A stretch of 64,000 nt of DNA, taken from positions 11,966,001 through 12,030,000 of the forward strand of contig NC_003279.8 of assembly GCF_000002985.6 (NCBI RefSeq). The letters are read 5' to 3'. Below are positions 1 through 64,000 of this stretch, in pieces. Numbering within the stretch: the stretch's first letter is position 1; each line of letters opens with the position of its first letter. Below the pieces are notes generated by a model that did no database searches, was not told the origin of the DNA, and saw only the letters and a program-made list of their open reading frames with translations. The translations under genes and the position numbers were made by a program. The stretch is from Caenorhabditis elegans. Taxonomy: Eukaryota; Nematoda; Chromadorea; Rhabditida; Rhabditidae.

Positions 1-270
1 AAGTACGCAAACACCCTGCGTACTCCGCCATCTACCGTAGTCATTTCGAAATTAGTATTTTTTAAACTGCTCTAGCCTAAATTTTTCATCGATTTTCAGC
101 GTTTTTGCTCGTTTTTTCTTGCCTTTTTGTGAAAACTTGTAGAAAACTGTTAAAAATCCGCTTAAATTTGTATAATCACCCGGAATTCACTTTATTTCAG
201 TGGTTAAAAATATTTATTCATTTTCGACCTACTTTTGCTCTTATTTTCGAAATAATTTCACTTTCAGAGA

Positions 271-1591
271 ATGTCACCTGAACTCGAAAAGCTAGTGAAC
301 TTTCTGGTGTAAACGACAAAAAACGCGACCGAACCGGTCGTGGCAAAACCGATTTTTGAGCGCTTCCGGGTTTCGGACAAGACGGTGTCCCGGGCAACTC
401 ATTCGAATAGGTACACCATATCAATTCGAAATTTCAAATTCTATATTAATTTTAACAGGTTCAGAAAAAAAATCGTACCACAAATGCAGAAATTCACGCA
501 ACACAGTGTGGAATCGCGGATTCGTGTGATGTTTGCGCTGGCCGGTGAAGTCAATGCGAAATTTCTCGCACAGTGAGTCGGAAAATCGGAATTAAATTCC
601 ATAAAAGTAGAAATTAATTTCAGAATAAAAAAACGGGCGAGGTTCGTCTCGATGACAAACAGCGAATCATCGAATACGCCTCAAAAAATGGGAAAATCGT
701 ATTGAAAGGCGATCATAGTGCGTCGGCGCAGAGGAGAAGAGGATTGAAAAGAAGGCGTGACGGAGAAGGGTAAATTTATAGTCTAGTGAATTCTAACTAA
801 AAAAATTAAATATTACAGAACATCAGCTCCACACGCAGAAGATTCGTCTGATGATGATGTGGAATTTGTCGGATTGGTTCCCTGCGTGCCGAAACAGGAA
901 CCCGCTGCTCGAATCGATTTCGACGAATATTTCAACAGAGACGTGTCGTTCAATCCGGAAATGCAGCAAGTTCCACCAGCGATCGACCGCAATTGTGAGA
1001 ATCCAACATTTGATGAGACAGACACCAAGAACAATGTGCAGCTTGTCGGTGCAACTCGTAATGGATCAAACTCGGATGGAATCAGCTTGCACATGCTGGT
1101 GAAACGATTGAAGGAAATGCTCATCTACCTTGGAAGCGATTACACTCACTTAATGGGCAAAATTTACTACTTGTTGGCGATCAGAGATGAGGTACACGGG
1201 AAAATTGTATTATCAACTCTCAAATAAACACTTTTTTTTCAGAAACTCAATGCAGAAGACGTGATCGCGTTCCTGAAGACGTTCCTCATCATCAATACTG
1301 CACGAAAATTCCGATTGTCAACCGAATCTATTGGCTACACGAAATCGTCGAAAAAGCGTGCCACGGAGTTCTTGTCTATTCTCAAATTTGTTTTGCTCAA
1401 TTTGGAGTCTCCACAAATGCAGGAATTTCAAAACGAAATCGAAAATAAAATTGAGAATATTGGAGCCGTTGAGAAGGTATTTGAAATAAAAATAACTATA
1501 AAATCAAAATTATCTCTTATTTCAGGTTATTCTCGTCGTCGATGCCCAGGAAGCCATCCAACAAATTCTTAGCACATTTTCCAGCTCCTGA
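271..1591 (+). pseudogene. SPK-domain gene with a stop and a frameshift
   Basis: The product resembles the nematode SPK (DUF545) family, whose role is poorly known. Exons read as 271-410, 459-572, 624-769, 819-1190, 1243-1476 and 1526-1591, with good GT/AG borders. Exons 1-3 carry the SPK core: TKNATEP, then the segment RVMFALAGEVNAKFL, then the ending IVLKGDHSAS. Exons 4-6 encode an acidic linker and an alpha-helical tail that stay open to the stop at 1589. Two lesions break the frame. TAA at 310-312 sits where family members usually have Glu just before TKNATEP. Exon 3 starts with a run of seven A's, one base short of keeping exon 2 in frame with the SPK continuation. The ATG at 271 follows a TTTCAG that could be a trans-splice acceptor. 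A different, shorter gene model cannot be excluded. Confidence 0.6.
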
Positions 1592-2021
1592 TGTTCTCCC
1601 AACTGCTGATAATCCCGTTTTAACCGAAGATAATTCATCAGAATCATTTCTACTGTAAAATTAATTTATTTCCATTTTTTTTGCTCCGATTTTTTTCCTC
1701 TTTTTCCGAATGCTAATCAATATTCCCTCCTTTAAATCACTTCCCGATTAATTGTTTTCTTTAATTTTAATTTTTTTTTTCAATTAAAATCTTCGCTTTT
1801 TAGCCGAAATTTCTTTGCAAAACTACCGGGAAAAAGGAAGAAAAACTACAGTACCCTGCTACTTTGCTCGTCAAGTATGATGCCGACTGTGCACACACTC
1901 TGCGTACTTTGACATCTACCGTAGACTTGGAAATTCTAGGTTAAAATATATAGTAATTAATTATAATTAAATTAATTTTTTCAGATTGAAAATCGCTGGA
2001 AACCGAGCGGAAGATTGCAAT
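1592..2021. other. Intergenic, AT-rich, no gene seen
   Basis: This lies between two convergent genes. It holds AT-rich 3' flanking sequence. A short segment near 1890-1925 (CTGCGTACTTTGACATCTAC) resembles the first 50 bases of the window, suggesting a dispersed repeat on both sides of the SPK-domain gene. Confidence 0.5.
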
Positions 2022-3847
2022 TTATGGCGAATCCGGAAATTGACGTTTCTGAAAATAAATGTATTTAATTAAATATGTAAATACTTTCCGAGAGTTTTTC
2101 TTCTTACCTTCAAAAGCGCACGAATTTCCTCGATCCTCGTCTGATCGAAATATTGCCAAATTTTCGAAAAGTCGAAGGAATTTTCAGTCGAATCTGGCAT
2201 TTCCTGTAAAAAATGGGCGATTTTTAGAGGTTCTTGCCTAAAAAACCTTTCCGCGCTCTTCTTCATTCATCTGATCTTCCATATTCTTCAAACTTTCTTG
2301 AATTCCACGAATCTTAGCCATGACAACTTCAAAGCTCGGCGGCGGCTGATTCTCGGATATTTTTCGTGTTTTGGAGCAATTTCCTCGTTCCTTGACCGGA
2401 GAATGCTCCTTTTTGAATTGCTCAAGTTTTGCGTCAAGATTCTCTTCCAACGACTGGCTTCTCATTTCGTTTGGCCACATTTTCAACACTGTCACAGGAG
2501 CAGGAGCCGCAGGAGCCGACGATCTCTTGATATCCTGAATCATCCTGAAAAGTATGGTCTGATTTGATTCAAGCTGCTTGCATTTCCATTTCAATTTCGC
2601 ATTTTCCTGTTCCAAAGCGTTGATACGGCCAGTGTTTTCGGCGACGATGTGGGGGCCCATTGGCGGGAGCAGGCCGGAGCCCGGTACAGGCGGGCCAGAA
2701 AAACAATCGATTCCATAGTAAATCAGAAATGCTTTACTCTGCCTAGCTCTGCCTAGCTCTGCTTAGCTCTGCTTAGCTATGCCTAGCTCTACCCCTTCAT
2801 TCGATAAAATTTCTTAGTTACTTTACTCTGATTTCCTCTTCCTAGATCTGCCTAACTATGCCTAGCTCGGAATTGGTCTGATTGTACTTTGTCGATCTGA
2901 TTTACTCTGACTAACTCTTCCTAACTATGTTTAGAGCTGCCTAACTATGACTTAATAGGAGTTAGTATGATATGATTTGTCTGAGGAGGCTGAGGAGGCG
3001 GAGTAGAGGAGTCCGGAATGAAGCCCGTGGGGATCTGAAACAAATTTAATTTTTTTTTGTTGATTTTTTAGTGTTTCGTTTTTCGTTTTTCGAGAAAAAA
3101 TTAAATATTTCAATTTTATTGATTTTTTTTTCGAAAAAATCGCGCTCAAAATTAATTTTTCCTATTTTATTTTCGAAAAAAATACATTTTTTTTCGTATT
3201 CATCGCTGTCTCCTACCTGAATCTTAATCTGTGATAGTAGATCAAAACGTCCTTTTTTGAAAAACGGATGGCTAAACTCCAGGTGAACATGGCAGCCGTG
3301 AGAGACGTGGGTAATCTTGCCGAAGCCGCCTGAAAATTAGAAAAAGGTATTTCCCTTTAAAAAGTTTCAAAAAAATCGACGTAAATTCAGAAAAACCGCA
3401 AAAAACGAGAAAAATTGCAAAAATTCGTATTTTTTCCGATTTTTTTTCATTTTCTCTTGTAGTTTTCTTTATTTAGATTATTTTAAATTTCTAAATCAAT
3501 ATTCGTCTCAACATACACATAAACAGCACTTTAAAAATGTCATTAATATCGTTAGTCTTGAATAATTTCAGAACATGTCTCTCGAACAAGTATGGATCAG
3601 AAATATGGAAGCTTTCATTATCCCAATAGGCAATTGATTGAAACATTCGACTTTCTAGAACATGCCACAGATTTATTAGGACGGTACGAGCATTTTGCTC
3701 ATCGATTGACATATTTTTAGTTTGTTCAATCTGGAAAAAAATAATTATTTTACAGAATTTACGAAAAAAAAAACTGACCATTTTCTGCTGATCCTGTTGC
3801 ATTTGCAACAATCGGGAAATCGACGGATTTCCTTGATATGCGCACAT
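2022..3847 (-). CDS. hsf-2: Heat shock factor-like transcription factor (HSF-2)
   Basis: Divergent member of the heat shock factor family, expected to act in the nucleus. Reading on the minus strand, exon 1 is 3847-3779, exon 2 3730-3517, exon 3 3329-3217, exon 4 starts at 3034, exon 5 ends at 2247, and the last two exons are 2203-2108 and 2048-2022 (stop at 2022-2024). Exons 2-3 together give an HSF DNA-binding domain: NLWHVLE, SIAYWDNESFHISDPYLF, then MCGFGKI and EFSHPFFKKGRFDLL. Exon 5 carries a heptad-like coiled coil (residues after GRINALEQENAKLKWKCKQL), the expected oligomerisation region. The recognition helix lacks the usual Arg-Gln-Leu-Asn series. The junction between exons 4 and 5 (about 2690-2960) has no good acceptor and is occupied by a 10-bp minisatellite, so the proline-rich linker is uncertain. 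Symbol assigned from recognition of the C. elegans locus. Confidence 0.8.
2735..2960. repeat. Minisatellite, TCTGCCTAGC-like 10-bp units
   Basis: Diverged tandem copies of a 10-base unit (CTGCCTAGCT / CTGCTTAGCT) lie in the hsf-2 linker region. They separate the proline-rich exon end from the coiled-coil exon and coincide with the missing splice acceptor. Confidence 0.7.
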
Positions 3848-4025
3848 TTTTCGAACGGAGAATCTGGAAAATTGAGAAAAATCACTTAAATTTCACTTCT
3901 CGAAGATTTTTTGTGTTTGGAAAAGTTCAAAAAACAAAGAAAAATCGAAAAAATTTCATGCAAAAGCAGTCAAATTTGAGAAAAAATCGTTTCAAAATTC
4001 AGAAAAATATTTCGAAAAGTTTTGC

Positions 4026-4158
4026 GCGTCAAACATGGCGCATTGTACGCAAATGCGTACTTTTCAACTACCGTAGTTAGCTTTTTAAAACTACTTTTGC
4101 CAAACTACGGTAGTTGAGAAAGTGTGCACATGCATACAATGCGCCATGTTTGACGCGT
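4026..4158. mobile_element. Short palindromic element (foldback MITE)
   Basis: The left arm starts GCGTCAAACATGGCGCATTG and the right arm is its near-exact reverse complement ending at 4158. An inner pair of CTACCGTAGTT-type arms flanks a short loop. No coding capacity. It resembles dispersed C. elegans palindromic repeats. Confidence 0.8.
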
Positions 4159-4292
4159 AAAACTTAATTTCTAAGCGGTTTCCGTAAATTTTCCATGTTT
4201 TTCGTGTATTTTCACTGGAAAATCGAAGAAAAATTTAAGATAAATGCAAATTTTTAAATTAAATAAAAAATTGTGTAACTGTGATATATTCC

Positions 4293-4468
4293 CACGTGGA
4301 GTCAGAAAATCCCATTTTGCTTTGATCTACGAAAAATGCGGGAGAAGAGACGCATACGTCTCACCTGATTTCGCATGGTTAAGAACGTGCTGACGTCACA
4401 TTTTTTGGGCGGAAAATTCCCGCATTTTTTGTAGATCAAACTGTATTGAGACAGCCTGACACCACGTG
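4293..4468. mobile_element. CACGTG-ended palindromic MITE, copy 1
   Basis: CACGTG ends flank arms containing TGATCTAC(A)AAAAATGCGGG and its complement. The centre has the conserved block CGCATGGTTAAGAACGTGC followed by TGACGTCA. Three further copies occur at 4990-5152, 7662-7838 and 9304-9491. Confidence 0.8.
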
Positions 4469-4477
4469 ATTCCGGGC

Positions 4478-4838
4478 AGGGGTGTGCGGCAAATTTGCCG
4501 ATTTGCCGAAAATTGCCGACTTGCCGAGCTCGGCAAACTTGCCGATTTGCCAAATTCGGCAAATTTGAAAAAACCAGCAATTGCCGATTTGCCGAGCTCG
4601 GCAAATTTCGAAATTTGCGAAACTACTACACGAAACTAATTCAGAAACCAGATGTGTGTTAAGAATTCGGTAGTTTTGGTGTTCCAAAAAACATCAAAAA
4701 TTATCAAAATTTTCCGAGTTTTTTAAGCACGGCAAATTTGCCGAATTTGCCGAATTTGCCGAGCTCGGCAAATTTTGAAAAACCAGCAATTGCCGATTTG
4801 CCGAGCTCGGCAATTTTTTCCATTTGCCGCACACCCCT
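4478..4838. repeat. CGGCAAATTTGCCG minisatellite, two blocks
   Basis: Blocks of TTGCCGAGCTCGGCAAA-type units at 4478-4615 and 4733-4838 flank a short unique stretch. The unit is itself palindromic. The left block is directly adjacent to the CACGTG element. Confidence 0.75.
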
Positions 4839-4989
4839 GATTCCGGGCTCGGTGTTTCTCGTTTTTTTCAAAAAGATACACTGAAATCAGGGAAAATTAG
4901 TGGAAAAAATATAATTAAAAATGAAAGTTGCAAGCGCGCCTCATCGAACAAATGCTCTTGGCGGTAGTTCAAATTGGAATTAGACGCAA

Positions 4990-5152
4990 ACCCTCTTGAT
5001 CTACGTAGACCTACAAAAAATGCGGGAAAAGAGAGGCAGAGTTCTCAACAGATTTCGCATGGTTAAGAACGTGCTGACGTCACATTTTTTGGGCGGAAAA
5101 TTCCCGCATTTTTTGTAGATCAAAGGGTAATGACAAATCCTGGTACCACGTG
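4990..5152. mobile_element. CACGTG-ended palindromic MITE, copy 2 (left end truncated)
   Basis: Same arms and TGACGTCA-containing core as copy 1. The right CACGTG end is present at 5147-5152, but the left end starts inside the GATCTACGTAGACC arm. Confidence 0.75.
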
Positions 5153-5256
5153 GTAATTTAAACCAATTTCCCCACTTGCCAAAAAAATATTTTCATATTC
5201 ATACATTCAAAATTAAAAGTTCTATATTGCAGAAAACCATGAAAATGCCTTCTGAA

Positions 5257-5797
5257 TCACGAATTATATTTTATTTTTAGTGTGTGACGTTCCGCTCCAA
5301 CCAAAAACCACGTGTCTAAGCAACTTTCAATTGAATCCGGAGAAGCGTCCTTTGGAACATTCATCCATTGGATTCGAATTTTATCTTTCGAAAACTCCTG
5401 AAAAAATCTGATATAATTTTTGAATTTTTCAGAATTTAAAAAACCAAACCTTGTTATTTTCCGTATAATTAAACGGCTCAAATCCAATGTGAACAAGTTT
5501 TTCGGTAGCATTTTCTTCAATAATTCCATTGGGATCTCTCAAAAAAATCTTCGAATCTTTTGACTGCTTCAATGTGACATTATAAGCAATTCGTTGAAAT
5601 TCTGGATGTCGGAGTATGAAATAATCCATAGATAACTTATCAAATGGACCATTGAAAACGAAATATTTACTCGGTTCCATCAACAAATTTGGAATTTTTG
5701 ATTTGTCGTCGTCAATTGTTCCGCATTTGGTAGGTTTAGGTGAACTGGTAGAAATCGAAACAATAATGAAAGCAATTATAATGTAAAGTTTGACCAT
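5257..5797 (-). CDS. Small secreted protein of unknown function
   Basis: Two exons (5797-5450 and 5397-5257) encode 162 residues. The ATG at 5797-5795 is followed by a clear signal peptide (MVKLYIIIAFIIVSISTSS). The mature part is hydrophilic with N-glycosylation sequons NVT, NAT and NYT and two widely spaced Cys. The 52-base intron has GTTTGG and TTTTTTCAG borders, and the frame continues through NYTENNK into EFSKDKIRI. I do not recognise the family. It is probably an extracellular nematode-specific protein. A CACGTG MITE lies about 100 bases beyond the stop. Confidence 0.65.
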
Positions 5798-6574
5798 TGG
5801 AAATTAGAAATAAACCTTTTTTGGCCTTCGGAGTGAAATTTGTTTTTTTCGAGAAATTAAAAAAAAAATTAAAATACTAACGTGAAAAAGTTATATATTT
5901 TTTACAATTTTTAGAATAGAAATAAAATATAATATTACAAATTTTTGAAATGCGAAACCTAGATTTTCTGAATTTACAACTTTTCAATTCTAAATGTGCA
6001 AAAAATGTGCAAAAAATGTACAAAAAATAAATGTGGAGTCTATAGACTTCGAGGTTACTAGAGTTTTGGACTCTAAAGGGGAAATAAGGTCTTTGTTTTT
6101 TTCTTGGAATTTTCATTTTTTTCGCGATTTCTGTGCATTTTTTTTCTTTTTTCCGAATTCTAGAATTTTCTGGAATTTCTTTTTTCTCTGTTCCTCTCCC
6201 CGCCCAACCTGAGCCTAAGCCTAAGCTTAAGCTTAACTTAAAAGTACAAAGAGCTCTCCCCAAAAAATTCCGTCACTTGTGAAAATTAGCGGCATTTCAA
6301 ACAACTTGAGAGAGAAAAAGCCGATAAAACCTGAGAGCTCCACTTGTCACAAGTGTTGTTTTGTTTGTTTTTTCCATTGTATTCGCTAATTAATTTTGAA
6401 AAAAATTCACCTCCACTCATTGACCATTCACACCGTTCAACGCGTCAGCCTGAACGAGGTTAATCCGAGATTAACTCTCCCTTCGAAAAATTCACTTTTT
6501 TCCCGATAAAGGGACTTTAGGATTACGATTTCTTATTTTAGGTTTATTTTAATTAACTCAAGGGTGGGCGGCAC
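5798..6574. other. Intergenic, no gene seen
   Basis: AT-rich upstream region of the secreted-protein gene. It contains a short GCCTAAGCCTAAGCTTAAGC patch near 6206-6240, a small telomere-like relic. Nothing else was identified. Confidence 0.5.
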
Positions 6575-6905
6575 ACAGTTTTTTTCCGGCAAATCAGCAA
6601 ACGGGCAAAATGCCGATATGCTGAATTTGCCGGAAAAAAGTCAATAGCCGAAAATTTTCGGAAAATTGTGGGTTTGCCCTTTTTTTTGTTGGAAATTTCA
6701 GAAATTCAATTTCAATTTTTGCAAACTTGCCGGAATTAAAAAATTCCGGCAAATCGGCAATCCGGCAAAATGCCGGAATTGAAAATTTTCGGCAAATCGG
6801 CAAACCAGCAAACTTGCCGGAATTGAAAATTTGAGGCAAATCGGCAAACCGGCAAATTGCCGGAATTGAAAATTTGAGGCAAAATCGGCATTTGCCGCCC
6901 ACCCC
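6575..6905. repeat. CGGCAAATCGGCAAAC minisatellite array
   Basis: Tandem degenerate units of the form CGGCAAATCGGCAAACCGG alternating with GGAATTGAAAATTT. The array is framed by GGGTGGGCGGCA on the left and TGCCGCCCACCCCTG on the right, the recurrent boundaries of this family in the window. Confidence 0.8.
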
Positions 6906-7575
6906 TGATTGTATTTTTCCCTCAATAATTTAAAAAAATAGAAAAATTGGAATATACTTAACAAACTCATAAACTGTCCAAATACTGTAAAACCCTCCCC
7001 TCCAGGAGTACACAAGGTCCCCGTAAATCACATGGCCGTGGAAAAGGTTTTTCTAGGCCATTTTTCTAACTTTGAATTAAACAATATAAGAGAGCTTAGA
7101 AAAAAACGGTCGTACAGTAGACAAATTTTAAACTAAAAAAATATTTTTAACAAATTTTTGAATCCCCCCATCTCCTGCAAAACTTCCACTTCTCATTTCC
7201 GTTTTCCCATTTAAATTTCCATACTGACTGTAACATAACAACCAATGCTATATCCTCCTCCTCTTATTTCACTCAAAAGCTTTTCCAAAGCTATTCAGTT
7301 TGAATTGGAAGGAACAAGAGAAGAAGTCCAAGTAATAGTGACACTGCGGGAGAGGCAACTGTTTCCAAGAGAAAGAGACGGTTTGTATATATGGATATAT
7401 ACATTTATATGGCTGATTGAATCTCTATCCCGCCCGCCATATCCCAAATTGCCTAGAAGAGAGATTAGTTCACTTCACCGTTCCTCCAAATACTATTATT
7501 CCTGTAACCTAGGCAGTTTTGCACTTGATATTAGCAATAGAGCGCGTATGCATCACGATTTTTTTTGAAAATTTT
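6906..7575. other. Intergenic, no convincing gene
   Basis: Contains an open stretch at 7245-7568 with no splice context or family signature. Includes a GGCCATGGCC-like fragment near 7030-7055 that recurs near 23980 and 31770. No feature is supported. Confidence 0.4.
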
Positions 7576-7579
7576 GTTT

Positions 7580-7660
7580 TGGGCGGTAAATTATTTTTAC
7601 CGGCAAATAGGCCGGAATTGGAAACTTCCGGCAAACCGGCAAACTTCCGAATTTGCCGAA
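7580..7660. repeat. Short CGGCAAAC minisatellite block
   Basis: About 80 bases of CGGCAAATAGGCCGGAATTG-type units, abutting the left end of the CACGTG MITE at 7662. Confidence 0.7.
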
Positions 7661-7661
7661 A

Positions 7662-7838
7662 CATGTGGTGTCAGAATGTAGCATTTCGTTGTGTTCTACA
7701 AAAAATGCGGAATATTGGAAGCCGACTCTTCAATTGATTTCGCATAGTTAAGAACGTGCTGACGTCACATTTTTTGAGTAAAAAATTCCCGCATTTTTTT
7801 GTAGATCAAACCTTTATGAGACAACCTGACACCACGTG
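7662..7838. mobile_element. CACGTG-ended palindromic MITE, copy 3
   Basis: Left end CATGTG, right end CACGTG. Arms with CTACAAAAAATGCGG and TTCCCGCATTTTTTTGTAG, and the core AAGAACGTGCTGACGTCAC. Followed at 7850-7955 by the conserved TTGTACGCATCCTATAAATG module that accompanies CGGCAA arrays elsewhere. Confidence 0.8.
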
Positions 7839-9303
7839 TCGAAAATGATTGGCAAAATTGTACGCATCCTATAAATGTTCCTACAACTATTTTGCAAAGT
7901 AAGCGAATTCTATGAAAATATCTAGAAAAAACGGGGAAAAAATTAGCCGATTTTGCAACTAGCCGATTTGCCGAATTTGTCGACAAAAAATTTGGTGCGT
8001 ATGCTTTACTGATTTATTTAAATTTGAACAAAAGTATTGAGGATTAAAATATCTCATCCAAAAGGCCAGAATAAATTTCTCCAAATAAGCCAAGCCTAAA
8101 TCTAGATTTGTATTATTTTCAAAATTTTTTCGCATGGTGTTCTTTGATTTGTTTACATTTCATACTCCCACTCATTTGAAATTATTATAAACAAACTGAA
8201 TCATGAATTCAATATTTATTTCTCTGCCTCTGCTTCTCTGCTGTAAATTTGTATGCTTCTTTTTAATTTTGACTTTCTAGTTATTAAATTTTTTTTAAGT
8301 ATTCAAAATTTCACAAAAATCCCTTGAACGGCAAAAAATTGATCTTAAATTAAAATTTTTCAACTAAAAACTTATTTTTCTTGGAAAACCCTAAATTAAT
8401 CCAATTTTTCTTCAAAATATTTGGAAAAATACCAGAAATATACTTGAATCTTCTTCTTTCAGAAAATTCACTTAAATAACGTTTTGGTGAAATTTTATGC
8501 CAGTTTAGGTGTGCCATGGACATGGTGCATCGACTACCTCACTTAACTTTTAGAACTGTTTCTGGTTTCTTTCTGGTTCATGCAGTTAATTTTATTGGTT
8601 GAAATGATTAGTAAAGACAGTTTTGGCGTTTTTCACAGAAACATAAAAAAATGTTTTTGGAACTTTTCTTAATTTTTTTTGTTGTAAAATCTTCAATTTG
8701 CAACGTTTGTTCTATAAAAATCAACAACTCAACCAATCTTAGTAGTTTAAAAATTTCAGAAAATTGATTGTAATTTCAAGATTTTCAGCTGAAAATTGAT
8801 ATTTCTTAGCATTTCTTGGTGCACATTTCGAAAAAAAAAACTCGAATTTTTCCAAAAATAAAGTTTCGTAAATCTTTCTCTATCAGAGAATTTTTTTCAA
8901 TAAAACTTAGGTAATCTATTTTAAAAGTTATGATAGTTTTCCAGAACCTTACAAATTGATAGAAGTAAGCTATATACACAAAATTCTGCTCATTGCTCCG
9001 CACCGAAAGAGCAACAAAAAAAACCCGCTCTCAATTGGCACCAGAAACGAATGTTTGTTCAGTATAGAACATATCATTGAATGTGAATGAAAAGAAGGAC
9101 TTGAATACACAAGTCGTTTGTGACCAGTACATGGAGGAATACGTTTTTCAATTTTCCCGCCAAAATAGTTTAGAGGTTTCCAAGTGGCCAATTGACTTTG
9201 CTTTTTCACACTTGGAGGAGAGAAAAATAATTGAAGAGACGCAGAGAAGTCAGTGTGTCTGATTTTTCTGCGGCTCTGCAATTACGCTCTAATTGTAAGG
9301 TTT

Positions 9304-9491
9304 CACGTGGAGCCAGGCTGTCCCGTTACGGTTTGATCTACAAAAAAATGCGGGAATTTTTTGCCCGAAAAAATGTGACATCAGCACGTTCTTAACCATG
9401 CGAAATCAGTTGACAACTCTGCGTCTCTTTTCTCGCATTTTTTGTAGATTTAAGTAGATCAAACCGAAATAGGACACTCTGACGCCACGTG
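9304..9491. mobile_element. CACGTG-ended palindromic MITE, copy 4
   Basis: Both CACGTG ends are present, with ATGCGGGAATTTTTTGCCCG and its complement in the arms. Here the core is TGTGACATCAGCACGTTC in the reverse orientation relative to copies 1-3. Confidence 0.8.
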
Positions 9492-9651
9492 AGGTTTTTG
9501 AACTGAAAAATTCGAAATTTTGGTGAAGTGGTGTGTCAGTTTAGGTGCGCCGTAGACATGGTGCATCGACTACTTTACTTGACTTTTAAAACTGTTTCTG
9601 GTTTTTGTACTGTTTTCTGTATTTTTTTTTTATTTTTGGTTGAAATTATCA

Positions 9652-10383
9652 TTAAAGGTGGACTACACCCTGTGGGGAAATTGCTTTAAAACACGCCTTT
9701 GGGGTCACAATAACCGGATATCATGATAAAAAAAATTTAAAAAACTTTTCTAGATTTTATATGATTTTTTGAAAATTGAAAAAATCTCAGTTTTCCCCTA
9801 ATTATATTTGAATTTCCGCCAATTGAATTCGTTCGTTGGAGCGCGCTTGCATTATTTTCATTAATTATTTTATTTATTTTCATTATTTCACTGATTTTCT
9901 TCGTTTTTTTTGGGTTTTTAATCGGAAAATGAAAGAAATAGACAAGAAAAATGCAAAATGTTTGATAAAACGTAACTGAAAACGCCTAAAACTCTGAAAT
10001 TATGTGATCCGACGAAGACAAACCTGAAATTAGCATTATGCAGAGTTTTAGGCGTTTTCAGTTACTTTTTAACAAACATTTTGCATTTTTCTTGTCTATT
10101 TCTTTCATTTTCCGATTAAAAACCCCAAAAAATGAAGAAAATCAGTGAAATAATAAAAATAAATAAAATAATTAATACAAATAATGCAAGCGCGCTCCAA
10201 CGAACGAATTCAATTGGCGAAAATTCAAATATATTTAGGGGAAAACTGAGATTTTTTCAATTTTCAAAAAATCATATAAAATCTAGAAAATTTTCTTAAA
10301 TTTTTTTATCATGATATTCGGTCATTGTGACCCCATTGGCGTGTTTTAAAGCAATTTCCCCACAGGGTGTAGTCCACCTTTAA
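9652..10383. mobile_element. Foldback element flanked by TTAA (PALTTAA-like)
   Basis: A near-perfect inverted repeat. AAGGTGGACTACACCCTGTG on the left is mirrored by its complement on the right, with arms of about 350 bases and a centre near 10015. TTAA flanks both ends (9652-9655 and 10380-10383), as expected for piggyBac-type target duplication. No transposase is encoded, so this is a non-autonomous element. Confidence 0.85.
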
Positions 10384-10700
10384 AAGGATTTTTGGCAAGT
10401 TTCCCGAAAATATGACGAAAAAATTTTTTAATTTTTTTCCTTGGTTTTTTGAATTTTTTTTTTTGTAAATTTTCAAATTAGAATGTTGACTCTATAAAAA
10501 CCAACATTATAAATTTTTTGGTATTTCGAAAAACCTCAAATGTTTTCCAAAAATAAATTTTCGTTTAATTTGAAAAAATACCAAAAACATACTTAAACTT
10601 TCTTCTTTCAGGAAATATATTTAGTTACTAACTAGGTAAAATGGTTCTAAAGTTGTGTTACGCTAAAGACATGGTGCATCGACTATCTGATGTAACTGTG

Positions 10701-11191
10701 AAAAAGGATATCGGCGCGCCTAATTTTTTTTTGTTTCTGACTTAAAAACATCTCAAAACTTGCGAAGGCTTAAAAAATCCGAATTTACAAAAAAAAAAGT
10801 TTGGCCGAATTTCCTCTGTATCCCGGCCTCCAAATTTTCTGAACGGTTTTGCCTCCCGCCAATAGTTCTGCGGCTATTTCTAACAGTCTCCGTCTCCCAT
10901 TGCAACTCACACCTCAATAAAATCAAGAGCTCACAATTGAGCAAGGAGCGAAGAGCCTCTCTCTCCCAAACAGGGTAGCAATGGGTGAAAAGAGTCTGGC
11001 TTTCTCTCCGCCGAGCGATTCCGGCACACTCAACCGTATAACCTGAACCCCTTTTTGTGCGTGCCTGGATGGCTTTGTGCATTGAATTGTGTATTTGAGT
11101 CATTCATTCGGTTTTTTTTTGACCACCCAATTCAAATTTTTACGTCACTTTTTTTTCCAATTTTCATGAAATTACAAAAAAAAAATAATCT
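10701..11191. other. Intergenic, no convincing gene
   Basis: Less AT-rich than its surroundings between about 10840 and 11060, with open frames on both strands but no splice sites, start context or family signature. I see nothing I can name. Confidence 0.4.
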
Positions 11192-11262
11192 TCCGTTGCG
11201 GGGAATCGAACCCCGGCCTTATGGGTGAGAGCCATAAATCCTAACCACTAGACCACAACGGA
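11192..11262 (-). tRNA. tRNA-Glu (CTC)
   Basis: 71 bases fold as a cloverleaf. The acceptor stem is TCCGTTG/CAACGGA, the anticodon arm is TATGG-CTCTCAC-CCATA with anticodon CTC (reads GAG), and the T arm contains GGTTCGATTCC. It is followed on its own strand by a T-run suitable for RNA polymerase III termination. Identical in sequence to the two copies on the plus strand at 11992 and 12764. Confidence 0.95.
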
Positions 11263-11991
11263 GCGTGGGAAAGTGGTGCTTCAAGTGCGAAGAAGCTCCT
11301 GAAGCACTGCAGTTGTCAGTTGAAGAGAGCTCATCAGTGATAAGCAATTTTTCAACGATTCAGTGATTTTTGTATGCCCTATTGGTAATTTTAAATTACA
11401 CCAGTAGATCAACAGATTGCTTATTCTTATCCACTTTGTCTAACCAATCCGACTTCCGATGCTTCTAACTTATAACTTATAACCAACCATTTATGTGATA
11501 TATTTGTGTATTTGGCACTTTCATGTCTACGTCTCTCAATTCACAACACTCTCTACGAGTCTCTATCCAAACACAGGTCAGCAGCCCTTCTTCCCTCAAA
11601 ACGATACCCATAAACTCCTCTTGAGTCACGTCGTTTATGCCTCACCCTCTACGACTTTTATGTATTAATACATGGTGTACAAGAACTTTGTAGTTCGTGG
11701 AATCACTTTTTTGCAGGACAATTTTTCAATCACTTTTCTTTTCCAACTTTACCAGACACAACGATGATTGAATTTTGTTTTGTTTTTTGGGAAATTGAAG
11801 ATCCTGATGATTCGATCATTTTTCTAGCAAAATCTTGGCTTATTATTGACGTTCAATTGAATTCAACATAAAAAACAATCAAATTATCCATAGAGCGCAC
11901 ATGCTTCGTCAAGTATTTTAAATTTTTTCAAAAATCAAGTCCTGGAACTCCTCAGGCAACTCTTGGCACTTGAAGCTCCATTTTCCCACGC
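11263..11991. other. Intergenic between divergent tRNA-Glu genes
   Basis: No gene seen. Short similar flanks (TTCCCACGC) lie directly upstream of each tRNA copy, so duplication included a few upstream bases. Confidence 0.5.
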
Positions 11992-12062
11992 TCCGTTGTG
12001 GTCTAGTGGTTAGGATTTATGGCTCTCACCCATAAGGCCGGGGTTCGATTCCCCGCAACGGA
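11992..12062 (+). tRNA. tRNA-Glu (CTC)
   Basis: Same 71-base sequence and anticodon CTC as the copy at 11192-11262, in the opposite orientation. Preceded by TTTTCCCACGC and followed by GAAGATTTTTTTTC, a polymerase III terminator. Confidence 0.95.
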
Positions 12063-12763
12063 AGATTTTTTTTCATTTTTTTGTTGCAATAAACCAAGTG
12101 TCTTTCAATTGAAAAAAGTGAAAAGGTCATTTGGTTCCTCATCGACACATCCGTTTAGCCATTTTCCCTCCTCATCTTGTCCTTTCGTCCACCTTTTGAC
12201 CGCATTTCGATATTGTTGTTGTTGTGTCCACGCGATTAACACATAGAATCGTAGAAATGAATTTCGATTTCCGAATTTTGATATTCAAATTGCCAAATTT
12301 GGAACGTGTGTACGCACACACGCAAACAGATTTTAAATTTTGAAATCAGGTTTTCCAAAATCTTATCAATCCCACCTTTCAACCTTTCCGAAGACCTATC
12401 CCCACAAACAATCACGACCTCAATACCATCTGCGTCTCTCCTAAACCCTTTATCTCTTACCTCTAATATTCTAATATCTCATCCTGAAATCATTTCGTCG
12501 GGATGGGAATTGTTTCACTTTCTCCCCACCGTCTCGCTGCTTGCGCAACTTTGAATTGCCACTCCCACTCTTTTCCAACGTGTATACAATTGCAGAAGCT
12601 TCTTCTCAAGGATTCTTGAACCGATACTTTTGTTCATTTTGGTTTTCAAGAAGCTTTTAGGAATTTCAATGTTTTTGCCATCATTTGAGCCCAATTCTTC
12701 ATCTCTCAACAGCTGCCACTTGCCCATTTGTCATGTTTGCCTTCGAAACAAAAGTTTTCACGC
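12063..12763. other. Intergenic between tRNA genes
   Basis: Open frames at 12306-12554 (+) and 12515-12727 (-) lack splice sites or recognisable domains. No feature is supported. Confidence 0.4.
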
Positions 12764-12834
12764 TCCGTTGTGGTCTAGTGGTTAGGATTTATGGCTCTCA
12801 CCCATAAGGCCGGGGTTCGATTCCCCGCAACGGA
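12764..12834 (+). tRNA. tRNA-Glu (CTC)
   Basis: Third identical copy with anticodon CTC. Preceded by TTTTCACGC, followed by GAAGATGATTTTTTT. The three copies lie within 1.65 kb, one inverted relative to the other two. Confidence 0.95.
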
Positions 12835-13506
12835 AGATGATTTTTTTATGCCCTGGGAATTCCTGTATTCAAATTATAGGATTTTGGTTCCCCGCCTCGT
12901 TTGCGACTTTTTTCCCCTTCCCGCACGGAGATGATCCTGAGAAAGTGACCTTGGTTTTATACTTTTCTATGTGTCTTTCCACCAGAAACACAACTAGCAA
13001 TTTATTCAAATTTTCTACTTTTTTCTTTCTTTGAATAAGAGTAATTATTTTTGAATGCTAAAAATGCCAGCACGCCTTTTTAGCTCGGTAACGGTTCAGG
13101 AAACTTTTTTTTTGTATAAAAATCTGTATCAATCGAATTGATAATTTCACTGTTTCAAAATTAAAACGACATTAAAAACATTGCCAAAAAAAATATCTGC
13201 ATTTCTAGAAACATCCCCCTCTTCTCAAAAAATTACCTACCTCTGAAACCCTCCACACCCCTCATTCATTCCATGTTTCTCTTTCTCTTATTCTTCCCTA
13301 CTTCCCCATTTGCATATTAGTCACCCAAACCGTCTCCTGACTAATTGCCCTCCTCTTAAGCCCCCCTCTCTTTACCGTCCTCCAAAACGCCTAAGCTGCT
13401 GTATTTTTCGATTTTTCTGCAGGAATCGCCATCTTTCGAGGATTTTTTTTGACCCCCCGAGGACTTTGAAATTTTGTGAAAGAGCAAATGAATCTACCAC
13501 ATAACA
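12835..13506. other. Upstream region of rga-2
   Basis: Pyrimidine-rich from about 13200 to 13400 (CTTCCC and CTCTCTTT runs). It probably includes the rga-2 promoter or 5' leader, but no specific element can be placed. Confidence 0.4.
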
Positions 13507-16500
13507 ATGATAAGTAGCAACTCGTCGTCGACAAGTCTTAATGTGGAGACGGTAGGTTTTTCATTTTGAAACTTTTATGTTGAAGAGATCAAAAAAATTG
13601 TCAACTTTAAAATTATAGAAAAATTGATACTTAATATTTTATTAGTTAACAACTTTTTGATAAATCCAATACCAATCGAGATATAAGCCTCTAAAGTTGA
13701 TGCACCATGTCCGGGACTAGCCTGCCACCTCCTCTTTGGATGAAGATATCTCGGTTAATTTTCAAGATATCAAAAAATTGTAAACTACAGCTTTATAGAA
13801 AAATTAATAATAAATATTTTGTTAGTTGACAGCTTTTTGATAAAACCCATGACAACCGAGATATAAGCCTCTAAAGTTGATGCACCTTGTCAGCAACTTG
13901 TCTGCCCCAGGTTTAAAAGCTCATATCTCGGTTCATTTTTTAGATATCAAAAAATTGTCAACTACAATATTGTAGCTAAATTAATAACAAATATTTCACT
14001 AGTTGACAACTTTATGATAAATCCAATGCCAACAGAGATATAGGCTTGTAAGGTTGGTGCACCATATCAGGGGCTAGCCTGCCACCTCCGCTTCGGATGC
14101 AGATATTTCGGTTCATTAATAAGATAACGAAAATTGCAAGTTGCAGCACTATAGAAAACTTAATAATAAATATTTTGTCAGTCAACAACTTTTTGATAAA
14201 ACCAATGCCAACTGAGATATAAGCATCTAAAGTTGATGCACCAGGTCCGCCACTCTCACTTTGGATGCAAATATCTCGGTTCATTTTTTAGATATCAAAA
14301 TGATGTCAACTACAATACTGTAGACAAATCGATACTTAATATTTTGTTAGTTGACAACTTTTTGATAAAACTAATGCCAACTGAGATATAAATTTTCAAA
14401 GCTAGCCTTGCATTTTAGCTGTGGCTGCCTGTGGCTGCTCATCTTGTTCAATTTCAAAAATCTCATAAAACGTTCCAACTTTTTTGCAGTGTCTGCCTAA
14501 ATTAAACAGTATCACTTATAAAAATTGTTAAAAATAAACTATTTCCAGGATTATCCAACAAATGGCAAGAAACCACTGAAAGAAGGATCTGTGCAACTGA
14601 CATCTCTATCCACATTACTTTCACACCATCGATATTTCTTTCTGTACCATGAGACCTTGATAATTTCGAAACAAAAGTGAGTTTTCGGAAATTAAAGAGT
14701 CGGATTCAAGGACTAAAAAATGCAATTTTTTTCCCATTTCCAGGGGCGCCTGTTCTTACAAACTCAAGGAGAAACTCCGATTGGAAAAGGTTTGGATTGC
14801 CTCATCGAACACCGCGGACTCATTCCTTATTGGATGGCCATTTACCAACTATTTGGTGCATTTCAGGTGAGCTCACTTTTTTTTAGACTTTCTTCTAATT
14901 AAATTTCAACAATTTCCAGAAACACTGAAGAAAAGGACGAGTGGTTTGAGCTGTTATCATGTTGTGTTCAACAATGCCTCCGGCCACTTTTCACAACGAT
15001 TTCTATGGAAATTAATGTTCGGGGAAGGAAGCAGGTTGGTTTTGAACTTGGAAAAAAGTCTACTTCGAGATTTAGACAATCCGCCGGCGAGTTGACAATG
15101 GTAAAAAGTCGGGGGAAATCGTTGTGGATACGGCTGGAGATTTGGGTTTACCGCATACTTCATATCAATTGACTTTGTCTTTTGGTGAGTTTTTTAGACA
15201 GACATTAGCAATATTGTCTCTATTATTATTCCATGTAAATTAGGCAATTCGGCAAATTTGCCGGTTTGCCAATTTGCCAGAAATTTTTAAATTTGCCGGT
15301 TTGCCGGAAATTTTTAATTCCGGCAACTTGCAGGAAATTTCAGTTCCGGCAATTTTAACGATTGAAACTGAAAATCTGAAATTTCCAAAAATAAGTACAA
15401 AACCACAATTTTCCGAAAAATTTTCGACAAATTGGCAATTTGCCAGTTCGCCGATTTGCCTGAAATTTCAATTCCGGCAATTTGTCGATTTGCCAGAAAT
15501 TTTCAAATTTGCAATTTGCCGATTTGCCGGAAATTTTCAATTGCAGCAATTTGCCGATTTGCCGGAAATTTTCAATTACGGCAATTTACCAATTTGCCGA
15601 AAATTTTCAACTACGGCAATTTGCTAATTTGCCGTAAATTTTCAATCGCAGCAATTTGCCGATTTGCCAATTTGCCGTCCTCCCCTGATTCCCAGTATTG
15701 TCTCTATTAGTATTGCATGCAAGACTAAAGTGGTTCATAGGGGAATAATATTAATTTTACCGATTTGCCGGAAACATTCAATTCCGGCAAATCTAACTAT
15801 TTATAAGTGTAAGACGGTGCTCGTCATACCCACCATTTTTAGGAGACAACTCTCACCGACAGCTCCAAGGACCGGAAAACGTGTACGTTGCAATTATGAG
15901 TGAAATCGAAAGGCAGGGTACAAGACTATCAGAAAGCCAGAAACAGGCTCTTGACACGTGCCCGATTGCAAATTGTCGACTGATACTGTCAACGATCAAA
16001 TCGACGTCTGGACCTTCTGCCAAGCAACTTGTGAATAGCATTAAGTGAGTTCTATCGGAAATTTTAAATTCCGGCAAATTGCCGGTGGTCCGATTTTCCG
16101 GAATTTTTCATTTTTCGGCAAATTGCCGACTTGCCGATTTGCCGGAATTTTTCGTTTTCGGCAAATTGCTGATTTGTCGGTTTGCCGGAATTTTTCGTTT
16201 TCGGCAAATTGCTGATTTGTCGGTTTGCCGGAAATTTTCAATATTATAAAAAACTTGTTAATTTCTCAATGTTAGTAAAATAGATCCATCAAAAATTCTT
16301 CCAGGAAGAAAGTGCTAACCAGAACGGATTCCCGATCGATATTCGGCAAAGGATTAAATGGTCCAACTCCACCACAACCCATCATGACAATTGTTGATCA
16401 CCTCCGAATGGATGGTTTTGATGCTGAGGGAATCTTCAGAAAGTCCCCGAAACAGAGCACATTCAAAGAGCTCAAATGTGAGCTAGACAAAGGTGTGGTT

Positions 16501-19438
16501 CCAGACTTCCATAAGTACAACACACATGTCTTGGCGTCAATTCTCAAGGAATATTTGAGAAGTATTCCTGGAAAGATTCTGTTATCCGGAAATTATGAGC
16601 TATGGATGAGAGAGATCGCTGACGAGCCGAACACTGAGAAAAAAGTCTCATGCTGCAGAGCTCTGCTATCTCATCTTCCAACATCTCATAGCATCCTGCT
16701 AGCCAATGTGTTAAAGCTTCTGAACAAGATCTCAAATTCTCCAAGCTCCAAAATGAATGCTTCATCCTTATCAGTATGCCTTGCTCCGAGCTTTCTAGAG
16801 AGCCCAGATCCAATGGAAGGAGGGAAGAAGATCCCACCGTTGATAGAGTTCTTAATCTCCCACGCAGCTCAAGTGATGCCCGGCTTCTCCACAGACAATG
16901 TATTTGCCATCATGACCTCCCCAATGGTAGATCACAATGCGAATATGGTGTGCTCACCGGCGCCAAGTTCTTCTCATTCTGATGATGGAGGATCTTCACA
17001 GAAAACGCCGATTATTGAGGAATTGAATGGTAAGTGCGGGCTAGCTGAGAAGTTCTGAGCCAAGCTATGACTGTCCGCCAGCGGACAGGTGCTCAGCAAA
17101 ATTATCCGAAATATTATAAACTTGGTCCAGACCGCGCCGAAGCTTGATCAAACTCTTGATCTAGGTAAGACAGTACCACAACTGAGGCGAAACATGGGCT
17201 CGGCCTGAATCAAGTTGTGCCAACTTCGGACCAGTTCGGACAAGTTGGGCAAAAAGCTTCCTCCCAAAAACTGCCAATATTCCAGACGCCGACGACGCAA
17301 CCTCCCAATCCTCCCTCGCCGAATCTGATCTCCCAGACGAGCCACGTGGCACGTCTGCCCACCTCGAGACGATATCTGAAATATCCGAACCTCCGACGAA
17401 CGACGAACGACTAGTCTTCTCGTCTTCCGAAGATGAAGATGATGACGATGAAGATGAGCTGAGAGTATATCGACCCAAGAGTTCAACATCCACATCGTCA
17501 TGCTTCGCGAGGACTTCTTTCGTGTCGGAGACTCTGAAGACATCGGCAGATGACGGGGATAAGGGATTGAACAAGGAGACGCCGAGGTCGCCGTGCTTGA
17601 AACGGATTCATTTCCAGAGGACAGAGGCTCAGCATAGGTGAGTGGAAGATTACATGGAACGGGTTTATTCCGGGTACCCAGGGAGCCAGCGGGAGCGGGA
17701 GCGGGGAGGGGAGTCCACAGCTGGGATCCCTTACAAGTTTTTTCGGCCCGTGTGAGATTCGGACTTCGGACCAAAAGACCTCGAAGCTCCCCGAAGCTGA
17801 GCAGTGAGAGACGCAGACGACGAGACTCCCTGCCTCTCTGCGGCTCCCCGCGAGCCTTTTAATTTCAAAATATTACAATAACCTTACATATTCCAGAAAC
17901 AAAGAAGGCAATATAAAACTCGACTTTGAAGCTCTCAAATTCCATCGTCCTAGTGTCCGAAAAAGCTCATTGGAAGAAGTGGCGAGGAAAAATTCCGCGG
18001 AATTTTTCCACCACAGTCGAGAGCCAAGTGATGCAGCAGTTACACCGACTCCGCCAAAAAATGGTTCAACAATGAGAAAAGAGTCAAGAGAAGAAGCAAC
18101 ACAGACTGCCGACTGTGGTCTACCACATATCTCATCCAATGATGACTCGGACTCTAGATTCCCAGCGTTCAAGAGTAGTAGTGTTGCTATGTTGACTGAG
18201 GTGAGTGAAAGATCAGAAGTAACAAGCCTGAGCCTAAGCCTAAGCCTTTGTCTAAGTCGAAGCCTAAGCCTAAGCCTAAACCTAAGACTAAGCCTAAACC
18301 TAAACCAAAGCCTAAACCTAAGCCTAAGACAAAGCCTAGACTTAAGCCTAAGCCTAAGCCGAAGCCTAATCCCAAGCTTAATAGTCTTCATTTCAGCCGT
18401 ACAAATCGTCATCCTCCTCTTCATCCTCCACATCATCCATCCCATCAGACCCCGCACCTCGTCCATATTTTCTGAAAGAAGAATACACGTCTCTAGCCAA
18501 TAAACCAACTGTCCAAGTGGCTCCATTCTCCCAGGAGCCGAGCCTGAAAACAATTAACGACCGCTTGAATGCCCTCCGACAAAACTCAATTCTTGCTCAA
18601 GAAGTCCCACAGGAGCCGGTGATGACGTCATCAAGGTTGAGAAGTGAGGCGACGAAGAGCTTGACGAATAGTCCGATTATGCCGAGAAGTTATGGTGGAA
18701 GTCTAATGCAGAAGGATCGGGAAGAGCACAGTTTTGTTGCAGACGGTAAGACACGCTGCTTGTCTGAGTCTCCTCTCCCCCTCCTAAAATTCTTGACCTA
18801 CTCGATTTTAAACCCCCATAACTCTTTTCCCAAAAAAGCTACACAATTTTTTTTAACTGGCAAAACATTTAAAATTTCATGCTGAATATTTCCTCAGTTG
18901 ACAACCTTTTGAAATCTCAACTCCGCGCCGAGATACAAAGCTTCAAAGTTACAGAGAATTTTCCAGATTTCTACAAAGCGTCGAGTAGAAAACCAGAACT
19001 GCAGCGATCGTCGTCACAGCGGGGACTGACGAGCATGAATAATAACAATAATAGTACAAAACAGATTTATGGGTGTGTTTTTGAGACTTTTTATTTTTTG
19101 AAAAAGCTTTAAAAAAATTTAAAAATGGGAAATTCGAGCAAAAATTTTTGCCAAAAAATTTCCAAAAAAATTAGTCCAAAATCGTAATTTTTTGGAAAAA
19201 ACTTACATTTCTCAAAGCCTGAAAGCCTAAAATATCTGAAACATTACCAAAAACTTTACCAAATTCCAGCGCCCGACCCTCATCTCTAAAAACGCCTCGA
19301 CGATTCGCAGGAGCCGGCGGAGTAGAAGCCTGTGTTGGAATGGATCCATTGGAGATTAATTGGAGTGTCAGCCAACTGAAAACTCTTTTTCAAGACACAA
19401 AAGCCCCCTCAATCGATACAACTTATAATATGAATTAG
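13507..19438 (+). CDS. rga-2: RGA-2, PH and RhoGAP domain protein
   Basis: GTPase-activating protein for Rho-family GTPases. In C. elegans RGA-2 restrains RHO-1 signalling in the epidermis during embryo elongation. Twelve exons: 13507-13551, 14549-14676, 14744-14866, 14920-15034, 15076-15184, 15843-16044, 16305-17029, 17286-17637, 17897-18200, 18397-18745, 18967-19072 and 19270-19438. Every phase matches and they total 909 codons (908 aa). Exons 2-5 (residues about 20-140) form a PH-like domain with EKDEWFELLSCCVQQCL as its last helix. Exon 7 holds the RhoGAP domain with arginine finger R286 in DAEGIFRKSPK and the later motif LSVCLAPSFLES. Residues 528-540 are an acidic run, and the C-terminal third is Ser-rich and disordered. 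Introns 1, 5, 6 and 9 are filled with different repeat families. Confidence 0.93.
13590..14405. repeat. About 180-bp tandem dyad repeats in rga-2 intron 1
   Basis: Four to five diverged units. The landmark AAAGTTGATGCACCATGTC recurs at 13694, 13874, 14051 and 14230 (spacing 177-180). Each unit contains ATATCTCGGTT at one end and AACYGAGATAT at the other, so a unit is an imperfect palindrome. The same family occupies the desaturase-gene intron at 34262-35200 in the opposite orientation. Confidence 0.85.
15243..15690. repeat. CGGCAA minisatellite in rga-2 intron 5
   Basis: Tandem TTTGCCGATTTGCCGGAAAT-type units with interspersed TTCAATTGCAGCAA, ending GCCGTCCTCCCCTGATT. They lie wholly between exon 5 (ends 15184) and exon 6 (starts 15843). 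Confidence 0.85.
16068..16240. repeat. CGGCAA minisatellite in rga-2 intron 6
   Basis: Units of about 50 bases (TTTTTCGTTTTCGGCAAATT then GCTGATTTGTCGGTTTGCCG), including two almost identical adjacent copies at 16138-16235. Confidence 0.8.
18228..18378. repeat. Interstitial telomere-like array (GCCTAA) in rga-2 intron 9
   Basis: About 25 near-perfect GCCTAA units (complement of TTAGGC, the nematode telomere repeat) fill most of the 196-base intron between exons 9 and 10. Confidence 0.9.
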
Positions 19439-19670
19439 ATTTTCTGAATTTTTAATCCAAAATTTTAATGTAAATGTGCTCTATCTCATCCTCCAATCAT
19501 TCCAGTTCTTTCAGTTTCAAATTAAACAACTTTTTTTTTGAAAAAAAATTATTCTGTGATCCCCCATTTTTTCAGTATCAATTGGTCCTTAATATTTGAA
19601 TGAAATATATCGATTTTTAGTTTTTTGTTGCTGAAATTCTAAGAATTCGAAAAAAACGCCCTGCCTGCCT
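19439..19670. other. 3' flank of rga-2, no gene
   Basis: Contains a candidate 3' end (AATTAAAC near 19520). No other feature seen. Confidence 0.4.
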
Positions 19671-19671
19671 A

Positions 19672-20380
19672 CAAGGCATCCTACGCCTACTTTGTACCTA
19701 CCTACATAAATTTCTACGCCTACCTGGTACCTACCTACAAGGGAACCTACTATTTTGTCGTGCCTTCCTGCAGGTGAATTGTGTCTGCTTTATAGGCATC
19801 CTAAACCTACCGTGACCTATTTTTAAGGTCATGTATTAATGTCTTATGTTTGCCTACAAAGGCCATCTACGCCTAACTGGTGCGTGCCTAAAGGCTACCC
19901 ACGTGCATCAGCCTACGCCTACCTGCGAGGTAGCCTGCACCTTTAGCATGTCTAAAAAGTTACCTACATCCGCCTACAAAGCAATTGAAAGGTGCCTTGT
20001 GCCTGTTACAAACCTGTCTACAAAGCATCTTACGCCTACTTTGTAACTGCCTACACAAATTTCTACGCCTAGCTGATGCCTACCTACAATGTAACCTACT
20101 ATTTACTAGTGCCTTCCTGCACGGTAAGTTATATCTGCTTTATAGACACCCTACGCCTATAATGTGCCTATTTTTAAGGCCACGTTCAGATGTCGTATAC
20201 CTGCCTACAAAGGCTACCTACGCCTAACTGATGTGTGCCTAAAGGCTCCCTACGTGCATCAGCCTACACCTTCCTAGTGCCTGCCTGCTAGGTAGCCTAC
20301 ACCCCTAGCCTGTCTAAAAAGCTACCTACATCTGCCTACAAAGAAACTTTCTGGTGCCTTGTTCCTGTTACACGCCTGCG
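19672..20380. repeat. Tandem duplication, about 350 bp, of a CCTACGCCTA-rich unit
   Basis: The copy starting near 19672 (CAAGGCATCCTACGCCTACT) is repeated from 20021 (CAAAGCATCTTACGCCTACT). Matching landmarks continue through CTGCTTTATAG, CTATTTTTAAGG, GTGCATCAGCCTAC and CTAAAAAG(C/T)TACC. Both copies are built from a lower-order CTACCTAC/GCCTACGCC motif. Confidence 0.85.
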
Positions 20381-21059
20381 TGAATGCGCATCTACGCCTA
20401 CAGTGTATCTGCCTATATACGCCTTCCACGTGACTGCCTGCCTACAACGCAATGTGCAAAATCTTTAAAATGTTGTTTTTTTTTTCAATTTGAACCTAAA
20501 ACTTTAATTGAAAATCGAAAAAAAAAATTACAAAAAATTCAAAAAATTCGTTCCCATCTTCAAAAACCAAAACAAAAAGCAATTTTAAACCACAAAAAGT
20601 GCTCATTGAGTTGTGTAAGCTGGGGAAACTCATCTCATTAGGTGTGGGCTCCACAGCTTCTTCAACTATTTTGCTCATTTTGCTCCAGTTTCTTCTCTCT
20701 CTGTGTCTCTTCTTCTCTCGTTTTCTTTCTGGCTCATTTGCTCATCTTCCGATTGAATACTTTTTTATTACTAGTTTTTGAATTTTTGATTCTTGCAGAA
20801 TTTTTTTTGAAAAATTTTCAAAAAATCGAAAATCACATCTCCTAATCCCCCGGCTTAAAAAATAATTTTCAAAAGAAAATTGAAATGACGCTGATCTATT
20901 TTTCACTTGTTTTTTTCAAAAAATTCACACATTCATTTATTATCGGTTTTTGAAATCTTTTCAAATTTGCACATAATCAGTTTTTTTCTGAAAATTTTCA
21001 ATTTCCAGGAAAACAACTTCCAAAATGATAGTTTTTGTGTAGAAATTGTGTTTTTCTTA
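20381..21059. other. Gene desert segment, no feature
   Basis: AT-rich with homopolymer runs. Open frames here are short and lack splice or start context. Confidence 0.4.
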
Positions 21060-21204
21060 TAGACTAGCATCTCCCCCTTTGCCTACCTGCCTGGCTTACG
21101 CCTATGCGCCTTAATTGTGGCCTACTACCTACCTACCCGCCTGCTTGCCTGCCTACATTACCTCCCAGTGCGCGCATTCTATGGTGAGTCTAAGTTCCTT
21201 AAAA

Positions 21205-21625
21205 ATTCCAGATAGGCATGAGCCGGGTGAGTAGGCACAAGTAGGCATACACAGGTATTAGTAGGTTTGCGTAGGTATGGGTAGGTATGAGTAGGTACGA
21301 GCAGGCATGAGTAGGTATAAGTAGGTATGAACAGGTAAGTGTAGCCACAAGTAAGTATGAGCAGGTATGCGTAGGCATGTGAAGGCGCAATCAGGTATTA
21401 GCAGGTATGCGTAGATATGCGTAGGCAAGAGTAGGTATGAGTAGGCACAAGTAGGCATACGCAGGTATTAGTAGGTATGAGTAGGTATGAGTAGGTACGA
21501 GTAGGTGTACGTAGGTATGAGTAGGCACTGGTAGGCATGATCAGGTACGAGTAGGCATGAGTAGGCATGAGTAGGTATGAGCAGGTAAAATTAGCCACAA
21601 GTAGGTAAGAGCAGGCCTAAGTAGA
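21205..21625. repeat. Minisatellite, GTAGGTATGA 10-bp units
   Basis: About 40 degenerate tandem units of GTAGGYATGA / GTAGGCACAA. Frames through it encode meaningless TYSYLLIPTHT-type repeats on the minus strand. Confidence 0.9.
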
Positions 21626-22309
21626 AACAGGGAGGCATGATTATGCAAGTGGTAGTTCAAGGTCGACTAAAAAGGAAAGGTAGGTCACTAGTAGGCAGGC
21701 GCATGGCAGGCAGGCAAGGCCCCTTTGGTTTTTGAACACTTTGGATGATGAAGTTATGGCATTTCTATGATGTTTATTTAATACTTCAAAACTTTCAAAA
21801 CTGTTGAGCCAACAAACGTCATTTCTCTTGAACGGAGCACAATATTTGCTCTTCAAGTCAGAGAAATATGTGATTGAGAACTTCTAGGCTACGAGTTGAC
21901 ATATTTCTGCTGCTCCCCCAATACTGAAAGCTTCATCTAGCTGGTCTTGAACACCTCCTCCTCCTCCTCTTGAAAAACAATGAATTCTTGAGAATTCTCA
22001 TCCAATATATCATTTGGAGGAGCTCTTCCTATAGTCGTCTCTGTTTCCAATTTGCTGCTCCAAGCTCCTTGTGCTCCGTTCCTCCCCCTTTTTCTTCCAG
22101 CAGTTGTATTTTCTTTCCGTAGGGGATTACTAATTAAAAATGTGTGGTGCAAGCGGAAGCGAATTAGGACACCCGCTTTTCCCCGTTGCCCTGAGCAACA
22201 AGAGGTCAGGGCTCACCTGCGAGAATTGTACTTTGCACATTTTTTTTCCAGAAGTGTAGCTTTTTTTGAAACATTTATTTTGTTAGTTTTTCAAATTTTT
22301 ATGCGGGTT
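21626..22309. other. Gene desert segment, no convincing gene
   Basis: A 71-codon open frame on the minus strand (22152-21937) has an acidic C-terminus but no splice context. I do not support it as a gene. Confidence 0.35.
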
Positions 22310-22520
22310 TTGTAGGAGCTGTTTTAAACTAACTTGCCTGCCTATGTGCCTACATCCGACTTTGTAGGCAGGCACAGTTTTAGGTAATGATGCCTGTTTT
22401 AAACTAACCTGCCTGCCTAAGTGCCTACATCTGACCGTAGGCAAGTTCCCGGTTCCCGGCAAGAAGGCACAGATCACCAGGCACGCGTAGGCGACATTGT
22501 AGGCGGTGTAGGTAGACAGT
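22310..22520. repeat. GCCTGCCTA-type short repeats
   Basis: Two direct copies of TGTTTTAAACTAACYTGCCT at about 22320 and 22395, with GTAGGCAGGCA in the complementary sense between them. Confidence 0.65.
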
Positions 22521-22789
22521 GGGAGACCTAGACCCCAAATGGCAATAGCACTTCTGACTCAGCATTTGATTTTTGAGCAAGACCCGGTTTTAATAATAAA
22601 TACAATTTAAGCTAAATGAATTATAGTTTTTGATATAAAAGCTGGTGTAAATTGTATTGCTCTCTGATTTTGTTCTCGGGATTTGAGGTATTTTACTCAT
22701 TTTTTATTTAAAAAAATTAATTAACAAAAATATTTGTTATTTTGGCTCCTATGTATAATTTTATGGTGCTTTTTTAATATTTAAAATAG

Positions 22790-23145
22790 AGCGAGATACT
22801 GGCAAAATTAGACATGGTGCATCGCAACTTTGGCGGTTCATATCTTGGTTGTTTTTGATTTTATCAAAAAGTTTCTAACTAACAAAACATGGGTTATTAT
22901 ATTTTCTATACTTTTGTAGTTGAAAGCTTTTTGACATTTTCGAAATATACTGAGATACAGGTATAAATTGACATGGTGCATCGACCTGAATTATCTCACT
23001 CAACTTGGGCGGCTCATATCTCTGTTGCATGCGATATTCTGGGAAAGTTGTCAACTGGCAAAATATTTTAACGTGTTTTTCTGTAATTTTGTAGTTGAAA
23101 GTTTCTTGATATCTTAAAAATGAACCGAGATGTGATACACCAAAG
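22790..23145. repeat. About 180-bp dyad repeat family, two units
   Basis: GACATGGTGCATCG at about 22811 and 22973, with GGCGGTTCATATCTTGGTT, TAGTTGAAAGCTTTTTGA and an ACTGAGATA end. Same family as rga-2 intron 1 and the desaturase-gene intron 4. Confidence 0.75.
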
Positions 23146-23384
23146 TACGGATATTCTAACATTAGGTAGCCTTCATCTTGTTAGGAGCTTATTCAATGCT
23201 CTAAATTTATAATTTATATGCTACTAAATATAAAAATTCTTCGTACATATGAAATCTGCATCTGCTAAAAGTGTGCTTTGGACTCTATTTTTATATATCA
23301 CGTTTGTCCTTTGATAATCTATCTTTTGCTTTCAGTTTTTAGCATGATCACAAATGCCATAAAATGACCCTTTTTCAAATCAGG

Positions 23385-23845
23385 GGTTTTCCGGCAAATT
23401 GGCAAATTGCCGGAATTGAAAGTTTCCGGCAAATTGACAAACCGGCAAATCGGCAAACCGGTAAAATTGCCAAACGTTTTTGGCAAATTATGGTTTGCAC
23501 TTCTTTTTTTGGAATTTTCAGAATTTCAATTTCAATCGGCCAAATTGTACGCATGCTATGAATGTTCCTACATCTATTTTGAATAGTTAACAAGTTCTAT
23601 GAGAATATCTAAAGAAAACGGAAAAAAATTTTAAAAAAAGGCACAGTTTTAAATGTTTCCGTCTTATAAAAAAATCCCTCTAAACATTTCCGGCAAGTCT
23701 GATATCCGGCAAATCGACAATTTGCCAGAAATAAAAATTCCGGCAAATCGGCAAACCGGCAATTTGCCAAAAATGAAAATTTCCGGCTAATCGGCAAACC
23801 GGCAAAAAATTTACCAGACGGCAATTGTCGCCCACCCCTGATTTA
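23385..23845. repeat. Composite repeat: CGGCAA arrays flanking a conserved module
   Basis: Left CGGCAA block 23385-23480, right block 23690-23845 ending GTCGCCCACCCCTGATTT. Between them is a module with TTGTACGCATGCTATGAATG, CTATGAGAATATCTAAAGAA and GTTTCCGTCTTATAAAAAAA. The same order recurs at 25785-26155, 26745-27190 and partly at 44405-44985. Confidence 0.8.
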
Positions 23846-23869
23846 AATGTTAGATTTTGCATTTTGAAT

Positions 23870-24890
23870 GTTTGAACTAGTAACTTATGTGCCACCTGAC
23901 AAATTTCTGCCTTAACAACGACACGGCGTGTAAATTGGTACATCTGGCCTAGCGAAAAGTGAAAAGTGAGAATCCTAGGCCATGGCCGCGGCAAAGCGCG
24001 CGAAATTTGAATTTAATTTTTAATGTCATTGAAAATCGATGACTGAGACATTATAATGGATCAAAACTACAAAAATATACAAAAATTGTTTTTAAAATGA
24101 ATAAATCACATTTAAAAACGATTATTTTCCTAAGTAAAGGTGGAAATTTGATTTATCAGGCAATTATTAGGAAAATGCGTCAAAACTTGCACATTTTTGA
24201 ATTTTTTTCAAAAACTAGATCCACAAATTTTCTGAAATTTCACCAGTTTACTCAGTAGACTATTATAATCAAATTATGTGCAAAAAAATAACACCCACCG
24301 TCACAAGTTCATATTGAATTTTTCTATTTTAGTTCCGAAAACCACTAAAATTCGACAAAATTGGCACATTTTTGAACGTTTTTCAAAAACTAGGTCCACA
24401 AAGTTTCCGAAACTTCACCAGTTTACTTGGTAGACTATTTCCAACAATTTAAGTACATAAAATGTATACCCACCGTCACAAGTTTACACTTAAAATTGCT
24501 GTTCATTAATGCAGCTTCAAACTGCTTTGTTTCGTTCAATGCGTGGTTCATATTTTTTGTATTTGAATTTCATATAATTTTAGTGTTTCCTTCATTCTTT
24601 TTCAATAAGACAATGCATTTTTTTGCTTAAATTCAACGATATTTTCATATAAAACGAAACCGGGAAGTATTAATTGCTAAAATTTATGTGGACTACGGTA
24701 GTCAAGTCCGCAAACACCACGCGCATTTTCATAATTGCGTACATTTGTTTTTCAAGCTTTTTTCTAGGCCAGAGGTACCAATTTACACGCCGTGAACGAG
24801 CTAGAATAAGTCACACGGACACAAAAATCAGACATATGCTGTACTTTGCACCTTTTTATTCTGTTTTACAAAATCCACAAAGTCCATTGT
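23870..24890. repeat. Inverted and direct repeat cluster
   Basis: GGCGTGTAAATTGGTACATC at about 23926 is mirrored as GGTACCAATTTACACGCCGT near 24775. Between them a segment of about 115 bases (AAAAACTAGRTCCACAAA ... ACCCACCGTCACAAGTT) occurs twice, starting near 24210 and 24385. Confidence 0.7.
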
Positions 24891-24899
24891 TTTAAGAAA

Positions 24900-25480
24900 T
24901 TTATAGTGTCCATGTAAAATGTACATGCAAAATTTGTAACTGAAAAATTTTTTAAAAAATTTAAACGGAAATTTTGTTTAAGTCTAAAAACTTTGATGTT
25001 CACCTAATTCAATTTTAAAACTTTTGTTTTTTTTTCTGATCTCACACTTTTTCTTCGCTCCGTACGGATTCGTGCTAATCTTTAATGTTCACTGTCCAGC
25101 ATTACTGATGTTTTGAACTTTAATATTTAATATCACTAAAGAAACACCTGCCTAACGAAGTTTTTTTGCATTTTTTTTTCCTTACAGCATGTCAGACAGA
25201 CGAAACACTACAATAGTACAGGGTAAGGACAGAAAATGGAAATGGGATTAGGACGGATTAGACCAGGAATAGGATGTGTTGGTGATGATGTAATAAACTA
25301 AAACAGGAGAGCTTCGTTTGAAGTATCAAAGTTTTTTTTTGGCTGTCTAAAAGAGATCAAAAATAATAATCTAGTTAGTTTTGATATTTGTGAACTTGAG
25401 AACTTAGAAACTTTTAAAGGGGGTAGCGTCTTTAAAGCTACTCCTTTGCTGCCAAAATGACCAAATATCGTAGTAAAAGT
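24900..25480. other. Gene desert; one isolated exon-like segment
   Basis: At about 25190-25225, TTTTTTTTCCTTACAG is followed by CATGTCAGACAGACG and then a GTAAGG donor. This could be an initial exon, but no continuation was found. Otherwise no feature is seen. Confidence 0.3.
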
Positions 25481-25484
25481 TTGC

Positions 25485-26155
25485 CGGCAAGCCGGCAATT
25501 TGTCGAATCGCCGAATTTAAAGGAAAAACGGCACATGCCAAGAATGTTCAGCAAATTGTGGTTTGCATATTTTTTCTGGAAATTTCAGAATATGATATTT
25601 GGTTGTTTTGGATAATTATAAGTTTATTTAGAGTAAATCCCCACTTACGTAGCTCTAGTAGGTATACTATGTGAAAAATTGTCAAAAATTGGCAGACTAT
25701 CGTGATTTAAAAAATCTAAAAATTTGGTGCCGAAAATTGCGCAAAAATTCTGCAAAAGCTTGAAAATTAAACGGAAAACAATTTTTTTCCGGCAAATCGG
25801 CAAATTGGCATATTTCCAGAATCGATATTTTCCGGCAACCCGGCAACTTGCCGTATTTGCAGAAACTTGCCGCATTTGCACATGCCGAACATTTTCGGCA
25901 ATTTGTGGTTTTGCGCAATTTTTTTGAAATTTCAAAATTTGAATTTTAACCGGCAAAATTGTACGCATCCTATGAATGTTCCTACATCTATTTTGGAAAG
26001 TAAACAAATTCTATGGAAATATCTAAAGAAAACAGTAAAAAAATTGAAAAAGGTTTTGTTTCCGTCTTATAAAAAATCCCTCTAAAAACTTCCGGAAAAT
26101 TGATATGCCAATTTGCCGAAAATAACAATTTCCGGCAAATCGGCAAACCGGCACG
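25485..26155. repeat. Composite CGGCAA repeat, second copy
   Basis: CGGCAA blocks at 25485-25530, 25785-25920 and 26095-26155. The module between the last two contains TTGTACGCATCCTATGAATG and GTTTCCGTCTTATAAAAAAT. Confidence 0.8.
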
Positions 26156-26159
26156 CAAT

Positions 26160-26740
26160 ACATTTTTTCATTGGAATTTTTTTTCATCCCGTCCGTTCAA
26201 CGGTAGCGACTACTTGCTGAGTAGGGCAACAAAGTTCACAAAATAGTCATGTATTCCATTTTTTAATCCGATCAAGTTTGCAAATAACAATCGAATTTGC
26301 CTATTCAAATAGAATATGAATCAATCATAAAAACTGTTTTTCATGACACTATTCAAATTTGCATTCTGTTTTTCTTTCCCATTGGAATTTTTTATTTATT
26401 GAGAAAAAATAACTTATTGAAAATATTGTATTTTATGCACAAGGCTCTGTATACAAAAGGGGTCAATAACCGATCAATAAAATCTGATAAGATATTACTC
26501 CAGCAAAGAGCAGTAGTTTTACAATGAGGGGCCGTATTCGTGTGTCGAGATAGGTTGTATTTTCTCCTTTTGATTTATAGTTGTATAGTTTTTGGCTCAA
26601 CATTTTTTGTGTTTGAATGAACATTTTTAGAGCACATTATTCGTGAACTAAGACATTTTTTCATCCATTTTCGGCTTTTGTTTTACTTTTTCGTACTTTT
26701 GAAATTCTAAGGTCTTGTAAAAAACAATAGGTCCGTAACT
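26160..26740. other. Gene desert segment, no feature
   Basis: AT-rich. A 76-codon open frame at 26297-26527 has one hydrophobic stretch but no gene context. Confidence 0.35.
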
Positions 26741-26744
26741 TGAA

Positions 26745-27190
26745 CCAGGGATGGGCGGCAACGATTTTTTTTTCGGCAAATCGGAAAATTGGCGAAATTG
26801 GCGAATTGCAAGGAATTGTAATTTCCGGCAAATCGCAAACAGGCAAATTGCTGATTTGCCGAAGTTGCGGAAAAAAAGCAATTGCCGGAAAATTCTCGGC
26901 AAATTTTGGTTTCGCACTTTTTTTTTTGGAAATTTTAGAATTTCAATTTCAATTGACAAAATTGTACTCATCTTATGAATGTTCATACATCTATTTTGAA
27001 AAGTAAATTCTATGAAAATATCTACAGTAAACTGGAAAAAAACTTCAGAAAGGCAAAGTTTTAAGTGTTTCCGTTTTATAAAAAAATCTCCTCTAATCAT
27101 TTCCGGTAAATCTGAAATCCGGCAAATCGGCAAACCGGCAAACCAATAATTTGCCGATTTGCCGAACTTGTCGACAAAAAAAAATTGCCG
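26745..27190. repeat. Composite CGGCAA repeat, third copy
   Basis: Starts GGGATGGGCGGCAACG and ends TTGCCGCCTACCTC. The inner module has TTGTACTCATCTTATGAATG, CTATGAAAATATCTACAGTA and GTTTCCGTTTTATAAAAAAA. Confidence 0.8.
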
Positions 27191-29925
27191 CCTACCTCAC
27201 TTGAACCGTTGCAAACTTCAAATTTCTGGCCACCTACGTCTGCCTGGTGCCTACGTGCCTAATGTGAGATTTTTCGACGATTTTGCAACAAAAAAATGAA
27301 AATTTATTTCAGTTTTTCGGGTTTTTAAAACAATTTTCAATTTTGAGAAAAAGTTAATCTTTAAATGTTTTTTTTTTCAAAATTACCGAATAGAAAATCA
27401 AAAAATCAAATTTAGATAAATTGTCAGAAATTGAATTTATTGTGAATGTTTTTTTTAAATTTTTTTGCTAAAAATTTTCTGAATTTTCCAGCCAGGAATA
27501 TTTTCCCAGAAAATAATTTTCTTTTCAAAATTTTTGAAATTGAGGCCATTGGTTGGTTTATCTGAAAATTTGAATTTCCCGCTAAAATGTTTTTTTTCTC
27601 ACGAAATTTAAATTTCCCGCAAAATAATTTTCCTCTAAAAAACTTTTGAAATTGATGCCAAAGTTGGTTTATCTGAGAATCGCCAAAAAAAAAATTTGTT
27701 TAAAAAATTTGAGTTAGAGTCCCAATTAAACCAGGAACCTCTATTTTTCAAGTTCTCCGTGAACTCATTCCCGGGTGCTTTGCGTGTATATTTATATCTT
27801 ATACCCCCTCTCCTTCCTAGATCAATCGCCAACTGTTCATGTCTGTTGGCAGCCAAGAAAATATTCTTTCATCTTCACTCTTTCTTCAATTCTCCCCCAA
27901 AAAAAAGTCTTATACTCCACGTTTTTATTGGTTTTTTTGTGGTTTTATACTCGTTACCACCACCACTACTAACCACATGTTTAGCTGGGGAATTATAAAA
28001 AAGTTCTTAAATATTATAAAAGTTCCAGGTTTATTTTCAAAAATTTCAACATTTTTTTCAGAGAAATTAATTGAAATTTCAAGAATATGTTTTTAAAATT
28101 TATATAAATATTATATTTCAAAATTTCAACAAAAAAAATTATTTTCAAAAAAAATCGAGCTTTTTGGATGTTCTCTACACCCAGAAGCTCACGTGATTTG
28201 CACGTGCCCGCAAAAAAAATTGGTGGCCGAGTTTTGGTTGTTTTTTCTCAAAATTTTAAATTTCCACCTGAAAAAAGCACTTAAAACGATGTCTTTTTGA
28301 ATTTTGTCCGTTTTTTCTACATATTCAGCAAATCGGGGATTTGCCTGTTTGCCGATTTGCCGGGAATTCTCAATTCCGGCAATGTGCCGATTTGCCGGAA
28401 CTTTTCAATTTTCAATAAATGATTCCAACAGAAAATCAGAAAAATCCCAACAAAAGTTGAATTCAATTTTTTTAAATTTTTTTTTGTTGGAAAATTGAAA
28501 TAATTTTTTTTTTTAACGATTGGAATTTTTTTGGCACAAAGTTGGAAAAATTTGTCGAATAATTTCAAGAAAATTCAGTTTTTTATATCTTTTTTTTCAA
28601 TTTTTTTTTGGTTAAAAATTTAATTTTTCTGCAATTTTCTTAGCCTTTATCGTGGAAAAAATCATTTAAATTTTCAAAATTTCAAATGCGAAAAATTTAA
28701 ATTTGTTTCTAATTCTTGATATACCTGCGCATTTGAGAAGTAAAATATGATTTTTTTCAAAAATTATTTTCCTCCCAAAAAATCTTAAAAATTGTTTCAA
28801 AATATGCCCTTCCGCCCGAATGCTTTTTCCACACAATCATTTGATAATTGTTTTTTCTTATCACTAATCACGCATTTCCCTCCCTTCAAAACATGTCAAA
28901 CATATGATCAACTACGCCTCGTAGTGGAGCAAGTGATCACTTTTGAAAATTTATTTTATTTTTCTCGTAAAAATTGTTTTATTTTTTTATTTTCATTTTT
29001 TCCCATAGAGTCATTCAACAACTCCCAATTGATCATTGATCAGTTGAAAGTTGAACAAAACAAGCCACGCCCCTTTGTCTGGAGACCCCGCCCACTTTTG
29101 TTATCGGAGATGATGCTTCGTACTTTGCAACCCTTCTCATTGACGGAAATCGCATGTTTTTTTTTGCGATTTTTTTACGTTTTTGTTGAAAGGGAAATTG
29201 AATAATAAAAGTTGCATTTTTTTTAGAAAAAAAGTTCGAAAATAAACATTGAAAAAAAATTTATTTTGGAACTTTTTTTTGAATTAAAAAAAATAAAATA
29301 AATACTTTTTCACCTTGTTTTTAAATTTGAATTTTTAAAAGTCTCGTTAATGTAGGTTTTTTTGTTAATTAACTTTGCATGTTTTTTTTTAAATTGGAAA
29401 TTTAAAAAAAAATTGGAATTTTTTTTATGTTTCCAAAATTCATATTTTAAATAGTTTCCTCGTATTTTTTGCTTTAACGTAAAGTTTAAAAATATTTGCT
29501 TTCAAAGAATTATCATTTTTATATATTTTCTCGCTAATTTACATTGGAACTGTGAGTTTTTGCACAAATTCTCAGTGGAGCGCGTTTGCAGCATGCGTGG
29601 GTGGTATTTTCCTTCGAATTTTGATATTTTTTCATTCATGTATGCTCTAGATAATACATTTTTTCTTTTCTTCAAAAAATAGTTCAAAAATTAGTTTTCC
29701 TTTTCATTTTTATCTCTCTTTTCTCAATCTCTGATCCTTCTGTCCGTCGCGGAATTCTGTTGGCATTCATCCAATTTGACCTTTACCGATTCATTTTATC
29801 AATGATAAATCTATTGATTTATCAGTTCTGCAAGTTTTTATTTGATTTTGAAAATAAATCGTAGCGAAAATTAAAAAAATCACTAGTTTCAAAATATTTA
29901 AAATTTTCTCAAAATTTCAAATATT
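27191..29925. other. Gene desert, very AT-rich
   Basis: Homopolymer-rich DNA with a small CGGCAA block at 28325-28420. Open frames at 27696-27998 and 28792-29205 have low-complexity content and no splice logic. No gene is supported. Confidence 0.4.
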
Positions 29926-29929
29926 TCCT

Positions 29930-31030
29930 CAATTGAAAATTTTTTGATATTTCAAACCACTGCAGAGATATACGGGGTCAAAGTTCAACGAGAGAGAGTG
30001 AAGGAGGGGGAGACGCAGAGAAGAGGGAGCGTCTCGTCGTCTGCGTCTCCTCGTGCAAAACTTTGAAGCGCTGTATCTTTGGAACGGGTAGAAAAAGAAA
30101 GAAATTTCCAACTGCAAAAATGATCAGCGTAAAATTTTCTATTTAATGAATTACTTAATTTTTAATTATCTAAAATTTAAAGGACCTTTTTTGGAAAAAT
30201 AAACTTGTTAAAATCAATATATTCCGTGCTGAATTGCACATATATTCTGTTAACTCTCTCCTCCTCCTTCTTCTCCTCTCCAAATTGGCGCCGCCGAAAA
30301 AAATTTATCAAAAGCATCACCATATACAACTCTTAAGTGATCACGGCATTTCGAGAGACGCAGACATTCAAAGAGCATCATCATCACTGATAACGATTAA
30401 AAATCGGCGAAAATTGGGTATAGAGAATATGATTGAATGAAATAGCGCATTTTCTACACGTAATCTCTAGTTTGACCCGTTTTTTAGGCTATAGAAGGGT
30501 AGAAGTTTAAGCATTTTAGAGATTTAGAGATTTTCTCAGTAGAGCGCGTTTGTAATATGTGGAAATTTAATTAAATTATTAAGTCAAGTTTTGTGCGAAA
30601 TAACAAAAATTGTGTTTTAATTGTTTGGAACCTAAAAAATCGATATAAATGCTTTGAAAACTGTTCTAATATCAGTGAAAAATTGGTGGCCTAGCTTTCT
30701 GACAGGTGGCCGAGATTTTTAATTTTTTCTTATTTTCCCTTAAAAATAGAAGTTTTGTCAAGAAAACATTTATTCCATAGTTTCCATAGTTACTGTCGTA
30801 TTTTAATGAAAACTTTAAATTTGAAGTGCTTCTCATCAGAGCGCATTTGCAATCTACTTTTTCAAGAAAATTAAATGTTCATTTAATAGAAAATTTCACG
30901 CTGATCATTTTCCCAAATGAAAATTTCTTTCTATCTCTTCCCGTTCCAAAGTTACAGCCGTTTAAAGTTTCGGCGAGGAGACGCAGACAACAAGACACTC
31001 TCTCTTCTCTGCGTCTCCCCCTTCCCCTCT
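29930..31030. repeat. Separated inverted copies of a GAGACGCAGA-rich segment
   Basis: 29935-30150 (with GAGACGCAGAGAAGAGGG and CGTCGTCTGCGTCTCCTCG) recurs inverted at about 30870-31030 (GGCGAGGAGACGCAGACAAC, CTCTTCTCTGCGTCTCCCCC). The flanks (TTTGATATTTCAAACC, AACTGCAAAAATGATCAGCG) also match in reverse complement. Confidence 0.7.
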
Positions 31031-31043
31031 CTCGCTCCCCCTA

Positions 31044-31826
31044 CACTGCAACTTTTTTCGAACGAGGGCCGAGAAAAAATGCGAAAAATCGGTGTTTGCA
31101 CACAATACACCGCATTTTACGACATTTTGTACTTGCTTTGTTTTCTTGTGTTTTTCACAGATTTTTCCCGTGTTTTCTTATTAAAACTGATAAATAAATA
31201 TTTTTGTTAATGCTAAAATAATTTCCAGATGAAAAAATTGTGAATTCAGTCGGCAAGTAGCGGTAAAAGTGGTCAATGTAATATGATGGATTACGGGAAT
31301 AAAAAACCCAAACTTTTTCCCAAACATGATACATATGCTGTTTAGATGCTAAAAGTACCTGATTAACATAACGAGACCGCTGAAAAAGTTTTGAGATTTT
31401 CAAAATTCAACTTTTTTTGTGAGAAAGTCGAGATTTTGGCACAAAATGTTGAATTATGAAAATCTCAAAACTTTTTCAGCGGTCTCGTTATGAAAATCAG
31501 GTACTTTTAGCATCTAAACAGCATATGTATCATGTTTGGGAAAATGTTTGGGTTTTTTATTCCCGTAATCCATCATATTACATTGACCACTTTCACCGCT
31601 GCTTGCCGACTGAATACATAATTTTTTTACTTGGAAATTGTTTTAGCATCTGCAAAAAATATTTATTTATTAGTTTTGATAAGAAAAAATGGAAAAAATC
31701 GGTGAAAAACGAAAGAAAACACGCAGAAAACAAAGCAAGATAAATGGCCGCTGAAATTTGTCGGGGACTCGGCCATGGCCTAGAAACCTTTTTGCCTCGT
31801 CCCTCGTTTCGAAAAAAGTTGCAGTG
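31044..31826. mobile_element. Large foldback repeat, arms about 370 bp
   Basis: The left arm 31044-31410 is mirrored by 31447-31826 around a spacer of about 36 bases. Ends are CACTGCAACTTTTTTCGAAC and its complement. Because the arms match, both strands show nearly the same apparent peptide beginning MKISKLFQRSRY. This is a repeat artefact, not a gene. No transposase is seen. Confidence 0.85.
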
Positions 31827-31849
31827 CCCCTCAACGGATTGAGATATCA

Positions 31850-32781
31850 AAAAATTTCCAATTGATGAAATATTTCAAATTTTGGGTTAAATTACTTAAA
31901 GTTGAACAATAGGCAAAAAAAATAATCACATATTGATTTTAAGCAGCTCGAAAAAATGTCAATTTTGAAGCTTTTCCCTGAATTTAAATCCCTGAAAATG
32001 TCAATTTCTTTCTCACTTTCACTTTTCTCAAATTGCCAATCAAAAATTTCCCACATTCTGACCATAAAACCAACACATTTTTCGCAACAAAAAGTGTCAA
32101 TTCAAGTGGGAAAGCGTGTGATTAAAACCAAGCGATTTTCTGCAGAACTCGGTGAATTTCCTTTTTTTTTTTCTTCAAAAAACCTTCTAGAATTCGTTAT
32201 GTATTCTTCTAAAAATATAAAATCAGCTCAAATAAAGGTAATATTCATATTATTTACTCGGAAAAGCGTCATCTCCGACAAGCCATCAAATCATGCCAAT
32301 TATTGTGTCATTCTCTCACGTAGTAGTGCATTTGCTCACGGAAATCTTATGTATACTTACCGTTTTTTTTTTTCAATTTTTTGCTGTTTAGTTTATTGTT
32401 TTACTTCAAATTTTTTTTTTCGAACTTTTAGCCCTTTTTGCCCTTTTTTGAACTTTCCTTATTTCTCACCCTTTACTTATCCTATTTCATAGATCGTCTC
32501 AACTTTAATTGGGCGTATCTCGCTTGGTTTTTAGTATTTTGAAAAATCTAAAACGACAAAAGTATAGAAAAATATGTGAGCTATATTTTCATAGTTGACA
32601 ATTTTTCGATATCTACAAAAAAAAACCGAGATATGATGTGCCAAAGAAGGGGTCCGCACATGGTGCATCCACTAGAAATTCCGGCATGCTTATTTGTTAT
32701 GTTTTAGTTTTTTACGCCAAATTTTCTCATATTGACCTTATTAAAAACTCAAAAACCTTTGCAAAAATCAATAACTTCAGA
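31850..32781. other. Upstream region of the desaturase gene
   Basis: AT-rich. It includes one unit of the 180-bp family at about 32490-32670 (GGGCGTATCTCGCTTGG ... ACATGGTGCATCCACTAG). The sequence just before the ATG (AATAACTTCAG) could serve as a trans-splice acceptor. Confidence 0.45.
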
Positions 32782-35700
32782 ATGACATCCAGTTCGGCTG
32801 CTTCATCCTCCACCACCACCTCGTCGACAATGATGCCTGACGAGAATGAGTGCCTGAAGAAGGAAGAGGAAAGGTAGGCAAGATTAAGGTGACCAGCGCC
32901 TAGGCATGTAGGTCGTCAGGCATAGACATATAGGCATTCCAGGCCTAAAGGCGTGCCTATGATGTGCCGACCAATCAGCGATCTAGGGCTTCTCTGATTG
33001 GTCGTCAAATTCTATTTTTTTCAGATTCAAATCCCCCGATCCAGCACCAACACTTGATGAAGAAGTAGACATTGACACACTTCCATCAATGCTTGAAGAT
33101 GATCCAAATGGAAATGTTGTCGAGTGTGATTTGGGATTCAAAGGGCCTCGATGGGGTCCACAGCATGCCGGGGCGAAGAAGTTGGCTTCCATGTATAGCA
33201 AAGGTCAGTTTGTAATAGATACCCCCCCGCTCTTATCACACCACCAATTCATTGATTAGACGTTTGTACTATCATGCCATGTCTGAAATTGATTTTCAGT
33301 AACTTAAGTCAAAATTTTGAAAAAAAAAGTGTACGAATGGCGCAGTGCGATTTCCCCCGTCTACCAGTTACATGACCGGGGTTCGAGTCCGCGTATGTGT
33401 CAATTACTTTCTCATATTGTGTGTTAGTTAAGTTAATTACACATTTTGGAAAAAGCGAAATTCTAAGAAAGATTCACGAATGGCGCAGTGGGGTTTTCCC
33501 CGTCTGGCAGTCACAAGACCGGGGTTCGAGTCCGCGTTAATGCTAATTACTTTCTCTAATAGTGTGTTAGTTTATTTCAGCAAAAATTTTGGAAAAAGCG
33601 AAATTTAAAGAAAAATGTCCAAATGGCGCAGTGGGATTTCTCTGGTCTGCCAGTCACAAGACCGGGGTTCGAGTCCGCACTGGGGTCTACATTTTTTGCA
33701 TGTTTTTTCACTGTAAAATCAATTTTTTCCAGAAAAGCGTCTCCAAGAGAAAGTGTCATTGTTTGCCGCAATTTTTCTATTTTCCATTGTTTTTATCAAT
33801 CTGCTTCTCAGCTGGGAGTCATCTATATGGGGTGAGTTTTTTGTTTTCGCCTGAAACCTGCCTGCCTACGTGCCTACCTAGGAATAGCTCATTCCATTTC
33901 CAGTGTCTGTACTAGTTTCGGCAGTGCTCGGCATAATGACAGCCGACTTCGCATCAGGACTTGTTCATTGGGCAGCTGATACATTTGGAAGTGTTGAGAC
34001 ATGGTTTGGACGGTCTTTTATCCGACCTTTCCGAGAGCATCACGTCGATCCAACTGCAATTACTCGACATGATATAGTTGAAGTGAATGGTGATAATTGT
34101 ATGCTTTGTGTAGGACCACTTTTATGGATTCTGTATCAACAAATGACTTATCAAAGGGATGCTATCACACAATGGGCAACTTTTCATTGGTACATCTTGT
34201 TGTTGGGGATCTACGTTGCGTTGACTAATCAGGTATGATTTGGTTAGGCGTGCGCCTACTGTTACCGGGACATAGACATGGTGCATCGACCTGAAGAACC
34301 TCCCCCCCCCCCCACCAAAGTTGGGACTCGTATCTCGGTTAATTTCGATTTTATAAAAAAAATAATTAAGTTGAAATTGTTTATTATTTGTTTAGCAATC
34401 ATTTTCTAGTTGAAAACTTTTTGATAACTCTTAAATGAATTGAGATATAAGGGGTCCAAGTCATGGCGCATCGAAGAATCTCCCCCCACTTTTAACTCCT
34501 TATATCTCGGTTACTTTCGATTCAACCAAAAAATGTTTAACTGATGGAAAATTCCTTACTCTTTTTTCTACATTTTTGTATTTGGAAACTTTTTGATATC
34601 TTTAAAATCAGCAGAGATATACCCTGTCAAAAATGATCAATAGACATGGTTCATCGACAAAGTAAACCTCCCTTCCTTTGGCGGCTCATATCTCGGTTAT
34701 TTTTCATTTTATCAAAAACTTTTGAATTGAGAAAGTGTTTTTTTGTGACTTGTGCTACATTTTAATAATTAGAGTTATTATAATATCTCTTTAGAGAACC
34801 GAGATATAGGATGTCAAAGTTAACAGGGTAAGACCTACTTTATTTAGCTTTTACTGCTCATATCTCAGCTCTCTTTGATTTTTTCACAAAGTTATCAATT
34901 GACAAATTTTTTATTATTACTTTTTCTATAATTTTGTAATTGACAACTTTTTGATATGTCTTAAAGGAACCGAGATATGCGTTGTTAAAGATACCCCATC
35001 GACCACCACGAGTACCTCACCCAACTTTACCAGCTTATATCTTGGTTACAATTAATTTTGTCAAAAATTTGTTAACTACGAAAATGTTTATTATCACTTT
35101 TCCTACATTTTTGTAGTTAACAACTTTTTGATATCTTCCACACTAACCGAAATATACGCTGCCAAAGTTAGGCTACTGCACATGGTGCATCGCCAATTCA
35201 AAAACTACATTTTCCAGATTCACAAATGGTCGCATACATATTTCGGGCTTCCAACATGGGTTGTTTTCCTGCAGAAAGCTCATATTATCCTGCCAAGAAG
35301 TCATCATAAGGTACGTCTGTTATATATCAAGGAATTTGTCTAAAAATCGTCTTTTTTTTTCAGATCCATCATATTTCGCCTCACGCCTGCTACTACTGTA
35401 TCACGACCGGATGGCTCAACTGGCCATTGGAGTATATTGGTGAGTAGAGTAGTCTTACAGTATCCCTACAGTAATCCAACAGTACCCCAAGAATATGAAA
35501 CCTACAGTATCCCTACAGTACCCCACAATACTATTATAGTTCCCTTACAGTATTCCTACAATATTAAAATCCTCCGTTTCACTATACTACCCCCACAGTA
35601 TACCGTAATCTTAAAATATTCCTACAGTACTCCTACATTACTCCCCCAAGTACCCAACTACTGTAACTCTATAGCATCCCTACAGTACCATTTACAGCCA

Positions 35701-36364
35701 CAAATCTACAGTACTCCCACAAACTAGTACAGATACAGTACCCCTACAGTAATACTTCCAAGATACAGTATCCGAGACAGTACCCACCTACGGTACCAAG
35801 TGTACAGTACCCCTAAAGGGGCAAACCTACAGTACTCCCACAAACTAGCACATCTACAGTAACCCTTATTAAAACCAGATCTACATAGGTACAGTAATCC
35901 AACATAAATAAGTCTACAGTACCCCTAAAGTGGTAAACCTACAGTACTATGTATTTTCTAGGTACAGTAACCCTACAGTAACAAATCTACAGTACTCCCT
36001 TAAACTATCACAGCTACAGTACCCCTAACAGCCCCTCTGTGATTACAGTAATCCTACAGTCTCTCTAAAATACTCAAACTACAGTACCCCCATAATATCC
36101 TTACATACAGTACCCCTCTATTACTAAATGTACAGTACCCTTACAGTATCCGTATAGTTCGAAAATGTACAGTACCCCTAAAGTCACAAACCTACAGTAC
36201 CTCTACAGTAACCCTAAAGTACGCCCTCTATTACTAAAACTACAGTACCCCCTAACCATCGTTTTTTTCCAGGATTCTGGCGTAAAATGGAGTGGGTGGT
36301 GACCACAGTGACCGGTATGCAACCACGAGAGGACGATTTGAAGTGGGCCACCAAGTTACAGTAA
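32782..36364 (+). CDS. Plasmanylethanolamine desaturase homologue (TMEM189/PEDS1, Kua family)
   Basis: Predicted to introduce the vinyl-ether double bond that turns plasmanyl- into plasmenyl-ethanolamine (plasmalogen) in the ER membrane. Seven exons: 32782-32873, 33025-33203, 33733-33831, 33904-34232, 35218-35310, 35364-35439 and 36273-36364, giving 319 aa with all phases consistent. The N-terminal 90 residues are hydrophilic. A membrane segment lies near residues 97-118. The Kua/TMEM189 histidine motifs follow in order: [43 protein letters not shown], then [12 protein letters not shown] near the C-terminus. There is no fused ubiquitin-conjugating domain, unlike the human read-through form. 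Introns 2, 4 and 6 hold tRNA-like repeats, 180-bp dyad repeats and a CTACAGTA array. From memory this is Y53C10A.5. Confidence 0.92.
33335..33682 (+). repeat. Three tandem tRNA-like units (143-bp period) in intron 2
   Basis: Each unit has a polymerase III A-box-like TGGCGCAGTGSG (at 33338, 33481, 33624) and a B-box GGTTCGAGTCC. Spacing is 143 bases between units, and the spacer is conserved (GTGTGTTAGTT ... TTTTGGAAAAAGCGAAATT). Pairing is imperfect in the T stem and no full acceptor stem is evident, so these look like tRNA-derived repeats rather than working tRNA genes. Confidence 0.75.
34262..35200. repeat. About 180-bp dyad repeats in intron 4 of the desaturase gene
   Basis: About five units. 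CATGGTGCATCGAC-like landmarks occur at about 34278, 34464, 34647 and 35181. TATCTCGGTTA and GAGATATA landmarks recur throughout, and the units include CAACTTTTTGATATC. Opposite in orientation to the rga-2 intron 1 array. Confidence 0.85.
35445..36265. repeat. CTACAGTA/CCCCTACAGTA array filling intron 6
   Basis: More than fifty occurrences of TACAGTA in loosely spaced tandem form, separated by CCCC, CCAC or AAAC spacers. It occupies almost the entire 833-base intron between exons 6 and 7. Confidence 0.9.
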
Positions 36365-36752
36365 CCCCCCGCCTGCCTTCTCGCCTACAGTACCCCAAAT
36401 CATTGATCTCATCTCATATGTCTACTTGCGCTAGATACTACCATCAAATATGCACATTTTCATGCCTAAATTCGATTTTATCTGCAATTTCTGAGTTTTT
36501 CCCTCGTTTCCCTTATAAATGTGATTTTGGCTTTTTCCTAACAAAATTTCAATTTTTCGAAATTTAAAATTTATTTTGAAATTGGCAATTTTTTTGCAAT
36601 AAAAAAAAACATAGAAAACTCGTGAGATTTTTAGATTTTTAGGCCCGTTTACATTGAAAAATACTGGGAATTTAAAGGTTATAAATGAATAAAAATAAAA
36701 TAGAAAAAGTTTAAAAATATAACAAAAATAGCGATATATGAGTAGAAATTAA
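36365..36752. other. Convergent 3' intergenic region
   Basis: AT-rich, with AATAAA near 36597 as a likely polyadenylation signal for the desaturase gene. No gene seen. Confidence 0.5.
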
Positions 36753-38881
36753 TTAGTTATCAATCTTGAAATCGGACGCTTTTCCGGCGTGTTGATCGGC
36801 GGCTTTCAGCAATTTTTTGACAATTTTGGGGGCTCCGCGAGCTGATTCGTCTGAAATTTGCTAGAAAAGGTTGAGTTATTCCAATTTTATCGATTTTTTT
36901 ACATTTTTTGTAAAATTTTCAGGCATTTATTGAGGAAAAAAAATCATTTAAAGCGTAATTTAATTGATTTTAAAGTTTTTTTCAACGAAAATGCCTCAAA
37001 AACGGCCAAAATTGAGCTGAAATTGCGGAGTTTTCGTTTTTTTTTTTTTTTTTGAAAAAATATAGTTGAAAACTGGCGATTTTCAGATTTTTTGGACCCT
37101 TATTTATTTTTTTTTGAAAATTTTCCGATTTCGCATCGAAAAACGTACTGGAAACATCATTTGAGACACGTTTTCTTGTCATTTTTGGCGAAATTTCTTC
37201 TTTTTCAGTCTTATCGGCTCCGATTCTTGCGATAATTCGTCTCAAATTCACGTTGGATTCGTCGAAAATTCTACGAATTTCGTTTCGAGCATCAAGTGGT
37301 CCCATTTGTTGAAATTTTGGCTCTTTTATCATTACTCTGTAGAATGGCTCAAAATCTTGCTCTTCTTCGTATCCGATTTGGGATCTCTGGAAAATTTGGG
37401 TTTTTGTATGAAATTTCGATGAAATATCGCTATTTTTAGTGATTTTCTCGGAGCGTGTCGATTTACGCAGCTCGTGTACTCCTCGAGGAGGAGGTTTGCC
37501 TTGGTTTTCGGCTCAAATGCTCCATTTTGGGTAATTTGTTGCCAATTTTTAGAATTTTTCTTTCTTTTTTACAGTTAGCGGCTTTTTTTTTACGACAAAA
37601 CGTTTAAAATAAAGCATTTTAGCCAACTTTTGTGGAAAAAATGCAAAGAATTTTACAATTTTTATCAAAAATTCTCGATTTTTGCCATTTTATCAATTTT
37701 TTCTCGGATTAAACCAAAAATAATCCGAAATCAAGAACTTTAGCCTACAATTTTCTGAAATTTTAAGAATAATTAGCTTAAATCGTACTTTTTAGGCTAT
37801 TTTTATGATTATTTAACTTTTCGAAATGAAAAATAAATCTAAAATTAAGAATTTTGGCCAAAAACTGTATTTTTTCTGGTTAAAAATCGGCAATTTATCG
37901 AAAAATCGATAAATTCGAAATTTTCAAAACTAGAAACACTAAAAAGGATTTTAAATGTTCTGAAATCAAGTTTTGCAGCCAAAAACTGCAAAATCCTTCT
38001 CCACGAGGAGTACACTAGCCGCGTAAATCGACACGAAGCCATACTTTCTGCTCGATTTTCGCGTCAATCTGCGGCACGGTTTTCGTCGATTTGTCCAGCA
38101 AAACGTTGATAAATTCCTTCTGCTCATCACTCAAATCCATGAGATTATCAGTTTCAAAAGCCTCCAAATCTTTGATATATTTGCAAACATGCTCTCGCCA
38201 AGAAATGAGATGCTCCAGCACTTTGGAGGTGTCTGTGGCTATCTGAAAATTATTTAAAATATGAAAATTATCTTGAAAACTGAAATTTTTTCCAGATTTT
38301 TATCTACCTGCTCATATTCAAGCTTCTTCTCCTCAAAACTCAGATCTTTATCATCTTTATCTCTAAAAATGTGATCGAGAAGGCGAGTAGCCGGAGGTTT
38401 TGGGAAATTTGGAAGAAATTCGAAAGCCTGAACATTTGCAGTTGTTTCGCGGAGTATTGTCAGAAGTGTCACTGAAATAGTTTTTATTTAAATTTCAGCA
38501 ATTAAATATTATAATTATATACTCAATGGTATTTGACGAAGCATTGGAACGGCTAGAAAAGCATATTTTTCCAGATCCTCGAGCATTTCCTTGTTATCTT
38601 CCTCAAATTCCGCATCTTCTTCGCTCAATTTGTCCAGAGAAAACTCTAAATATTCTTCGCTGACGTTCGCGTCGTTCTGAAAATGATAATAAATTAAAAA
38701 CGATCATTATTTCCTGATGAAACCTCGAAAAACTGAGTTATACTCCATGGCGATAGTTTTATTGGATTTTTCAGCAGGTATTCTCGGATTAAATCTGCCG
38801 CTGGTTTTTCTGAAGATGAAAATTATATTATTATTGCGAAAAAAATGAAAAAAACTCACCGGAAGTTGTTGAGCGCTCCAT
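36753..38881 (-). CDS. Unrecognised 319-aa hydrophilic protein
   Basis: Seven exons on the minus strand: 38881-38860, 38809-38724, 38676-38523, 38471-38308, 38242-38045, 37386-37149 and 36850-36753. Phases agree and give 319 residues from MERSTTSEKP to the stop at 36753. The protein is mostly alpha-helical and charged, with an acidic segment (LSEEDAEFEEDNKEMLEDLE), no signal peptide and no membrane segment. Motifs worth searching are PPATRLLDHIF and NVNLRRIIARIG. The long intron 5 (37387-38044) contains a foldback pair. The start faces the first F-box copy across 267 bases, a shared upstream region. I do not recognise the family. It is probably intracellular. Confidence 0.75.
37454..38036. 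repeat. Inverted repeat inside intron 5 of the unrecognised gene
   Basis: GCGTGTCGATTTACGCAGCT at 37453 is mirrored by CGCGTAAATCGACACG near 38020, each followed inward by a GTGTACTCCTCGAGG-like arm. The right arm starts only a few bases inside the exon 5 splice donor. Confidence 0.7.
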
Positions 38882-38934
38882 ACGACTGGTTTTAAAGCTG
38901 ACAAAAAAGAAAATAAAAATAAAAATAACAATGA

Positions 38935-39001
38935 AAACTGCGCGCGTGGAGATTGCAGACTGGCGCGCCGCAGCTTGCAAAGGGAGTCTCCGCCCATTTT
39001 T
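38935..39001. promoter_or_regulatory. Shared bidirectional upstream segment, later duplicated
   Basis: A GC-rich block (CAGACTGGCGCGCCGCAGC, then GCAAAGGGAGTCTCCGCCCA) lies between the divergent starts at 38881 (-) and 39149 (+). Related copies sit at 40625-40690 and 42225-42290, upstream of F-box copies 2 and 3. This suggests the promoter was duplicated with the gene. Function is inferred only from position and conservation. Confidence 0.5.
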
Positions 39002-39148
39002 TATTGTGATTTTGGAAGGAGAAAACTGAATTTAAGCGAAATTTTGCAATTTAATTTGATTTTCGTATTTTTTTAATATGTTTTCTTGTTCGCTTTTCTT
39101 AAAAGGGTTTTTCTCTGAAAATAGTTAATTATTGCAGAGAACGCCAAA

Positions 39149-40296
39149 ATGACGAGCCAGAGCAAGCTGATCACCGATGGAGCAGCAATGGACGAAACAA
39201 CGGAAAAAAAAGTAAATTGAATTTAAATTTTATCGAGATTAACTATTCTTTCAAATTTCAGGCCGAAGGAATTTGTCGATTTGCCGGTAGATGTCATTCA
39301 AAACATTATTATGAAAGTGGATCCGCACGATAGGTAGGATACAGAACAGTATTAAAAAAATATTCTGATTTTTGCAGATTTTCCGTCCGAAAAGTCAATC
39401 GAAATCTTCGCCAACTCATTGATGAAATGAACCCTGGATTTAGAACTATTTCAGTTGACATTTCTACGAGAAACTAAGTTTTTGTTCGTATATCAATGGA
39501 CGTTGTGGTTGTGGAACCAGTGTTGTTCACTACAAGCAAATGGGCAACGATTGTGTTATTTTGTATGAAGATGATCAGAGTCATGAGCCTTCCCAAAGCA
39601 CAACTTCATTGCTTATCGATTACCATTCCAACAAAGGATCATATGAAAAAGGGTCGATGCGAGGAAAGAGTATTGAGCCGTGTTCAGGACATGGTAGATA
39701 TGCTCAGCTCATCCAAATTTCCGAATGTCAAAATCATTCATTTCTTTAAAATTTCGTCTTCTCAAATAGCTCAAATTATTCCGAGCTTCAAGGCTGGAAA
39801 TCTGGAAGAGCTACATCTCAACACATCTGATAAACCGACAGCTCAAGATGTTGAAAAAATCTGCAATTCAGATCAGTGGAAACATGCAAAAGAGTTTGAC
39901 GGAAATTGTGATTTTACGGATGTTCCTATCAAACATCTCAGTCACTTCTCTCGTGTTCGTGCCCCTTATGAAAAAATTTCCGTGGATACCGCTGTTGAAA
40001 TTAGAAATGTTAGTTTGATAAGTCTAATTTCGCTAAATTACACTTTAATATTATTTCAGGTTTTGCTGTCGTCTGGTAACATCGAGCGTGCAATGTTCTT
40101 ATCGAAAAGTGACTTCGGCGTCGATGTTGTTCGCGTTTTTGATCCGGAAGCAGCCTATGTGAACAAAAATACGATTTTCCATGATGGTGCTGGCGTTTTC
40201 ATTCAAGTCCCTGCCGATGTGGACCGAAATACGGATTACAATGGTTTTCTATTTTCGAACGACAAAGATACTATCAAATTCGAGAAGAAAATTTAA
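39149..40296 (+). pseudogene. F-box/FTH (fbxa-type) copy 1, damaged
   Basis: F-box proteins link substrates to SCF ubiquitin ligases. FTH (DUF38) is the usual partner domain in the large C. elegans fbxa family. Exons read 39149-39211, 39262-39333, 39378-40008 and 40060-40296. The F-box is spread over exons 2-3 (KEFVDLPVDVIQNI, then RFSVRKVNRNLRQLIDEM) and the FTH region over exons 3-4 (LSSSKFPNVK, FKAGNLEEL). Lesions relative to copies 2 and 3 are an extra A in the exon 1 A-run (phase 0 instead of 2), TAA at 39475-39477, and a rearranged segment up to about 39590. A downstream frame from 39496 stays open for 266 codons and might still be expressed. AATAAA is near 40454. Confidence 0.65.
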
Positions 40297-40910
40297 TTTA
40301 TAATCGGATTACTCGATTTGTCTTGTGCTTCAGTCCCCCGATATACTCTAAATATACATTTCAATATTATTCCCCATCCTCCTGTGTCATAATTATATTT
40401 CTTTAAGTTTTATTAGATCCCGTAGAATTTCCCATTTCATTATTTTCACTTTAATAAAGCAACGAGCAAAAATTCAGTGCAACCGGCTATTGACATCAGA
40501 TATACCAGTTTGTTTTTAATTTTTAAATAGTTTCGCAAAGAATTTCAATTTTTCACAGATTCTCTTGAAGTCTCGAAGAAGTATAGCTCTGTAGAATAAT
40601 TTTAAAAAATTACTAGAAAAACAAATGTTCGCGTGGGAGTCTTGCAAAAAACAGCGCCGCGGTATTGCAAAAGAAGTCTCCACCCATTTTCAGAAACAGT
40701 TTCTCAAATACAAAATTTTGGCGAAGAAATTTTAAAATAAATAAAAAAAGTCTAAATTTAATCGAAAAAAGGCGTTTTCTTTTTAAAATATTCAAAAAAA
40801 AAATTTAAAAATTGTTTTATTTTGCTTTTTGTCTTGTTGTTATGCGACTTATTTGCTTTTCTTAAAGATTTTTCCTCTAAAATCAGTTAATTATTGCAGA
40901 GAACGCCAAA
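40297..40910. other. Spacer between F-box copies 1 and 2
   Basis: Holds the duplicated GC-rich upstream block at 40625-40690 and the TTAATTATTGCAG candidate trans-splice acceptor just before the ATG. No other gene. Confidence 0.5.
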
Positions 40911-42040
40911 ATGACGAGCGAAAGCAGTGGGAATACTGGTGGAGCCATGGACGAACCTACGGAGAAAAAGTGATTTGAATTGAAATGTTAGCGAAAAACT
41001 ATTATTCTTTCAAATTTCAGGCCAAAAGAATTCTCCGATTTGCCGGATCATGTCCTCCAGAGAATTATGGAAAAAGTGGAACCGAGCGATAGGTAGTGTA
41101 TCTACAACAAATAATGTAGTAATAAATAAAATTTTCCAGATTGTCTGTCCGAAAAGTCAATCGAAATCTTCGCCAACTCATTGATGAAATGGATCCTGGA
41201 TTTAGAAGTATTTCAGTTAATATTTCTACGCGAAAGGGTGTACTTGTTTCCTACGACAATGGATCTTTTATTCACTATCAACAAGTTTACGATGATTGTG
41301 AAATGTTCGGACGAAAGGAGAAAAAGAGGTTCTTCAATGAAAATGCTGTAAAAATGGCGATAAATGACGTCATCAGAGTGATGAGTCATCCGATGTCAAA
41401 TGTGAAACTCTTTCGAACTGGAATTCCGACAAAGCCGGAGATGGAAAGAAGTAGAAGCACGGGAAGTGTTATGAGATGTGTTGACGTCATGTCGGAAATG
41501 CTCAGCTCATCGAAATTCCCGAATGTGAAAAGCATTGAAATCAATGGATTTTCGGCTATCCAAATTTTGGAAATTCTTCCAAGCTTCAAGGCTGGAAATC
41601 TGGATGAACTAACATAGGACAGAACTGGAAGAACTACATCTCGAGATATGGAAAGCATTTATAAATCAGAGCAGTGGAAAAGAGCAAAGATTTTGTGCGC
41701 AAATCGTGGATTTATGGAAGTTTCCATGAAACATCTTTGTCATTTCTCCCGTGTTGTCGTCAATCAAGCGAGAACTTCCATGCAAACGGCTATTGAGATC
41801 AGAGATGTAAGTTTGATTTCAATTTTTAAAATAGTTTCGCTAGTAATTTTCCATTTTTCACAGATTCTCTTGAAGTCTACAAGTATTGAGTATGTCGATT
41901 TCTGCTCACGAGACGGTGTCACGATCGATGCGGTTCGCGTTTTTATTCCAGAAACTGCCAATGTGAATCAAACCACGGATTACGACAATTTTACATTTTC
42001 CAGCTCGATGTGCTCTCTTAATTTTAAAAAGAAAAGGTGA
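40911..42040 (+). pseudogene. F-box/FTH copy 2 with one in-frame TAG
   Basis: Exons 40911-40969, 41021-41092, 41140-41806 and 41864-42040 have consistent splice phases. The F-box reads PKEFSDLPDHVLQRIMEKV then RLSVRKVNRNLRQL, followed by the FTH-type region (FPNVKSIEI, FKAGNLDELT). The only obvious lesion is TAG at 41615-41617, where copy 3 has TTG (Leu). Downstream the frame continues through QWKRAKILCANRG to the stop at 42038. It could be a recent nonsense allele, a truncated 200-residue-class product, or a base error. Closest of the three copies to intact. Confidence 0.7.
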
Positions 42041-42490
42041 TAATTGATCCGTTTTTATGTCTCATTTTTCATCTGTTGTTTAATTTGTTAGTTTTTATAT
42101 GAATGTTGTTAAGCTTTTGGCAAGTGAACCGGTTTTTAATTTTTAGGTTCCATCCTAAGTTTGTGATTATTTTGAATTCGAATCGCTCCGAAAATAATAA
42201 TTTAAAAAAGAACTAGAAAAACAAATGTGCGCGCGAGAGTCTTGCAGAAGACAGCGCCGCGGCATTGCAAAAGAGGTCTCCGCCCATTTTTAGAAACAGT
42301 TTTTTTAAATAGAAAATTTTGATATTTATGTCGAAAATTAATCGAAAAAAAGGCGTTTTCTTTTTAAAATATTCGAAAAAAAAATCTAAAAATGGTTTTT
42401 TTTTCTCTTTGTCTTGTGGTTATGCTGCTTTTCCGCTTTTCTTAAAGGTTTTTTCTCTGAAAATAGTTAATTATTGGAGAGAACGCCAAA
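42041..42490. other. Spacer between F-box copies 2 and 3
   Basis: Third copy of the GC-rich upstream block at 42225-42290, then AT-rich sequence ending in ATTGGAGAGAACGCCAAAATG. The equivalent trans-splice acceptor reads TTGGAG rather than TTGCAG. Confidence 0.5.
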
Positions 42491-43625
42491 ATGACGAGCG
42501 AAAACAGTGGGAATACACTACACACAAAAATTAAATTGAATTGAAATTCTATTGGAAAAAAATTCTTTCAAATTTCAGGCAAAAGGAATTTGTCGATCTA
42601 CCGATTCATGTCGTCCAGAGAATTATGGAAAAGGTGGAACCGAGCGATAGGTAGTATATCTACAACAAAAAATTTAATATTAAATAAAATTTTCCAGATT
42701 GTCTGTCCGAAAAGTCAATCGAAATCTCCGCCAACTCATTGATGAAATGGATCCTGGATTTAGAAGTATTTCAGTTAATATTTCTACGCGAAACGGTGCC
42801 TTTGTTTCCTTTGGCCATGGTTGCCGTGTTCACTACGATCAAGTGCTAAATGACTGCGAAATTTATTATCAAAAGGAGAAGAAGAAGTTCATCAATGAAA
42901 ATGCTGTAAGAATGGCAATGAATGACGTCATCAGAGTAATGAGTCATCCTAATTCAAAGGTGGACATGTTCGCAACTGGAATTTTAACAAAACGCGAGAT
43001 GAGTCTCCCTGGAACCGAAGCAGAAGTTATGAGCTGTGTTGATATCATGGTCAGAAAGCTCCGCTCATCCAAATTTCCAAATGTGAAAAGCATCGATATC
43101 AGTGGATTGTCTTCACAAATCTTGCAAATTCTTCCGAGATTCAAAGCTGGAAATCTGGAAAGACTAACATTGGACAGAAGAGGACCTATGACGGCCGAAG
43201 AAATGGGAAGAATCTATAATACTATAATACTATAATAAAATAATAATATATAATACGGAGCAGTGGAAAAATGCGAAAGAGTTGCACGCAAAACATGGTT
43301 TCACGCGAGTTCCAATTCATCAGCTCGTTCGCTTCACCCGTGTTCTTGTCCATCAAAAGTCAATTTCCGTGGTGACAGCCATGAAAATCAGAAATGTTAG
43401 TTTGGAGACGTTTTTTCGAAGGAATATTTAATAAATATATTATTCCAGATTCTCTTGGAGTCTGAAAAAATCGAGAAAGTTTCCTTCCGCTCGCACTTTG
43501 ATGTCAAAATCGATGTTGTTCGCGTTTTTATTCCGAACGCTGCCAATGTGAATCAAAATACGGATTTCAATAATTTCAACTTTTCAAGCTCGAGACAGGG
43601 TCTCAAATTCGAAAAGAAAACCTAA
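42491..43625 (+). pseudogene. F-box/FTH copy 3, damaged
   Basis: Exon 1 (from 42491) has lost its 3' half and splice donor relative to copies 1 and 2. Exon 2 (42579-42650) and exon 3 (from 42698) retain the F-box (KEFVDLPIHVVQRIMEKV, RLSVRKVNRNLRQLIDEM) and most of the FTH region. A 34-base AT-rich expansion (TATAATAC-type) within 43215-43255 shifts the frame and creates TAA at about 43233. The remainder (EQWKNAKELHAKHG onward) and exon 4 (43448-43625) are otherwise well kept. AATAAA lies near 43710. Confidence 0.7.
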
Positions 43626-43980
43626 TTATTGATCTGTTTCCTGAGATATTTTTGTTATTTCCCATTTGTTGTTTGTTGTTTTATTTGTTGGTTTTTACAT
43701 GAAGAATTTTGAAATAAAAATCTGCCAAATCTCATTCATCCTATGAAAAATAAAACATTTGAAATTGTGCAGAAAATAGGCTTTAAATGAAAACCGTGCA
43801 CTGAATATTGAATTCCATAATACGTGCGCAGAAAACTTATTATTTTAAACCGAGATGCAAGTGCGCTCCACCGCCAAAAATAGGGTCTCGTTAGGTATTG
43901 GCGGGAAAACCGAAAATTCAAACGTTTTCAATTGCCACTGCCGTTTTCGAGCATTTTTTAAAATCATTTTTGTATATTCC

Positions 43981-44295
43981 GGGAACACAAAATTCTGAGA
44001 ATGCATATTGCACACCATAGTTGTCGCGCAAAATATCTTTTAGCGAAAACTACAGTAATTCTTTTCATGGCTACTGTAGCGCTTGCCATCATTTATTAAT
44101 CAATAAAATAGTAAAAGAAAAACTTTAAAAAATACGAAATATCGTTGTCACTATTCGAAAAGAAATTCATGTCAAAAATCGAGCCCATTAAATCGACACA
44201 AGCGCTACAGTAGTCATTTAAAGAATTACTGTAGTTAGATATTTTGCGCGTCACATATGTTGTGCAATACGCATTCTCAGAATTTTGTGTTCCCG
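43981..44295. mobile_element. Foldback element with CTACAGTA/GCGCAAAATATC arms
   Basis: GGGAACACAAAATTCTGAGA is mirrored by its complement ending at 44295. Inner arms include GCGCAAAATATCT, CTACAGTAATTCTTT and CTACTGTAGCGCTTG, all mirrored. Non-coding. Confidence 0.85.
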
Positions 44296-44404
44296 TAATA
44301 GCTGTAAATTAAATATTTTGAAAAAAAGTTACTTTTTGTTCGAAAATGTATTGATTTTCACTTATTTTCACTAGATTCAAAAAAAAGTTTGAAAAAAATT
44401 AACT

Positions 44405-44985
44405 TGGTGGGCGGCAAACGATTTTTTACGGCAAATCGGCAAATCGGCAAACTGCCGGCATTGAAAATTTTCGGCATATTGTCAAATCGGCAAACCGGCA
44501 ATTTGCCGAATTTGCCGAAAAAAAATCTGCCGAGCGCCAATTATCTAAAGAAAACGGGAAAAAATTTCAAAAAAGCACATGTTTAAGTGTTTCCGTCTTA
44601 TAAAAAAATCCCTATAACATTTCTGGCAAATTGATGTTTGGCAAATCGGCAAACCGGCAATTTGCCAAAAATACAAATTTAGGGCAAATCGGCAAACCGG
44701 CAATTTGTCGAAAATGAGAATTTGCGGTAAATCGGCAAACCGGCAAATTGCTGGATTTGAAAATTTCCGGCAAATCGGCAAACCGGCAATATGCCGGAAA
44801 TTAAAATTTGTGGCAAATCGGCAAACCGGCAAATTGCTGGATTTGAAAATTTCCGGCAAATTGCTGGAATTGAAAATTTCCGGCAAATCGGCAAACCGGC
44901 AATATGCCGAAAATTAAAATATCTGGCAATTTGCCGATTTGCCGAACTTGTCGACAAATAAATTTGCCGCCCACCCCTGTCTTGG
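44405..44985. repeat. CGGCAA minisatellite with partial composite module
   Basis: Starts GGTGGGCGGCAAACG, ends TTGCCGCCCACCCCTG. Inside are many CGGCAAATCGGCAAACCGGC units and a truncated module (ATCTAAAGAAAACGGG ... GTTTCCGTCTTATAAAAAAA). Confidence 0.85.
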
Positions 44986-45275
44986 ACCCATGCTATACTC
45001 AACATTTTTTTGGAATTCTGAATCAGCATTCTCTTCATAAATTAGACAATTTCTAAAAAATCTGGACCAAAAAAAAAACCGAAAAAATTTTCAAAAAAAA
45101 TTCAAGGGAAAGTTGACGTGTTCCATAAACGTAAATATTATTTATTTTTATTCACGCTTTTATCTATTCGGAGCGGAGCATCAAATAAACTTTTAGTCCT
45201 CATTTTTTTATTTCTCAAAGTTCATCGAAAAAATCGATTTCAACTCCTTCCTGTTATCAATCGGCTTTCTTGAAA

Positions 45276-48200
45276 ATGTTCAAAAAGCTGCTACATCTTT
45301 TACAAAAAGATGTGCTGCTTATGCGAAGATCGAAAGTTTGGACGGGATTTGAAGTGGCAATACCGCTCATCTTGATTGCTTTTCCGGCTGCAGTGATGAT
45401 CTACGTAAGTTTCTTTGAGGGTCAAGTAGGCTTTTTTAAATAGCCCAGAATGCTTCCAGGCAAAATCACAAGCTCCGGAAGACGCAAAATCATCTGGACC
45501 ATCAATTGACATGATGCTATCTACCGAAAGTTTTCATCCGACAGTTTCATCAACTTGCCAGGATCCTTCTTATGGTGTTCAGACTGTAAATAATGTTGAA
45601 AATTAGTAAGTAGGCACCATTAAAGCCTGCTGCGCCGGTCTTGCGGGGACCTCCGCCTGCCTTGCGCCTGTATAAAGCGGCGCAGAATCCGAAAAGCGGC
45701 AAAACCGCGGCGAGGGGAGCCAATTTTAGCACTGTAGCCATAGTTGGCTGGTTAGAGGCGCGCCAAGACTTTAACAGTTTCGCTCACTTTAGAAAAATTT
45801 ACAGCGGCGGACATCTCGCGAGTCCAACGATTTCGTTTGAAGCGTTTGTAATTTTTTAGAAACTCTGGTTTTCGAGCTGGATAAATTATTAAAAATCACC
45901 GGAAACTGTACGTTCACTCACTAATTTCGATTTTTCCAGTTGGAATTATTCACCAATGAGATGGGATAACACTACAAATTCTCTCGACTTGGCAAAGAAT
46001 CCAGCTCGTAAATTGTTCATCAAAGATGTACGTGCATGTAAGAAGATTGTATATATTGTGGAGGACAAATATAAAACTACAATGGTTCTACCAGCCATAG
46101 GGCGGAGGTGAGTTTCAAAACTGAAACTTCAAGCCAATGGTATAGCTAAACTTTTTAAGATCGTATAATTTCCGTAGTTACAACTATTACATGAACAAAA
46201 TTATGTTCGGATTGTCTCAGCGAGCCAACAACACTTCGTCGATTATTGAAAATTTCGATATAAAGTTGTATTCGATAACAAATTTCGAGGAATCAGGATT
46301 TGGACAAAACTTCGGGTTACTTTTTGCAGTATGTATGCTGATGCCGGTTATTTCTGTTGCCAGAGCTCTGGTTGTGGAGAAAAGTTCAGTCAAGGTATAT
46401 ATTATTGTTGCAAAAGCCAATGTCTAGAACTTTTTCATTGCAAACTTTCTCATTTCTCACCGCTCACAAAAACCAATAAAACTAGGCACGTAGGCACGTA
46501 GGCATGGAGGCAAGGGTACTTGTGTATTACATGCCCTCATTTTAATAGTAATTTTTTAAGCCATAAAAAATAAAAACGTGAACCACAATTTGTATTTTTA
46601 GGCTTAGGAAATAACATTTTCTAAGCCTAAAGAGGAAAAATGTATATCACGTTTATTTTAATTGGAGAAATTAATGGCAATTTAACTTAATTTGAAAATG
46701 AGGGCATGTAATACACAAGTACCGAGGCACGTAGGCACGTAGGCACCTAGGCACGTAGGCACCTAGGCACCTAGGCATTTAGGTACAATACAGTTCAAGT
46801 GTTTTAAAATGTAAACTTTCAGCCATATTTAACTACAATTGGATTGCCATTGTGGATGTTCTATCTCGAACATTTCTTGTTCGGAGTTATCAAAAACACA
46901 TTTCTCATCACCTTGCTCTCAACTCTCTACATTTTTTCAATGGACAATTGTCCAACGTATGTCCTCGCTGGAATCTTTATGTATACTTGTCATTGCGTAT
47001 CGTTTTCTATACTATGTACTTCAATTCTTCCATTTGGAAAGCGTATTGTCGAAGGAATGGTGATTATTTGGATAACTCTTATAATAGCTATGCATCTTTC
47101 GCTAGAGTTTGAATTTGATTGGTTGTTCTGGGTGCCTTTGTTAAATCCCAATTATTCATTGAAATTGTTTGTCGACGCTACTTTTCTAGCAAGTGGGCCG
47201 AATGGTAAGTGGCAACAAGTAATACATAGGAACGTGCTTAATGATTCATTTATTATTAGGTACACCGACAAGTGCTCTTTTTTCGTCAAAGAAAAAGACA
47301 CTTCAAAGTGCAGCTGTCTATTTTGGTATCATGATCTCTTGCACAGTCGTGATGCTTGTGGCAGCAATATTCATGGAGAAACTGTACACTTTCGTTGGTC
47401 ATGCAATTTTCAAAAGATTTTGGAGAATTCTTGGATTTAGTAAAGGGAAACGGTCGAAAATAGAGGAGAGAGGTGATGGTGTTGAAGATCGGTCGACAAT
47501 CCTACAGTGTAAGGAGACTGTAGAAGGACGCGGCAGTGCAATCGCTGATATTGAGTTGAGTGGACTCGTGAAAGTTTATCAAAATGGGGAGAAAGCAGTG
47601 AATGGGTTATCATTGAGAGCTATCAGAGGTCAAGTATCAATTCTTTTGGGTCATAATGGATGTGGGAAGAGTACAACATTTGGAATGATAACTGGAATGC
47701 ATCAAGCAACAGAAGGAAAGGTTATGATAGGGGGAATCGATGCAAATGCGAACAGAGCAGAAGCTAGAGAATTGATTGGTTATTGTCCACAGTATAATCC
47801 GATTTATGACGAGCTTACTGTATGGGAACATCTTCGACTTGTGAATGCACTGAAGGGAAGAAGCGGCGGATCAGACTTTAAGATGGACGCTGAAAGTCTG
47901 TTGAAACAGATTGAGTTGACGGACAAACGGAATACATTGGCCAAAAATTTGTCGGGTGGAATGAAACGAAAGCTTTGTGTGTGCATGGCAATGATCGGAG
48001 GAAGTCGTGTCATTCTGTTGGATGAACCAACGGCTGGAATGGATCCATCAGCTCGTATCGATGTTCAAAATATGTTGGCATTGGTTAAAGCGGATAGAAC
48101 GATCCTTTTGACAACACATTATATGGATGAAGCTGAGAAGTTGGGTGATTGGATTTTTGTTATGTCGCATGGAAAAATGGCTGCATCGGGATCCAAGCAC

Positions 48201-51200
48201 TATTTAAAGCAGAAGTATGGAGGTGGAATGTTGCTCACGTTGGTGTTCAAGAGTGTTCATGATCCTATGAGACCAAGGAAATCCTATGAGACGGCTTATG
48301 ATGTTTGTAAGACGGTTTGCTCGACAGCTTTGGTGGTAAGTAAGATTAGGCCCAGCTTCTGGCCCAAGCTCGGCCCAAAAATGTTGACTTGGATCAAAAG
48401 TTGGATAAAATTGGGCAAAAATGTGGTTTAGGCTAAGCGCAAGTTTAATCCAGCTTGCCAAAGGTTTGTCTAAACGTGTAAGACATTGCCAAGAGTTGGG
48501 TTAAACTTAGGCGCGGCCTATACCAAATTTTACCGAAGTCTTGCCGAAGTTTATCTAACCTATCGAAGTTTTGATGTAAGTTTGTAATCTATGGACAAAG
48601 CTTGGGTCAGAAGCTGTACAAATTGCCGAGATATTACTGTGCACGCAAGTTCTATGGAGCACATCAAACTTTTAGTTGTGGGTTGCGATAAAAAATTTTC
48701 AAAAATGAATTCAGCGTGCCAAAAAAAGCAAATAATTTTAATTTATCCTGAAATTTGGCTTCTTTTTTGAGTTATGGTGATGAAAAAAAAATCCTAAAGA
48801 GCATGATGTAGTTGTTATTTTTCAGAAAGACGAGAGAGGCCAAATGATAGAGATAAGCATATTGGAAACCGAGAAGTCCAGGCTCCCAACGCTTCTGAAA
48901 ATTTTGGAATCAGTGATGGAAGAGGACTACAATAATCCAGAGTTTCAAGCACTCGAACCAGATATTCAGGAAAAGTGTCGAACTCTTGAATTGGCAACAA
49001 TTGGTGTTTCTATGAGCTCATTGGAGCAAGTTTTCATTAAGATTGGAGATGAATGTGATGATATTATGAATGGAACGGGAGTTGATAAGAAAACAGAAAG
49101 ACAGGAAAAGTTCAGCACCTTGGTACAATATAAGATTCGTATGTTAATATTAAAGGTTTTTATATAATACTAATTGAATATTTCAGAACAACCAAAACAA
49201 GGATTTTCGAAACTGATGATGGTAGTTTGGGCTCTGCTTCAAAAACGAGCATATTATCTATACCGTAATCCTGTTCAAATCACACTTCAAATCATACTTC
49301 CTCTTCTCACACTATGGCTATTTGCAGTTCCTTTCTTACGGTTGGAGCCAAAACCTCCTAGTTAGTTTTACCAAAAATGGAAAAAAAACTGTATTACAAA
49401 AATTTTGATTTTTAGTTGGAAAAAATACACTTTTCTAAAATTTTAAAATTATTTGTGCTTTTTGGTCCAAAATGTTTTAGTGACAGCCCTAAATTCCGAT
49501 GAACCTAGAAAAACACCAAATTGCAGAGTTGTCTGACATTGAATCATTTGACCCCTCGCAATATCCACACTCCACTGTACTCCTGCAATTGGAAAATGAG
49601 AATGACGATCGTTTGGCAAACTATTTGAATTCGTTCTCCAATTTTGAAGTGGTGAAAGTTGGCTACAATGATCATTACGGATATTTAGTCAAAAAGTATT
49701 CACAGGTAACACAGCGCTGGCGAGCAGAACCACAATTTAATCGGTTTTTCAGGTTTTCAAAACGTTGGGATTCATTGTCAAAGTCAACAAGAAGGGAGAT
49801 TCGAAGTTCTACAAAATTTCACAAGGAGATAAAAATGCGGCGATTTTGATGAACATCATTGCATCTGCAATGTATTTGAGAGATCCAAGTGTTACTAAAC
49901 TGCCACACGTTACGTCTCGAGTAATATGGATGAATGATCCCAAAATTAAATACGAGGTTTAGTTTAAATTGAGCTTACGAGCCCAATGTGCATATCAAGC
50001 TTTTCATTAGAGCGGCGTTCGCGCCTCGCTCAGCTGGGAGCCCTAATTCTGCGCTTGAAAAGAGAAAATTTGCTCAGTATGTTTAGGCTCCTAAATCCAC
50101 AAAAAGTATCAAATTTATGTTTCCGGCAATGTTGATTTCTGGCATTTGCCGAAATTGCCGAAAATTCGATTGCCGCGCAGCCAGGAAGATATAAACATGA
50201 AAATTCACTTTCAGGGTCTCGCTTCTTTCTTTTTATTTGAAAATATCTTCTTCTTGTTGGTTCTCGCTGGTATCTTTATTCAGTCAACAGTTTATTTGAT
50301 CGAAGAGAAAATCTGCAAATTCGCCCACCAACAGTATCTGACAGGACTCTCAACTATCGCCTACTGGGGAGTCGTGTTTCTTTGGGATTTCCTCTTGTTC
50401 ACATTCTTTCTTCTCTACACCATCGGATTTCTTATAAGTTTTGGAGTTCTTCAAGGTCATATCCATGAGTATGGGCAAGTTCATCTGTACAATTATAAAG
50501 TATCAATTTCAGAATTGTGGTCATCTTCTATGGTCTTTTATTCTACTTTGCTCCGCTGGTATATCTGACTTCAGCGCTCATCAATACCCCGACAAGAGGC
50601 AACTTCTTGTTGTACATGTTTTGTTGCATTCCCTGGCTGGCCTACTCGATTGTATCTGAACTCCACAATTTTCCACCGATACAAAAGTATAGTGATGAGA
50701 TTGAGGTATGAAGATGCTCTCAGAAGTTATGAGAATTTTATAATTGTAGTACGGTTTCCGCATCTTTAATCCTTCTATTGGATTTTTGGCGGGCCTTATG
50801 AAAATTGCTGCACTTAACTATCCGAAATCTGGTTTAGACAAACATTTCGAACATCTAACTAACTTGTGGACTTATGAAGGAATATGTAAGCTTGAGAATT
50901 TATATTTATCTGTATCTAATGTTATTTAAATTCCAGTTTTTGAATTGATGTTCCTGTTTTTTGGCGGCATTTTTTTGACAATACTCCTTGGATGTGCAAC
51001 ATTAAAACCCTTCCGTCGAGCATGTTTCCGTGGGACGCGTAGAAGATCTCAACCACGAGAAAGGAAGAGATACGTAAGTACAGTAACCTTATTGGAATGT
51101 TTTAGTTATGAATTCAGAAAGGAATCGAATCGTGTAAAGCTGTGAAGGAAGAAGAACAACTTGTTCAGGAAGTTGATAAGAATGAAACGGTTCTTGTGAT

Positions 51201-52639
51201 CGATGTAAGTTTGAAAAAAAAGTTACTAGGAGGCTAGCCCCTACAGTGGGGCTGAGCCCCAGCCTCGCATTAAAATACCCAGTGCGATAGATTTGGCAGC
51301 GGCTGACACTTTCAGGGTTCTGCACAGCACTATACAGATGACCATGGTGGCTAGTAGCGTCCCCGAAAGTGTCGGCCGCTGCCAATCTAATATGTATCGC
51401 ACTGCGTTTTTCAATGGGCGCTGGCCCCTCGCAGCCCATTAGCAGCACTAAGAAAAACCAATGCCCAGTTATTTCAAAAAGCCAAAAATTAAGGAAATCT
51501 CCTTTAACACATTCAGGGATTGGTAAAAGACTTTGGTAAATTCCGTGCAGTCAACGATCTTTCCATTTCTGTTGGTCATGAGGAATGTTTTGGAATGCTC
51601 GGTGCAAATGGAGCAGGAAAAACTACAACATTTGATATCATCACTGGCCTGACTATGCCAACAGGTGGTAGTGCAACTATCGATGGACATGACATCACAG
51701 AGACTATTGTAAGCTTAGCAATTTTAAAATTTTAAGATATCGGTCTGATTTCAGCACATTGGTTATTGCCCACAGTTTGATGCAATGCTCCAGCAAATCT
51801 CATGCCGGCAGACGTTGAGAGTAAGTTCGGCTTTAGTGAGACTGAAGTAAGCAGAACAATCGTTTCAGATAATGGCAAAGCTTCAAGGATATCCGAATGT
51901 CAAGGAAGTCGTTGAACTTGTGCTAGATTGTGTTGGAATGTCGGATTTCGGATACAAGCTTGTCAAGAATTGCAGGTTTTAAACTTTTCAAAAGGTTTTG
52001 TATTTTTCACAAAAAATTTTCAGCGGTGGTCAAAAGCGAAAGATTTCTGTCGGAATTGCGTTGATGTCTCGTGCCACGTGCATTATTCTTGATGAACCGA
52101 CGGCTGGAATCGATCCACGTGCTCGTCGTGAAATTTGGGATATCATTCATGAGATGAGGGAACAGGCGAAATGCTCAATTGTGCTCACTTCTCATTCCAT
52201 GGAAGAGTGTGAAGCACTGTGTACACGTATCGGAATTCTAAGGAAAGGAGAAATGATTGCATTGGGTACTAGTCAATCGTTGAAGTCTCAATATGGTAAC
52301 ACTTACATGATGACCCTTATTCTCAACAGCTTGGAGGACTTGGAATCAGTTTGTGTAATTGTCAGTGAAGAGATGCCGGATGCAGTTTTGAAAACTCCTG
52401 AATCAAGTTTGACTACTAGTATTGTTTGGGAGGTTTGTTATTTTCAAGTAACCCATTTTGAATTTCAAATATTTCAGCTTCCAAAATCGAAATCTGACAA
52501 ATGGTCTGAGAAGTACAATCAAGTGGAAGTTCTCGCAAAAAAAGCCAATGCAAAAGACTACATGCTGACTCAAGCATCACTGGAGGATACGTTCATCCGT
52601 CTCATTACCACAGAAGAGGAAGAAGAAGCCTCTGCCTGA
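45276..52639 (+). CDS. abt-5: ABCA-type ABC transporter (ABT-5)
   Basis: Full-length ABC subfamily A transporter, expected to move lipids across a membrane. Twenty exons with consistent phases, from the ATG at 45276 to the TGA at 52637-52639, total about 1576 aa. Large exons are 46823-47204, 47260-48335, 48826-49138, 50215-50468 and 52024-52432. A first membrane segment near residue 30 is followed by a short extracellular stretch and a membrane bundle in exons 4-6. NBD1 has Walker A GHNGCGKST (478-486), signature LSGGM (578-582) and Walker B VILLDEP (D602-E603). The second membrane half lies in exons 8-14. NBD2 has GANGAGKT (about 1294-1301), CSGGQ (about 1387) and IILDEP. The extracellular loops are much shorter than in vertebrate ABCA proteins. 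Intron 2 (45606-45939) is GC-rich, and intron 4 holds a palindrome and AGGCACGT repeats. Symbol by recognition. Confidence 0.9.
46485..46790. repeat. AGGCACGT minisatellite with inserted palindrome, abt-5 intron 4
   Basis: TAGGCACG units flank 46516-46722, a palindrome with ends GTACTTGTGTATTACATGCC and its complement, whose centre contains TTAGGCTTAGG/CTAAGCCTAA. GTAC is present at both boundaries. Confidence 0.8.
51270..51410. mobile_element. Palindromic element in abt-5 intron 15
   Basis: AGTGCGATAGATTTGGCAGC and ACACTTTCAGGG on the left are mirrored by CCCGAAAGTGT, GCTGCCAATCTA and GTATCGCACT on the right. Short non-coding foldback. Confidence 0.75.
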
Positions 52640-54778
52640 ACTCGAAATTTTTTGAATTAATTAATTAATTTATTTATTTATTTACGCTCGCGAGGAGACG
52701 TGGAAAAAGTTGAAGAAAAAAGAAAAATGTACACATACAATAGATCATAAATACAATACACTGAATAAGAGGGATAGAAACAAGAAGAAAAAATAGGAAC
52801 GAAAGTTTGTTAACAGGACAGTTAGGTCAGGCGGGAGGAAATAATGTTATGTGGGTAGTTCATGTTGCAATCATCAGTTGTCAGACATCTCGTTATTCAA
52901 GAGCTGATATATGTTTTAGAAACTTGGGGTTACTCAGCGTACGGTTTACAATAAAATGCTTTCTAGTTTTAGTTTTACATCTGCTCCATGAGACTTTCTT
53001 TTTGGAACGAGTTCGTGTGTTTTCAGAATATGTAAAAAATTCAGGTACGTTGAGATCTAGTTTACCATTAATCATCTTCATAATAGTTTTTCTGTCATAG
53101 ATTTGGCTTTTGGTTGAACTTTTTATAGACGAAGGCCCTAAGCTTAAACCCTAAGGTCAAGCCTAGGTCTGAGACTAGGCTAGATACAAGCTGCCATAGG
53201 AATTTCCGATCGATGCACCATGTGTCACTGGGCGGTCTCTCAAAATAGTCTGAAATAAAATTCCCTATCGGAAATTCCTCTAAAATGAGAACTTCGAGCC
53301 GAATCAACAATTTTCTCCATTCACTTCTAAACCAATCAGCTGGCAGAGTTCGAAGAACCCAACTTTTTTGAAAACTTTTCAAAATATACACAAAAAGATG
53401 TTGATATTAGATTCTGAATTAAAGTTTTGAATCCAAAGTTTTGAATTTGCAAGTTATGCAAGTTAACAAAGAGAGTCGTGTGCCCAGCTGTGGGGAAAAA
53501 ACAATTTTTTTAATTAGTATACCGTCACACCCAATCAATAAGTGGCAGGAACCCTTCCAAAGTGGTTTCATCACCATACCATACACACAATTTCTACGTC
53601 ACAACAGAGAGAGTGGCCTGCGAGCCTGTAGAGAGTGGTGAGCCTGTAGACATACACAGACAATCCACTGCCTCCTGCCTCTCTGCCTCTCTGCGAGAAT
53701 TCGTTAATTAAATTGTTTAAAAATTCAAATTTTTAATAGCAATTTTTGAAATTTTCTTTGAAATTTCTCACCGTGACACTAACTGGCCAAAACGACCTTT
53801 ACGACCTTTACAAAATGTTTATATACGGGGAAAAGTTCCCAATAAAAATCAAAATTAAAAGTTCACCATCTCGACGAAGAAGACTCGACGAAAGGATCAT
53901 GAGCTGCAATTGCCGTCTTCTGCCGATTTTGCTCGGTTTATTGCTCGTTAGCTGCTGTTAGAGAATACCATTTTGTCTTTTTGCGAGCACTTTGTATGAT
54001 GCAGAGAATTTTAAGTACTAATGGTGCGTCCATAGTCCATAGAAAATCCATAGAAAACCATAGAAAACCATAGAAATCCATAGAAAACGGGAATTTCCCG
54101 CGTGCGGAAGCGTCCATAGTCTGCGGAAAAACCGGAGTTCCTCGCTTTTTTTCCTCAAAATTCAAAAAAGTAGGCGTGGCCAACCAATCAGCTGTTGTTT
54201 CTTGTTTTCCCATTGCTCAGCTTAAAATTTTACAGCCTCTAATTGGCTGAACACGCCCACTATTTTGAAATTGACCAATAACAAAGCGAGAAACTCCTTT
54301 TGTCTGCAGCAGAGCCGATGTCAGCATGAGAGCATGTATGCATCAGAGCAATGTAAGCAGCTGAGTGTGTCAGCAGTTGAGAACGTCTTAGGGGGAATAT
54401 TTGCCAGGCAGTGATGAGGTAGACCGGAGGCTGTAGGCAAGCAAAGGTAGGCCTAGATGCAGGCTTGTAGGCTCATAGGCATCCAGTAGGTAATCAGGTC
54501 AGGAAACATCAGGCACCTACCCAGGCACGTAGGCAGACATGAGGCCGTCAGAATAAAATATGTATAATGTAGGCATGCAATAGGCATGAAGTAGGCATGG
54601 CACAGCAGGAGGCAGACACGCATAAAGTAGGTACCTTATTCGAAAATTTTGTTTTTTTTATTTCTAAAAACAAATTATTTAAAATCTACAAAAACCGTGA
54701 CCCCTTTAAACATAAAGAAAATTAGATAAAATTAGATAAAATCGATAAATTTTGGTTATTCTTTATAAATACTAGAGT
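52640..54778. other. Intergenic, gene-poor
   Basis: 3' flank of abt-5 (ATTAATTAATTAATTTATT), a CCTAAGCTTAAACCCTAAGG patch near 53140, a GATCGATGCACCATGTG fragment near 53208, four CCATAGAAAACC-like repeats at 54025-54090, and an AGGC-rich minisatellite at 54420-54640. No multi-exon gene found. Confidence 0.5.
53899..53961 (+). CDS. Possible 20-aa Cys-ended hydrophobic peptide
   Basis: ATG at 53899 begins a 20-codon frame with Cys pairs at both ends (MSCNCRLL ... VSCC) around a leucine-rich core, closed by TAG. It resembles a lone signal peptide. No splice donor follows. May be chance. Listed because the composition is striking. Confidence 0.2.
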   Translation: MSCNCRLLPILLGLLLVSCC

Positions 54779-56633
54779 ATGTACTCGACGCATATTCTCT
54801 CTACCTTGGTTGGTGTGTTGGTCTTAAGTACAGGTTAGTTTGCAGCCGACACTTCACTGGTGTCTCCAGCAGCCGATATCTTTCGGGGACCAGTAAAGTG
54901 TCGGCTGCTTTGTTTATGCCATGTTTCAGCAACAACCGCTACTTCAAATGTGTCCATCGCTACTACAAATTCCAACTCTTCGGTTCCAATCAATAGTTCA
55001 GTATTTCAAAGTAATCAGCCAATAGTTATTATTATTCCAACTGGAGCTAATAGCACCGGAATCGCCAATAATTCAATTGTTATCACTATTCCGAGGAATT
55101 TTGGAAGTCAAGGTCGTCCCTGTAACGTGAGCAGTGATGGTAAGAAACTGCAGGGAATCTGAAAATTATTCAGATTTTCGAATTTTTCAGATTACCTCAA
55201 GCCGTCATCTACACCAAGCCCAGGAGACGGTAGCCGAGTTCATAGTTCTGGTGAGCTTCAAGTTATGATGCTGAAAATGAGATGAATGTTTCAGATGAAC
55301 TGGAAGCTTATACGCGTTCTGATAATGAGGATCTTCCTTCTACTTCAAGCTCAGGAGACGGTAGCCAAGTTCAGAATTCTGGTGAGCTTAGGAAAGCTTG
55401 CTGAAAATTTGTTGAAAATTTCAGATGACCTGGAAGCTTATACACGTTCTGACGACAAGTCCTCCACCGCTAGCTCAGGGCCAAAGCCAATCAAGGCCAA
55501 TCACACGAACCTCTCTGCTCAAAAAAGCTTCAAATCTAAAGCAATTCCTTCTCGCAGACGCCAATTTTTCTCAGGTTTGTGCATCTTTCTGGTTTCACCT
55601 CAATCATCAAGTATTTTCAGCTCCAATAAATTCCAGTGCAAGGCGCAATAAGAGCCGACACCCAGCTCCAAACAAGAAGAATTTCACAGCACTCGATTTG
55701 GGATTTATGTCAGGTAACATTCTTATTGGCCGCAGATCTTGAATTGACAAAATTCAGGTTCAAAATTGAAGCCGCTTCGCAAGAAACTTGGAGCAAAAGG
55801 GAAAAACAACGGAGTTCGGGAGCTGGCCGCTGTGAGTTTTCGAGACGGACTTTACTTGTTAGGGAAGAACTAACGCGTGGGTTGAAGTGAAAAAGGAGCA
55901 TCACTCGGCTCGCTAGTATGTCCAGCCGTACTCATAGAATCTGACGCTGTAGACCTTGAGATTATCAGGATCCCCGGACTTTGGGATCTGAAGATCTGGA
56001 TCCGCAAAGTTGTGAAGCCTGAAAGATCTGGTACCGAGACCTATAGAATTTTAGAGTCTACTCGGCCTATTTCCATCAAATTCTTAGATTCCAGTAATTT
56101 CAATTTTCCAGCACAACCGGTCCCTCGAAATTCTCCCTGACGGAACACCACTCAGAAGTCTCGGCGAAAAGTACATTGTGAAGAATGGTCCGAACCAGTT
56201 TGGAAACTGGAGTAAGGTGGTTGCTAACAAGCATGGGTTCTACGTTCTGCATCCGGTGCAGACGAAGAATGTCACGGATATCTTTGATCCGTATACGATT
56301 GGACAAGTTTTGGGATATCTTTATGAGGTAGGGGTCAGCTGAATCAAAGGATCATTAGATCCAAATGAATCATCAGATCCAACTGGACCAAGTCCAAGTG
56401 GTTCCGGATCAGGTTCTGGACCAGGTTCTGGATCAGGCGAAGTTCCTGAGATAGATCACCTTTTTTCCACACTCATAGTCAGACCTACCTATTTTCAGCT
56501 TGCGGAGTTCGGCGGAGATGTACCTCCCAGTGGAAAATTTACGATTGACCTGATGAGCCTGCCAACTCCTCAGAAATTAAGTTCCAAGCGCCGTCGAGCA
56601 ATTCTTGTGTTCAAGAGGAAGAAGCAAGTATAG
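54779..56633 (+). CDS. Secreted Ser/Thr-rich protein, gene A of a tandem pair
   Basis: Nine exons: 54779-54833, 54930-55139, 55191-55250, 55295-55381, 55425-55574, 55621-55713, 55758-55831, 56112-56327 and 56499-56633, giving 359 aa with all phases consistent. Residues 1-19 (MYSTHILSTLVGVLVLSTG) are a signal peptide. Exon 2 is Ser/Thr/Asn-rich with many N-glycosylation sequons. Exons 3-5 are similar to each other (exons 4 and 5 share LEAYTRSD; exons 3 and 4 share SPGDGS/SSGDGS), a sign of exon duplication. Exons 6-7 are basic. Exons 8-9 encode a conserved ending FDPYTIGQVLGYLYE then FGGDVPPSGKFTIDLM and a basic tail with RRRAILVFKRKKQV. The C-terminal module is shared with the next gene. AATAAA at 56658. 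Intron 1 has an inverted pair CCGACACTTCACTGG / CCAGTAAAGTGTCGG. Family not recognised. Confidence 0.8.
56340..56455 (+). pseudogene. Relic repeat exon inside intron 8 of gene A
   Basis: Sequence such as GAATCATCAGATCCAACTGG and GGACCAAGTCCAAGTGG matches the repeat register of gene B (TCATCAGATCC, GGACCAAGTCCA). It reads DPNESSDPTGPSPSG followed by Gly-Ser repeats. It follows a TCATTAG that could be an acceptor, but no matching donor is visible. Confidence 0.5.
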
Positions 56634-56768
56634 AACTTATTTAAAGCTTAGCTAGAGAATAAATATTTATTGAAAACGTGACCTCTTTAGCAAAATCAAA
56701 AAAAAATCAAACATAATTCACCCATAACAAATTATTACTTTGTTTATCAACATCAATTGCTTCTTATC

Positions 56769-59700
56769 ATGGATTGGCTGATCGCTGTCTTTCTCGGGAC
56801 TATGCTTATTTCCGGAGGTTAGTGGATCTTGATAGGTTTCAGCTTAAGCTCTGAGGTAAATGAGAGCATAGTTTTTGTGCCACAAAGATTTCATATCGAG
56901 CTATTTTGGAGCTCTCAAGGGAATATGAGCTGAAACTTTTTATATTGTCATTTTATATTCTTCTCGAAAATCGAGTTCAATCGAGCATGCTGGGCTGACT
57001 TCAAGCTCAATTAGACCGGGTTCGGCCTTAGTTGGAATTGATTTAACAGAGCTACGGTATCTACAGTGCCGGCCAAAAACATATCCCATTTTCGATTTTT
57101 GATAAATTTACAAATTTTACAAACGAGCAGCACAACTTTAAAACTAGAAATGTTATCAAAAAAAGTATAACTGATGAAGTATCATTCATAATTACGTCTA
57201 CTTGTATTCAGTTGTTTAAATTTTTTACCAATGCCAGGACAAAAAATACAGCGGCCGACATCTCGTGAGCCGTTTTTGACAACGTTTACTGATTCGGCCG
57301 TATCTCGAAAACAAAATTTTTTCTGGAAATGTTGTTAGAGTAAAATATTCTTCACACTATTTGTCATCGTTTGTGCCTACTCACTTTGCTTTCAAAAATC
57401 CTGCAAAAAAGTTATGGGAGTGCAAACTTGAATAGTGTACGGCCACGCCTCGAATATTTCTCGCAAACGATGAATTTTTTTCCTGAATCTTGATATTGCG
57501 TTTGAATATAGCTTAATTGTGATTTTACATGTGTTATTTCTAGAAAATGCTCGAAAAAAATATTTTGAACTAAGTAACCTGATTTTTGGTTGTAGTGGGT
57601 AGGTGGCACCTAGTGAGCGACAAGTTTGCACTCCCATAACTTTTTTGCTGGATTTTTCAGAACAAAGTGAATAGACACAAACGATGACAAATAGTCTGAA
57701 GACTATTTCCCTATAACAACATTTCCTGAAACAATTTAGTTTTCGTGATACGGCCGAATCAGTAAAAGTTGTCAAAAACGGGCTCACGAGATGTCGGCCG
57801 TTGTATTTTTTGTCGTTACACTGGTAAACAACTTAAACAATTGAATACAAGTAGACGAAATCATGGGCAATAATTCATCAGTTGAACTTTTCTCGATAAG
57901 TTTTCTAGTTTTAAAGTTGTGCTCGTTTGGAAAATTTGCAAATTTACCAAAAAACGAAAACGGGATATGTTTTTGGCCGGCACTGTAGTTTTCAATCTTA
58001 AAATTTCCAGATCACGCCCAACACGCCAGCAACATCACGGTTACCCATCCATCCGTCAACGGAGCCACCTCTCGTCTATACCTTACCACAATTGAAATCG
58101 GTGGTGGGGATTAGCCGAATAGTATAATTATACATGTCCCACCGGATGAAGGAATTTTGAATGGGAATTTAACTATTATTGAGATCAATGGAATACCTGA
58201 TGGAGCAAATATCACGTGCCTTGCGGGTGGAGAAACTGACACGGATGTGCTAATAATTGAGGTTCTGCCGGGAGGAGGGGTGGTTATAAGAAATGGAACT
58301 GATTCTAAAGATGGTAAGATTTAGGACTGTAGTAGGAAGAAGAAAACAAGCCAAAAACAAGCCTTGCCTGCTGAAGTTGTCTAGTATTAATCAGACCGGT
58401 TTCGGGGCTCCGGTTATGGAAAACAAAAGTCGCCATACAAAAAGACATGGTGCATCATCTGAGTTTGACTTTTTACTTCAGCTCAACATAGAAAATGTCT
58501 GCAATTTCAGCCAACCTTATACTTACTCTGTGCTCTTTAATAACAACTTGCTCTGTAAAATTGAGAGAAAGTAGAACTTAAATTCTGTAAAATGCTATAC
58601 ATTATAATTTTCTTATTTTTTCCAGAATCCAGCGGTTCTTCTCTTTCTAAAAGTACACCTTCCTTCCTGAGCCCAACTGATTCCTTGACAGCTACAACGC
58701 CACCAGGATCAACCACACGTATGAAAATTCGTTCTGGAAGGTTACGTACTTTACTGTTTTTATTTTCAGAAGCCGCTAGCACCACGGAATCTGCAATGGC
58801 TTCGAGCATCGAGTCTCCGACGGCTAGTGTTACAGTGTCAAGTCCAAGTAAAAATCCTTGTCAAAACCCGAAAAATGAAACTTTTTGTCTTTCAGAATCC
58901 ACAGAGCCACTTGGCACAAGTTCAGCGATACCAACTGCACCTGATCATTCTACAGTACACGATGGAAGCTCAAGCACGACAAAGGGATTGATATATCCGT
59001 TGGAACCTGATGAAAGTTCCAGTGGTACTATGGATATGACCACTCCAACGTCAACTACTGATTTGGCAACATCAAGTTCCACCAGTGTCTTCAATACTAC
59101 TGCAAGGTCAAGTTCCTTGCCTGGTTCCACTTCCACAATGTCAGTGACTACCTCAATAGCATCAACGTCCCCGGAAACTACATCAAGCACTGTCACTGGA
59201 ACATCAGAGGGTACGACATTCATTACTGATTCTACCACTGGTTTCGTGCCTCTAGTTTTCACGAATTGGCCACGTGGTTCCACGATTGTTACTTCAACTT
59301 CCAGTACTTCCACAAGACCAGTGACTCCGTCTACCGCATTCGATTCGTCTACAACATCAGAAACTTCCGTAGCAACGTCAGAGGGTACTACATCCATCAC
59401 TGAATCTACCACTGATTTGATGCCTCCAGTTTTTACGAATTGGCCACCTGATTCCACGATCATTACTTCAACTTCCAGTACTTCCACAAGACCAGGGACT
59501 TCGTCTACCGCAACCGATTCCCCTACAATGGACGATACATCAAAAACTTCCACAGTAACGTCAGAGGGCACTACATTGTCCATTGAAAGTACCGAATCCT
59601 CAGCTTCGCCTTCTGATTTTACGACTCCAGATTTTATAGGCTTCACATCAAGTGTCTCCAGGACCTCTGAACAATATTCCTCGAGTTCCCCGTCTTCTGA

Positions 59701-62298
59701 TACTACAACGATGGATGTCACCTCTACAGTGTCGACAACTACTTCGAGCACTTTCATTGCAAAACCTCAGGCTACAACGGCGAGTACCGAGAATCCAGAG
59801 TCCGCAGCTCCCTTGGATGCTTCCACTCTGGATTCTTCCACAATAGCGTATTCTAGTACTACTCCAATTATTGCAAGGTCTTCGGAAGCATCTTCAACTG
59901 GTAAGGCAGATTACTACTGCTGTTAGAACCCATCAATTTAATTTTCAGATACAAGATCCACGACATCAACAATTTTCACTTCTTCGGAGATTCGACCGAC
60001 TTCTAGCATCACTATATTGGGCGTTGAGTCGACTACAGCTTCATCAACTGGATCCACAACGTCCGAGTCAACCACCAGCTCCACAGAACCTCCAACAACA
60101 CAGGAAGGTAATACTATTGATCGTAGTTTAATGATAATTTTTTTTTTTTCAATTTCCGAATCCAACACGACCACTACATTGTCGAGTACTACTCCGTTTA
60201 CAACATCATCCACCGAGTCGTTCACCAGAGGAGGTTTCATTCCACCGATCCCCGTGCCGAATCCTATACCGAAACCAAACCCAGGACCAGGACCAGGACC
60301 ACCATCGCCAAATGGACCATCAGATCCAAATAAGCCAAGTCCGAATGGACCAAGTCCAAATGGACCAAATGGACCATCAGATCCAAATAAGCCAGGACCA
60401 AGTGGACCAAATGGGCCATCAGATCCAAATAAGCCAAGTCCAAATGGACCATCAGATCCAGTTAAGCCAAGTCCAAGTGGACCAAGTCCAAATGGACCAA
60501 GTCCAAATGGGCCAAGTCCAAATGGGCCAAGTCCCAATGGACCAAGTCCAAATGGGCCAACTCCAAATTGGCCAAGTCCAAATGGGCCAAGTCCAAATGG
60601 ACCAAATGGACCATCAGATCCAAACAAGCCAGGACCAAATGGACCAAATGGGCCATCAGATCCGAATAAGCCAGGACCAAATGGACCAAATGAGCCATCA
60701 GATCCGAATAAGCCAGGACCAAATGGACCAAATGGACCGTCAGATCCAAATAAGCCAGGACCAAATGGACCAAATGAGCCATCAGATCCAAATAAGCCAG
60801 GACCAAATGGACCAAATGGGCCATCAGATCCGAATAAGCCAGGACCAAATGGACCAAATGAGCCATCAGATCCGAATAAGCCAGGACCAAATGGACCAAA
60901 TGGACCGTCAGATCCAAATAAGCCAGGACCAAATGGACCAAATGGACCATCAGATCCGAATAAGCCAGGACCAAATGGACCAAATGAGTCATCAGATCCG
61001 AATAAGCCAGGACCAAATGGACCAAATGAGCCATCAGATCCAAATAAGCCAGGACCAAATGGACCAAATGGACCATCAGATCCGAATAAGCCAGGACCAA
61101 ATGGACCAAATGAGCCATCAGATCCAAATAAGCCAGGACCAAATGGATCAAATGGACCATCAGATCCAAATAAGCCAGGACCAAATGGACCAAATGGACC
61201 ATCAGATCCGAATAAGCCAGGACCAAATGGACCAAATGAGCCATCAGATCCAAATAGGCCAGGACCAAATGGACCAAATGGACCGTTAGATCCAAATAAG
61301 CCAGGACCAAATGGACCAAATGGACCATCAGATCCGAATAAGCCAGGACCAAATGGACCAAATGGACCATCAGATCCAAATAAGCCAGGACCAAATGGAC
61401 CAAATGAGCCATCAGATCCAAATAAGCCAGGACCAAATGGACCAAATGGACCATCAGATCCAAATAAGCCAGGACCAAATGGACCAAATGGGCCATCAGA
61501 TCCGAATAAGCCAGGACCAAATGGACCAAATGAGCCATCAGATCCGAATAAGCCAGGACCAAATGGACCAAATGGATCGTCAGATCCGAATAAGCCAGGA
61601 CCAAATGGACCATCAAATCCAAGTGTACCTGAGTCGTCAACAGGAGGAGGCCCGAGCCCGGGACCAAGTCCAAATGAACCATCAAATCCAAGTATACTTG
61701 GGCCGTCAACAGGAGGAGACCCGAGCCCGGGACCAAGTCCAAATGAACCATCAAATCCAAGTATACTTGGGCCGTCAACAGGAGGAGACCCGAGCCCGGG
61801 ACCAAGTCCAAATGGACCATCAAATCCAAGTGTACCTGAGTCGTCAACAGGAGGAGGCCCGAGCCCGGGACCAGCTCCAGATCCAGGAACTAGTGATCCA
61901 AACAAGGATCCTGAGAAGAAAAGCACCAAGAAAAGTAAGTAAATTAATAGAGTTTAGACTGTAAATTTTAAATTTTCAGATAGAAAAACTACAACTTCTA
62001 CATCCACATCCACTTCTACCACAGAATCCACGACTACTGATACGACCACCACGGAGCCAGGCATCATGTTCGATCCATACACTATTGGCCAACTCTTAGG
62101 ATATATTTACGAGGTAGGAACTTTAAGTTCAAAGTTTTCAACTCCAATTTTCAGACCGAAGAATTTGGAGCCAAACGTCCAGAGGATGGGTATACAATTG
62201 AATTGATGAAGCATCCAATACTGGAGAGAATTTACCCAGCGAATACGAAAACTCGACGTGCTACATTGATTTTCAGGAAGAAGCCGGATACAAATTGA
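56769..62298 (+). CDS. Secreted mucin-like repeat protein, gene B of a tandem pair (in-frame TAG)
   Basis: Exons: 56769-56817, 58011-58313, 58626-58718, 58770-58847, 58896-59900, 59949-61934, 61980-62113 and 62155-62298, about 1263 codons. The signal peptide is MDWLIAVFLGTMLISG. Exon 5 is Ser/Thr-rich with a duplicated block of about 60 residues containing VFTNWP. Exon 6 carries the 14-residue Pro/Asn/Gly repeat. The last two exons give FDPYTIGQLLGYIYE then EEFGAKRPEDGYTIELM and a basic RRATLIFRKK tail, paralogous to gene A. All introns are phase 1 except the last (phase 0), as in gene A. TAG at 58112-58114 interrupts exon 2 without a splice escape that I can find, so the locus may be a recent pseudogene, a readthrough gene, or contain a base error. 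Heavy O-glycosylation and secretion are expected from composition. Confidence 0.7.
57064..57985. mobile_element. Tc/mariner-type foldback element in intron 1 of gene B
   Basis: Ends CAGTGCCGGCCAAAAACATA and its complement, flanked by TA on both sides. The arms match over about 450 bases (for example GCAGCACAACTTTAAAACTA / TAGTTTTAAAGTTGTGCTCG) and meet near 57525. No transposase, so non-autonomous. Confidence 0.88.
59205..59575 (+). repeat. Direct duplication of about 180 bp in the Ser/Thr-rich exon
   Basis: Two blocks starting TCAGAGGGTACKACATYC at about 59209 and 59389 share TTTCACGAATTGGCCACST-like and ACTTCAACTTCCAGTACTTC sequence. A third partial start (TCAGAGGGCACTACATTG) is near 59560. 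Confidence 0.8.
60300..61615 (+). repeat. 42-bp coding tandem repeat array
   Basis: About two dozen 42-base units (core GGACCAAATGGACCATCAGA then TCCRAATAAGCCAGGACCAA) encode PNGPNGPSDPNKPG and the variant PNGPNEPSDPNKPG. The first 300 bases hold shorter PSPNGPSPNG-type units. The unit length is a multiple of three and lacks stops, so other frames on both strands are also open. Confidence 0.95.
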
Positions 62299-62653
62299 TT
62301 TTTTCGCAGAGAAATTAGATGTCAGAAAAAAAGAAAAACAATAACGGAAAAGTGATCAAAGTTATTATCATTATGTTACTTTTCTGTAAATAAATGCGAT
62401 TTTGAAAGTCTGTGAAAACTACAGTACTCCTTAATGGTGCACACTCCATTTCCCGGCCGCGGGTCTAAGTACAGACCAACTACAGTAATCTTGCGTCTCG
62501 TGGGTTTAGCTTCTGGCACACTTTTGTATACCGTAATTCTTGCTCGACATAAAAATTTTCTTGCTCGACATATAACTATTTTTTTACATGTTTCCTCCAA
62601 TTTTTCTTTATATTCTTTCGAAACATTATAAATTTTTCAATTTTCAGGTAAAA
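62299..62653. other. Short intergenic region
   Basis: Polyadenylation signal AATAAA near 62389 for gene B. The sequence before 62654 ends in TTTTCAATTTTCAGGTAAAA, a candidate trans-splice acceptor. No other feature. Confidence 0.5.
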
Positions 62654-62799
62654 ATGGCTGAAAAAATCAACGAACTGTCAGAAGACCTGCAAAATGTCAA
62701 CATTGTCGAACAAAAGTGCAGAGACTGGACACAGATGCCGCCGGAAATTAAGACCAAATGCATTTAGCCGCTGGATTTCATTGCCAGGTAATTATTTGT

Positions 62800-62965
62800 G
62801 TTAGGCTTAGGTTTAGTCTCAGGCTTAGGTCTTGGCCTAGGCTTAGGCTTAGGCATAGGTCTTGGCTTAGGCTTAGGCTAAGGCCCAGGCTTAGGTTTAG
62901 GCTCAGTCTTAGGCTTAGGCTCAGGCTTAGTTTTAAGCTTAAGCTTAGGCTCAGGCTCAGGCGGC
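62800..62965. repeat. Interstitial TTAGGC array, first intron of the F-box relic
   Basis: Near-perfect TTAGGC units with a few variants (TTGGCC, TCAGGC), about 25 copies. Plus-strand orientation, opposite to the rga-2 intron 9 array. Confidence 0.9.
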
Positions 62966-63556
62966 ATTTTCAGTGATTTTTTTCCAATTTTTGCTCCAAG
63001 ATCTTTTCGGAGAAAATTCATAAATAAACCGGAATTTTTTTCAAAATGAAGCTGCGATCGACATTATTCTCCAACAAAATCGTAGTGGATTCAACGCGAT
63101 ACAAATTCCGAAAACTTGTAATCAATGATTCAAGATGTCTGATTGGTTGGAGTGAAATTCCGAATGAAGAAATTGGAAGTGGAAAAGAATTTGCGTTCAA
63201 TTATTTTCGGAACAAAAACTATGGATCACTGTTCGCATACATTTTGACCAATTGTGACATTGGGCAGCTCCAGGTTAGACAATCACTTTTGGATGATGAT
63301 TTGAAAGTGATGGAAGAAATTGATCCAAAGCGGATGAAAATCAACAGCCTTGAAGTTTGCATCAATGAGAATATGACAGTGCTTCTCCTGGAAAAAGCCT
63401 GGAACGTGGAAGTTGTGATAATTCCATTTATTGGAGGTCGAGCTTTTGAAGTCACCACAGCTCATGTTTTTCCGCTGTTTGTTAGAATAAAAATTAACTT
63501 TTAAAAAGCTTGCAACAGTTTGGAAGTGACGTGAGAGAGTTGAGCTTGATACTTGT

Positions 63557-63720
63557 GTTTAGGCTTAGTCTTAGTCTTAGGGTTAGGCTTAGGATTAGAA
63601 TTAGAATTAGGCTTAAGCTTAGGTTAAGGTTTAGGCCTAGGCGTAATCTTAGGCTTAGACTTAGGCTCAGGCTTAGGCTTAGGCTTAGGCGTTGGCTTAG
63701 GCTCAGGCTCAAGCCTAGTA
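63557..63720. repeat. Interstitial TTAGGC array, second intron of the F-box relic
   Basis: About 25 TTAGGC-like units (with TTAGTC, TTAGAA and TTAGGG variants) in the same orientation as the array at 62800-62965. Confidence 0.9.
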
Positions 63721-63813
63721 CAAGCATACTGTTAACATTTTCTGGATGACACTGAAGCTCGCCGCACTGTGGGCAGGCTTACAAAATTGGAAGATTTGTG
63801 GACATTGTATTAA

Positions 63814-64000
63814 TTTTTCAATTTTATTTTCTTGTTGGCATTGGATTAGCTCTATTAATTGAGGTATTAATGAAAAAAACTGTCAATTTTGAAGAATTCA
63901 TCAGCCACTTATATTTCCTTAAAGCTATTCAATTTTTCGTTCATTGAAAAAGTATTTTGAATGAAAATGGAAAAGGATATATAACTATTTAATTATTAGA
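63814..64000. other. Window end, no feature seen
   Basis: AT-rich sequence after the F-box relic. No open frame or repeat that I can name. Confidence 0.4.

Follow-up and report, generated by a model that had tools for sequence, protein, structure and literature searches.

Two neighbouring genes and a common C-terminal module

Does a pair of adjacent Caenorhabditis elegans genes with similar ends belong to a protein family, and what might such proteins do? The two genes, here called A and B, lie on the forward strand of a 64,000-nucleotide stretch of contig NC_003279.8 (the window; positions 11,966,001 to 12,030,000), and all coordinates are positions of that strand within it. Splice sites were picked by eye. 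Gene A (54779-56633) is a spliced open frame of nine exons (54779-54833, 54930-55139, 55191-55250, 55295-55381, 55425-55574, 55621-55713, 55758-55831, 56112-56327 and 56499-56633) encoding 359 residues. Gene B (56769-62298) was modelled with eight exons (56769-56817, 58011-58313, 58626-58718, 58770-58847, 58896-59900, 59949-61934, 61980-62113 and 62155-62298). Introns 1 to 6 are of phase 1 in both genes. An earlier note on this DNA had all introns in phase 1 except the last; this holds for B, whose intron 7 is of phase 0, but not for A, where introns 7 and 8 both are.

Each gene ends as the note had described, with an exon carrying FDPYTIGQ(V/L)LGY(L/I)YE, a phase-0 intron and an exon carrying EFG..TI(D/E)LM followed by a basic tail. 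In A, exon 8 (56112-56327) encodes the opening part of the conserved module and ends in FDPYTIGQVLGYLYE, and exon 9 (56499-56633) contains EFGG..KFTIDLM ahead of the tail. In B, the module part of exon 7 lies at 62069-62113 (FDPYTIGQLLGYIYE), and the last exon (62155-62298) encodes EEFGAKRPEDGYTIELM and then the basic tail. Searching the genome (100,286,401 bases) revealed a third intact gene, C, on another chromosome (contig C4), and two module fragments on contig C2. The module is thus present at five loci, and three of these have a signal-like start, a middle and module exons.

A and B are 50% identical over 60 residues (E 7e-19), and C matches B with an E-value of 4e-21, both as single comparisons. 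Low-complexity sequence makes up much of the A and B proteins, and their likeness could in principle be a chance resemblance of such sequence. However, the aligned stretch is not of low complexity, and A, B and C have a phase-0 intron at the matching place in the module; we took chance resemblance as refuted by the two E-values and consider its probability negligible. The module spans 115-125 residues in A and C. The earlier note let it start at FDPYTIG, which fits B, where only the last part is retained; in A and C it begins about 55 residues earlier, and within this longer module exon 4 of C is 64% identical to exon 8 of A (residues 4-68 of the C exon). An alignment of four sequences (A1), which includes the module parts of A exon 8 and B exon 7, has 26 invariant columns. 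No cysteine occurs in the module of A, B or C.

Across 111 codons, A and C differ by pS 0.71 and pN 0.27; the values are 0.75 and 0.16 for a 60-codon stretch picked by hand, and 0.77 and 0.18 for B against C over 33 codons. Since synonymous sites between A and C are near saturation while the protein has changed little, selection has kept the module. A module common to two neighbouring genes and to a third gene on another chromosome therefore marks a real, small family. Judged from their sequences, A, B and C are a nematode protein family with a common C-terminal module and variable middles, and gene C bears out, in this one genome, the prediction that the module would recur behind a different middle.

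Hydrophobic N termini and variable middles

Models of all three genes, A, B and C, begin with a hydrophobic stretch (10-residue hydropathy means of 2.66, 2.62 and 2.69, taken with no control). The signal peptides claimed earlier for A and B are consistent with these stretches, but B does not come out as a plainly intact secreted gene, since a TAG stands at codon 51. By hydropathy, the three proteins are probably secreted.

The middles differ widely. Ser/Thr/Asn-rich middles had been noted for both A and B. This description fits A (25% Ser+Thr, 9% Asn, 11 N-glycosylation sequons) and B ahead of its repeat, where Ser+Thr reaches 46% over 552 residues; it does not extend to the 559 residues of B that form a Pro/Gly/Asn region, mainly the 42-nt repeat array. 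The middle of C is Pro/Gly/Gln-rich with 11% Ser+Thr; it has no Ser/Thr-rich region, and no N-glycosylation sequon was found in gene C. Exon 2 of A and exon 2 of B, which by eye seemed likely homologues, gave no alignment at E<=100, and in the genome search each returned only itself. This candidate homology was dropped; what A and B have in common is therefore the C-terminal module.

The proteins might also lie outside any extracellular matrix, their N terminus serving as a signal anchor, or might be trafficked or intracellular proteins in which the Arg/Lys tail acts as a retention or nuclear signal. The basic C-terminal clusters, a signal peptide called by hydropathy alone and the missing sequons of C would suit such proteins. 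In contrast, the 11 sequons in the middle of A and the Ser/Thr-rich chains of A and B fit the secretory route, and no scanned part of A, B or C yielded a cytoplasmic domain above threshold. On balance, we regard a non-matrix protein as unlikely.

The interrupted reading frame of gene B

An in-frame TAG (58112-58114) interrupts exon 2 of B at codon 51 of the model, with separate open frames on either side; downstream of it, 1,212 codons are open as far as the final stop. Within the repeat exon, an apparent former intron of 45 nt (60108-60152) keeps its GT donor and has CCG in the place of the acceptor; as it is in frame and contains no stops, it was modelled as coding. The repeat array (60308-61612) consists mainly of 42-nt units encoding 14 residues of the GPNGPSDPNKPGPN type, with 25 matches to DPN(K/R)PGP.

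The TAG and the apparently lost acceptor are what would be expected if B had recently become a pseudogene in this genome, with function confined to A and C and the repeats of B drifting freely. Against this, 1,212 further codons have stayed open where each unit of neutral divergence should add about 136 nonsense changes across the model as a whole, although this figure overstates the test because it includes repeats, which can be homogenised. Furthermore, the module of B has few protein changes against saturated synonymous changes, the promoter block described below is retained, and a candidate alternative start at ATG 58593 could bypass the TAG. This start would read MLYIIIFLFFP.. (58593-58625) straight into exon 3, lies within an open frame (58565-59926) and has a TTTCAG upstream at 58505. 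We therefore consider loss of B a serious possibility, a little short of even.

A promoter block common to the three genes

A rare 13-base block precedes the ATG by 83 bases in A (CGTGACCCCTTTA, 54696-54708) and by 92 bases in B (CGTGACCTCTTTA, 56677-56689), the latter copy in the gap that separates the 3' end of A from B. The genome holds 10 copies, three of which lie upstream of A, B and C, at 83, 92 and 169 bases; this count is post hoc, because the pattern was derived from these same promoters. At the 7-mer level the promoter test was weak: among 3000 random triples of fetched DNA, 49 had in common a 7-mer containing four or more G or C, and 1399 had some 7-mer in common. The common block suggests that A, B and C may be expressed together.

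Other genes in the window are of the RhoGAP, lipid desaturase and ABC transporter types. From these neighbours and from gene names, the clone is probably Y53C10A. Gene A or gene B may perhaps be Y53C10A.10. A conjectured identity with Y47H10A.5 (clone Y47H10A) was dropped since the window lacks the miR-243 target pattern; the portions of text available describe Y47H10A.5 as a RAI1-like, miR-243-regulated gene (PMC12381656; PMC2851571). For Y53C10A.10, a tentative name for A or B, the accessible part of one source gives 3 / 0 mean RPKM, endodermal precursor cells over embryo, and prints a gastrulation-defect entry as '8.3 (2/12)', which is not used as evidence on A or B (PMC10081768). In the excerpt of another, hsf-1 is Y53C10A.12 (PMC4500601).

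An aligned basic site near the C terminus

In alignment A1, RRA followed by L, F and K columns is invariant across the four sequences, and the RR site lies 11-15 residues from the C-terminal end in A, B and C. In A it forms part of KRRR (56586-56597), a candidate furin-type site 11 residues before the C terminus and the sole [RK]x[RK]R match among the 359 residues. The candidate processing site of B, KTRR (62248-62259), precedes the C terminus by 12 residues and is likewise the sole match in the 1,212 residues past the TAG, and C has two matches. Three genes with an aligned RR site and a short basic tail could encode the precursor of a cationic peptide, a kexin-type protease freeing the 11-15 residues of the tail to act on microbes at a surface or within a lumen. 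As an antimicrobial peptide, however, the tail would be very short. Moreover, of the 26 invariant columns, 20 fall ahead of it, in the stretch running from FDPYTIG to LM, and this reading would leave them unexplained. We think a peptide precursor very unlikely.

Catalogue and structure searches

The earlier note had recognised no domain in the module, and none reached threshold in Pfam, NCBIfam, PDB sequences, GTDB or IMG/VR. The Pfam scans covered A, C, the A and B modules and, elsewhere in B, the part of exon 2 past the TAG and the frame of exons 3-5. Three sub-threshold hits were put down to chance: Toxin_10 (11.9 bits, cut-off 28.6) and heparinase II chains (E 0.11), both for gene C, and phrog_28568 for one of four members (E 0.21). 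Two AlphaFold models had mean pLDDT values of 36.6 and 49.0, a very low confidence that made them too poor to use. The strings FDPYTIG, GPNGPSDPN and DPYTIGQ gave no match in a literature search.

A possible role in the apical extracellular matrix

The layout of the three proteins resembles that of the aECM cysteine-cradle proteins (SPIA-1, DPY-6 and four others; PF23626, CCD_aECM): secreted, as hydropathy suggests for A, B and C, with a variable disordered or mucin-like chain, the disorder being suggested here by composition, and one C-terminal module. Both groups have few paralogues, on more than one chromosome. In the part of PMC11925461 available, six cysteine-cradle proteins, mucin-like DPY-6 included, are variable disordered chains with one common C-terminal domain, and the cradle is defined by four helices together with four invariant cysteines. 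Cysteine is absent, in contrast, from the module in A, B and C. PF23626 occurs at seven places over the whole genome, none of them at A, B, C or the fragments, and a Pfam scan of A, C and the modules of A and B gave no match to it. A, B and C appear to be laid out like SPIA-1 and DPY-6 but are not members of the cysteine-cradle family.

Many ZP proteins have a dibasic site near the C terminus ahead of a hydrophobic stretch. A, B and C would similarly be matrix-type, with a putative dibasic cleavage site near the C terminus before a hydrophobic stretch; no Pfam ZP domain was found in A, C, the B module, B exon 2 past the TAG or B exons 3-5. As far as the accessible text of PMC11304992 goes, ZP assembly involves furin-like C-terminal cleavage. 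Like C. elegans mucins, B combines its Ser/Thr-rich stretch with long tandem repeats. Unlike them, C lacks a Ser/Thr-rich region, and the family is defined by its module and not by mucin composition.

We propose, at about even chances, that the three proteins are secreted to form part of an apical extracellular matrix or luminal coat and that the cysteine-free module docks them there. A signal peptide would send them out of the cell, and the variable Ser/Thr/Asn-, mucin- or Pro/Gly/Asn-rich chain, docked by the module, would be a hydrated spacer. At the conserved RR, immediately before the last hydrophobic stretch, a kexin/furin-type protease may cleave the chain; this would remove the basic tail and switch on assembly, as in many ZP proteins. 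The genes may be expressed together, as the promoter block suggests. The cuticle, eggshell or mucosal location put forward in the earlier note is likewise inferred. The interrupted frame of B counts against the matrix reading, and the basic tail may instead stay uncut as an internal strand, which counts against the cleavage step. A bolder form, which we think improbable, is that the module founds a second nematode-specific class of apical-matrix assembly modules, free of cysteines and inactive until a furin-like protease removes its own C-terminal strand. The ZP-type 'cut the tail to polymerise' switch would then have been invented independently, in co-regulated genes with freely exchangeable spacers.

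A conserved, apparently secreted module has thus been found without an entry in the catalogues searched, even in what is apparently the best-known worm genome. If it is a matrix component, A and C, intact, and B, interrupted, would make a small, fully genetic set for the docking and switching of disordered chains in the apical matrix, and the layout of the cysteine-cradle family would have been reached more than once.

A small family with a common C-terminal module

Gene A (54779-56633; nine exons, 359 residues) and gene B (56769-62298; eight exons in the model), both with splice sites picked by eye, had been described as a neighbouring pair with a common C-terminal module. This module was confirmed: 60 residues align at 50% identity in a single comparison (E 7e-19). 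When the last 60 residues of A were searched against the genome (100,286,401 bases, 7 contigs), at least nine places were found; these exons belong to five loci: A, B, a third gene on C4 (gene C) and two fragments on C2. Gene C as query again gave at least nine places, at those same loci; the queries were single proteins and the counts are lower bounds. The small protein family with a common module is thus real.

Gene C (C4:14519866-14520967) is open throughout its exons (3867-3924, 4024-4092, 4141-4316, 4542-4745 and 4795-4968 of L010, the stretch carrying it) and consists of a signal-like start, a Pro/Gly/Gln-rich middle and the module. Its intron phases are 1, 1, 0 and 0, and therefore two phase-0 introns around the module are common to A and C. 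The proposal that only the last intron is phase 0 holds for B (introns 1-6 phase 1, intron 7 phase 0), but fails for A, whose first six introns are phase 1 and whose last two (7 and 8) are phase 0. On C2, a 5'-truncated copy is present at 2050026-2050343 on the minus strand (85 codons versus C: pS 0.17, pN 0.05; synonymous and nonsynonymous differences), and the alignment of a last-exon piece at 2068889-2069080 runs across a TGA. In L012, another sequence stretch, a piece of the family's last exon (5924-6096) comes directly after another gene's frame recognized by eye; a second short piece lies upstream (3841-3895, by eye only). This could be a degenerate copy, or an exon carried over into a different gene.

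Extent and constraint of the module

Because gene C exon 4 matches gene A exon 8 (64% identity), the module comprises 115-125 residues in A and C; in B, only the portion from FDPYTIG onward is retained. For A versus C, pS was 0.708 and pN 0.267 over 111 codons (0.746 and 0.157 in a 60-codon stretch that we picked). Over 33 codons each, the values were 0.768 and 0.179 for B versus C, and 0.907 and 0.213 for B versus A. Synonymous sites are (near-)saturated while the protein is kept, which means that the module is translated and under constraint; for B this holds at least until recently. Beyond the module, where tested, the A and B proteins are unlike each other: their second exons gave no alignment at E<=100, and each, as a genome query, matched only itself.

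The module contains no cysteine and has 26 invariant columns in an alignment of four sequences. RRA is invariant, inside RRA(T/I)L(V/I)F(K/R)(K/R)K, and the aligned RR site is followed by tails of 11 (A), 12 (B) and 15 (C) residues. A contains one match to [R/K]x[RK]R, C two, and B one in the part following an in-frame TAG. Single-sequence folding (mean pLDDT 36.6 for A read through the intron, 49.0 for A exon 8 alone) gave only a hint of strands and a helix.

Pfam yielded nothing for gene A, nor, at E<=10, for the module of either A or B; gene C matched only Toxin_10, far below its cut-off. NCBIfam gave none for four of four members, PHROGs one family for one of the four (E 0.21). A profile search of PDB sequences found none; gene C alone gave heparinase II at E 0.11. 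None of 36 pattern stretches in GTDB genomes or 34 in IMG/VR was confirmed, and phages gave no match to the gene C module. The idea of the earlier note is partly right: the small family is real and not in the catalogues searched, but its module is wider than described and B has a stop codon. As SPIA-1 did according to PMC11925461 (PTHR37435), the family may have an unnamed entry in PANTHER or InterPro.

Gene B carries an in-frame stop codon

A main correction to the earlier note is an in-frame TAG in gene B exon 2 (58112-58114, codon 51 of the model), which it omitted. This leaves two readings of gene B: a recent pseudogene, or a gene whose start lies downstream of the TAG. The 1,212 codons downstream of the TAG are open. 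At ATG 58593, MLYIIIFLFFP.. runs directly into exon 3 (frame 58565-59926), and TTTCAG is found upstream at 58505; such a start could possibly provide a hydrophobic N terminus. An old pseudogene would be expected to show ~136 nonsense hits per unit neutral divergence over the whole model, yet one is seen, in a test weakened by counting the repeat array, which can be homogenised. B also retains what seems to be a former intron of 45 nt (60108-60152), with CCG in the acceptor position; being in frame and open, it was modelled as coding.

Intron 1 of B contains a foldback of ~930 bases (57061-57988) whose arms (161, 149 and 69 nt) are 85-93% complementary, probably a transposon-derived palindrome. 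Intron 1 of A (54834-54929) is mostly one hairpin (54842-54908; -39.2 kcal/mol, z -5.3), with no Rfam match up to E 1. A copy at C2:13502158-13502229 (82% identity over bases 5-78) folds too (z -4.9), and the element could be microRNA-like or a small palindromic repeat. In A intron 8, 56346-56405 shows 68% identity to the gene B repeat family (D3), and the last exon is in frame with it (frame 56343-56633), as though the intron had received repeat sequence or the gene had lost an exon. Exons 3-5 of A (55208-55452) include partial tandem duplicates ~130 nt apart (D13, D14).

Downstream of B, 62650-63504 looks by eye like a piece of an F-box-type gene that stops early (frame ends at 62767); 63028-63501 had no Pfam match at E<=0.05. 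Interstitial AGGCTTAGGCTTAGG-type repeats (D5; 62803-62980) closely resemble the nematode telomere unit, TTAGGC. Neighbouring frames in the window (C1:11966001-12030000) gave matches to models for RhoGAP, lipid desaturase, FTH and ABC transporter.

A common promoter block

The 7-mer CGTGACC is present upstream of the three genes, in A (-83), in B (-92) and, in three copies, in C (-279, -234 and -169). The longer 13-base pattern CGTGACCYSTTWA, composed from these promoters themselves, has 10 genome copies versus 20 for the reversed control, three of the 10 upstream of A, B and C. The block shows common descent or constraint, and would at most be a putative binding site; a nuclear-receptor half-site (RGGTCA) can be read in it. 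The 7-mer alone is weak evidence. GATA-type sites, uncontrolled and common in A+T-rich DNA, also occur upstream of all three.

Gene C has its upstream region in common with a divergent gene (L010 minus strand, 3459 down to ~1130), which includes a long Glu/Pro/Thr-rich frame and encodes a protein with a match to VOMI (vitelline membrane outer layer protein I; E 2.1e-50). Three copies of CGTGACC lie in the 0.4 kb that separates the two genes.

A putative docking module

The predicted layout resembles that of the SPIA-1/DPY-6 cysteine-cradle family, in which secreted paralogues combine an exchangeable disordered chain with a conserved C-terminal module (PMC11925461). However, the A/B/C module is cysteine-free, and PF23626 matched seven places in the genome, none at A, B, C or the C2 fragments; the family lies outside the cysteine-cradle family. 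Given a cradle-like layout without membership, the module is therefore read as a docking or assembly module. For many ZP proteins, assembly involves C-terminal cleavage of the furin type (PMC11304992). By analogy, a furin-like cut at the aligned RR site may be an assembly step here. We infer that A, B and C would be co-expressed, secreted and cleaved, and that the module would dock or assemble the chain into an apical matrix or luminal coat.
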